Both the position numbers and the translations under genes were made by a program. The notes under the pieces were generated by a model. That model saw nothing but the letters and a program-made list of their open reading frames with translations. It had not been told where the DNA came from and searched no databases. DNA of 39,530 nt from an uncultured Lachnospiraceae bacterium (GTDB lineage Bacteria; Bacillota; Clostridia; Lachnospirales; Lachnospiraceae). Each line of letters starts with the position of its first letter. The first letter of the stretch is position 1. Shown here one piece after another: positions 1-39,530 of this stretch. The DNA is taken from assembly GCA_902780385.1 (NCBI GenBank), contig CACZFF010000038.1, forward strand, positions 1 through 39,530, in the 5' to 3' direction.

Positions 1-97
1 AGGCTGTATAGAGGAAAGGCAGTCCGAACCCCGAAAGGGGGACCTGCCGCAAGGCAGGCAGTAGGAAGCACGCGACTTAAGTCGTGTGAGGCTTCAC
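1..97 (+). ncRNA. Right end of an IS200/IS605-type element: 3' part of a TnpB-type omega RNA scaffold
   Basis: Three consecutive hairpins are visible: CCCC-GAAA-GGGG at 29-40, CCTGCC-GCAA-GGCAGG at 43-58, and CACGCGAC-TTAA-GTCGTGTG at 69-88 with one G-U pair. The last is followed by AGGCTTCAC, ending at 97. A final hairpin of the form GAAGCnnnGACTT-AGTCnnn followed by a TTCAC end is what I know from right ends of IS200/IS605 elements, where it forms the end of the TnpB guide RNA scaffold; the following chromosomal bases (98 onward) would then be the guide. The element body and any tnpB gene would lie upstream of the window. The family assignment is from memory of the motif. A different structured RNA is possible. 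Confidence 0.5.
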
Positions 98-118
98 AGA
101 CGGAATCATACTTATGTA

Positions 119-133
119 TCTTAATCATTATTT
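119..133. promoter_or_regulatory. Possible PerR-like box upstream of the peroxiredoxin
   Basis: The 15 bases TCTTAAT-C-ATTATTT match the PerR consensus TTATAAT-n-ATTATAA at 10 of 14 informative positions. They lie 17 bases before the peroxiredoxin start, in the right place for a peroxide repressor. The match is weak and the region is AT-rich, so this is only a candidate. Confidence 0.2.
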
Positions 134-150
134 TTACAGGAGGAATAGGG

Positions 151-858
151 ATGGCAGAAGAAACAACAAGGAATAATGCACAGACAGAGAACTGCGATAC
201 ATACACCGGCATGCCTCTGATCGGTGATAAGGCGCCGGCCTTCCGTGCCATGACAACCATGGGAAAATGCAATTTCCCGGATGATTATAAGGGCAAGTGG
301 GTGGTCTTTTTCTCACATCCCGCGGACTTTACGCCGGTCTGCACGACAGAGTTTGTCGCCCTGGCCAGACGCGCGGAGGAGTTCCGGGCTCTCAATGCAG
401 AACTTCTGGGCCTCTCGATCGATTCCCTGCACTCTCATCTGGCATGGGCGGAGAGCATTGAGCACATTGATTTGGGCGGCAAAGGCAAAGTGGAGATCCC
501 TTTCCCCATCGTGGCGGATATCAGCATGAAGGTGGCGAAACTGTACGGTATGCTGCAGACTGTTGCCAGCACGCAGACCGTGCGCGCGGTCTTTATCATC
601 GATCCCGATTCCATTATCCGCGCCATCCTCTTTTATCCTATGTCCACAGGGCGCAATATCGACGAGATCAAGCGTATCATCCTCTCGCTCCAGAAGCATG
701 ATGCCGATAACGTATCCACGCCGGCGGACTGGAATCCCGGCGATGATGTGGTGCTTCCGGCTCCGCTGACCCTGGAAACTGCCAGGGGAAGACTGGCTGA
801 TTCCGATGAAGCCCTGAAAAAATACAGCTGGTATCTCACGATGAGAAAAGACAGCTGA
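151..858 (+). CDS. Peroxiredoxin, Prx6/1-Cys type
   Basis: This 235-residue protein should reduce hydrogen peroxide and organic peroxides in the cytoplasm. The peroxidatic motif HPADFTPVCTTEF lies at residues 56-68 with catalytic Cys64; Thr61 and Pro57 are the usual active-site partners, and Arg145 (TQTVRAVFIIDP) is the likely conserved arginine. The C-terminal PADWNPGD segment (191-198) is typical of the Prx6 subfamily. The only other cysteines are C15 and C40, both before the peroxidatic one. There is no C-terminal resolving cysteine, which points to a 1-Cys mechanism with an external thiol reductant. The start is set by AGGAGG eight bases upstream. The gene stands alone and ends at a strong terminator. 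Confidence 0.93.
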   Translation: MAEETTRNNAQTENCDTYTGMPLIGDKAPAFRAMTTMGKCNFPDDYKGKWVVFFSHPADFTPVCTTEFVALARRAEEFRALNAELLGLSIDSLHSHLAWAESIEHIDLGGKGKVEIPFPIVADISMKVAKLYGMLQTVASTQTVRAVFIIDPDSIIRAILFYPMSTGRNIDEIKRIILSLQKHDADNVSTPADWNPGDDVVLPAPLTLETARGRLADSDEALKKYSWYLTMRKDS

Positions 859-960
859 TGCTGATGTTGCATGAGAATCGACGATATCTGCATTCTGACA
901 ATGTCTGCGCACTGACCTGCTGCAGTATTGCCCAATGAGAAATAGACGGATCTGATATTC

Positions 961-1000
961 AGCCCCTTTCCCGGGAGTGTTTCGGGAAAGGGGCTGTTTT
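961..1000 (+). terminator. Terminator after the peroxiredoxin gene
   Basis: A 13-bp perfect stem (961-973 with 983-995, AGCCCCTTTCCCG and its complement) with a 9-base loop is followed by TGTTTT. It lies about 100 bases after the peroxiredoxin stop. The 859-1264 gap otherwise holds only the hsp20 promoter. Confidence 0.85.
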
Positions 1001-1101
1001 GCGAAATAAGATCCTGTAAGATTCCGTAATATAATCCCTTGAGAGTTCTGCATGGCTTTTGCAGGTTTTATATTTTGTTAATAATTTTTATAAATTATAT
1101 A

Positions 1102-1130
1102 TTGACTATGTGTTCTATCAGGTGTATAAC
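1102..1130 (+). promoter_or_regulatory. Sigma-A-type promoter for hsp20
   Basis: TTGACT (1102-1107) and TATAAC (1125-1130) are separated by 17 bases in an AT-rich stretch, giving an mRNA leader of about 130 bases before the Hsp20 start. No CIRCE (HrcA) inverted repeat was seen in the leader. Confidence 0.6.
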
Positions 1131-1264
1131 ATATATCGTAAAGAGAACAAAGGAAACAGCTGCAGGGGCCGTAAGGCAGCGGGAGAAACGTCCGGGACAG
1201 GAACAGTTCAGGAAGTCATCACAGCGAATGCCCCGCAGCTGATGAAAAAAAGGAGGTATACATT

Positions 1265-1711
1265 ATGTTCAGACCTACAGTTTTTACAAGAGACAATTTC
1301 TGGAGAAACCCTTTTTATGATTTTGACAGGATGTTCCCGGATTTCTGGACCGACAATACGGAGCTGGAGAAGAGCTTCTCCGGATTCTCCACAGACGTCA
1401 TGGAAAAAGACGGCAATTACATCCTGCAGGCTGAGCTTCCCGGCTTTGCCAAAGAGGATATCACCATCGACCTCAAGAATGATGTCCTGACCATCGCTGC
1501 TTCCCACAAGGAAGAGAAGAAGGAAGAGGACAAGGAGACCAAATATCTCCGCAGAGAGCGCAGGGAGAGCTCCTATTCCAGAAGCTTCCGTGTTGCCAAT
1601 GTTACTCCTGAGGACATCAGTGCATCCTATGAGAACGGCGTCCTGGAAGTCACCTTCCCCAAGAGGGACAAACTTCCCGAGAAGGAAGCACAGCGCATCG
1701 CGATCAAATGA
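1265..1711 (+). CDS. Small heat-shock protein (Hsp20/alpha-crystallin family)
   Basis: This 148-residue ATP-independent chaperone binds unfolding proteins in the cytoplasm. The N-terminus is aromatic-rich (FWRNPFYDFDRMFPDFW). The alpha-crystallin domain runs from about residue 42 to 140, with the conserved ELPGFAKEDI segment and the closing SYENGVLEVTFPK motif (the family's A-x-x-x-n-G-v-L signature). The C-terminus ends in QRIAIK, a form of the I-x-I motif used for oligomer assembly. A charged Lys/Glu loop sits at residues 81-93. The start is fixed by AAAGGAGG seven to eight bases upstream. It is a single-gene unit with its own promoter. Confidence 0.95.
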   Translation: MFRPTVFTRDNFWRNPFYDFDRMFPDFWTDNTELEKSFSGFSTDVMEKDGNYILQAELPGFAKEDITIDLKNDVLTIAASHKEEKKEEDKETKYLRRERRESSYSRSFRVANVTPEDISASYENGVLEVTFPKRDKLPEKEAQRIAIK

Positions 1712-1835
1712 TCAATGTGATCAAGTGATCAATATTAATAATAAATGACCGCAGAAGGTTCCGGCTGGAATGCGTACCGGCAGACGCAGGTCCGGCAGGG
1801 AAACCTGAAATGTGAAGCAAGTAACAAAAAACTTT

Positions 1836-1863
1836 TTGACATTACATATTTTCCTTCTACAAT
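1836..1863 (+). promoter_or_regulatory. Promoter-like sequence directly before a terminator hairpin
   Basis: TTGACA (1836-1841) and TACAAT (1858-1863) are 16 bases apart, close to consensus. The predicted start site, about 1870, falls inside the first arm of the hairpin at 1868-1901. It may drive the Nudix gene with a 5' hairpin, or the arrangement may be accidental. Confidence 0.4.
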
Positions 1864-1867
1864 CCAA

Positions 1868-1906
1868 CTGCGCGGACAGCTGTTTACAGCTGTCCGCGCA
1901 GTTTTT
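1868..1906 (+). terminator. Strong rho-independent terminator downstream of hsp20
   Basis: A perfect 15-bp GC-rich stem (1868-1882 with 1887-1901), loop TTTA, and a TTTTT run. It lies about 155 bases after the hsp20 stop. Confidence 0.85.
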
Positions 1907-1948
1907 CTTCTGTATGCAGCCAATTGTGTTATACTTCCTAATAATTGC

Positions 1949-1996
1949 AATGCGACAGGTATCTATTTAGACAGGTATCAAATGCGACAGGTATCT
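1949..1996 (+). repeat. Three head-to-tail 16-bp repeats upstream of the Nudix gene
   Basis: AATGCGACAGGTATCT occurs exactly at 1949-1964 and 1981-1996, with a variant ATTTAGACAGGTATCA at 1965-1980. The shared core GACAGGTATC recurs every 16 bases. It lies 45 bases upstream of the Nudix start. It could be an operator array, or a slippage product like the other short intergenic duplications in this window. Confidence 0.85.
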
Positions 1997-2040
1997 GCTG
2001 CAGTAAGAAATCAGCACAGATCGCGCGGAGGAAGATTTAC

Positions 2041-2655
2041 ATGGAAGACCAGATTGTGGAGTGGGCAAAGGAATTGCAGAGCATCGCGCAGGCGGGACTT
2101 TTTTACGGAAAGGATGTTTTTGACCGTGAGCGATATCAGCGAATCAGGGAGATTGCCGCGCAGATGCTGTCCATGCGGACGGATCTCCCCATGGACAGGG
2201 TGGTAGAGGTTTTCTGCTCGGACACCGGCTATCAGACACCAAAGGTGGATTCGCGCGCGGCGGTTTTCGTAAATGGGAAAATCCTCCTGGTCCGGGAAAA
2301 AGACGGCCGCTGGTCGCTGCCGGGCGGATGGTGTGAGTTTAATCTTGCTCCTGCGGACAATGCCGTCAAGGAGGCAAAGGAGGAGGCAGGTGTCGACGTC
2401 TCAGTGAAAAAACTGATCGCCGTACATGATAAAAACAAGCACAATCCCAGGCCCTATCTCTTTGGAGTGATCAAAATCTTTTACCAGTGCGAATTGATCG
2501 GAGGGGAATTTGTCCCCAATATCGAGACATCCGAGAGCGGATTCTTCGGGCCCGACGAGCTTCCTCCCCTGGCAGAGGAAAAATGCAGCACGGAACAGGT
2601 CAGGATGTGCTTTGAGGCCTGCAGTTCGGAAAACTGGACCGTGCAGTTTGACTGA
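2041..2655 (+). CDS. Nudix hydrolase with Nudix_N_2-type N-terminal domain
   Basis: This 204-residue protein has an N-terminal helical segment (IAQAGLFYGKDVFDRERY, about residues 16-33) typical of the Nudix_N_2 domain, followed by a Nudix fold from about residue 68. The Nudix box begins GGWCEF and ends KEAKEEAGV: the metal-binding core E-x-x-E-E is intact, Lys replaces the usual Arg, and the first glutamate of G-x5-E is replaced (GWCEFNL). The substrate is a nucleoside diphosphate linked to another group and cannot be read from sequence. The start at 2041 follows GGAGGA; an open frame continues upstream to 1945, but its in-frame start lies in the repeat array and has no ribosome binding site. 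Confidence 0.88.
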   Translation: MEDQIVEWAKELQSIAQAGLFYGKDVFDRERYQRIREIAAQMLSMRTDLPMDRVVEVFCSDTGYQTPKVDSRAAVFVNGKILLVREKDGRWSLPGGWCEFNLAPADNAVKEAKEEAGVDVSVKKLIAVHDKNKHNPRPYLFGVIKIFYQCELIGGEFVPNIETSESGFFGPDELPPLAEEKCSTEQVRMCFEACSSENWTVQFD

Positions 2656-2688
2656 GGCTTTCCGTTTTGACGATATGCTGTGGATCCG

Positions 2689-2744
2689 GGCTGAATAAAT
2701 TTTCCAGGCTGAATACAATTTTCCAGACTGAAGCATATTTTGCG
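2689..2744 (+). repeat. Three degenerate ~19-bp tandem repeats after the Nudix gene
   Basis: GGCTGAATAAATTTTCCA (2689-2706), GGCTGAATACAATTTTCCA (2707-2725) and a decayed third copy beginning GACTGAAGCATATTTT (2726). The next 60 bases hold a second pair based on AGAATACAGG. Confidence 0.75.
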
Positions 2745-2800
2745 AACCGTTTTTATAGAATACAGGCAAAATTTATTTTTAGAATACAGGAAAAATAAAT

Positions 2801-2852
2801 GTTGACATATCAACGTTCTGGTGCTAAGATGGGCGAACGTTGATAAATCAAC
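2801..2852 (+). promoter_or_regulatory. degV promoter flanked by two matching palindromic operators
   Basis: The -35 TTGACA is at 2802-2807 and the -10 TAAGAT at 2825-2830, with 17 bases between. GTTGACATATCAAC (2801-2814) overlaps the -35, and GTTGATAAATCAAC (2839-2852, perfectly symmetric arms) sits at the predicted start site. The centres are 38 bp apart. The layout suits a dimeric repressor of MarR/FabT type; the MarR gene at 4010 is an obvious candidate but the link is inferred. Confidence 0.7.
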
Positions 2853-2886
2853 AAGTTTTATATCTGTGAAAACGGAGGTAAGATTA

Positions 2887-3735
2887 ATGTCTATTCGCAT
2901 TATTACGGATTCTACAGTAGATGCTGATATAACCTATACAAAGAATTTTTCCATTGTCCCGATGACAGTAACCTTCGGCGAAGAAGAATACAGTGACGGT
3001 GTCAACCTGTCCAAGCAGGAGTTTTATGGGAAACTGGAGACCAGCGATCTTCTCCCCAAGACAAGCCAGGCCTCTCCGGATGCCTTTGCACGGGTATTCA
3101 AGACTCTGGGCAAGGATGAGGAGGCGATCGTGATCACAGTCACTTCCAGGCTTTCCGGCACATACCAGAGCGCCAGGCTCGCCGCGGAGGACTTCCCCAA
3201 CGTGCGGGTTGTCGACAGCCGCAATGTCTCCATCGGTTCCGGTGTTCTGGCAGAGTATGCGCAGAAGTGCGTTGACAAAGGTATGGGACTGGATGAGCTG
3301 TTCGAGCACCTGATCCAGAAGCGCGATGAGATCTGTCTGGTGGCGAGACTGGACACACTGGAGTATCTTAAAAAGGGAGGCAGGATCTCCGGAGTGACGG
3401 CTTTTGCCGGCGGTGTATTGAACATCAAACCGGTCGTGACCATGAAGGACGGAGAGCTTGTTATGCTCGGCAAGGCGAGAGGATCTAAAAAGGCAAACAA
3501 CTTCCTGGTTGAGCAGATCGAGCAGAACGGCGTCGATTATAACGACCCCATCCTCCTTGGATATACCGGTACAAGTGATGCCATGCTGCAGGAATATATC
3601 TCTGACAGCCGTGCTCTCTGGGACGGAAAAGTAGATCATCTGGACTGCGAGCAGCTCTGCAGCGTCATCGGAACCCATGCCGGTCCCGGTGCTGTAGCAA
3701 TTGCTTTTTTCCGGAAAAACACTGCAGCGCTTTGA
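2887..3735 (+). CDS. DegV family protein (fatty-acid-binding, FakB-like)
   Basis: This 282-residue cytoplasmic protein belongs to the DegV family, whose members bind one fatty acid; in Gram-positive bacteria the FakB members present fatty acids to the FakA kinase for phospholipid synthesis. Visible family marks are the N-terminal IRIITDSTVD, the TSQASPDAF segment, VTVTSRLSGTYQSA, and the basic KGGRISG loop (residues about 165-171) before the C-terminal domain. No fakA-like gene is in the window. The start is MSIRIITDS, seven bases after GGAGG; the open frame extends to 2821 but has no upstream ribosome binding site and overlaps the promoter. The palindrome-flanked promoter suggests tight repression, possibly by the MarR protein downstream. 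Confidence 0.92.
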   Translation: MSIRIITDSTVDADITYTKNFSIVPMTVTFGEEEYSDGVNLSKQEFYGKLETSDLLPKTSQASPDAFARVFKTLGKDEEAIVITVTSRLSGTYQSARLAAEDFPNVRVVDSRNVSIGSGVLAEYAQKCVDKGMGLDELFEHLIQKRDEICLVARLDTLEYLKKGGRISGVTAFAGGVLNIKPVVTMKDGELVMLGKARGSKKANNFLVEQIEQNGVDYNDPILLGYTGTSDAMLQEYISDSRALWDGKVDHLDCEQLCSVIGTHAGPGAVAIAFFRKNTAAL

Positions 3736-3765
3736 TCACAAGACGGATTGTGGGACTATAGAAGG

Positions 3766-3929
3766 AATATTGGTTATAGACCCACCTGAAATTCGAGGAG
3801 TTTTGCGCGTGTTTTCCGCGCAAAACCCGAGTTGTACGGCGCGCGGCGGCGCATATGCGCATTGGAATTGCCGCGCGCAGCGTTACATGTACACGCCCTT
3901 TAAGAGGGCGTGTACATTTAACGAATATT
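3766..3929 (+). ncRNA. Structured repeat element, copy E1 (putative RNA or MITE)
   Basis: Between degV and marR. Hairpin A: GTTTTGCGCG (3800-3809) pairs perfectly with 3817-3826 around the loop TGTTTTC. Then ACCCGAGT and ACGGCG. Stem B: 3839-3847 with 3870-3878 (9 bp), enclosing an inner palindrome GCGCATATGCGC (3849-3860) and the one-sided bulge ATTGGAATT (3861-3869). Stem C: 3881-3899 with 3905-3923 (18 of 19 paired), beginning CGTTAC. The outer ends (AATATT at 3766 and 3924) form an imperfect inverted repeat. Copy E2 at 11014 has the same order of parts with compensating changes in the stems, which argues for a selected RNA fold. Confidence 0.75.
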
Positions 3930-4009
3930 GAGAAAGTGCCGGTGTTCCCTTAAGTATCTTTTGGTCTCAACATCATTACATCATTGTTTCGTAAAGAAGG
4001 ACTTTTACC

Positions 4010-4444
4010 ATGATCAATCGCTTCGAACACTTTACGATGGATATTTTCAGTATCACCAGATCCTGGAACCGGCTCGCAAATGAAGAAATGAAAAAATACG
4101 GGCTTCGCGGTGCTTACGGACTGTACCTGGTAATGATCGCGGGCAGCGAAGGGCAGATCACCGCCGCAAAGCTGGCCGACCTCTGCCAGCGCGATAAAGC
4201 GGATGTCTCCCGCGCAGTCGCAGCTTTTCAGAAAAAAGGGATCCTGGAACCCTACGGGGAATCAAAATACAGGGCATCGCTGATATTGACAAAGGAAGGA
4301 AAAGAGCTGGCGTCGCAGATCAGCCGACGCGCATCCGAAGTGATCGGGCAGGCAGGGCAGGATATTTCCCAAGAAATGCGTGAAAATATGTACCAATGCC
4401 TGGACAGCATCGCACTTAGAATGCGGGAGATCTGCGAATCCTGA
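4010..4444 (+). CDS. MarR-family winged-helix transcriptional regulator
   Basis: This 144-residue DNA-binding protein has the MarR layout: an N-terminal dimerisation helix (MINRFEHFTMDIFSITRSW), a helix-turn-helix around residues 60-85 (ITAAKLADLCQRDKADVSRAV) and a wing with PYGESKYRASLILTKEGKEL, then C-terminal dimer helices. Ligand unknown. It follows degV after the E1 structured element. No copy of the GTTGA-N4-TCAAC palindrome was seen directly upstream, so autoregulation through that site is not supported, but it is the nearest candidate regulator for degV. The ribosome binding site GAAGGA lies eight bases before ATG. Confidence 0.88.
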   Translation: MINRFEHFTMDIFSITRSWNRLANEEMKKYGLRGAYGLYLVMIAGSEGQITAAKLADLCQRDKADVSRAVAAFQKKGILEPYGESKYRASLILTKEGKELASQISRRASEVIGQAGQDISQEMRENMYQCLDSIALRMREICES

Positions 4445-4499
4445 ATCTGTGCGGATGATTTGTGCAAATGCAGTGCAGGTTCTCTATTTGGACAAGGTT

Positions 4500-4541
4500 T
4501 TTCTGTGCAGGTCTTTGCAGCGATTTATTTCTGTGCAGGTC
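4500..4541 (+). repeat. Direct repeat TTTCTGTGCAGGTC, two copies 28 bp apart
   Basis: Exact 14-base copies at 4500-4513 and 4528-4541, with a related GCAGTGCAGGTTC about 30 bases earlier (near 4470). It lies between the marR stop and the maf promoter. Confidence 0.7.
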
Positions 4542-4559
4542 CTGTTTGTGATATATTTC

Positions 4560-4587
4560 TTGCCTTTTGGGAAAATCGGAGTATGAT
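4560..4587 (+). promoter_or_regulatory. Promoter for maf
   Basis: TTGCCT (4560-4565) and TATGAT (4582-4587), 16 bases apart, 40 bases before the Maf start. Confidence 0.5.
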
Positions 4588-4627
4588 GGTGCGTGTCTGA
4601 CAAATCAATATTTCAGGAGAGTAAATA

Positions 4628-5314
4628 ATGGACAGATATATTCTTGCATCACAATCTCCGCGCAGGCGGGAACTGCTGCACCTTGTTTTAAATGAGTATG
4701 AAGTGATTCCGGCGCAGGGAGAGGAAGTTGTGCGCAGCACAGATCCCGCAGAGGTCGTACAGGAGCTTTCTCTTCAGAAGGCAATGGAAGTAGCCAAAAG
4801 GGTGCAGCCCTGTGAGGGAGACCGCATCATAGTGATCGGAGCGGACACTGTGGTCGCAGTGGACGGAGAGATCCTCGGAAAGCCGGAAGACCGCGCGGAC
4901 GCGGCGCGGATGATCGGAATGATCCAGGGACGCGAACATCACGTTTACACAGGTGTGACGGTATGCTGTGTGGAAAGCACGGATACGATCCGGGATGACG
5001 ATGACGAGACGGCTGTCACCGGGGAAGAGGATAAAGATCTGCAGACAGGCTCTTTCTTTATCCGCACGGAAGGTGCCATCGACATCCGATATTTCTCCTT
5101 CAGCGAGGAGACGGCAGTGGATGTATTTCCCATGAACAGGGGCGAGATTGAAGGGTATATTTCCCTCAAGGAGCCCTACGACAAGGCGGGCGCCTACGGG
5201 ATTCAGGGAGCTTTCAGTATTTTCATCCGCGGGATCCGCGGGGACTACAACAATGTCGTCGGCCTGCCGGCGGCGCGCCTGTATCACGAACTGGCGGCAC
5301 ATGATCTGCTGTGA
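4628..5314 (+). CDS. maf: Maf-type nucleotide pyrophosphatase
   Basis: This cytoplasmic enzyme hydrolyses non-canonical or excess nucleoside triphosphates (dTTP/UTP or modified forms) to the monophosphate and pyrophosphate. Family marks: ILASQSPRRRELL at residues 5-17, IGADTVV at 74-80 with the catalytic-type Asp, DKAGAYGIQG near 188-197, and GDYNNVVGLP near 209-218. It has 228 residues against about 190 for typical Maf proteins; the extra length is an acidic insert (DTIRDDDDETAVTGEEDKD and following) between the two central strands. The start follows CAGGAGAG. It converges on the ttcA-like gene, with a shared terminator between. Confidence 0.93.
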   Translation: MDRYILASQSPRRRELLHLVLNEYEVIPAQGEEVVRSTDPAEVVQELSLQKAMEVAKRVQPCEGDRIIVIGADTVVAVDGEILGKPEDRADAARMIGMIQGREHHVYTGVTVCCVESTDTIRDDDDETAVTGEEDKDLQTGSFFIRTEGAIDIRYFSFSEETAVDVFPMNRGEIEGYISLKEPYDKAGAYGIQGAFSIFIRGIRGDYNNVVGLPAARLYHELAAHDLL

Positions 5315-5446
5315 AGCATTTACTCCCTTGGTGGAGGCAGTCACGCTGCCATGGCAGTTTACTGTAACAAGTTTTTGCCGCTGATCGCAATGCGCTGCGG
5401 TTCTGACCGGCGGCAGGACCTGAATAATAGAAAAATGAAATAATAA

Positions 5447-5486
5447 AAAACCCGGATGAGCCTTTGCCGTGCCCATCCGGGTTTTA
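5447..5486. terminator. Bidirectional terminator between maf and the ttcA-like gene
   Basis: CCCGGATG (5451-5458) pairs with CATCCGGG (5474-5481), flanked by A-run on the left and TTTT on the right, so it can serve both converging genes. Confidence 0.8.
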
Positions 5487-5506
5487 TTCGTTATAGTTCA
5501 TGCCTC

Positions 5507-5592
5507 CTCGAATCTGTGCAGTAAGCGGCGCCCCTCGAAACTGTACAGTAAGCGGCGCCCCCTCGAATCTGTAATCTGTACAGTAAGCGGCG
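5507..5592 (-). repeat. Three tandem ~28-bp repeats abutting the end of the ttcA-like gene
   Basis: Units start with CTCGAA and end with CAGTAAGCGGCG: 5507-5533, 5534-5561 and 5562-5592. The third has an extra internal AATCTGT duplication. The array stops two bases from the stop codon of the - strand gene. Confidence 0.85.
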
Positions 5593-5593
5593 G

Positions 5594-6475
5594 TCAGTAG
5601 TCCTCGAGGAAGGTGTGCCTCTCGCCGTTGATCTTGTAACCCAGGACTTTGTTGAGAACGACGTTCTCCGTTGCCCGGAAGAGGTTGCTCTCCACCTGGG
5701 GAATGGTCTCTGCAAGGGAGGCAATCAGGCGCTTGGTCTCCAGGCGCTTGGAGGCAGAGGGCTCGTCCGAGATTCCCTCCTGGGCGAGGGCTTCGGTGAA
5801 GCGGCAGGCGCACTGCAGAAAGCGCAGGCCGTTGTGGTCCCGCCAGCGTATGATATCTTTTTCGCGGATCAGGTACATGGGGCGGATCAGCTCCAGACCC
5901 TCGAAATTGGTGCTGCGCAGCTTGGGCATCATGCCCTGGTACTGTCCTGAGTAGAGCATGCCCATGAGGATGGTCTCGATGACGTCGTCGTAATGGTGGC
6001 CCAGGGCGATCTTATTGCAGCCGTGCTCTTTTGCGAAGCGGTAGAGATACCCGCGGCGCATGCGGGCGCACAGGTAGCAGGGGGACTTTTCGATGGTGTA
6101 GACGGCATCGAAGATGTTGGTGCCGCAGATCTCAAGAGGGATGCCGAGCAGCTCCGCGTTTTTTTCAATGAGATTCCTGTTTTCCGGAAGATATCCGGGA
6201 TCCATGCTCAGAAAGACGAGAGAAAAGGGGAACTTGTTGTGACGCTTAAGTTCCTGAAAGAGCTTTGCCATAAGCATGGAGTCCTTGCCGCCGGAGATGC
6301 AGACCGCGATCCGGTCCCCTTCTTCCACCAGCTGGTACTGTACGACGGCCTTTTCAAAACGGCCGACCAGATCGTGCTTGAAGGTCTTACGCAGGGTTTT
6401 ATCCACGTCGCTTCTGTATTTTTCGATATCCAGACCGGGTCCGTAAATATCTGTTTCTCTGTAGTCGGCATTCAT
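5594..6475 (-). CDS. TtcA-like tRNA 2-thiocytidine biosynthesis protein (PP-loop ATPase)
   Basis: This 293-residue ATP-pyrophosphatase probably thiolates a tRNA base. The PP-loop SGGKDS is at residues 61-66. CYLCARMRRG carries C133 and C136, the CxxC that with a later cysteine (C222 or C224, QCACRF) binds a 4Fe-4S cluster in TtcA. LGHHYDDVIET (158-168) is also a TtcA mark. The start is uncertain: ATG at 6475 has only a weak GAGTGG before it, and a GTG at 6502 would add nine residues. It is followed on the - strand by a tandem repeat and the bidirectional terminator. Other TtcA-family proteins of unknown specificity exist, so the exact base modified is inferred. Confidence 0.85.
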   Translation of the reverse strand: MNADYRETDIYGPGLDIEKYRSDVDKTLRKTFKHDLVGRFEKAVVQYQLVEEGDRIAVCISGGKDSMLMAKLFQELKRHNKFPFSLVFLSMDPGYLPENRNLIEKNAELLGIPLEICGTNIFDAVYTIEKSPCYLCARMRRGYLYRFAKEHGCNKIALGHHYDDVIETILMGMLYSGQYQGMMPKLRSTNFEGLELIRPMYLIREKDIIRWRDHNGLRFLQCACRFTEALAQEGISDEPSASKRLETKRLIASLAETIPQVESNLFRATENVVLNKVLGYKINGERHTFLEDY

Positions 6476-6551
6476 ATTTCCACTCGACTTTCTGCCGGGC
6501 ACATATTAACGGTCACATCCTGACTTTCTGCCGGCTGTATTTCCGCTTATG

Positions 6552-6992
6552 TTACCACTCGATTTCCTGCTCGGTATATTTCTCGTCGCAATAGCGGCAG
6601 CGGTAGATGTTGCGCCTTGAATCGGCGAGATAGAACATGTGCTGGACTCCCTGCTCGATCGAGGTGATGCAGCGGGGGTTGGCGCACTTGATGACGTTTT
6701 TGACTTCTTTGGGAAGAGAGATGCGCTTTTTCTCGACCAGCTCGCCGCCTTTGATAATGTTGACGGTGACGTCCGGATCGATGAAAGCGATGACATCCAG
6801 ATCAATGCTGTGGGCGTCTGTCTCGATCTTGAGAATATCTTTTTTGCCCATGGCGTTGCTGCGGGCATTTTTGATGATGGCAACAGTGCAGTCCAGCTTG
6901 TTGAGTTCCAGATAATGGTAGATCAGCATGCTCTTGCCTGCCTGGATATGGTCGAGCACGATTCCGTTTTCAATTTTTCCTACATTCAGCAT
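6552..6992 (-). CDS. pyrI: Aspartate carbamoyltransferase regulatory subunit PyrI
   Basis: This 146-residue regulatory chain of the ATCase holoenzyme carries the allosteric nucleotide sites (CTP/UTP inhibit, ATP activates in the known family). The N-terminal allosteric domain starts VGKIENGIVLDHIQAGK. The C-terminal zinc domain has C103, C108, C132 and C135 (CANPRC and CRYC), the four structural zinc ligands. It lies 110 bases downstream of pyrB on the same strand, the usual pyrBI order. The start follows AAGGAGAAT. Confidence 0.96.
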   Translation of the reverse strand: MLNVGKIENGIVLDHIQAGKSMLIYHYLELNKLDCTVAIIKNARSNAMGKKDILKIETDAHSIDLDVIAFIDPDVTVNIIKGGELVEKKRISLPKEVKNVIKCANPRCITSIEQGVQHMFYLADSRRNIYRCRYCDEKYTEQEIEW

Positions 6993-7102
6993 GTTATTCT
7001 CCTTTTCTGAAGTGCCTTTTCCTGTTTCGGATCAAATCTTGTTACTGTGCACAACCTCAAAACTCTTGATGTTTTGAAAAGACTGATGACAGAATAACAG
7101 CA

Positions 7103-8065
7103 TCACAGGGGAAGCTTCCCGGGTCCTTCTTCGATGACTTCTCCGTCATCATTGACTTTGATCCCGAGCAGTGTGAGGATGAGGGCCATGCGGACATAGA
7201 CGCCGTACTGGACCTGTCTGAAATAGGCGGCGCGGGGATCATTGTCGACCTCGACCGAGATCTCGTTCACGCGGGGAAGGGGATGGAGGACAAACATGTC
7301 GTTCTTGGCCCTGCGCATAGTTTTTTTGGTCAGAACATAGAAATCTTTCAGGCGGACGTAGTCCTCTTCGTTGAAGAAACGTTCGCGCTGTACGCGGGTC
7401 ATGTAGAGGATATCCAGCCGGCCGATGACATCATCGAGGCGGACATTCTCCTGGTAGGGGATGCCCTTTTCATCGAGCATGTCGGTGACATAGTCCGGAA
7501 TCCGAAGTTCATTAGGAGAGATGAAAATAAAGCGGATGCCCTGGTAGCGGGACATGGCGGCGATCAGGGAGTGGACTGTCCGGCCGAACTTGAGGTCGCC
7601 GCAGAGGCCGATGGTCATATTGTTGAGCCGCTTTTTCAGGGACCGGATGGTGAGGAGGTCGGTCAGCGTCTGGGTGGGATGCTGGTGGCCGCCGTCGCCG
7701 CAGTTGATGATCGGGATGCGGGAGGCCTGTTTTGCGACCATGGCCGCACCTTCTTTGGGATGCCGGATCGCTGCGATATCCGCAAAGCAGGAGACTGTGC
7801 GGATGGTATCGGCGATGCTCTCGCCCTTGGAGACAGAGGAGCTGTTGGCATCCGAGAAGCCCATGGTGGATCCGCCCATATTCAGCATGGCTGTCTCTGT
7901 GCTCAGCCTGGTACGGGTGGAAGGTTCATAGAAGAGTGTCGCCAGTTTCTTTCCGCGGCATGCATTCGCGTACTTTTTGGGATTTGCTTCAATGTCTGCT
8001 GCTGTGTCGAAGATTTGATCAAGTTCACTTACAGAAAAATCCAGTGGTGTCAGAATATGGCGCAT
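7103..8065 (-). CDS. pyrB: Aspartate carbamoyltransferase catalytic subunit PyrB
   Basis: Catalyses carbamoyl phosphate plus L-aspartate to N-carbamoyl-aspartate, the first committed step of pyrimidine synthesis. The 320-residue chain has the carbamoyl-phosphate motif EPSTRTR at residues 47-53 and HPLPRV at 261-266, with KFGRTVHSL in between. The start is [10 protein letters not shown], set by AAGGAGTG; the open frame continues upstream to 8167 without a ribosome binding site. Together with pyrI it forms the holoenzyme. I saw no clear PyrR-type attenuator in the short leader. Confidence 0.96.
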
Positions 8066-8179
8066 GTACACTCCTTTCTCATGAGATAAATATAAAGATT
8101 CCGCAGTCTGAAAAGGAACAGAATCAGTAAGGATCCGTAACGCATCCTGACAAGAATTCCTTCTCAAAGACTGTATTTA

Positions 8180-8683
8180 TCAAAGCGTTTCAAAGGCGAT
8201 TTCCTTTGCCTGAAGGAACCTGCGGATTACTTTGTCCCACAATATATCAGCATTTTTATTCATAGTAAAGCTTTTCATGGAAATTCCGGAGAGCAGGGAT
8301 ACCTGGCCTTCTTTGTAGCGGATGGTCAGGACGAAGGCGCCGACGCAGGAGAGAAGCTCACTGTCGCCCTCCTTTTGGAGCAGGCTTTGCATCAGCTCAG
8401 GTTTTAAATGAAGGACAAACCGGAAGGAGACAGGGGCTTTTTTGCCCCGGATCAGTTCCCGCAGGGCGGGACGCACTTCGCTCCAGGACATGTAGTCATA
8501 AGGGCGCTGTGAAGGATCCTCCCAGACGTCTTTTTCATAAAAATCCCTGTTCAGTTTTCCGTCCACCTGCCAGGTCACGCCCATCTGCAGCGTGCCCTCT
8601 GCAAGGAGGAAGGAATCGAAGGTGTTTCCTGAAAACAGCCTTGACATGAAACTGCCAAGGCCGGTGATTTTAAGTGCGATCAT
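8180..8683 (-). CDS. DUF5721-like protein of unknown function
   Basis: A 167-residue soluble protein beginning MIALKITGLGSFMSRLFSG. It resembles the DUF5721 family that I recall from Lachnospiraceae; no catalytic motif is evident. It has no signal peptide or membrane segment. It lies between pyrB and the DUF1294 gene on the same strand, with a 25-base gap to the upstream DUF1294 gene that suggests co-transcription with it. Function not assignable. Confidence 0.7.
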   Translation of the reverse strand: MIALKITGLGSFMSRLFSGNTFDSFLLAEGTLQMGVTWQVDGKLNRDFYEKDVWEDPSQRPYDYMSWSEVRPALRELIRGKKAPVSFRFVLHLKPELMQSLLQKEGDSELLSCVGAFVLTIRYKEGQVSLLSGISMKSFTMNKNADILWDKVIRRFLQAKEIAFETL

Positions 8684-8708
8684 GTCCGCAACCTCATTAA
8701 AAAGGACG

Positions 8709-9002
8709 TCAGATGAACTGGATGGTTACAACAAGGGAACGCAAAAGTATGATGAGACCGATCTGGACCACCAGGATCAGAGGCAGACCGAATCGGAATA
8801 AGGGTTTGCGTGTCTTGTGGTGGAAGAGCAGCATTCCCAGAAGAGAGCCGATGCTGCCGCCGATGATGGCGAACAGGATCAGGATGGCTTCCGGAATGCG
8901 GTAGCGGTGTTCCATGGCGCGGATCTTGTCGGATGCCATGGAGGCGATACCTAAAAAATTGACGAGTATAAGATATACAATGAGTATGATTCTTGCGAGC
9001 AT
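8709..9002 (-). CDS. DUF1294 small membrane protein
   Basis: A 97-residue protein with about three membrane segments (residues 3-22, 40-60, 74-92). The SDKIRAMEHRYRIPE stretch and GGSIGSLLGMLLFHHKTRKP are the conserved DUF1294 signature (a short cytoplasmic basic loop and a glycine-rich helix followed by an H-x-T-basic turn). Function unknown in the family. It starts the short - strand pair with the DUF5721-like gene. The ribosome binding site AAAGAGG precedes the ATG. Confidence 0.85.
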   Translation of the reverse strand: MLARIILIVYLILVNFLGIASMASDKIRAMEHRYRIPEAILILFAIIGGSIGSLLGMLLFHHKTRKPLFRFGLPLILVVQIGLIILLRSLVVTIQFI

Positions 9003-9244
9003 TCGTAAACCTCTTTTATGTATGATGCCGCTTGCTGCGGCTGTATTTATGATTATTCACAAGCGAATATCCGCAAGTGACTATCCGCAAGTGATGATCC
9101 GCCAGGGCAGGATGCCCTGCGCTTTCCCTATTTTAATGGCTATCATGTTCCGGCGCAAGGGAGAAGCGGAAAAACAAAGGGCACCAATAAAAATACAGTA
9201 ACAATAATACAGTAACGTTCAGCATCCGTGGAAGGGCAAAAAAA
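9003..9244. other. Intergenic stretch with a 14-bp direct repeat
   Basis: The gap between the DUF1294 start and the argG stop holds no gene. ATATCCGCAAGTGA (9067-9080) and CTATCCGCAAGTGA (9081-9094) are head-to-tail, with a decayed third copy after them; ATACAGTAAC occurs twice near 9193-9216. No clear promoter for DUF1294 was identified. Confidence 0.6.
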
Positions 9245-9290
9245 CAGTTACAGTCCGTGCCCCAAAGGCAGGAACTGTAACTGTAAAAAA
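9238..9290 (-). terminator. Terminator of argG
   Basis: CAGTTACAGT (9245-9254) pairs with ACTGTAACTG (9274-9283), with additional GTGCC/GGCA pairing inside. On the - strand it is followed by seven T, which fits termination of argG. Confidence 0.85.
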
Positions 9291-9368
9291 CACTTTTTAA
9301 TTGTCTGCAGCGGGATGCTGTCCGGATTTTTTCGAATGGTTCCCGGTCAGGTCCGGAGAAAAAACGGA

Positions 9369-10601
9369 TTATTTCTCCAGAACTCCTGCCTGCTGCATCT
9401 TCATGGCGCGGACCTTGGTGGAAAGGCCGAACAGGGTGATGAAGCCGCTTGCGTCGTGGTGGTCATAGAGGTCGCCGGTAGTGAAGGAGGCCAGGCTCTC
9501 ACTGTACAGGGAGTAAGGAGATGTTGTGCCGGCTTTGATGATGTTGCCCTTGTAGAGGCCCATTTTCACTTCGCCGGTGACATATTTCTGTGTGGACTCG
9601 ATGAAGGCCTGCTCTGCCTCGCGGAGAGGGGAGAACCACTTGCCTTCGTATACGAGGCTTGCGAACTTGTGGCCGATCTCGTCCTTGAGTTCGTATGTCT
9701 CACGGTCGAGGATGAGCTCTTCAAGCTGCTGGTGTGCTTCCATCAGGATGGTTCCGCCGGGGGTCTCATAGACGCCGCGGGACTTCATGCCGACGACACG
9801 GTTCTCGACGATATCAATGATACCGATGCCGTTCTCGCCGCCCAGCTTGTTGAGCTTGCGGATGATGTTGGCGACGGACATGGCCTCGCCGTTCAGGGTC
9901 TTGGGTACGCCTGCCTCGAAGGTCAGGGTGATGTAGGTGATCTCATCGGGAGCCTTCATGGGAGTCTGGCTCAGTACCAGGAGGTGGTCATAATTGGGAG
10001 CAAGAGAAGGATCTTCGAGCTCCAAGCCTTCGTGGCTGATGTGCCAGAGGTTGCGGTCGCGGCTGTAGCTGCTGTCTGCGGAGAAGGGAAGATCGATGCC
10101 GTGTGCCTGGCAGTATGCGATCTCGGACTCACGGGAGTCCATATTCCACTTGGGGCTTCTCCATGCAGCGATGATATTGAGGTCGGGGGCGAGTGCCTTG
10201 ATGCCCAGCTCGAAACGGATCTGGTCGTTGCCCTTGCCGGTCGCGCCGTGGCAGATGGTGGTCGCGCCTTCCTTGCGGGCGATCTCAACTAGCTTCTTGG
10301 CAATCAGGGGACGGGCCATGGAAGTGCCCAGGAGGTATTTGTTTTCATATACCGCATGAGCCTGCACGCAGGGAACGATGTATTCGTCTGCAAATTCTTC
10401 TGTCACATCGATGATGTAGAGCTTCTCGGCGCCGCAGTATTTCGCACGCTCATCGAGGTGGTCCAGCTCCTCTTCCTGTCCGCAGTCGATGCAGACGCAG
10501 ATGACGTCAAAACCGTAGTTTTCTTTCAGCCAGGGAATGATCGCTGTTGTGTCCAGACCGCCGCTGTATGCCAGAATAACTTTTTCGTTTGCAGTGCTCA
10601 T
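9369..10601 (-). CDS. argG: Argininosuccinate synthase
   Basis: Joins citrulline and aspartate using ATP (to AMP and pyrophosphate) to give argininosuccinate. The 410-residue length is normal. The N-terminal ATP motif AYSGGLDTT is at residues 11-19, and later marks include [13 protein letters not shown] and [14 protein letters not shown]. It is transcribed divergently from the GNAT-argJBD cluster, supplying the later step of the same pathway; argF and argH are not in the window. The start follows CAGGAGGT. A strong promoter is visible at 10763-10791 with a leader of about 155 bases. Confidence 0.97.
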
Positions 10602-10762
10602 GATAAAAAACCTCCTGTTTTTCTTCTTATTTCATTTTGTGATGATCATCTGCAGTCAGGATCTTCTGTCCGCAGATATGGATGAAGCACAGCTGTCTGA
10701 GCTGTGACTGTATGATCAGATCAATGCGGACATTGAAGAGGCTGTCCGCCCGAACGATTATC

Positions 10763-10791
10763 ACTATACAACATCGAACAAGCTAATGCAA
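10763..10791 (-). promoter_or_regulatory. argG promoter
   Basis: Read on the - strand: TTGCAT (10791-10786), 17 bases, TATAGT (10768-10763). The leader contains a 7-bp hairpin CACAGCT/AGCTGTG near 10688-10706. Confidence 0.65.
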
Positions 10792-10795
10792 GACC

Positions 10796-10860
10796 CAAAA
10801 TATGAATATTATTAATAATTATTGCATAAAGCGTGCATAAATAGAAATAATATGCATTTA
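10796..10860. promoter_or_regulatory. AT-rich region with possible ArgR (ARG box) sites
   Basis: Just upstream of the argG -35 lies TATGAATATTATTAATAATT followed by ATTGCATA, a roughly symmetric AT-rich stretch, and then TGCATAAATAG...ATATGCA. ARG boxes are degenerate AT-rich palindromes, so these are plausible but unproven sites. A similar TAATTATTAAT core occurs before argJ (about 11740-11770). Confidence 0.3.
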
Positions 10861-11013
10861 CACTGGACATATATACAAGTTGGGTGTATATTATCTAACA
10901 ACGCAGCCGCCTTCGCAGGAGGGGGCTGAACAGACCTGAGACCTGCTTGATCCAATTTGAGTTTTTGCTCCGCTCTCAGGAGAGAGTGCAGAGGAGTAAT
11001 AGAGGAGCAATAG

Positions 11014-11165
11014 TTACTATTCACAGTCTCCGCGTTCGAGGTGTTTTTGCATGTGTTTTTTCATGAAAAAACCCGAGTAAAACGGCGTTTGCCCATGCTC
11101 GAAGAGCATTTGGAATGGGCAAACGCAAGTTACTATCACAGTTCCGAAGGGACTGTGAATAGTAA
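11014..11165 (+). ncRNA. Structured repeat element, copy E2, with perfect 15-bp terminal inverted repeats
   Basis: The ends TTACTATTCACAGTC (11014-11028) and GACTGTGAATAGTAA (11151-11165) are exact inverse complements. Inside, in order: hairpin A (11043-11053 with 11062-11072, loop TGTTTTTT), ACCCGAGT, ACGGCG, a perfect 12-bp stem B (11085-11096 with 11115-11126) enclosing GCTC-GAA-GAGC (11097-11107) and the bulge ATTTGGA (11108-11114), then GTTAC and stem C (11130-11145 with 11149-11165). Loops and linkers match copy E1 while stem bases differ in compensating fashion. It ends 59 bases before the GNAT gene. Confidence 0.78.
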
Positions 11166-11224
11166 TGGAATAACGTGTGTAAAGCGCCCTTACGGGCGGC
11201 ATGTTTGGAAAGATAGAGAGATTT

Positions 11225-11710
11225 ATGGCAGAACAGATCAATTCGGCACCAATCCGCATACGCGCCATGGTCATCGGAGACTATGAGCAGGTGCGGCATC
11301 TTTGGATGACGATTCATGGCTTCGGGATCCGGAGCATAGATGATACAAAGGAAGAAGTAGACCGTTTCTTAAAACGGAATCCCACGACAAGCGTGGTCGC
11401 GGTCTGCGGCGAAAAGGTCGTCGGCGCGATCCTGTGCGGGAGCGATGGCAGACAGGGATGCTTCTATCATGTCTGTGTCGCAAAAAAATTCCGCAGACAG
11501 GGCATCGGACGCAGGATGGTGGGCTACTGCATGAACGCGCTGCGAAGGGAGCGGATCAACCGCATCACCCTGATCGCTTTTACGAAAAATGATGTCGGAA
11601 ATGCTTTCTGGAGACAGATCGGCTGGACATGCAGGCAGGACTGCAATTATTACCAGTTTGACCTTAACGAGGAGAACATCACAAGATTCGTGGAATATCA
11701 GGAAGAATAA
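11225..11710 (+). CDS. GNAT-family N-acetyltransferase, possible short N-acetylglutamate synthase
   Basis: A 161-residue single-domain GNAT protein. The acetyl-CoA motif A is VAKKFRRQGIGRRMV (Q/R-x-x-G-x-G), preceded by a VVGAILCG strand and followed by NAFWRQIGW, the usual late-domain motif. It sits 71 bases before argJ on the same strand, so a role in arginine synthesis, such as an ArgA-like supply of N-acetylglutamate, is plausible but inferred from position. The start at 11225 is chosen because GTTTGGAAAGAT lies 10 bases before it, the same 12-mer that precedes the argD start; an in-frame ATG at 11201 would place that motif inside the gene. Confidence 0.8.
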   Translation: MAEQINSAPIRIRAMVIGDYEQVRHLWMTIHGFGIRSIDDTKEEVDRFLKRNPTTSVVAVCGEKVVGAILCGSDGRQGCFYHVCVAKKFRRQGIGRRMVGYCMNALRRERINRITLIAFTKNDVGNAFWRQIGWTCRQDCNYYQFDLNEENITRFVEYQEE

Positions 11711-11781
11711 GTAGATAATTGAGCATAATAAATGATTTTATAATTATTAATTTCATAATTATTATATAGAAGAGGTGGAGT

Positions 11782-13023
11782 ATGGGAAGCGTGAAAGTGA
11801 CAAGAATTGAGGGCGGCGTCACAGCCGCAAAAGGCTTTTCGGCGGCATCGACAGCCGCAAGGATCAAATATGAGGGCAGAACGGATATGGCGATGATCTA
11901 CAGTGCTTCGCCCTGTACTTCTGCCGGTACTTTTACCAGAAACGTCGTCAAGGCGGCGCCGGTCATCTGGGACAGAGACCTGGTTAAGAGCGGAAAGCCC
12001 ATGCACGCCGTGGTCGTCAACTCCGGTATTGCCAATGCCTGCACCGGGCAGGAAGGGCTGGATTATTGCCGTCAGACGGCTGAAGCAGCAGCTTCCTGTC
12101 TGAATATCCCGGCAGATTCCGTTCTGGTCGGCTCCACCGGCGTCATCGGTTTCCAGCTCCCCATCGACCGTATACAGGCTGGCGTCTCGGCGCTGGCCAA
12201 GAGCCTGGGAGAGGATCTGGAGCACGGCACAGCTGCGGCCAGGGCAATTATGACCACAGATACCCACAAGAAGGAATGTGCCTGCACCTTTGAAATCGAA
12301 GGGAAGACCGTGACAGTCGGCGGCATGTCCAAGGGTTCGGGTATGATCCATCCCAATATGTGCACCATGCTGGGTTATGTGACTACGGATGCCGCTGTGG
12401 ACACAGATGTCCTGCAGACAGCCGTGAGCGCCATTGTCGACGAGACCTTCAATATGATCTCTGTGGACGGAGATACCTCCACAAACGACACCCTGCTGGT
12501 GCTGGCGAACGGCGAGGCGGGAAACACTGTGATCAATGCGGCGGAAGGCCCGGCCTATGAGGCACTTTATGAAGCGCTGTACACGATCTGCAGAGATCTG
12601 GCTATGCAGATGGCCGGCGACGGCGAAGGCGCGACCAAGCTCATCGAAGTAAATGTGCAGGGTATGGACACGATTGAGAATGCAAGAATTCTGGCCAAAT
12701 CTGTCATCTGCTCCAGCCTGACCAAGGCGGCAGTATACGGAAGCGACGCCAACTGGGGCCGTATCCTCTGCGCACTGGGTTATGCGGGCGTCGATTTTGA
12801 TCCCAATGATCTGCAGCTGTATTTTGTGGACGGCGACAGGAACATGCTGATCTTCACCGAAGGCGCAGCCGCGGATTACAGCGAGGAGGAAGCTACCGCG
12901 CTTCTGAAGAAGGAAAAGGTCACCATTCTGGCTCAGTTCCACATGGGTGAGGCATCCGCCACTGCCTGGGGATGCGATCTGACCTATGATTATGTCAAGA
13001 TCAACGCAGATTACCGCAGCTGA
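11782..13023 (+). CDS. argJ: Bifunctional glutamate N-acetyltransferase/ornithine acetyltransferase ArgJ
   Basis: Moves the acetyl group from N-acetylornithine back to glutamate (and may use acetyl-CoA), giving the energy-saving cyclic arginine pathway. The 413-residue precursor cleaves itself into two chains; the site is MIHPNMCTML, with the nucleophile Thr195 after Cys194, where most family members have Ala. VNSGIANACTG (residues 80-90) and the C-terminal GCDLTYDYVKINADYRS are family marks. It is the first biosynthetic gene of the argJ-argB-argD set. The ribosome binding site is AGAGGTGG. An AT-rich leader with possible ArgR sites precedes it. Confidence 0.96.
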   Translation: MGSVKVTRIEGGVTAAKGFSAASTAARIKYEGRTDMAMIYSASPCTSAGTFTRNVVKAAPVIWDRDLVKSGKPMHAVVVNSGIANACTGQEGLDYCRQTAEAAASCLNIPADSVLVGSTGVIGFQLPIDRIQAGVSALAKSLGEDLEHGTAAARAIMTTDTHKKECACTFEIEGKTVTVGGMSKGSGMIHPNMCTMLGYVTTDAAVDTDVLQTAVSAIVDETFNMISVDGDTSTNDTLLVLANGEAGNTVINAAEGPAYEALYEALYTICRDLAMQMAGDGEGATKLIEVNVQGMDTIENARILAKSVICSSLTKAAVYGSDANWGRILCALGYAGVDFDPNDLQLYFVDGDRNMLIFTEGAAADYSEEEATALLKKEKVTILAQFHMGEASATAWGCDLTYDYVKINADYRS

Positions 13024-13071
13024 TAATAATTGAAAAATACTATATAAAGTGTCAGGAAGGAAATAGAAGAT

Positions 13072-13980
13072 ATGGAACCTTATCTGAATAAAGAACAGAC
13101 AGAGGCGCAGCAGAAGGCGCAGGTGCTGATCGAGGCGCTCCCTTATATTCAGAAATTCAACCGCAAGATCATCGTCGTCAAGTACGGCGGCAGCGCAATG
13201 AGCGATGAAGAGCTGCAGCGCAGTGTCATCCAGGATGTCACCCTGCTCAAGCTCGTCGGCTTCAAGCCCATCATCGTGCACGGCGGCGGCAAGGCCATCA
13301 GCAGCTGGGTCAAGAAGAGCGGTAAGGAAGCGAAGTTTATCAATGGCCTGCGTGTCACGGACGCGGAGACCTGCGAGATCGCCGAGATGGTACTGGGCAG
13401 CGTATCCAAGAAGCTGGTCTCTATGGTCGCCGAACTTGGTATCCGCGCTGTCGGTATCAGCGGCAAGGACGGAAATCTCCTCCATGTCAGGAAAAAATAT
13501 GCAGACGGACAGGATATCGGCTTTGTCGGCGAAGTTACTGACGTCGATCCCAAAGTCCTCTTCGACCTGCTTGAGAAGGACTATCTGCCGATCGTCGCGC
13601 CCCTGGGCATGGATGATGATTTCAACACTTACAATATCAATGCTGATGAGGCGGCGAGTGCCATTGCCCGTGCCGTGTGCGCAGACAAACTCGTCTATCT
13701 GACCGATATCACCGGTGTTCTGAGAAGCCTGGATGAGCCTGATTCCCTGATCAGCCGTATCAACATATCCGAGGCGGAGGAGCTGGTCAAGGACGGCATC
13801 GTGGGCGGCGGCATGCTTCCCAAGCTGGCCAACTGCACAGACGCAGTCCGCGGCGGAGTGCACCGCGTCCATATCCTGGACGGCCGCATTCCCCACTGCC
13901 TGCTGCTCGAGATCTTTACAGACAAAGGCGTCGGCACCGTATTTTATAAAGGTGACTACAACGCTGAGCGAGGCTATTGA
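13072..13980 (+). CDS. argB: Acetylglutamate kinase ArgB
   Basis: Phosphorylates N-acetylglutamate with ATP, the control step of ornithine synthesis. The 302-residue protein has the amino-acid kinase marks IIVVKYGGSAM (Lys41 region), IIVHGGGKAIS, and NINADEAASAIA, ending with VHRVHILDGRIPHCLLLEIF. The N-terminal helix (about residues 1-26) is of the type found in arginine-sensitive hexameric kinases, so feedback by arginine is likely. It lies 48 bases after argJ, with AGGAAGG before the start. Confidence 0.96.
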   Translation: MEPYLNKEQTEAQQKAQVLIEALPYIQKFNRKIIVVKYGGSAMSDEELQRSVIQDVTLLKLVGFKPIIVHGGGKAISSWVKKSGKEAKFINGLRVTDAETCEIAEMVLGSVSKKLVSMVAELGIRAVGISGKDGNLLHVRKKYADGQDIGFVGEVTDVDPKVLFDLLEKDYLPIVAPLGMDDDFNTYNINADEAASAIARAVCADKLVYLTDITGVLRSLDEPDSLISRINISEAEELVKDGIVGGGMLPKLANCTDAVRGGVHRVHILDGRIPHCLLLEIFTDKGVGTVFYKGDYNAERGY

Positions 13981-14126
13981 TCTTTGTATTCAGCTTAAGA
14001 CAGCAGCTTTTTTGAACAATCACTGTTCTTGCCCGGGGGGCTGAGCAGCCCAAGACTGTAAACCTGTTGGAATGGCGGATTGCTTACCGACAATGCTGAA
14101 GCAGTTTGGAAAGATGAGGATTTACC

Positions 14127-15332
14127 ATGTCAGAAAATAAAATGCAGGCAATGATCGAGCAGGCGGAGAAAGACCTGCTCCACACCTATAACCGCTATCA
14201 GGTCGTCCTGGATCACGGCGAGGGAATGTACCTCTATGATGTAAACGGCAAAAAGTATCTGGACTTCATGTCCGGCATCGCTGTTTTTGCCCTGGGATAC
14301 GGCAATCAGGCCTATAATGATGCTCTCAAGGCCCAGATCGACAAGATCCTGCACACATCCAACTATTTTTACAATGAGCCCGCGATCAATGCGGCAGCCA
14401 GGATGAAAAAGGCGTCCGGTATGGATCGTATCTTCTTTACCAACAGCGGCGCAGAGGCCATCGAGGGTGCACTCAAGTCCGCTATGAAGCACGCATTTCT
14501 CAAGGATGGCAGGAGAAGCCACCAGATCATCGCCATGGAGAATTCCTTCCACGGCCGTACCTATGGTGCTCTGTCTGTCACTGGAAATCCCCACTACCGC
14601 GAAGCCTTCGGCCAGATGCCCTGCGACGTTCAGTTTGCACAGCTCAACGATCTGGACAGCGTAAAGGCACTGGTCAATGACGAGACCTGCGCAGTCATCG
14701 TGGAACCTGTTCAGGGTGAGGGCGGCCTCAAGCCCGCAAGCGAAGAATTCCTCAAGGGCCTTCGGAAACTCTGCAATGAAAAAGACATTCTTCTCATCTT
14801 TGATGAGATCCAGTGCGGCATGGGACGCACCGGTTCCATGTTTGCATGGCATCGGTTCGGCGTCCGCCCCGACATTATGACCTGTGCCAAGGCCCTGGGC
14901 TGCGGCGTTCCGGTCGGCGCATTCCTTATGACAGAGGAAATCGGACAGAGTTCCCTGGTGGCCGGCGATCACGGTACTACCTACGGCGGCAATCCTTTTG
15001 CCTGTGCGGCCATCAACGCGGTCCTCGACCAGTATGAGGCGCTCGATCTCGTCCACCATGTCAACGTGACCGCACCCTATCTCACACAGACACTTGAGAA
15101 ACTCAAGGAAGACTTTGCCTGCATCACAGAGCGCCGTGGCGTCGGCTTCATGCAGGGACTTGTTTTTGACCGTCCTGTCGGACCGATCATTAAGGATGCC
15201 ATGGACCACGGCCTGATCATGATCAACGCCGGTTCCAATATCCTTCGTTTTGTTCCTGCCCTGATCACAGAGCGTCAGCACATCGATGAGATGGCGCAGA
15301 TCCTGCGCGGCGCAATCGAGAGAAACGCCTGA
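14127..15332 (+). CDS. argD: Acetylornithine aminotransferase ArgD
   Basis: PLP enzyme exchanging the amino group between glutamate and N-acetylglutamate semialdehyde to give N-acetylornithine. The 401-residue length is normal. The PLP-binding lysine is Lys255 in TCAKALGCGVPVG; the earlier LLIFDEIQCGMGRTG motif carries the aspartate that contacts the pyridine nitrogen; NSGAEAIEGALK is at about residues 110-121. It follows argB after 146 bases without a gene. Its leader contains GTTTGGAAAGAT, also found before the GNAT gene. argC is absent from this cluster and must be elsewhere. Confidence 0.96.
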   Translation: MSENKMQAMIEQAEKDLLHTYNRYQVVLDHGEGMYLYDVNGKKYLDFMSGIAVFALGYGNQAYNDALKAQIDKILHTSNYFYNEPAINAAARMKKASGMDRIFFTNSGAEAIEGALKSAMKHAFLKDGRRSHQIIAMENSFHGRTYGALSVTGNPHYREAFGQMPCDVQFAQLNDLDSVKALVNDETCAVIVEPVQGEGGLKPASEEFLKGLRKLCNEKDILLIFDEIQCGMGRTGSMFAWHRFGVRPDIMTCAKALGCGVPVGAFLMTEEIGQSSLVAGDHGTTYGGNPFACAAINAVLDQYEALDLVHHVNVTAPYLTQTLEKLKEDFACITERRGVGFMQGLVFDRPVGPIIKDAMDHGLIMINAGSNILRFVPALITERQHIDEMAQILRGAIERNA

Positions 15333-15385
15333 AAGGGATGAGCTGAGGTATAGACTGAGAGTTACCGGATATAAAGAATAATAAG

Positions 15386-15432
15386 AAGGGGATGCTGATC
15401 AGCTGAGAAGTTCTGCTGATCAACATCCCCTT
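15386..15432 (+). terminator. Hairpin after argD
   Basis: AAGGGGATG (15386-15394) pairs with CATCCCCTT (15424-15432), and GATCAGC (15397-15403) pairs with GCTGATC (15415-15421) inside. The T-run is delayed (TTTTT from about 15441), so termination strength is uncertain. Confidence 0.6.
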
Positions 15433-15455
15433 AATACATGTTTTTATGGGTGTGT

Positions 15456-15540
15456 GATGCCGGCGGCGGCTGTCATCCCGCCTTTTTTTCGTGGGTGCGG
15501 GATGCCGGTAATTGCTGACATCCTGCCTTTTTTCGCCTAT
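15456..15540 (+). repeat. 45-bp tandem duplication of a terminator-like hairpin
   Basis: GATGCCGG recurs at 15456 and 15501, each followed by a GATG/CATC-type hairpin and GCCTTTTTT(T)CG. The second copy runs into the end of the symporter gene on the other strand. It may serve as a double terminator for argD. Confidence 0.7.
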
Positions 15541-16925
15541 TTTGACTTCATGTGCGCCCCTTTCAGGACCATGCCGGTCAGGGCGAAGAGGGCAATGGTG
15601 TTTGGGATGACCATCAGCTGGTTGAACAGATCGGAGAGCTCCCAGACCAGATCGTTGGAGGCAAGAGTTCCGAGGAAGATGAAGACCAGGGAGATGATCT
15701 GGTAGATGATCACGGATCTGTGGCCAAACAGGTAGATTGCGTTAATGCGGCCGAACATGTTCCAGCTGAGCACTGTGGAAAATGCGAAGAAGAGCAGGCA
15801 GACTGCAACGAAGATGCTGCCGAAATCAGTCCCGAAAGCTGACCCGAAGGCGGTCTGGGCCAGGTTTGTCCTGGCAATGGTCTCGCCGGCTGCATTGATC
15901 TCGTTTCCCGTATATCCATTTTCAAGAATGCCGCCTGGTGTGTACAGGGTGGAGATAATGACAAGTGCATTGAGGGAGAGGACGATAAAGGTGTCTATGA
16001 AAACACCGACGATGGCGACAACACCCTGGTCGTGAGGAGTCTCGACATTGGCCTGCGCGTGCGCGTGGGGCGTGGAGCCCATGCCTGCTTCATTGGAGAA
16101 GAGGCCGCGCTTGGCGCCCTGGGAAATGGCGGTCTTGAGTGCCATACCGAAGCCGCCGCCTATGACAGCCTGGGGCTGGAAGGCGTAACGGAAGATCATG
16201 GCGAAGGTTGCAGGTATATAGTGGATGCGCATTATGAGGACGACCAGGCCGCCTGCCAGAAATACCGCTGCCATGACAGGGACGATTTTTTCCGTGACAT
16301 AGGCAAGGCGTTCCATACCGCCGATAAAGATGACGGCACAGGCTGCGACCAGGATGATTCCGACGACCCAGGAAGGAATGCCAAACGCTGTGTGCATTGT
16401 GGAGCCGATGGAGTTGGACTGTACCATGCATCCGAAGAAGCCAAGTGCCAGAATGATCGCCACCGCAAAGAAGTGAGCCAGGAATTTGCCGAAGGCGCCC
16501 TTGAAAGCGGCTCTGATGTAGTAGACCGGTCCGCCCTGGATATGGTTTTTTCCGGTATGGATCCTGGTCTCCTGAGCCAGAACGGCTTCCGCGTAGATCG
16601 TAGCCATACCGAAGAAGGCGATGACCCACATCCAGAAGATAGCGCCGGGGCCGCCGGTCAGGATCGCTCCGGATGCACCGACGATATTGCCGGTACCGAC
16701 CTGGGCTGCAATGGCAGTTGCCAGCGCCTGGAAGGAACTCATGCCTTTTTCATGCTTTTTGCCGTTGAGGGAAAGATTTCCGAAGACACTCCGGATCCCT
16801 TCGCCAAAGCACCGAATCTGAATAAAGCGGGTCCTGATCGAATACCATAGTCCGACCAGCATCAGCAGGATGACCAGAACATAGTCTGACAGGTAGGAGT
16901 TGATTGTCTGAACAAGATGCAGCAT
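15537..16925 (-). CDS. Sodium:alanine/glycine symporter (AGCS family)
   Basis: A 462-residue inner-membrane transporter importing alanine or glycine with Na+. About ten membrane segments are visible. Family marks are the AAQVGTGNIVGAS segment, GGPGAIFWMW, NHIQGGPVYYI, and GLFSNEAGMGSTPHAHA. The start is MLHLVQTINSYL, nine bases after AGGAGGT; a longer open frame to 16973 has no ribosome binding site. It converges on argD. The upstream 16926-17321 gap holds repeated CCGGATG segments near 17000-17040; I did not recognise a glycine riboswitch there. Confidence 0.93.
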   Translation of the reverse strand: MLHLVQTINSYLSDYVLVILLMLVGLWYSIRTRFIQIRCFGEGIRSVFGNLSLNGKKHEKGMSSFQALATAIAAQVGTGNIVGASGAILTGGPGAIFWMWVIAFFGMATIYAEAVLAQETRIHTGKNHIQGGPVYYIRAAFKGAFGKFLAHFFAVAIILALGFFGCMVQSNSIGSTMHTAFGIPSWVVGIILVAACAVIFIGGMERLAYVTEKIVPVMAAVFLAGGLVVLIMRIHYIPATFAMIFRYAFQPQAVIGGGFGMALKTAISQGAKRGLFSNEAGMGSTPHAHAQANVETPHDQGVVAIVGVFIDTFIVLSLNALVIISTLYTPGGILENGYTGNEINAAGETIARTNLAQTAFGSAFGTDFGSIFVAVCLLFFAFSTVLSWNMFGRINAIYLFGHRSVIIYQIISLVFIFLGTLASNDLVWELSDLFNQLMVIPNTIALFALTGMVLKGAHMKSK

Positions 16926-17187
16926 GTGAAAAATACCTCCTGTGATGTGCGAATGTTTGCAGCATCCAGTCATTGCCTAGTATGAGATTGTCCAGAGTGA
17001 CATCCGCATCCGGTCTGTATCCGGGCATTCCGGATGTTTCAACTGTACAGCATTATGTAGTTAGACAAAGAGAACCTAACATGGATTGAAGTTTCCGTCA
17101 AGCACAGAGTCTGACTTTTTGCCAGTCTTTTGCCGGCATGGAGTTGAGCCCTGCCGACTTTAAAGAAAAGGACCAAACGGAGCTTTA

Positions 17188-17229
17188 TTGTCTGCAGTTT
17201 CCCTTTTTCAGTACATTATATGTTATACT
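17188..17229 (+). promoter_or_regulatory. Candidate promoter of the large secreted protein gene
   Basis: TTGTCT (17188-17193), 18 bases, TACATT (17212-17217); a second possible -10, TATACT, is at 17224-17229. Either gives a leader of roughly 90 bases. The rest of the 16926-17321 gap shows no gene. Confidence 0.35.
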
Positions 17230-17321
17230 TTTCTTAATATTTTTCAGCGTATTTGCAAACGAAAGACAGCGAATACAATCGGGGAAACTTGTGACATGCT
17301 ATTTCAAAAAAGGAGGTTCTT

Positions 17322-20300
17322 ATGTGGAAAAAGAGAGCCTGCAGTGTATTGCTCGCTTTGATGGTGGCAATGACTGCAATCCCCTTCTCTGCTGTGCCTG
17401 TGTATTCACAGGAGGCGGAGACAATGCAGGATGCCTCTGATACGGAGGCAATTGGAGAAGAGGAGGTTTTGACGCAGGAACCTGCTCAAGCTGCAGAGGA
17501 AGCGGTTGAGGAAGAAACAGACACAGAAGATGTGTCTGCTGCTTGGGATGCTCAGTCTCAGGAAGAGGAGCAACAGCAGGAAGAAGCCCTTTCTTCTGAA
17601 GAAGCTGCCGCAGAGGATGACGTGCCGGCATCCGAAGTCGAAAAGAAGACAGATGCTGAAGCAGAAGATGCCGATGACCAGGAGAAGGCAGTTGAAGACG
17701 GGCCTGACACTGCTGAGGAAAGCAGTCCGGAGGCCGATTCAGATGATGCTCTGCCCTCCGGGCAGGCTGATGATACTCAGACTTCCGACGAGGAGACTCC
17801 TGACGAGGTGATTTCAGAAGAGCCTGTCACGGAAACGGTGTCAGAGGATGCCATGGCAGAAGGCCAGAATGAACAATACCGGGTCGACCTGGTGTCCCGG
17901 GACGGAAAGACGATCGTATGCCCCGGAGAGGAAATCGTGCTGGATGCGCATGTATTTCGCGATCCGGACGGCTCTGCTGTGAGCAGCGGACTCAAGTATA
18001 AATGGGAGATTGTAAAGGGTATCGACGGAGGGTATGCAGCTCTTGACGACAACATCGAAGGGGCTGTCGGAGATTATCCTTCGGCGACACTGAAGTTTAC
18101 CGGTATTCCGGATTCCGCCTCGGAGTCGTTTGGATATGGAGTCACTGTGAAGGTGACAGTTTACGACGGGAAGGACAGCGGGACAGAGCTGACATCCGGA
18201 ACAATTGATACTTTGCTGCTGGACGAATATTTTGAGATCACACCGCACCGGATCGACCAGATCCAGGTCGGAGAGGAAAGGACGATCCCGATCTCGATCC
18301 GCTACTGCGGATACTATTTTGACAGCTTCCGCTACGGCTATGATGTGGAATGGAGGTTTACCTATGATGAGAATGTGCTTCAGCTGACAGATCCGGACGG
18401 CAACATTCTGGATGGAACGGGCACAGAACCATATGAACCCGGCAATAGTATGAATGAACCAGAGATCACGATCCGGAGACTTTCGGGTGGATGGACAGAC
18501 CTTGAGGCGAAGGCGACATTCCACTATATTGATCACAATCAGAATAAGAACTTTGAGGATGGCTTTAGCAAAGTCTATCACTTTGATGGTCTTGAGGACC
18601 GGGATGAAAACGGCGGAAGGATCTGGTTTGATATCAATGAGAACAGGATTTTCAGTGACGGAACCTATTCGTTTGACCTTCATACAGAGGATATTCCGGA
18701 AGCCTATGATGTTCAGGTGCAAGTAGGCCACTACGACGACAACGGACTTGTGGAAGCCTACACGGAAGGAAAGGAATACAGTTTTGACGGATCTAAACTG
18801 ACACTGGATGGCCAACGGATCTTCCAGAGGGGATACCACTGGTTTGGTATGGAAGTACAGGCCGTATCCAGGCAGGACGGACATATTCTCTGCGGAAACG
18901 GATTTGGCTTTGAAAGCTGGGAGGCCAGAGCCGAATATGATTTCGCGGAAGATAAAGAGATGCTGACCGGCTGGTATGCAACCGTTAACCACTGGGAGCG
19001 GGTCTATGTCGAAAATGCCGGGAATCCGAAAGGAATGGATCTGAGTTATGAGACGACAAACGTCAGCATTGTAAGCCAGGAGCCTGTAGAGAGCGGCAGG
19101 GAAGTCCTGGAGATGCGTATCCATTATCCGGAGGGTGACACGTCATCCGACAATTACTGGTGGCATTACGAAGCTGTCAATCAGGGCACAGCCGTCTTGC
19201 GCGTGGATTACAAGGATATTGATGGGAACGCGCAGTCTTACACTTTTAAGGTATACGTAAAAGGGGATGTGTACGGAGTACATGTTTTCACTGAGGACGG
19301 CTCCACAGTCACCCGCCCGGGCGGGACGATCAATCTCGAGACAGATGTCTGGCATCACTCTATAGATGACGAACAGGAAGGTGACACAGACGATCTTGTT
19401 TATGCCTGGAACCTGAAGGCTGTCGACGGCAGTCCGGATCCGGAGGACTTTGCCTCACTTCAGGAATCCGATGGCGGGAAACAGGCATCCGTGACATTCT
19501 TTGCCCCTGCTGATTTCGAGGATCAGTGGTCTGAACTGGAAGCAGAGGTGTTTATCTACACCGGCTCCGTGGCGGAGGAGAACAAGGTCGGATATGACTC
19601 CATACGCCTGAGCATGGCGAATTCCTATACCGAACTGTGGCCTGCCCAGCTTGATTCCTACGCGGATGTCGGAACGTCACAGACGATTACAGCAGAGTTC
19701 CGTATCTACCCCGGCTCGGATGGCCGGGAGTATGACCTTGTCAGCCCGGAAGACGGAACGGTCACCTATTACTGGCATTATGATGACGATAACTTTAGAA
19801 TCTACGATAAGGACGGGAAACAGGTCGGCAACGATGACGAATCCGGTGCTTACATCGGCTCGGATGCCAGCACAGGATCTGCCTGTGACTTTACCATTTA
19901 CCGCAAAAGGCAGTGGGATACGGATATCTTCCTGGATGCCTGCTGGAGGGATGCCAACGGAGAGGAACACTGGGAAAACCGGCATTTCCATATGGATGAA
20001 AGATACTACATGGTCTGGCCCGATGTCGAGGACGACCGCGTATTCAATGACGGTAATACTTCCTACCCTGTGATCGTGGACGGATTGCCGGAGGATGCTG
20101 TCTATGGAGTCGACTACAACATTGATCTAAAGATCGGACCCCTGGGTGATCATGGCGTCGATGATACCTTCAGGGAAGGTGTGGAGTATACCTTTGACGG
20201 GCACACGCTCACCTTTAATGGGAAAAAGCTAGCGGAGTGCGGCCTGGAGGATGATCAGGTGTTCGGAGCGGATATCGCCCTGATCATTGCGGACGAAGAG

Positions 20301-23078
20301 GTCTGGGTAGAGGGCAGGGACTTCCGCTATAGGGAGGCCAGGACCGACTACGACAGAGAATATGACCGCGATATGCTGACCGGCTGGGACGGCTCGGTGA
20401 ATGGTTCCTACCATGTTCACTTGGAAAACAGCGAACATCGAGACGGATATGACACAGAGTATAAAGTTCTGGATGTGAAGGTGATCAGCGATGAGCCCTG
20501 GGAGGGCGAGGATGGTCCTGTCATCGACGACTTCCACCGCGACCAGAACGAGAATGACCCCCCGGATTACTGGTGGTACTACCGTGTAGAGAACAGGGGC
20601 AAAGCCACGCTTGAAGTCACTTATGAGGACCTGGACGGACAGGAGCAGAAATACACCTTTGATCTCTATGTCGGCGATGACGTGTACCGTGTCCACATGG
20701 ACAGCGTCGACAGTGACAGGCAGGGACTTCCCGGGGACAAGTTTGAGCTCTTCGCAGACGGACATCATGAATTTTATGATGAGAACAAGGACTATCAGGA
20801 TACTTCTGAGGGACTCGGCTACCAATGGAAGATCGAAGAGGGAGGCGAATTTGCCCGCCTCGAGGTCGACCAGAACAATCCCGCAAAAGCTCTCCTGTGC
20901 TTAAATGAAGAACTTCCCGATGGATGGGACTGGATCGATGAGATGATCAGAGTCAGTGTCCGGGTCCTGGACAAGGACGGAAATGAAACCGGCGGATATG
21001 ATGAGTCGAATTTCTGGGTCAAGAGCGAATTCTATGAGATCTGGCCTCTGAGCCTGGATCCCGAACTGGAAATGGGCGATTCCATCGAAGATGTGGAATT
21101 TGAAGTCCGCCAGTACAGTACTGATAAGGAAAACTACGAAGTCATCGATGACTGGTATGACGTCCAGTATGAGTGGCATTTTGATGAAAAAGCCTTCACC
21201 ATTGCCGATGTAACCGACGGGAAAGAGACAGTATTATCCGACGGTGAGACGGCAGAGGGAAATACTTTCACCATCACAAGGAAAGTGGACTGGCATACTG
21301 ATTACTCGGTCAGAGCATTCTGGACGCAGGGACGGGATGAAGAGAGAGATGCCTGGGGCAATTACTGGATCAATCAAAAGAACTATGAGATCCGCTTCTT
21401 CAAGGTACCGGACACGATCAGGAGCAATGAGACCAAGTCCTTTGCCATCGACACGTCAGGTCTGGGCAATTTCAAGCCGGATATCTTTATGTTTGTCACT
21501 TATCAGTCCAAAGAGGGTGAAATTGATGATCCGAGCAACTTTACCGACATGACGGAGGGAGTGGAGTACACGGTCGATCCCTCCGGTACGTCTGTCACTG
21601 TAGACGGAAAGCTGGTCGAGAAAAAGCTCACCGAATCCGCCTATGACAAAGACAGATTCTACATCGGCGCAGCCATGATGTATGATGGTTCACCTTACAA
21701 ATTCTTTAAGTTCTGCCCTGTGGATCTGCTGAGGGGCGATAAAGAGGATCAGGAGATCTCTGCCTCTGATCAGACGATTTTCATGTATGGAACAGGGACG
21801 GCTTCTGTTGAGGGAGCACAGGGAGCCCTGACATTTAACTCCGGCAATGAGAGTATCGTCAAAGTGGACGCCGCATCCGGAAAACTCACCCCGGTGGCCC
21901 CCGGAACTGCACAGATCACTGTCAATGCGGCGGAGACAGATGACTACTATGCCGCTGAAACTACATTTACCGTGACAGTGAAGAAACTGGATCTCAAAGA
22001 TGCAGTGATTACATATTTTGAGCCTTCCGGAGGCTTTGTCTATGATGGGAAGCCCAAGACTCCTCAGAGTATGGTCACCTGCAATGGCGTTTTGCTGAGC
22101 GAAGGGACTGACTATACAGTCTCCTACCAAAATAATATCAATGCCGGAAATGCGACATTAACGATCTCGGGTGTTACAAACTGTGAGGGAACGGCTTCTG
22201 TTGATTTCAATATTGCGAAAGCAGACCAGAACTTCACTGTCAAGGCAAGTGTCACAAGCATTGACGTCGGCAAGACCACGAAGGTGGCCGCGACCGGTGC
22301 CAAGGAAAACCCCAGGTTTACCTTCACATCTTCGAATGCCAAGGTTGCGACAGTCGACGCGGCAGGCACAGTGACAGGCAAGGCGGCAGGCTCAGTAACG
22401 ATCACTGTCAGGTCCGCGGAAACCGCCAACTATAAGGCGGCCTCAAAGACAATCAAGATCACTGTCAACAAAGTCCTGAAGAAACCCGGCAACTGCCACT
22501 TTGTCAAGTGGAATAATGCCAAGTACACCAGCTGCCGGATCGGATGGAACAAGGTGGACGGCGCAGAGGGATATGAGACACTTCTGTCCTGGACAGACGG
22601 ATCCCATGCCAGCAGGACTATTACCAAGTCCAATGTCCTCTACAGGGACTGCACGGTACATCCCCAGCATGTCAGCCAGATGATGGCCAGAGCCTTCTAC
22701 ACATTGAACGGCCAGCGCAAGTTCGGCCCCTGGTCCAATGTGGAATACATCACGCCTTCACCGACCAAACTCACCGTCAAAAACACGAGTTCGGGAACCA
22801 ATCTGAAGATGAACATCAGCTGGAACATCATTTACGGATGCAACGGCTACAATGTATTCCTCACAACGAATCCCAACGGTACCTGGTACTGGAACCAGTC
22901 CACTTCCACGAAAGCGACTGCAACCAGCGCAGCGATCACCAAGTACAGGGGTTCCAAACTAAAGAAGAATGTCCGCTATTACGTCCGGATCGTCACCAGG
23001 CGTCAGCGAAACGGTGTCTTCTGCACCGTGCCCATGCCGGCAGCCAATACGTATATCGGAACCTTTATCATCAAATGA
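17322..23078 (+). CDS. Large secreted repeat protein with Ig-like/MBG-type and FN3-like C-terminal domains
   Basis: A 1918-residue exported protein. Residues 1-29 are a signal peptide (MWKKRACSVLLALMVAMTA, cleavage near VYS-QEA). Residues about 30-185 are Glu/Asp-rich and unstructured. Three long homologous repeats follow, starting near residues 186 (YRVDLVSRDG), 650 (VYGVHVFTEDG) and 1121 (VYRVHMDSVDS); the first two share MLTGW at 547 and 1018, exactly 471 residues apart, and the third is shorter. Residues 1475-1715 hold Big2/MBG-type Ig-like domains (YDGKPKTPQ, GTDYTVSYQNN, TVTGKAAGSVTITV). Residues 1720-1918 look FN3-like. No LPxTG, S-layer or membrane anchor is seen, so it is probably released or held non-covalently. 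Binding partner unknown. Confidence 0.85.
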   Translation: MWKKRACSVLLALMVAMTAIPFSAVPVYSQEAETMQDASDTEAIGEEEVLTQEPAQAAEEAVEEETDTEDVSAAWDAQSQEEEQQQEEALSSEEAAAEDDVPASEVEKKTDAEAEDADDQEKAVEDGPDTAEESSPEADSDDALPSGQADDTQTSDEETPDEVISEEPVTETVSEDAMAEGQNEQYRVDLVSRDGKTIVCPGEEIVLDAHVFRDPDGSAVSSGLKYKWEIVKGIDGGYAALDDNIEGAVGDYPSATLKFTGIPDSASESFGYGVTVKVTVYDGKDSGTELTSGTIDTLLLDEYFEITPHRIDQIQVGEERTIPISIRYCGYYFDSFRYGYDVEWRFTYDENVLQLTDPDGNILDGTGTEPYEPGNSMNEPEITIRRLSGGWTDLEAKATFHYIDHNQNKNFEDGFSKVYHFDGLEDRDENGGRIWFDINENRIFSDGTYSFDLHTEDIPEAYDVQVQVGHYDDNGLVEAYTEGKEYSFDGSKLTLDGQRIFQRGYHWFGMEVQAVSRQDGHILCGNGFGFESWEARAEYDFAEDKEMLTGWYATVNHWERVYVENAGNPKGMDLSYETTNVSIVSQEPVESGREVLEMRIHYPEGDTSSDNYWWHYEAVNQGTAVLRVDYKDIDGNAQSYTFKVYVKGDVYGVHVFTEDGSTVTRPGGTINLETDVWHHSIDDEQEGDTDDLVYAWNLKAVDGSPDPEDFASLQESDGGKQASVTFFAPADFEDQWSELEAEVFIYTGSVAEENKVGYDSIRLSMANSYTELWPAQLDSYADVGTSQTITAEFRIYPGSDGREYDLVSPEDGTVTYYWHYDDDNFRIYDKDGKQVGNDDESGAYIGSDASTGSACDFTIYRKRQWDTDIFLDACWRDANGEEHWENRHFHMDERYYMVWPDVEDDRVFNDGNTSYPVIVDGLPEDAVYGVDYNIDLKIGPLGDHGVDDTFREGVEYTFDGHTLTFNGKKLAECGLEDDQVFGADIALIIADEEVWVEGRDFRYREARTDYDREYDRDMLTGWDGSVNGSYHVHLENSEHRDGYDTEYKVLDVKVISDEPWEGEDGPVIDDFHRDQNENDPPDYWWYYRVENRGKATLEVTYEDLDGQEQKYTFDLYVGDDVYRVHMDSVDSDRQGLPGDKFELFADGHHEFYDENKDYQDTSEGLGYQWKIEEGGEFARLEVDQNNPAKALLCLNEELPDGWDWIDEMIRVSVRVLDKDGNETGGYDESNFWVKSEFYEIWPLSLDPELEMGDSIEDVEFEVRQYSTDKENYEVIDDWYDVQYEWHFDEKAFTIADVTDGKETVLSDGETAEGNTFTITRKVDWHTDYSVRAFWTQGRDEERDAWGNYWINQKNYEIRFFKVPDTIRSNETKSFAIDTSGLGNFKPDIFMFVTYQSKEGEIDDPSNFTDMTEGVEYTVDPSGTSVTVDGKLVEKKLTESAYDKDRFYIGAAMMYDGSPYKFFKFCPVDLLRGDKEDQEISASDQTIFMYGTGTASVEGAQGALTFNSGNESIVKVDAASGKLTPVAPGTAQITVNAAETDDYYAAETTFTVTVKKLDLKDAVITYFEPSGGFVYDGKPKTPQSMVTCNGVLLSEGTDYTVSYQNNINAGNATLTISGVTNCEGTASVDFNIAKADQNFTVKASVTSIDVGKTTKVAATGAKENPRFTFTSSNAKVATVDAAGTVTGKAAGSVTITVRSAETANYKAASKTIKITVNKVLKKPGNCHFVKWNNAKYTSCRIGWNKVDGAEGYETLLSWTDGSHASRTITKSNVLYRDCTVHPQHVSQMMARAFYTLNGQRKFGPWSNVEYITPSPTKLTVKNTSSGTNLKMNISWNIIYGCNGYNVFLTTNPNGTWYWNQSTSTKATATSAAITKYRGSKLKKNVRYYVRIVTRRQRNGVFCTVPMPAANTYIGTFIIK

Positions 23079-23085
23079 TTCACCG

Positions 23086-23119
23086 GCACCGGCCAGGATA
23101 TTTCCCGGCCGGTGCTTTT
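23086..23119 (+). terminator. Terminator of the large secreted protein gene
   Basis: GCACCGGCC (23086-23094) pairs perfectly with GGCCGGTGC (23107-23115), followed by TTTT and shortly by another TTTTT. Confidence 0.85.
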
Positions 23120-23271
23120 GCCTTTTTCGGAGACCGGCAGAGCGGTTGACAGAGCTGTGCCTTTTTCGAAGACCAACAGAGCGGTTGACAGAGCTGTGCC
23201 TTTTTCGGAGACCGGCAGAGCGGTTGACAGAGCGGTGCCTTTTTCGAAGACCAACAGAGCGGTTGACCTTA
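23120..23271. repeat. Four tandem 39-bp repeats in an A-B-A-B arrangement
   Basis: Units start at 23120, 23159, 23198 and 23237 (GCCTTTTTCG...). Units 1 and 3 carry GGAGACCGGCAG, units 2 and 4 GAAGACCAACAG; all contain AGCGGTTGAC. The pattern implies duplication of a 78-bp dimer. Since 39 is a multiple of three, several frames on both strands stay open, but no ribosome binding site accompanies them. Confidence 0.9.
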
Positions 23272-23295
23272 TGGAAGAGATTGTTTATGATAGAA

Positions 23296-23400
23296 GTTAC
23301 TGTTCACACCCTCTCCGGGGAATGAACAAAAGGTATGTATCGGTGTAATCAGCGAAAACCCCATTCCAAATCGCTTATGCTCTTCGAGAAAAAGGACCGT
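23296..23400 (-). ncRNA. Decayed copy (E3) of the structured repeat element
   Basis: On the - strand from 23400: ACGG, then CTCGAAGAGC (23388-23379), then ATTTGGAAT (23371-23363) followed by GGGG, and a final hairpin ending in GTGAACAGTAAC (to 23296). These are the ACGG, inner hairpin, ATTTGGAAT bulge and closing hairpin of copy E2 in the same order. Hairpin A and the CCCGAGT segment are missing. It points away from the FAH gene that starts 53 bases downstream on the + strand. Confidence 0.55.
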
Positions 23401-23452
23401 AAAGTAAAGGCAGGAGAGAAGTGTCAGGGCGGAGCAGCTGGAGGTAGGAATT

Positions 23453-24496
23453 ATGAGACTTGTGACATTTCAGCGATTGAATAACAACGGCGCATTCGAT
23501 GAATCGGCACCTGTCATGCCCCTTTTTGGAATCGGCGCGCCTATGCGCGAACAGGAATCCAGAAGCGGTCTGTTCAGCTTTTTCGGGGAGGAAGTCGGAA
23601 TCCTTTCCAGGGATGGGACAAGGGTGCTGCCCATTGCGGAGACCGGGATCTCCTACCCGGACATGAACGCTCTGATCGCGGGACTTCTTCCGGAAGAGAT
23701 GGAAGTCCTCCGGGATGCAGCTCAGGCATTTGAGATGGCTGCGTCCGACACAGAGTATGCGGAGTCGGAAGAGGGCAGTGAAGAAAACAGAGGGCTTTGC
23801 GTCGGCAGAGATGTAAAGATCCTGTCGCCCATTCCGGTGCCTCTTCAGGATGTCATCTGCCTTGGACTGAATTATACCGAGCATGCGGAAGAGGCTGCGG
23901 CTTATGCCAGGGAGGCTTTCACATCCAAAGACCGCTATCCGGTCTATTTTGCCAAGCGCGTGAATCAATCGCCCGCGGACGGCGATCCGGTACCGGCCTA
24001 TGCGGATCTGGTGGACTCTCTGGATTATGAGGCGGAGCTCGCGGTGATCATCGGGAAGGACGTAAAGGGAATCTCACCGGAGGAAGCTCCGGGATGCATT
24101 TTCGGTTACACCATCCTCAACGATTTTTCCGCCCGCAATCTTCAGACCCGCCACACCCAGTGGTATCTCGGCAAGAGTCTGGACGGATATACGCCGATGG
24201 GCCCCTGCATTGTCACGGCAGATGAGTTTTCCTTCCCGCCCCGCCTCCGGATCAGCAGCAGGGTCAACGGAGAGCTGCGCCAGGACAGCACGACCGACAT
24301 GCTGATTTTCGGCATCGATTACATTATTTCCGATCTTTCCAGGGCCATGACCCTGCGGGCGGGAACGATCATTTCCACCGGTACCCCCAAGGGTGTCGGC
24401 ATGGGCTTTGATCCTCCGAAATTCCTGCACGCCGGTGATACTGTCACCTGTGAGATCGAGGGGATCGGCACGCTGACCAATACGATCTGCGATTGA
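23453..24496 (+). CDS. Fumarylacetoacetate hydrolase (FAH) family protein
   Basis: A 347-residue metal-dependent hydrolase/isomerase or decarboxylase of the FAH fold. The catalytic domain begins near residue 130 (VICLGLNYTEHAEEA), with metal-site motifs SLDYEAELAVIIG (including the two Glu), GYTILNDFSARNLQ, GKSLDGYTPMGP and STGTPKGVGMG. The N-terminal 125 residues are a longer leader domain with an acidic stretch (EYAESEEGSEEN). Relatives include 2-hydroxyhepta-2,4-diene-1,7-dioate isomerase, ureidoglycolate lyase and acylpyruvases; the substrate cannot be decided. The start follows TGGAGGT. Confidence 0.9.
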   Translation: MRLVTFQRLNNNGAFDESAPVMPLFGIGAPMREQESRSGLFSFFGEEVGILSRDGTRVLPIAETGISYPDMNALIAGLLPEEMEVLRDAAQAFEMAASDTEYAESEEGSEENRGLCVGRDVKILSPIPVPLQDVICLGLNYTEHAEEAAAYAREAFTSKDRYPVYFAKRVNQSPADGDPVPAYADLVDSLDYEAELAVIIGKDVKGISPEEAPGCIFGYTILNDFSARNLQTRHTQWYLGKSLDGYTPMGPCIVTADEFSFPPRLRISSRVNGELRQDSTTDMLIFGIDYIISDLSRAMTLRAGTIISTGTPKGVGMGFDPPKFLHAGDTVTCEIEGIGTLTNTICD

Positions 24497-24618
24497 TGAG
24501 GCTGAGCCGGCGGTGAGCCCTCGGGAGTTTTTCAGGTATTGGAAAGGTCCGCCGGTTTTGTTTTCATCATTTGTATTCATTACATCCAAGGGTCGGCTCC
24601 GGAAAGGGAAGAACGAAT

Positions 24619-24996
24619 ATGTTTTTGATGATCGGCCTCACACAGGGGAGGAAAGACCTCTCCAGCGATCAGCTCGTGATCTGCACGCAGTGCGGACAAT
24701 ACGGCAGATACCAGGTTTTCATGACCTTCACGCAGCTTCTGCTCTTCTTTATTCCCTGCTTGCGGTGGGGAAAGAAATACTATGTGCAGATGTCCTGCTG
24801 CGGGACAGTCTATGAATTGAATCCGGAGATCGGTGCCCGCATAGCCCGCGGAGAAAAAGTCGAGATCGGGCCTGCGGACCTGCAGATCGTCAGCAGCGGC
24901 AGGAGACCCCGCATGGTCAGGCGCTGCCCTGCCTGCGGATATCAGACGGAAGAGGATTTTGATTTCTGTCCCAAGTGCGGAGGTCCTCTGTCCTGA
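24619..24996 (+). CDS. Small zinc-ribbon protein
   Basis: A 125-residue protein with two cysteine sets: C22/C25 with C60/C61 (ICTQCG and SCCG) and C103/C106 with C117/C120 (RCPACG and FCPKCGGPL), the second a classic C-terminal zinc ribbon. A hydrophobic stretch (FMTFTQLLLFFIPCL, about 34-48) interrupts the first. It may bind nucleic acid or a protein. It starts 122 bases after the FAH gene. The start at 24619 follows GGGAAGAA; a longer frame begins at 24571 without a clear site. Function unknown. Confidence 0.75.
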   Translation: MFLMIGLTQGRKDLSSDQLVICTQCGQYGRYQVFMTFTQLLLFFIPCLRWGKKYYVQMSCCGTVYELNPEIGARIARGEKVEIGPADLQIVSSGRRPRMVRRCPACGYQTEEDFDFCPKCGGPLS

Positions 24997-25111
24997 GTGT
25001 ACAGCTTGGACGGATACAGCATGGGCGTAGGTATTTACGTCGATTTTTGCAGACATATAAACTTTTCAGTCATACAGAACTACAGACATTTAGAAAGGGA
25101 TATTTATTCAC

Positions 25112-26035
25112 ATGAGAATTGCAGTAACCTATGAGAACGGTCACATTTTCCAGCACTTCGGCAGAACCGAACAGTTCAAGGTCTATGATGTACAGGAAGG
25201 CAGGATCATCGCCAGTGAGATCATCGGGTCCAATGGGATCGGACACGGTGCTCTGGCCGGGCTTCTTGCAGACAAGGCTGTTGAAGTTCTGATCTGCGGC
25301 GGTCTCGGCGGAGGTGCCCTGAACGCGCTGACTAATGCAGGGATCACTGTCGTGGCAGGCGCGGAGGGAGATGCCGACCAGGCGGTCGAGTCCTATCTTG
25401 GCGGAGAGCTGGTCTCTTCCGGAGCCAACTGCGACCACCATCACCACGGCGAAGGCCACGAGTGCGGCCATCACAGTGAGGGTCAGGAAGGCGGCTGCGG
25501 TGAAGATGGCTGCGGCGAAGGTTGCTGCGGTGACGGTGAAGAAGGCGGCTGCGAGAGCGGCGGCTGCGGCGGATGCTGCGGCGGCGGTGCGCCCCAGATC
25601 ATTCTGGAGGGCAAAAATGCCGGCAAAAACGTCAAAGTACACTACACGGGTACATTCAACGACGGCACAAAGTTTGATTCCTCCTATGACCGCGGCGAGC
25701 CCCTGGAGTTCATCTGCGGCGCAGGCATGATGATCACAGGATTTGACCAGGCGGTCGCAGATATGGAAGTGGGTCAGACTGTGGATGTCCACCTCATGCC
25801 CGAGGAAGCCTACGGCATGCCCGATCCCGAGAGGATCATCACCATCGAGATTGCCCAGCTTCCCGGCTCTGAAAACCTCAACGTCGGCGAGCGTGTCTAT
25901 CTGCGCAATATGATGGGACAGCCCTTCCCGGTCACAGTTACTGCCAGGGACGATGTCAACATCACTCTGGATGCCAACCATGAGATGGCTGGCAAAGAGC
26001 TGAACTTCCGGATTGAACTTGTTGAAGTACAATAG
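25112..26035 (+). CDS. Fusion of a NifX/NifB-type domain, a His/Cys-rich metal linker and a SlyD-like FKBP prolyl isomerase
   Basis: Residues 1-105 resemble the dinitrogenase iron-molybdenum cofactor (NifX/NifB C-terminal) fold: MRIAVTYENGHIFQHFGRTEQF, then EVLICGGLGGGALNAL. Residues 107-159 are a Gly-rich linker with seven His (109-112, 116, 120, 121) and ten Cys (107, 118, 129, 134, 138, 139, 147, 152, 155, 156). Residues 161-307 are a SlyD-type FKBP: VKVHYTGTFNDGTKFDSS, MITGFDQAVADMEVGQ, then AYGMPDPE and the chaperone insert-in-flap region. In classic SlyD the His/Cys metal tail is C-terminal. Metal-cofactor handling plus folding is a reasonable inference. The start follows GAAAGGGA. Confidence 0.88.
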   Translation: MRIAVTYENGHIFQHFGRTEQFKVYDVQEGRIIASEIIGSNGIGHGALAGLLADKAVEVLICGGLGGGALNALTNAGITVVAGAEGDADQAVESYLGGELVSSGANCDHHHHGEGHECGHHSEGQEGGCGEDGCGEGCCGDGEEGGCESGGCGGCCGGGAPQIILEGKNAGKNVKVHYTGTFNDGTKFDSSYDRGEPLEFICGAGMMITGFDQAVADMEVGQTVDVHLMPEEAYGMPDPERIITIEIAQLPGSENLNVGERVYLRNMMGQPFPVTVTARDDVNITLDANHEMAGKELNFRIELVEVQ

Positions 26036-26056
26036 CAGATTTTTGTTTGCTTTCAC

Positions 26057-26085
26057 TTGACAGTGTTAAAGCGTAGAAGTAATAT
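26057..26085 (+). promoter_or_regulatory. Promoter of the riboflavin operon
   Basis: TTGACA (26057-26062) and TAATAT (26080-26085), 17 bases apart, start the transcript about 15 bases before the FMN riboswitch. Confidence 0.7.
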
Positions 26086-26107
26086 ACTGTCTATAAACAA
26101 AATAAAA

Positions 26108-26213
26108 ATCTTCAGGGCAGGGTGCAAGTCCCTACCGGTGGTACAGCCCACGAGCCGCGAGGCATGATTCGGTGGAACTCCGAAGCCGACAGTATAGTCT
26201 GGATGGAAGAAGG
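26108..26213 (+). promoter_or_regulatory. FMN riboswitch (RFN element)
   Basis: The conserved RFN segments are all present in order: ATCTTCAGGGCAGGGTG, TCCCTACCGGTGGTA, AGCCCACGAGCCG, GATTCGGTGGAACTCCGAAG, CCGACAGTATAGTCTGGATG and the closing GAAGAAG that pairs with the first segment. FMN binding should shut off the downstream rib genes by favouring the terminator that follows. Confidence 0.97.
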
Positions 26214-26217
26214 TTTG

Positions 26218-26302
26218 AAAAGGGATGAAAGTGCTGATGCATCTTTTTGATGTGCATGCGGCAGAACAGCTGACGCGGTCAGCGGTTTTTCATTCCCCTT
26301 TT
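26218..26302 (+). terminator. Riboswitch expression platform (first hairpin of three)
   Basis: GCTGAC-GCG-GTCAGC (26269-26283) followed by GGTTTTT is a terminator. AAAAGGGATGAAA (26218-26230) is nearly complementary to TTTTTCATTCCCCTTTT (26286-26302), enclosing the first hairpin, and could act as the competing or extended arm of the switch. Confidence 0.65.
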
Positions 26303-26315
26303 ACATCGCACAAAG

Positions 26316-26350
26316 AGCTCTGGAACAGATGATTTGTTCCAGAGCTTTTA
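26316..26350 (+). terminator. Second terminator between riboswitch and ribD
   Basis: AGCTCTGGAACA (26316-26327) pairs perfectly with TGTTCCAGAGCT (26335-26346), followed by TTTTA. Confidence 0.75.
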
Positions 26351-26380
26351 TGCTTTTTCGAATGCTTTTTTTGCTGCGCA

Positions 26381-26430
26381 AAGAGCTGCCCGGATTGAAA
26401 TCGATTCGTTCCGGACAGCTCTTCTTTTTT
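26381..26430 (+). terminator. Third terminator between riboswitch and ribD
   Basis: AAGAGCTG (26381-26388) pairs with CAGCTCTT (26416-26423), with CCGGA/TCCGG and GATT/AATC pairing inside, followed by CTTTTTTT. The left arm begins CGCAAAGAGCT, like the second hairpin (CGCACAAAGAGCT), suggesting duplication. Confidence 0.75.
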
Positions 26431-26523
26431 TAAAAAATGTACAGAAAGCCGCGGGCAGATCTGTTCCGGAAAGATACCGGGACCCGGTCTGCGGACGTGA
26501 AGGACCGGCGGCAGGAGATCATA

Positions 26524-27666
26524 ATGACAGAAATGAGAGAAGTCCGCAATCGATTAAATGATGAACAATATATGCGTATGGCGCTGGATCTGGCGGTAAA
26601 AGGCCGCGGATGGGTATCTCCCAATCCGGTGGTCGGTGCAGTCATTGTCAGGGACGACGGAAGAGTGATTGCTGAAGGCTGGCATGAGCGATACGGCGGG
26701 CTGCACGCAGAGAGAAATGCACTTAAAAACTGCATGGAGCCTCCGACAGGAGCGACCATGTATGTGACTCTGGAGCCCTGCTGCCATCACGGCAGGCAGC
26801 CTCCCTGTACAGACGCGATCCTTGAGTCCGGTATCCGCTGTGTCGTCGTGGGAAGCGGCGATCCGAACCCTCTGGTGGCCGGGAAGGGGATCCGGATCCT
26901 TCGTGAGCACGGTGTGGAAGTGACAGAGGGCGTTCTCAAGGATGAATGCGATGCAGTCAATGAGATCTTTTTTCACTATATTCAGACCGGAACTCCCTAT
27001 GTGGTGATGAAATATGCCATGACCCTGGACGGGAAGATTGCGGCTTATACCGGCAGATCCCGGTGGATCACCGGAGAGGAGGCCAGAGCTCATGTCCATG
27101 CCCTGCGGGGCAATCTCTTCGGGATCATGGCCGGTGTCGGCACGGTGCTTGCGGACGACCCGCTCCTGACCTGCCGCCTGCCCGGGACGAGAAACCCCGT
27201 CCGCATTATCTGCGATACGAACCTGCGCACACCCTTGGATTCGAAGATCGCTGCCACGGCGGCGGAGGTACCCACGATCATAGCGACCGCCTCGCAAGAC
27301 CGGGAAGCAATCTGCAGATATGAGGAAAAAGGCTGCCGGATCCTGCAGATCCCGAAAGCAGATACGGGCAGCATCGATCTGAAGGAACTGATGAGAAAAC
27401 TGGGCTCTGAGAAGATCGACAGTATTCTCCTGGAGGGAGGAGGGACCCTCAACTGGTCCGCGCTTGAGAGCGGAATCGTCAACCGTGTCATGGCCTATGT
27501 TTCTCCCAAACTATTCGGCGGCAGAGATGCAAAAACGCCTGTCGAGGGACAGGGCGTGACGGCACCTCCATCCGCCTTCCATCTGAAAAACACCACTGTC
27601 ACCAGGCTGGGAGAGGATTATCTGATCGAGGGGACTCTCGATCAGGGGACAAATGAGGAAGTTTAA
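26524..27666 (+). CDS. ribD: Bifunctional riboflavin biosynthesis deaminase/reductase RibD
   Basis: Deaminates and then reduces the pyrimidine intermediate made from GTP. The 380-residue protein has an N-terminal cytidine-deaminase-like domain with zinc ligands H61, C86 and C95 and catalytic Glu63 (HAER, EPCCHHGRQPPC), and a C-terminal reductase domain from about residue 150 (VMKYAMTLDGKIA, LLEGGGTLNWSAL). The start at 26524 follows CAGGAGA; an open frame reaching 26437 has no ribosome binding site and begins at the third terminator. First gene of ribD-ribE-ribBA-ribH. Confidence 0.96.
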   Translation: MTEMREVRNRLNDEQYMRMALDLAVKGRGWVSPNPVVGAVIVRDDGRVIAEGWHERYGGLHAERNALKNCMEPPTGATMYVTLEPCCHHGRQPPCTDAILESGIRCVVVGSGDPNPLVAGKGIRILREHGVEVTEGVLKDECDAVNEIFFHYIQTGTPYVVMKYAMTLDGKIAAYTGRSRWITGEEARAHVHALRGNLFGIMAGVGTVLADDPLLTCRLPGTRNPVRIICDTNLRTPLDSKIAATAAEVPTIIATASQDREAICRYEEKGCRILQIPKADTGSIDLKELMRKLGSEKIDSILLEGGGTLNWSALESGIVNRVMAYVSPKLFGGRDAKTPVEGQGVTAPPSAFHLKNTTVTRLGEDYLIEGTLDQGTNEEV

Positions 27667-27667
27667 A

Positions 27668-28363
27668 ATGTTTACAGGAATTGTGGAAGAGATGGGAACC
27701 GTCCGGCAGATCAAAAAGGGACGTGCCTCCGCAGTGCTGACCATCGCCGCCGACAAGGTATTGGAGGATGCGCATATCGGAGACAGTATTGCCGTCAACG
27801 GGATCTGCCTTACAGTGACATCTCTGGGAAGCGGCACATTTACGGCGGATGTGATGCATGAGACCCTGCGCCGCACCGCTTTTTCCCGTCTCGCGCCGGG
27901 TGTACGTGTAAATCTCGAGCGCGCCATGGCGGCGGACGGACGATTCGGCGGTCATATTGTCGCGGGTCACGTGGATGGTGTAGGAACGATCACGGAACTG
28001 CGCCGGGATGACAACGCCATCTGGTACACCTTCCGGGCGGATCCCGGGGTCCTGCGCTATATCGTCGAGAAGGGCTCGATCACCGTGGACGGGATCAGTC
28101 TGACGGTCGCTGACGTGGGAGAGACTTCTTTTTCAATCTCTGCAATCCCCCATACTGTCGCACAGACGGTATTGCAGGACCGCAAAAAAGGCGATCCCGT
28201 CAATCTGGAGACGGATATCATCGGAAAGTACGTAGAGAAGCTTTTGTATGCAGGCGCTCCCCTTACGGTAAATGCCGCGGCGGACCATACGGGCACAGAG
28301 ACTTCCCCGAAGAAATCCTCGGGCGGTATCACAAGGGAATTTCTGATGAAGAATGGTTTTTAA
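27668..28363 (+). CDS. ribE: Riboflavin synthase alpha chain RibE
   Basis: Dismutates two 6,7-dimethyl-8-ribityllumazine molecules into riboflavin and the diaminouracil. The 231-residue chain has the two internally related barrels, starting MFTGIVEEMG with VNGICLTV and then VDGISLTV in the second half. DVMHETLRRTAF and GGHIVAGHVDGVG are substrate-site marks. The last 25 residues (TGTETSPKKSSGGITREF) are a short extension. It begins one base after the ribD stop, so the two are translationally linked. Confidence 0.97.
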   Translation: MFTGIVEEMGTVRQIKKGRASAVLTIAADKVLEDAHIGDSIAVNGICLTVTSLGSGTFTADVMHETLRRTAFSRLAPGVRVNLERAMAADGRFGGHIVAGHVDGVGTITELRRDDNAIWYTFRADPGVLRYIVEKGSITVDGISLTVADVGETSFSISAIPHTVAQTVLQDRKKGDPVNLETDIIGKYVEKLLYAGAPLTVNAAADHTGTETSPKKSSGGITREFLMKNGF

Positions 28364-28426
28364 ACCAGGAACAGATCAATATTCGTTACTTCGGTAATGA
28401 AAAAACAAAGAAAGCAGGATAACAGC

Positions 28427-29626
28427 ATGGATCAGTTTCAGTCAATAAAACAGGCACTGCAGGATCTCAGGGACGGCAAGATCATTCTCGTTGTGGATGA
28501 TCCCGACCGCGAAAACGAAGGCGATTTTATCTGTGCGGCAGAGTTTGCGACCACAGAGAATATTAATTTTATGGCGACGCACGGCAAAGGCCTGATCTGC
28601 ATGCCCATGTCCGAGGAATATGTCAGACGTCTGCAGATCCCGCAGATGGTCCGCACCAACACAGACAACCATGAGACAGCGTTTACGATCTCCATCGATC
28701 ATGTCTCCACGACCACAGGCATCTCCGCGAAAGAGCGTTCCATGACAGCAATGGCTGTCGTAGAGGAGGGCGCGAAACCGGAGGATTTCCGCAGACCCGG
28801 CCATATGTTCCCGCTTCTGGCAAAGCCAAACGGTGTCCTGGAGAGGGACGGCCACACCGAGGCCACAGTGGATCTGTGCCGCCTGGCAGGACTTCATGCA
28901 TGCGGTCTTTGCTGCGAGATCATGCGCGAGGACGGTACCATGATGCGTACTACGGAGCTCAAACAGCTGGCGGAGAAATGGGGCATCACTTTTATGAGCA
29001 TCAAGGAGCTCCAGAACTACCGCAAGTGCCATGATCACCTGGTTGAGAAGATGGCCGAAGTCAATCTTCCCACCAAATACGGTGATTTCCGTGCCTACGG
29101 CTTTGTCAACCGCCTGAACGGCGAGCACCATATCGCTCTGGTCAAGGGAGAGATCGGTGACGGAAAGGATATCCTCTGCCGTGTCCACTCCGAGTGTCTG
29201 ACAGGCGACACCTTCGGCTCCCTCCGCTGCGACTGCGGACAGCAGCTTGCCTCCGCCATGACCCGGATCGAAAAAGAGGGCCGCGGCATTGTCCTCTATA
29301 TGCGCCAGGAGGGCAGGGGAATCGGCCTGATCAATAAACTCCGCGCCTATGAACTGCAGGAGAAGGGTATGGATACCCTGGAGGCCAATCTGGCTCTGGG
29401 ATTTGCGGGCGATGAGCGGGAATACTTCATCGGCGCTCAGATCCTGCGTGAACTCGGCGTCAGGACCATGAGGATCCTGACCAATAACCCGGACAAGGTC
29501 TATCAGCTCGAGGAATTCGGCCTTGAGATCACCGAGCGCGTTCCGATCCAGATTGAAGCCAATCCCTATGATGCCTTTTATCTGAAGACCAAACAGATGA
29601 AAATGGGCCATATGCTGAAGTACTGA
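28427..29626 (+). CDS. ribBA: Bifunctional DHBP synthase/GTP cyclohydrolase II RibBA
   Basis: Supplies both inputs of riboflavin synthesis. The N-terminal half (about 1-200) makes 3,4-dihydroxy-2-butanone 4-phosphate from ribulose 5-phosphate and carries the metal motif [11 protein letters not shown] (24-34). The C-terminal half is GTP cyclohydrolase II, with the zinc cysteines C257, C268 and C270 ([16 protein letters not shown]) and [17 protein letters not shown]. The 399-residue length is typical. The start at 28427 is preferred because GCAGGA precedes it; an in-frame ATG at 28397 has no such site. Confidence 0.96.
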
Positions 29627-29644
29627 GAAAAAGAAGAACACAAA

Positions 29645-29833
29645 TTACAAATACATTGCAATGATTGGGCAGTTAGAGCCTTCACAGCGGATGTCTATAT
29701 TCCAGGTAAAGGGACAAAAAATACACTGTCGTTGAGGGTATGATTTATCCCTGCCTTCTATGCACGCTTCGATAGTATCATCTATTTGCTCATCCCAACT
29801 TTCTTCCCCGGGATATTTGCTGTGCGGGCTCTG
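29645..29833 (-). pseudogene. Headless antisense reading frame with a Cys-rich C-terminus
   Basis: Between ribBA and ribH, the - strand is open for 63 codons (from after a stop at 29834-29836 to TAA at 29645) with protein-like composition: [20 protein letters not shown], then CIFCPFTWNIDIRC and CEGSNCPIIAMYL at the end. The C-x2-C ... C-x4-C pattern suggests a small metal site. There is no plausible start codon in the frame before the final residues, so it looks like the tail of a gene whose head is lost. It is either decayed or chance; I do not recognise the family. Confidence 0.35.
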
Positions 29834-29905
29834 CTATATATTTTTGTTTCTACAGACAATAAGGATCTTGTTTCAATACTTTACGACGATAAGGAGAAAT
29901 ATGAT

Positions 29906-30373
29906 ATGAGAACATTGGAAGGAAAAGTGGTTGCAGAGGGTATTCGGATCGGTATCGTGGTTGCCCGTTTTAATGAGTTCATCACTTCGAAGCTTCTGGG
30001 CGGTGCGGTCGACGGTCTGGTGCGTCATGGCATGAATGAGGAAGATATCGATGTGGCATGGGTCCCCGGCGCCTTTGAGATTCCCCTGATCGCAAAGAAG
30101 ATGGCTAAGAGCGGCAAATACGACGCAGTCATTGCCCTGGGTGCCGTGATCCGGGGTTCGACCAGCCATTATGATTATGTCTGCAATGAGGTTTCCAAGG
30201 GCGTTGCCGCCGCTTCCATGGAGAGCGGTGTGCCCGTGATGTTCGGTGTTGTCACGACTGAAAATATTGAGCAGGCCATCGAGCGTGCCGGCACCAAAGC
30301 GGGCAACAAGGGCTATGACTGTGCTCTGGGCGCCATCGAGATGGTCAATCTGATCCGCAGTCTCGATGTATAA
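29906..30373 (+). CDS. ribH: 6,7-dimethyl-8-ribityllumazine synthase RibH
   Basis: Condenses the diaminouracil with dihydroxybutanone phosphate; the product feeds RibE. The 155-residue protein has [13 protein letters not shown] and [20 protein letters not shown], with His in the SHYDY loop as the catalytic residue of the family. It assembles as an icosahedral or pentameric shell in relatives. The start MRTLEGKVV follows AAGGAGA; the upstream frame to 29786 is not supported. It is separated from ribBA by 279 bases containing the antisense remnant, so it may need its own promoter; TTGTTTC/ATACTT near 29869 is only a weak candidate. Confidence 0.96.
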
Positions 30374-30478
30374 GAATAATTTGATAAACAGCTGTGTAGT
30401 ATGGTATACTTTCGGAATCATAGATATTTTTTTCTGGACGGAAACTATGTTTTGAAAGAAAGAGAGTGATTCGATTTT

Positions 30479-32014
30479 ATGGACGATGGCAGTCGATCTA
30501 CATGGCTGATTGTGATTCTGCTGCTTCTTGCAGCCATGTTGTTTGCCGTAATGGAGACAGCATTTGCCTCGGTTTCCCGTGTGCGCATCAAGACAGGCGC
30601 AGAGAAGGGAGAAAAAAAGGCGGTCCGCGCCCTTTATGTAATAGAACATTTTGACAGAGCGATTACTACGCTCCTGATTTGTACCAATATCGTTCATCTT
30701 GCCACGGCCTCCATCGTGACGGTGTATGTCACCAAGCGATGGGGTGTCTCGGCGGTTTCCATATCCACACTGATCACCACGCTGGTAGTATTTTTCTTCG
30801 GAGAGATGCTGCCCAAGAGTCTTGCGCGGAAATATAATGAACCCCTGAGTCTTCTGACGGCAGGGGTTCTTTGCGTGCTTATGACCCTGCTCCGCCCTGC
30901 TGCAGCCTTGCTGACCTGGATCGGAAACGCTGCTGCCAGGATGACCAAAGGAGACGACACGACATCTGTCACGGAAAATGATATCTACGACATCATTGAG
31001 GACATGGCCGAGGAAGGCAAGATCAATGAAGAGCAGGGCAATCTGATTTCCTCCGCGCTGCAATTCGGCGATGTCACGGTGGAGAGCATCCTGACAAGCC
31101 GTGTAGACGTGGCGGCGATCGATATTGATATGCCGCAGGAAGAGATCCTGTCTTTCATCAAGGAGCAGAATCACAGCCGCCTGCCGGTCTACGAGGGTAC
31201 GATCGACAATATCATCGGCATCCTGCATATCCGCCGCTATATCCGGCACTATATCCGCAGAGGCGAGGCGCTTGACATCCGCCCGCTTCTTTATGAGCCT
31301 TTTTTCGTCCACCAGTCGACCAAGATCGACGATCTGCTGGAGATCATGTCGCGCAAAAAGATCAATCTCGCTGTGGTCACGGACAATTACGGCGGAACGC
31401 TGGGAATTGTCACGGATGAGGATATTCTTGAGGAGCTGGTAGGTGAGATCTGGGATGAGGATGACCGCGCCATCCGCAATGTCGTTCCCATGACGGACGG
31501 CTCCTACAGCGTCAACCCCGAGGAACATGTGCTCGACGTGCTCGATGAACTGGGGATCTCCTACACAGAGGCGCAGGAAGAGGAGATCGGGCGGAAGCTG
31601 ATGAACGAGCTCGCCTATGAAGCCTTTCCGCAGATCCCGGTGGCCGGCGACAGCTTCAAATATCTGGGCATTCAGATTTCCGTTCTCGTCATGCGCCACA
31701 ACCGTATCATGCGTCTGAAGGTGCGGAGCCTCTCAGAAGAAGAACTGCAGTTTGACCGGGATGCTGCCGCCATGGCAGGGATCGATCCCGATACCGGAAG
31801 ATTCGTCAATGAGGACCGCGGCACTGAGGATAAAGGCGGGGATGACAAAAAGAATTCAGCGGATACGGCAGCTGTAGTCGCTGACGACGGAACGGCCTTT
31901 ACAGAAGAAGACGCGCGGGCATTTGCCGAGGGAAAAGCCTATCAGATCCGGCAGACACCGGGAAAGCATTATTCCCGTTCCGTGAAAAAAACAGATATGC
32001 AGGAGAGGAGGTGA
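30479..32014 (+). CDS. CNNM/CorC-type membrane protein with CBS pair (copy 1)
   Basis: A 511-residue membrane protein of the hemolysin C/CNNM group, linked to divalent cation (Mg2+ or other) transport or homeostasis. The N-terminal DUF21 domain has about four hydrophobic segments (9-28, 58-80, 88-112, 115-140) with FFFGEMLPKSLARKYNEP. Two CBS domains follow (about 205-330, with HSRLPVYEGTIDNIIGIL and AVVTDNYGGTLGIVTDEDILEELVGEIWDE), then a CorC_HlyC domain. A charged tail of about 90 residues after the CorC domain is unusual and absent from copy 2. Only a weak AGAGAG precedes the start. The next gene begins seven bases after its stop. Confidence 0.9.
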   Translation: MDDGSRSTWLIVILLLLAAMLFAVMETAFASVSRVRIKTGAEKGEKKAVRALYVIEHFDRAITTLLICTNIVHLATASIVTVYVTKRWGVSAVSISTLITTLVVFFFGEMLPKSLARKYNEPLSLLTAGVLCVLMTLLRPAAALLTWIGNAAARMTKGDDTTSVTENDIYDIIEDMAEEGKINEEQGNLISSALQFGDVTVESILTSRVDVAAIDIDMPQEEILSFIKEQNHSRLPVYEGTIDNIIGILHIRRYIRHYIRRGEALDIRPLLYEPFFVHQSTKIDDLLEIMSRKKINLAVVTDNYGGTLGIVTDEDILEELVGEIWDEDDRAIRNVVPMTDGSYSVNPEEHVLDVLDELGISYTEAQEEEIGRKLMNELAYEAFPQIPVAGDSFKYLGIQISVLVMRHNRIMRLKVRSLSEEELQFDRDAAAMAGIDPDTGRFVNEDRGTEDKGGDDKKNSADTAAVVADDGTAFTEEDARAFAEGKAYQIRQTPGKHYSRSVKKTDMQERR

Positions 32015-32020
32015 CGCAGA

Positions 32021-33283
32021 ATGGGTGAAGTTTACATCTATATCGCCGGAATTGTTTTATGCGTCGCCTGTTCCGCGTTTTTCTCCGCATCGGAGATGTC
32101 TTACTCGGCATGCAGCCGTGTGCGGCTGGAACATCAGCGTGACAACGGGGACAAGAAGGCAGGGATCGCAGTGAAGATCCGCGAGGGATTTGACGATGCC
32201 CTTTCCGCGATCCTCGTGGGCAATAATCTGGTCAATATCGCCGCTTCCTCCATGGGATCTCTGGCGGTCATGGCTGTCCTGAGTGAAAAATACGCATGGG
32301 TCTCGACCCTGATCATCACCGTAGCAGTCATTATTTTCGGTGAGACCATTCCCAAGATCACCGCGCAGAAGAATGCGACCCGCTTTGCCAGATCTTTTGC
32401 CCGTCCGATCCGTTTCCTGATGATCGTGCTCAAGCCGGTCACCATGATCGTGGTCGGCCTGGTAAATCTCATCACAAGTCTTCTTCCCGATGTGGCGGAG
32501 GACGACAGCGATGCGGCTCTGGAAGAACTGCATACCATGATCGATATGGCGGAGGACGAGGATGTTCTCGATGAGGATGCCTCCGAACTCGTCAGCGCTG
32601 CCATTGACTTTTCGGATATCTCCGCCTCGGAAGTCATGACCGCACGCGTGGATATTGAGGGGATCGATATCGATGATCCCTGGGAGGAGATCCTGCACAA
32701 GATCGATACTTCGTCTTACTCCCGCATTCCGGTCTATGAGGACAGCATTGACCATGTGATCGGGATCCTGAACCTCAACCGTTTTCTCAAGGCCATGATC
32801 GACAAGGACAAGGTGGAGATCCGCTCCCTGCTCCTGCCGACCTGCTATGTGTACAAGACCATGAAGCTGCCCGCGGTCCTTTCCTCCCTTCGGAATGCCC
32901 AGCAGCATCTGGCTGTCGTCACAGACGAATACGGAGGGACCCTGGGTGTCGTCTCCATGGAGGACGTTCTCGAACAGCTGGTCGGAGAGATCTGGGATGA
33001 GACCGACACAGTGGAACGCGATGTCGTTGAGCAGGGGAACGGTGTCTATGAACTCGACGGCGATATGCCGATCTCTGAATTCCTGGAACTGATGGACTGG
33101 GATGAGGATGACTTTGATTTTGATTCCGAGACAGTAGGCGGCTGGTGCATCGAGATCAGCAACGGCTTCCCCAATGTCAACAGTGTCTTTGCCTATGAAA
33201 ATATAGAGGTACAGATTCTGGAAGTCTCCGAGCGCCGGGTGCGCCGCGTCCTGGTCAAACGGGATCAGGACCGGGATGCCTGA
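32021..33283 (+). CDS. CNNM/CorC-type membrane protein with CBS pair (copy 2)
   Basis: A 420-residue paralogue of the upstream gene with the same order: DUF21 membrane domain (ACSAFFSASEMSYSACSRVRL, IIFGETIPKITAQKNATR), two CBS domains (YSRIPVYEDSIDHVIGILN, VTDEYGGTLGVVSMEDVLEQ) and a CorC_HlyC domain. It lacks the long charged tail of copy 1. GAGGAGGTGA, overlapping the copy 1 stop codon, is its ribosome binding site, so the two are co-translated and may form a hetero-oligomer. It converges on the GH5-synthase gene with only 10 bases between the stops and no evident terminator. Confidence 0.92.
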   Translation: MGEVYIYIAGIVLCVACSAFFSASEMSYSACSRVRLEHQRDNGDKKAGIAVKIREGFDDALSAILVGNNLVNIAASSMGSLAVMAVLSEKYAWVSTLIITVAVIIFGETIPKITAQKNATRFARSFARPIRFLMIVLKPVTMIVVGLVNLITSLLPDVAEDDSDAALEELHTMIDMAEDEDVLDEDASELVSAAIDFSDISASEVMTARVDIEGIDIDDPWEEILHKIDTSSYSRIPVYEDSIDHVIGILNLNRFLKAMIDKDKVEIRSLLLPTCYVYKTMKLPAVLSSLRNAQQHLAVVTDEYGGTLGVVSMEDVLEQLVGEIWDETDTVERDVVEQGNGVYELDGDMPISEFLELMDWDEDDFDFDSETVGGWCIEISNGFPNVNSVFAYENIEVQILEVSERRVRRVLVKRDQDRDA

Positions 33284-33293
33284 TGCAAAAACT

Positions 33294-36200
33294 CTACTTC
33301 GCGGTTCGGGCGATTCTGTGCGCGATATTCTGCCACAGGTGAGTCAGGATGCCGAAGTCGTGATGCAGCGACTGAGGAAGAGTCGGGATCCTGTCATAGA
33401 GATGTTCCAGATATTCATTGTGATCGCTGCCGAAATCCAGTATCTCGATGGTCTGGGTCCTGGCCCTGGTCTTTCTGGCCTCCTGTACATTTGTGACGAC
33501 GCCGGATACCTTCGCGCAGTGATCTTCACTGGTGATCGTGACATCCACATTCGCACCGATTCCAAGAGATTCCCCCTCATCGAGGAAAACCGTGAGATTA
33601 TGTTCCGTCAGAAGAGTCGTCACGCCTTCATATTCCCTGTTCCCGCTTTTGTCTGTTTTGTCTGTCACGTTCACAGGCACTGCGTCCATGACCTTGACAG
33701 GCTCTATGTCGCTGTCTCTGCCGTCCACCAGAAATACTGACAGGATCAGGTAGTAGAGGTTGCGGATGATCCAGAACAGCAGGATGCAGAGGCCGATTGC
33801 CTGCATGGAATTGAAGATATAAATGATTCTCACAATTCCCGCCGCTGACAGCAGGATCAGCAGGATAAAAGGAATCATGGAGCGCACATCACTTTCGTGT
33901 TCTGCCTTTTTTCCCGATTTGTCCGTCACCTTGAAGGTGGACAGGCTGATGCCCATGGACTCCTTGATGATAGGGATCAGCAGATGGGGCATGACACCGG
34001 TCTCATAGATTCCGCTCCATTTCTGGGAAATCGTCCTTTTACTGCAGACCTGCAGGTTCACATCCTGCATGATGAACATGGGCAGCCAGAAGACCAGCAG
34101 CTCCAGCCAGTTGCACTTGAACACGGGTATTGCAAAGGCCGCGAAAAAAAGAGGCGACAGGATGTAGATCAGGTTCTTGATGGGCGAATACCAGTAGACC
34201 ACTGAGCTCCAGTAACTGATTTTCTGCCCGGGGGTAAGCCCTTTTCTCTTCATCAGTTTCAGCTTTCTGGCGGTGACGATCACGCCCCGTCCCCACCTGG
34301 TCCGCTGCTGAATATGCTCCTTATAGGTGTGCGGTGTCTGACCGCTGGCCAGCGGCTCATCGAGTCCCAGGCTGACAAAGCCGTTGGATTCGATCAGAAT
34401 GCCGGTCGCGAAATCTTCGGTGATGGATTCTGTGTAGAATCCCCCGATCTTGTCCAGGGCAGCCCTGCTCAGCACAGTGTTTGAACCTCCGTAGATCACG
34501 CTGTTTGTGGAGGTCTTGGCCGGCTCTATGGTGCGGTAGAAAAAGTCCTGCTCATTTGGAGCCCGTTTTTCCGAGTAAAGGGCGTGCTGAAATACATCCG
34601 GGTCATAGAAGCACTGCGGTGTCTGCAGAAGGCCCAGATGGATCTGATCCTTTTCCGGAAGAGCTTTGTTTTTCAGTTCGGCATCCACAAAGTAGGGGAT
34701 GGTTTTCAGCAGGAAATCACTCCTGGGGATCATGTCCGCGTCCAAGGTGACTATGTAGGGCGATGACGTAAGGCTCAGGGCATGGTTGAGATTCCCCGCC
34801 TTTGCGCCTTTGTTGTCGGGACGGTCAAAGTAGCCGACACCCATTTCTTCTGCCAGCTGCCGCATCTGCGGTCTTCTGTTGTCATCGCAGATATAAATAT
34901 GCACCTTGGAGAGGTCTGGATATTTCATGTGTACGCAGCCGTTGATGGTCCTTTTTAAGAGCTCTGTCGGCTCGTTGTATGTGGATACAAAAATGTCCAC
35001 ATCCGGCCAGGCCTCTTCCGGTATCTTGGGCAGAGGGTGGTCTTTTTTTCTCAGGAGACTGTGGAAGAGGACCAGGTATTCGATAAAACCGAAAATCTCC
35101 ACGATCAAGAGGAGGATGTTGGCTGTGACAGCGATGATCCCTGCCTCCACGGGAATGGAAAAAACAATTCTCCAGCCCAGATAGATCAGGGTGAAAAAGA
35201 CAGTGACGATCAGAACTATGACGGAGAGGATCTTCCCTATGCCAGGTGAGACAGTCTGATCTGCGCCCGATCGCCTTGCAATATCATCATAGGTCAGGGT
35301 CCTGTTCTTTTCTGCAGAGCCGATGAGCTGGACGACAAGAAAGGTTATGATGAAAAAGGCTGCGGAGCAGAGAGCGAAGTATCTCCACAAAAGAACGGCC
35401 TTATAGCCCCGGTCTCCCAGGGAAGAGGAGATCCAGGAGATGAAGGCAGCCATTCTGCTCTTTTCAAGGACTGCCTGCGGGGCAGGGATGGAAGACGGAT
35501 CCCGTCCCCGGATCAGCTCCCTGACCCAGAGACCGGTCGGTGTCAGATCGCTGTCCTCTATCTTTTTTTCAGGATCAAAACCCGGTTTAAAGAAGGCGGA
35601 ACTCTCATCTTTGTCCGAAAGACTCCATACGGTATAGCTGATCTTTCTCTGGTCGAGACAGGAGAACCACTCCGCGGCCGAGGCGAAGTCGATCCTGCCA
35701 TCGCCGTCTGACTCCGAAATACCGCACTCACTGATAAACACCGGCAGGCCGGCATCGATGGCGGCAGTCAGTTCGGAGCGCAGTCCCTCGTCGTGGGACG
35801 CGGCATAGAAGTGGAGCACGTACATGATATTGTCATATTCCAGAGGACGAAGCAGGGAACTGCCCAGATTCCTGTCGTATTCCGGTGTCCCCACCAGGAT
35901 CACAGAATCCGGACTGTTTTTGCGGATGACAGGAATCACTTTATCGCTGTACTGTGATACATCCGTCCATCCGGTCGTTCCGTTGGGTTCATTGCAGATC
36001 TCGTAGATCAGATTGGGGACATCGGCATATTCCGCGGAGATCAGGCCGAAAAAATCAATTGCCTCATCAATGTGCTGATTGGGGTCTGCATCTTCGAGGA
36101 TATGCCAGTCCACCAGGACGTACATATCCCGGGCGACAGCCAGATTGATCCCCTTCCTGACAAGAGCGAGGCTCTCGGCCTTGTCCTTCTCATTTTTACA

Positions 36201-36590
36201 GTAGATTTCCGAATACATGGGAAGGCGCAGCAGGCTGCAGTTCCAGTCCTCCGAAAGCTGCCGGGAGAGGGATTCGTTCAGGTAATCCGGATACCAGGTC
36301 AGGCCGTGCGTACTTATGCCGCGCAGCTGTACGGCCGTCCCGTTTTCATCCACAAGCTGTGCCCCTTCCACATGGAGACGGCCGTTCACAGAAGGTCTGG
36401 CGGTCAGGACTTCTCCCGATGCGGCATCGGGGCCGACAGCTGTATTCCCTGTTCCGGCATTGTCAGTGCCGTTTTCTGCCCTGGCTTCCAGTCCGGGCAG
36501 AAGTGTGAAGAGCAGCAGACAGATGCATAGAGACAGAAAGAAAATCCATCTCAAGGATCTGTTTGCACGTATTTTGGGATTGCATTTCAT
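33294..36590 (-). CDS. Fusion of a secreted GH5 cellulase-like domain and a BcsA-like cellulose synthase with degenerate PilZ end
   Basis: A 1098-residue protein. Residues 1-39 are a signal or anchor segment. About 65-365 is a GH5 glycoside hydrolase: LRGISTHGLTWYPDYLN, YEICNEPNG with acid/base Glu201, and FISECG with nucleophile Glu288. Membrane segments follow near 400-420 and 450-520. A GT2 synthase domain has LDADM (D617, D619), ITED (724-726) and QRTRW (762-766), the processive beta-glucan synthase set. More membrane helices follow. The last ~100 residues look like a PilZ domain (VFLDEGESLGIGANV) without a clear RxxxR, so c-di-GMP control is uncertain. In other clostridia synthase and GH5 are separate proteins. 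The start MKCNPKIR is chosen for the signal segment and the GGGGGA before it. Confidence 0.9.
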   Translation of the reverse strand: MKCNPKIRANRSLRWIFFLSLCICLLLFTLLPGLEARAENGTDNAGTGNTAVGPDAASGEVLTARPSVNGRLHVEGAQLVDENGTAVQLRGISTHGLTWYPDYLNESLSRQLSEDWNCSLLRLPMYSEIYCKNEKDKAESLALVRKGINLAVARDMYVLVDWHILEDADPNQHIDEAIDFFGLISAEYADVPNLIYEICNEPNGTTGWTDVSQYSDKVIPVIRKNSPDSVILVGTPEYDRNLGSSLLRPLEYDNIMYVLHFYAASHDEGLRSELTAAIDAGLPVFISECGISESDGDGRIDFASAAEWFSCLDQRKISYTVWSLSDKDESSAFFKPGFDPEKKIEDSDLTPTGLWVRELIRGRDPSSIPAPQAVLEKSRMAAFISWISSSLGDRGYKAVLLWRYFALCSAAFFIITFLVVQLIGSAEKNRTLTYDDIARRSGADQTVSPGIGKILSVIVLIVTVFFTLIYLGWRIVFSIPVEAGIIAVTANILLLIVEIFGFIEYLVLFHSLLRKKDHPLPKIPEEAWPDVDIFVSTYNEPTELLKRTINGCVHMKYPDLSKVHIYICDDNRRPQMRQLAEEMGVGYFDRPDNKGAKAGNLNHALSLTSSPYIVTLDADMIPRSDFLLKTIPYFVDAELKNKALPEKDQIHLGLLQTPQCFYDPDVFQHALYSEKRAPNEQDFFYRTIEPAKTSTNSVIYGGSNTVLSRAALDKIGGFYTESITEDFATGILIESNGFVSLGLDEPLASGQTPHTYKEHIQQRTRWGRGVIVTARKLKLMKRKGLTPGQKISYWSSVVYWYSPIKNLIYILSPLFFAAFAIPVFKCNWLELLVFWLPMFIMQDVNLQVCSKRTISQKWSGIYETGVMPHLLIPIIKESMGISLSTFKVTDKSGKKAEHESDVRSMIPFILLILLSAAGIVRIIYIFNSMQAIGLCILLFWIIRNLYYLILSVFLVDGRDSDIEPVKVMDAVPVNVTDKTDKSGNREYEGVTTLLTEHNLTVFLDEGESLGIGANVDVTITSEDHCAKVSGVVTNVQEARKTRARTQTIEILDFGSDHNEYLEHLYDRIPTLPQSLHHDFGILTHLWQNIAHRIARTAK

Positions 36591-36765
36591 TTTGTCTGTC
36601 CCCCGGTACCATACTGTTTGCGGCAGAAATCCGCTGAACGACGTGCGGCTCAAAAACAAACTGAAAATTGTTTCTAAATCAATTCTATCATTGCAGGATG
36701 TCTGTTTTCAACCGGATGCATGGAGGGACTGCAGGGCCGTCTCTGCCCTGTTTTTTTCGGTATTT
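36591..36765. other. Intergenic stretch between sdpI and the GH5-synthase gene
   Basis: AT-rich around 36655-36700 and probably holds the synthase promoter, not clearly resolved. TTTCTAAAT at 36671-36679 equals one arm of the sdpR operator palindrome, inside AATTG/CAATT flanks. Confidence 0.35.
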
Positions 36766-37407
36766 TTAAAGCCCCTTTCCGGCGTGCAGCCACCAGGAAT
36801 AGATTGCCGGTACAAGTGTAAAGAACAGAACCACACCGATCAAAAGAAGCGGATTGGTAAGACCGGCTAAAGACAGTATGACCAAAATGATACCGCCTGC
36901 CACCCACAGATACCCTGCCAGCCTGTGTGTCCGGTTCCAGTTTTCCTCGTTGTCGAGTGCCCACGGCACCTTGATCCCGATGGTATAGTTCTGCCGGGTC
37001 TTGGGCATATAGTTGCCGATCAGGATGAACAGGATCCCCATCAGGATCATCATAAAGGACGAAATATCCAGAGGATGCCCCAGGTTATAGGTGTAGACCG
37101 CGACACCGCAGATGAGCGAAACAACAGGGATGATCCACAGGACAAGCCTGAAAATCTTGGGACTGATATTCTTTTTCCGCGGATCATTGGCAGTTATGAC
37201 TGCACAGATCCACAACATGGCCAGACAGAAGAGGGGGATGAAAAAAACTGCGAAGGGCTTACTGCTGAAGCCGTTTGCCTCGTTGTTGGTCCCGAAATGA
37301 GTCGCCATGACATCCGGCAGCCGGTTCCACAGGACCAGACCCACGGGAATCGGCAGAAGGGTTACAATACTTGTGATCAAAAGTGTCTTCCATGCTCTTT
37401 TCAGCAT
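36766..37407 (-). CDS. sdpI: SdpI-family membrane protein (immunity-like)
   Basis: A 213-residue membrane protein with about six hydrophobic segments. The N-terminal DUF1648-type part has the characteristic LPDVMATHFGTNNEANGFSSK, and the C-terminal half has the SdpI signature GNYMPKTRQNYTIGIKVPWALDNEENWNRTHRLAG. In Bacillus subtilis SdpI protects against the SDP toxin and sequesters the repressor SdpR. Here sdpR lies directly upstream on the same strand, but no toxin gene (sdpC-like) is visible, so it may respond to foreign toxins. The start follows AAGGAGG. Confidence 0.9.
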   Translation of the reverse strand: MLKRAWKTLLITSIVTLLPIPVGLVLWNRLPDVMATHFGTNNEANGFSSKPFAVFFIPLFCLAMLWICAVITANDPRKKNISPKIFRLVLWIIPVVSLICGVAVYTYNLGHPLDISSFMMILMGILFILIGNYMPKTRQNYTIGIKVPWALDNEENWNRTHRLAGYLWVAGGIILVILSLAGLTNPLLLIGVVLFFTLVPAIYSWWLHAGKGL

Positions 37408-37460
37408 ACAGATCGCCTCCTTTTTTTGACAAGGCAGTGAGTCCCCTGTCTCCTCCTTTT

Positions 37461-37727
37461 TCACTCTTCTCCCTGCAGAGAAGAGATCCACAGGAGAATC
37501 TCTTCCAGCACGGACGCATTGAGCTGGTAATAGATAAAGTTCTTTTCGCGGGTCTCGCAGATGAGATCCGCTTTTTTCAGGATCTTGAGGTGGTAGGAAA
37601 TCGTGGCTCCTGTCATATCAAAGTTTGCTCCGATCTCTCCTGCCGACAGGGGCCCTTTTTTAAGCAGCTCCAGGATCTGTCTGCGGACAGGATCGGAGAG
37701 CGCCTTGAAAGTATCCGCAAATGCCAT
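37461..37727 (-). CDS. sdpR: ArsR/SmtB-family autorepressor SdpR
   Basis: An 88-residue winged-helix repressor: FKALSDPVRRQILELLKKGP at residues 7-26, recognition helix region TGATISYHLKIL (39-50) and the wing REKNFIYYQLN. No metal-binding ELCVCDL motif is present, as expected for the SdpR branch. It lies 53 bases upstream of sdpI. The promoter at 37859-37886 is bracketed by two TTTAGAAA-type palindromes, the likely autoregulatory operators. The ribosome binding site is GCGGAGAA. Confidence 0.92.
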   Translation of the reverse strand: MAFADTFKALSDPVRRQILELLKKGPLSAGEIGANFDMTGATISYHLKILKKADLICETREKNFIYYQLNASVLEEILLWISSLQGEE

Positions 37728-37835
37728 AGTATTCTCCGCTTAATAGAAGCTTTTACCGTTGCTTTTACACTCCTGCGGGAGTGTGTCAATCTTGTTTCAC
37801 CTTTTGCTTACAGCCTGTCGGCAGCACCTTCAGGC

Positions 37836-37912
37836 ATTTAGAAATCTTTCTAAATACTATTATAACAGCTCCGGATATGCAGTCAACAAGTATTTAGAAA
37901 ATATTCTAAATA
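37836..37912 (-). promoter_or_regulatory. sdpRI promoter with two operator palindromes
   Basis: On the - strand: TTGACT (37886-37881), 16 bases, TATAAT (37864-37859). ATTTAGAAA-TC-TTTCTAAAT (37836-37855) lies just downstream of the start site and TATTTAGAA-AATA-TTCTAAATA (37891-37912) just upstream of the -35. Both have nine-base perfect arms. Confidence 0.85.
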
Positions 37913-38173
37913 GCTGGCGCATTAGGGGGGAGATACGAGATCACACGAGGGACAGATTTGTGTGTCCCGCTGCAATAATGATGTAAAGGCCAAAAGGTAT
38001 CCGATGTCTCTGAGTCTCGTCAGGCTGCACAAACAGCCGAAGGGCCTGTTTTCCATGTTTCTTTTCGTCAGGCTGTCTTTTACAGAAAGCTTTTTCATCC
38101 CATAGCGCAACGGGTGTATCTGTGGTATCTTTTAGAAAGAATAGTTGATCTCAGGATCGGAAAGGCGCTGATT
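37913..38173. other. Intergenic stretch before the acyltransferase gene
   Basis: No gene seen. TCGTCAGGCTG occurs twice (38018-38028 and 38065-38075). No convincing promoter for the downstream gene was found; TTTAGAAAGAATAG at 38131 resembles the sdpR operator only loosely. Confidence 0.4.
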
Positions 38174-39460
38174 ATGGCACGTGCGAAGTGGTACGAACTT
38201 GACAATGCGGCAAAGATTGTTCCCTCGACCGCAAAGGGGGCGGATACTCGTGTTTTCAGGATCACCTGTGAACTGAAAGAGGATGTGGACGGGGCGCTTC
38301 TGCAGCAGGCACTGGACAGGACAGTGCCGGACTTTCCGCATTTTGCGAGCGTTCTGCGAAAAGGCCTGTTCTGGTATTACCTGGACAGCAGCAATATCCG
38401 CGCAGTAGTGCAGCCTGAAAATAAGCCTCCCTGTAGCGCGATTTATTTTGACGGCAGGAGGCGGCTTCTTTATCGTGTCAACTATTATCGCCGCAGGATC
38501 AATCTGGAGATGTTCCATGTGCTGACGGATGGCACAGGTGCTTTTGCCTTTCTTCGGGCCATCTTATGCAACTATCTCATGCTGGCCCATGACATCAAAA
38601 TCGAAGAGGAGGAATCTCAGGATCTCTCCAGTGTCAAGGAAAAAGAGGACGATGCCTTCAACCGCTATTATCAGAAGGAGACAAAAGGAAAGCCTACGGA
38701 AAAGCTTCCCCGCCGCGCCTATCACCTGCAGGGGGAAAGAGATGAGTACATGCAGATGCATCTGATTGAGGGCACTGTCTCCGCCTCAAAATTCCTCAAA
38801 GCCGCAAAAGAACATCAGACCACTGCGTCTGCCTTTACCACGGCGCTCTTTATGGAGTCCATCCTTGAAGAAATGAGGGAAAGGGACAAAAAGCTTCCCA
38901 TCGTTCTGAGTGTCCCTGTGAATCTGCGCAATTATTTTAAATCGGATACGGCCCGCAACTTTTTCGGCGTCATCAATGTCGCCTTTTATCCGGAGCAGTA
39001 TGACGGCACACTTGAGAGTATCCTGAAGGTTGTTCAGGCTTCCTTCAAGAGACAGCTGACCCAGGATCAGGTCTCCCTCTCCATGCACGATTACGCACGT
39101 CTCGAGCACAATATAGCGATCCGTCCGGTGCCGCTCTTTATCAAGAACCTGGTCATCGCGGCAGTCAACAGCAGTGTGCAGAAGGGAATCACAGGAACCA
39201 TCTCCAATGTTGGAAAGATATCTATACCTGAGCCCTTTGACTCCTACATAGACCGCTTCAGCTGCTTCATGGCTGCGCCCGATGTGCAGATCAGTGTCTG
39301 CTCCTTCGGCGGAAAGATGTGCTTCGGCATAGGAAGCTCTTTTGTGACGAATCCGGTCATGATGCGTTTCTTCCGGAAAATGGTCGCTATGGGGATCGAT
39401 GTGGAGATTGCCACGAATGATTCCTGGGACTTTGAAAGACTAGCCAGCGCATTCTTGTGA
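38174..39460 (+). CDS. Condensation/alcohol-acyltransferase-like protein with HxxxDG motif
   Basis: A 428-residue cytoplasmic protein of the chloramphenicol-acetyltransferase-like fold (alcohol acetyltransferase, wax ester synthase and NRPS condensation relatives). The active-site motif HVLTDG (H115, D119, G120) fits H-x3-D-G. The later VPVNLRNYF and GTISNVGKISIPEPF segments match the second half of such enzymes. It stands alone here, with no peptide-synthetase or acyl-carrier genes nearby, so its acyl donor and acceptor are unknown; it probably esterifies a lipid or secondary metabolite. The start MARAKWYEL has only GGAAAGG before it; the frame extends to 38114. Closely followed by the window end. 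Confidence 0.75.
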   Translation: MARAKWYELDNAAKIVPSTAKGADTRVFRITCELKEDVDGALLQQALDRTVPDFPHFASVLRKGLFWYYLDSSNIRAVVQPENKPPCSAIYFDGRRRLLYRVNYYRRRINLEMFHVLTDGTGAFAFLRAILCNYLMLAHDIKIEEEESQDLSSVKEKEDDAFNRYYQKETKGKPTEKLPRRAYHLQGERDEYMQMHLIEGTVSASKFLKAAKEHQTTASAFTTALFMESILEEMRERDKKLPIVLSVPVNLRNYFKSDTARNFFGVINVAFYPEQYDGTLESILKVVQASFKRQLTQDQVSLSMHDYARLEHNIAIRPVPLFIKNLVIAAVNSSVQKGITGTISNVGKISIPEPFDSYIDRFSCFMAAPDVQISVCSFGGKMCFGIGSSFVTNPVMMRFFRKMVAMGIDVEIATNDSWDFERLASAFL

Positions 39461-39530
39461 CTTCAGTCATGAGTCAGCTGGCTTTTATTTCCCCATATAA
39501 GGGAATGTTCGAACTGCCGTAACCGGCTGC
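39461..39530. other. Window end, no gene recognised
   Basis: Seventy bases after the acyltransferase stop; TGACT/AGTCA and CCC/GGG pairings near 39462-39506 are too weak to call a terminator. Confidence 0.3.

Follow-up and report, generated by a model that had tools for sequence, protein, structure and literature searches.

A structured, probably non-autonomous mobile element with IS66-like ends in Lachnospiraceae

Two related elements in the window

The window, i.e. the whole stretch of 39,530 nucleotides analysed here, originates from an uncultured Lachnospiraceae bacterium and contains two copies of a short structured element, E1 and E2. E1 is a 150-bp element at 3773..3922 (+) whose limits follow from comparison with other copies and which matches a covariance model with E=1.1e-34. 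It is flanked by two identical 8-bp target duplications, GAATATTG, at 3765..3772 and 3923..3930. The initial annotation had placed the copy at 3766-3929; these limits contain the element itself but also include almost all of both duplications. The left end region GTTATAGACCCACCTGAAA (3773..3791, +) is of type 1 and is a shortened form of GTTACAGTACAGACCCACCTGAAA. It is followed by hairpin A (3794..3831, +), which reads CGAGG ... CCCGAG with a conserved CGAG/CGAG base, and by hairpin B (3839..3878, +), consisting of the stem GCGCGCGGC, an inner tip, and a TTGGAAT bulge. Hairpin C (3882..3922, +) forms the right end, in which an inner copy of the end repeat is paired with the right end repeat. 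E1 is a somewhat decayed copy because its left end repeat is shortened and its right end is altered.

E2 is a 154-bp element with type 2 ends at 11013..11166 (+) and matches the covariance model with E=2.7e-23. The first 14 bases of its left end region GTTACTATTCACAGTCTCCGCG (11013..11034, +; type 2) are identical to both ends of one IS66 transposon in a relative (L110) and to one end of another in the home genome (L117). Hairpin A (11037..11077, +) has one mismatch, which had already been noticed. This mismatch is confirmed and is private to E2, since three copies with the same ends (L163, L164, and L168) read CATGC and are fully paired. Hairpin B (11085..11126, +) has the stem GCGTTTGCCC, a CGAAG tip, and the bulge TTTGGAAT, and hairpin C (11129..11166, +) again constitutes the right end. 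Inspection of the E2 flanks for an 8-bp target duplication revealed none that is intact. The constant pieces that had been described occur in each of the two copies, and the stems are altered yet paired.

The element had not been recognised as a known riboswitch or non-coding RNA family, and this assessment holds: no Rfam 15 family matched an element in the window at the gathering threshold or in five home and nine distant loci at E<=1. An FMN riboswitch (RF00050, E 4.3e-26) is located elsewhere in the window at 26104-26218 (+). A scan for end repeats with duplications also returned a pair at 21943-24216 of the window, which agrees in 7/8 bases of the duplication but has poor ends and looks like chance.

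Copy number, insertion sites, and target duplications

The home genome comprises 3.3 Mb in 96 contigs. With the 301 bases surrounding E1 as query it yielded 64 matches, part of which are reverse-strand self-matches of hairpin C. The closest home copies are up to 94% identical to E1, and 44 copies or fragments, counting E1 and E2, were found with blastn in 38 loci and the window. With a covariance model built from 20 copies (R1), the best 150 of 999 home-genome candidates were scored, giving at least 105 matches at E<=1e-3, of which at least 72 are below 1e-10; the weakest matches include overlaps on the opposite strand. Given this number of model matches, the likeness between E1 and E2 is far beyond chance. 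The sites are scattered across the home contigs, and some full-length home copies form clusters of up to 3 that are no more than 2 differences apart.

The copies start with a GTTAC-like and finish with a GTAAC-like sequence, forming inverted repeats that are flanked by 8-bp direct repeats. At a cut-off of E<=1e-8, 100 sources contributed 109 model matches to alignment A2, with 67 from the home genome and 42 from relatives. When the 105 copies of suitable length with both flanks were tested for duplications and the other 4 dropped, a perfect 8-bp duplication was found in 55/105 and agreement in at least 7 bases in 73/105 (flank-shuffled mean, 0.8). In alignment A6, which was fitted to a model and comprises 74 matches mostly from other genera, 71 copies were testable; 38 of these have a perfect 8-bp duplication and 50 agree in at least 7 bases (flank-shuffled mean, 0.9). 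Model matches with perfect duplications are 128-192 bp in length, and therefore there is no room for a transposase gene. Terminal inverted repeats, a target duplication of fixed length (8 bp), small size, multiple copies, and the lack of a transposase gene are all features by which MITEs are defined. The suggestion that the sites might represent a small mobile element carrying the fold has thus been borne out by the copies, the duplications, and the covariation described below.

Mobility is also indicated by home copy L021, the joined flanks of which matched 10/62 genomes of the genus, with the home genome split in two around the element. Two relatives (G010 and G052) match the joined flanks contiguously across the junction (query 2-560, 69% identity) and therefore have an empty site. 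Two others (G026 and G037) match in two separate pieces each, and five further genomes match a single flank.

For gene context, genes were called with a home-made finder, and a copy was regarded as intergenic when it overlapped a called gene by at most 30%. By this measure, of 65 home copies for which both neighbours were called, 63 are intergenic, and 2 more lie at edges. Such a distribution would also fit a fixed, domesticated RNA regulator of particular genes. This explanation is highly improbable, as most testable copies have target duplications, two relatives have an empty site, and the sites are scattered over contigs.

Some loci have unusual arrangements. At L019 3004-3296, elements of type 1 and type 2 are neighbours with opposite orientations, and one 8-bp sequence, CACTTTTG, occurs three times, on their outer sides and between them, as if one element had inserted exactly into the target duplication of the other. 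At L017 2879-3154, a full copy is accompanied by a partial second one, and an identical 8-bp sequence separates the two and recurs behind the full copy; this is a second case of insertion at the duplication. A 196-bp element in a relative (L073 1302-1497, G009) has left-type ends on both sides and a perfect duplication, ATTTTCGG.

Covariation and fold

Conserved pairing despite changed stems had been proposed from E1 and E2 alone. In the larger alignments, the pairing survives many double changes and scores well above shuffled controls. In A2, which was fitted to the model, standard pairs make up 97.4% of the 3813 cells, with a covariation score of 0.384 compared to 0.103 after shuffling and 0.093 for the best slid version. 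A6 gave similar values, with 96.8% paired and a score of 0.302 compared to 0.109 after shuffling. A structure-blind alignment of the core from 46 sequences (A4) has a covariation score of 0.375 versus 0.116 after shuffling, with 0/500 shuffled alignments scoring as high. Stem B is paired to 97.4% in this alignment, with double changes at 7/10 pairs, and hairpin A to 82.2%. One of five measures applied to A4, "further pair types", was not significant (83/500). At the apex of hairpin A there are four pairs that do not form in 20 to 23 of the 46 rows of A4, a failure put down to misalignment. The base of hairpin A fits two registers, either with tandem G.A or with Watson-Crick pairs and a GA bulge. 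The possibility that the bulge pairs with loop A, assessed by eye, was abandoned because loop A varies or is deleted.

One core with several end types

The copies have a common core consisting of hairpin A and of hairpin B with its conserved bulge, together with the right-end hairpin C, which contains the end repeat. Assignment of A2 copies to the nearest consensus, with decayed ends included, yields three end types: type 1 with 51 home and 35 relative copies, type 2 (GTTACTATTCAC) with 11 home and 2 relative copies, and type 3 (GTTACAAGTCAC) with 5 home and 5 relative copies. In the A2 rows listed, the left end, the inner arm of hairpin C, and the right end vary together, and the pieces of the core are constant. 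A different exchange is found in a genome of another genus (G366, loci L275-L294), in which many copies have the same hairpin B and the same ends and a different hairpin replaces A; modules have therefore been exchanged. In four copies (L143, L149, L154, and L160), the bulge of hairpin B reads TTCAGC or TTTAGC instead of TTGGAA.

Distribution in the family

Whether homologues occur in related genomes had been named as decisive for the element, and they were found. R1 matched 12/146 relatives; besides the home genome, these are ten congeners and one genome from a different genus. The core-only model R2 matched 14/397 genomes of the family, representing 13 genera with the home genome included, and single matches in several of these genera are weak, with E from 1e-4 to 9e-4. 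In each of the twelve other genera, reading of the matched loci by eye revealed the same plan, the ends being, for example, GTAACTATTCAG or GTTACTGTTCAC; eight of these genera have copies flanked by perfect 8-bp duplications. A third model built from 13 of the other-genus copies (R3), for which 150 candidates were scored per genome, matched at least 70 times in G218, 115 in G509, 117 in G366, 96 in G226, and 47 in G252, each a minimum that includes weak and overlapping matches. R3 matched 23/392 genomes sampled from the order, and all 23 are labelled as the same family. Among the carriers are Sarcina sp. DSM 11001 and four uncultured assemblies, three labelled Lachnospiraceae and one Eubacteriales.

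This distribution bears on the reading as an ordinary MITE, in which the core would be conserved merely through recent descent from few sources and would have no function beyond carriage. Copies within one genome are often close relatives, as this reading predicts, and long palindromes are often kept by MITEs. It is nevertheless improbable, because the same plan is found across three end types in one genus and in twelve other genera, and because stems are replaced with their pairing kept far above shuffled and slid controls.

Viral contigs searched with three patterns, the second of which did not fit type II sequences, gave no match, and neither did plasmids searched with one type II copy. A phage search with the same copy returned five unannotated scaffolds from human faeces, two of them matching over at least 80% of the query. 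Elements are located at L295 1109-1251 and L296 4221-4367 in human-faecal scaffolds that were deposited as unverified bacteriophage; these scaffolds may be bacterial DNA.

IS66 transposons as likely helpers

Pairing of end repeats with 8-bp duplications at longer range led to a 2628-bp transposon in the home genome (L077 10377-13004; G000:C5:88376-91003). It has the ends GTTACAGTTCAG and a perfect duplication, CAAAAATT, and encodes a 568-aa protein matching the IS66 transposase family PF03050 at 1.3e-10. Its end GTTACAGTTCAGACCCATCTGAAA resembles the left end of type 1, the type of E1, and the commonest form of this left end, GTTACAGTACAGACCCACCTGAAA, differs from the home IS66 end in one base among the first 12. 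The home genome has one more PF03050 match, which belongs to the L117 transposon with the ends GTTACTATTCACGG and GTTACTATTCACAG. This transposon runs to the contig end, which hides any duplication. A relative, L110 in G013, carries a perfect duplication and two ends that both read GTTACTATTCACAG, and with these bases E2 and further type 2 elements start as well. The two home transposases are 27.6% identical, yet elements with either end type have a common core; thus, the core outlasts its ends. The NCBIfam IS66 model matches both transposases clearly, though below its cut-off. Small proteins encoded upstream of both transposases (L077 12300-12674 and L097 3170-3553) look alike by eye and have no Pfam or NCBIfam match above the cut-off.

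IS66-family insertion sequences have end repeats and 8-bp duplications in common with the element. Two members of the family are tabled with the entry 8, which is taken as the duplication length, in the relevant part of PMC3281130. They differ in that the IS66 elements examined are devoid of the core, whereas the element has no space for a transposase gene. An origin of the element as a deleted IS66 derivative was considered and rejected: the core has no match inside the IS66 elements searched, and the IS66 in L112 gave a single weak match at its edge (E 0.06). An IS256 helper was ruled out, as PF00872 has no match in the home genome.

For type 3 ends, no IS66 bearing them was found in the genomes searched. 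Among 12 element-carrying genomes of other genera, PF03050 has matches in 5 and none in 7. Of these five, only G704 has an IS66 between element-like ends (GTTACTGTTCAG), the flanks of which do not match. Three IS66 copies in G218 have different ends, starting with CGTAAACGTCAAACC, and in G366, G509, and G440 no element-like ends were found within the short stretch read near the IS66 matches. The first home transposase matched 4/22 genomes searched; 3 of these are among 11 element carriers, which leaves 8 carriers without a relative. Helpers that have been lost or escaped detection would explain element-rich genomes with no matching IS66.

Judged from the sequences compared here, E1 and E2 are copies of a non-autonomous mobile element with IS66-like ends and a conserved paired core. 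The element inserts at new sites with duplication of 8 bp of the target, and its mode of movement is largely clear: IS66 transposases probably act in trans on the end repeats and thereby move it. Lineages of the element would have taken the ends of different IS66 transposons and kept one core, a habit resembling that of SINEs.

RNA or DNA

The fold of the mobile element could function as RNA or as DNA. For counting G.U versus A.C cells, representatives of the alignments were used (60/109 in A2 and 42/74 in A6). Among non-Watson-Crick cells, G.U exceeds A.C in both large alignments, with 50 v 23 in A2 and 35 v 9 in A6. Counted by distinct kinds of pairs, the ratio is 25 v 15 in A2 (p=0.15) and 23 v 9 in A6 (p=0.02). 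In the structure-blind alignments the numbers are small: in A4, 16 v 7 for stem B and a reversed 4 v 7 for the base of stem A; in A1, 5 v 1 for stem B and 3 v 1 for stem C; and in A5, 5 v 0.

The orientation between tandem gene pairs was compared as sense:antisense, leaving out copies called inside genes. It is 32:14 in the home genome (p=0.011), 11:2 in G218 (p=0.022), and 11:4 in G366 (p=0.12), the samples of the latter two being drawn from the best-scoring copies. Relatives of the same genus have no bias, with 13:11 (p=0.84; 36 copies, 6 more at edges). Summed, the orientation is 67:31 (binomial p=3.5e-4). The G.U/A.C and orientation counts are not independent because the copies are related by descent. 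The G.U excess and the sense bias weakly and indirectly favour a + strand fold that is read out as RNA. No claim is made that convergent gene pairs are avoided (1/63 home copies, 0/36 in relatives), as this failed in G218 (3/23) and G366 (2/22). A TPP riboswitch is located at L033 3574-3685, near two elements of the home genome. An inverted repeat at L019 2800-2883 has sub-threshold matches to several microRNA models on both strands and is probably another palindromic repeat.

In 20 copies, both strands fold about equally well, and therefore a role of the fold as DNA stays open. It is quite possible, though not probable, that hairpins extruded from single-stranded or supercoiled DNA aid transposition or the binding of host proteins. 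The arms could then stay matched by selection on the DNA or by template-switch copying between them. Several features fit a DNA fold besides the equal folding of the strands. In many of the double changes, one Watson-Crick pair is replaced by another, and G.U intermediates are few (for instance, columns 160-244: CG 44, AU 31, UA 23, GU 2); the transposon end also sits inside the right-end hairpin. The tips are often CGAAG, and such tips are very stable in DNA. In addition, mean conservation does not rise from paired to unpaired columns of the core (entropy 0.750 and 0.754, respectively), constancy among the unpaired core being confined to particular pieces. However, the excess of G.U over A.C in both large alignments and the bias of the summed orientation to sense speak against a DNA fold, and copying between arms alone would not hold unpaired pieces such as the bulge and the CGAG base constant.

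If the fold is read as RNA, retained copies may be transcribed by read-through from neighbouring genes, so that the RNA of the + strand folds into a structured non-coding spacer, which makes the insertion tolerable or alters the decay of the upstream message. This role is put forward as a possibility that falls short of being the probable one. A further, rather unlikely view is that the element is a bacterial counterpart of SINEs, a lineage found across the family whose inherited identity lies in a structured RNA core with exchangeable A and B modules, which survives by swapping its ends to match any IS66-type helper at hand and is read in sense within host transcripts.

Relation to known repeats and meaning

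REP and IS200-IS605 type elements, including those with TnpB guide RNA, are not known to have a target duplication. The element does not belong to them, as it has 8-bp duplications and inverted ends. NEMIS/Correia and BOX are short structured repeats; like ERIC and CIR, they share these properties with the element but have other hosts and other ends. The bcr repeats of the Bacillus cereus group have a different sequence and a TTTAT duplication. Unlike bcr1-bcr3, the element has 8-bp duplications, IS66-type ends, and several exchangeable ends on one core.

As far as described in the sections consulted of PMC3446304, bcr1-bcr3 of the Bacillus cereus group are MITE-like intergenic repeats, often located in UTRs or operon gaps; the element likewise is MITE-like, intergenic, and found in a Gram-positive host. 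The presence of bcr1 and bcr2 in B. cereus is without correlation to mRNA decay according to the same source, bcr3 alone being correlated (PMC3446304). An excerpt of PMC2267715 gives lengths of 167 and 147 bp for Bcr1 and assigns it a conserved structure. CIR is described as having two hairpin arms, and ERIC as being cotranscribed and affecting mRNA stability, in the portion of PMC2229807 considered, which does not describe several end types on one core, the feature of the present element, for either repeat.

Among the papers listed by full-text searches, screened by title or abstract opening and with subscription journals largely outside the coverage, none was recognised as describing the element. 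Structured MITEs are known already; new here is a structured element that occurs family-wide and has exchangeable IS66-type ends on one core. Eukaryotic SINEs similarly combine a conserved structured part with ends that suit a helper element. The element differs from them in having the ends of a DNA transposon and a target duplication, and not retrotransposition.

Bacterial MITEs are usually taken for decayed transposons. Covariance models now exist for elements that match no Rfam 15 family. Should the core work as RNA, a large number of transcripts in these bacteria would contain a mobile structured segment that has gone unrecognised.
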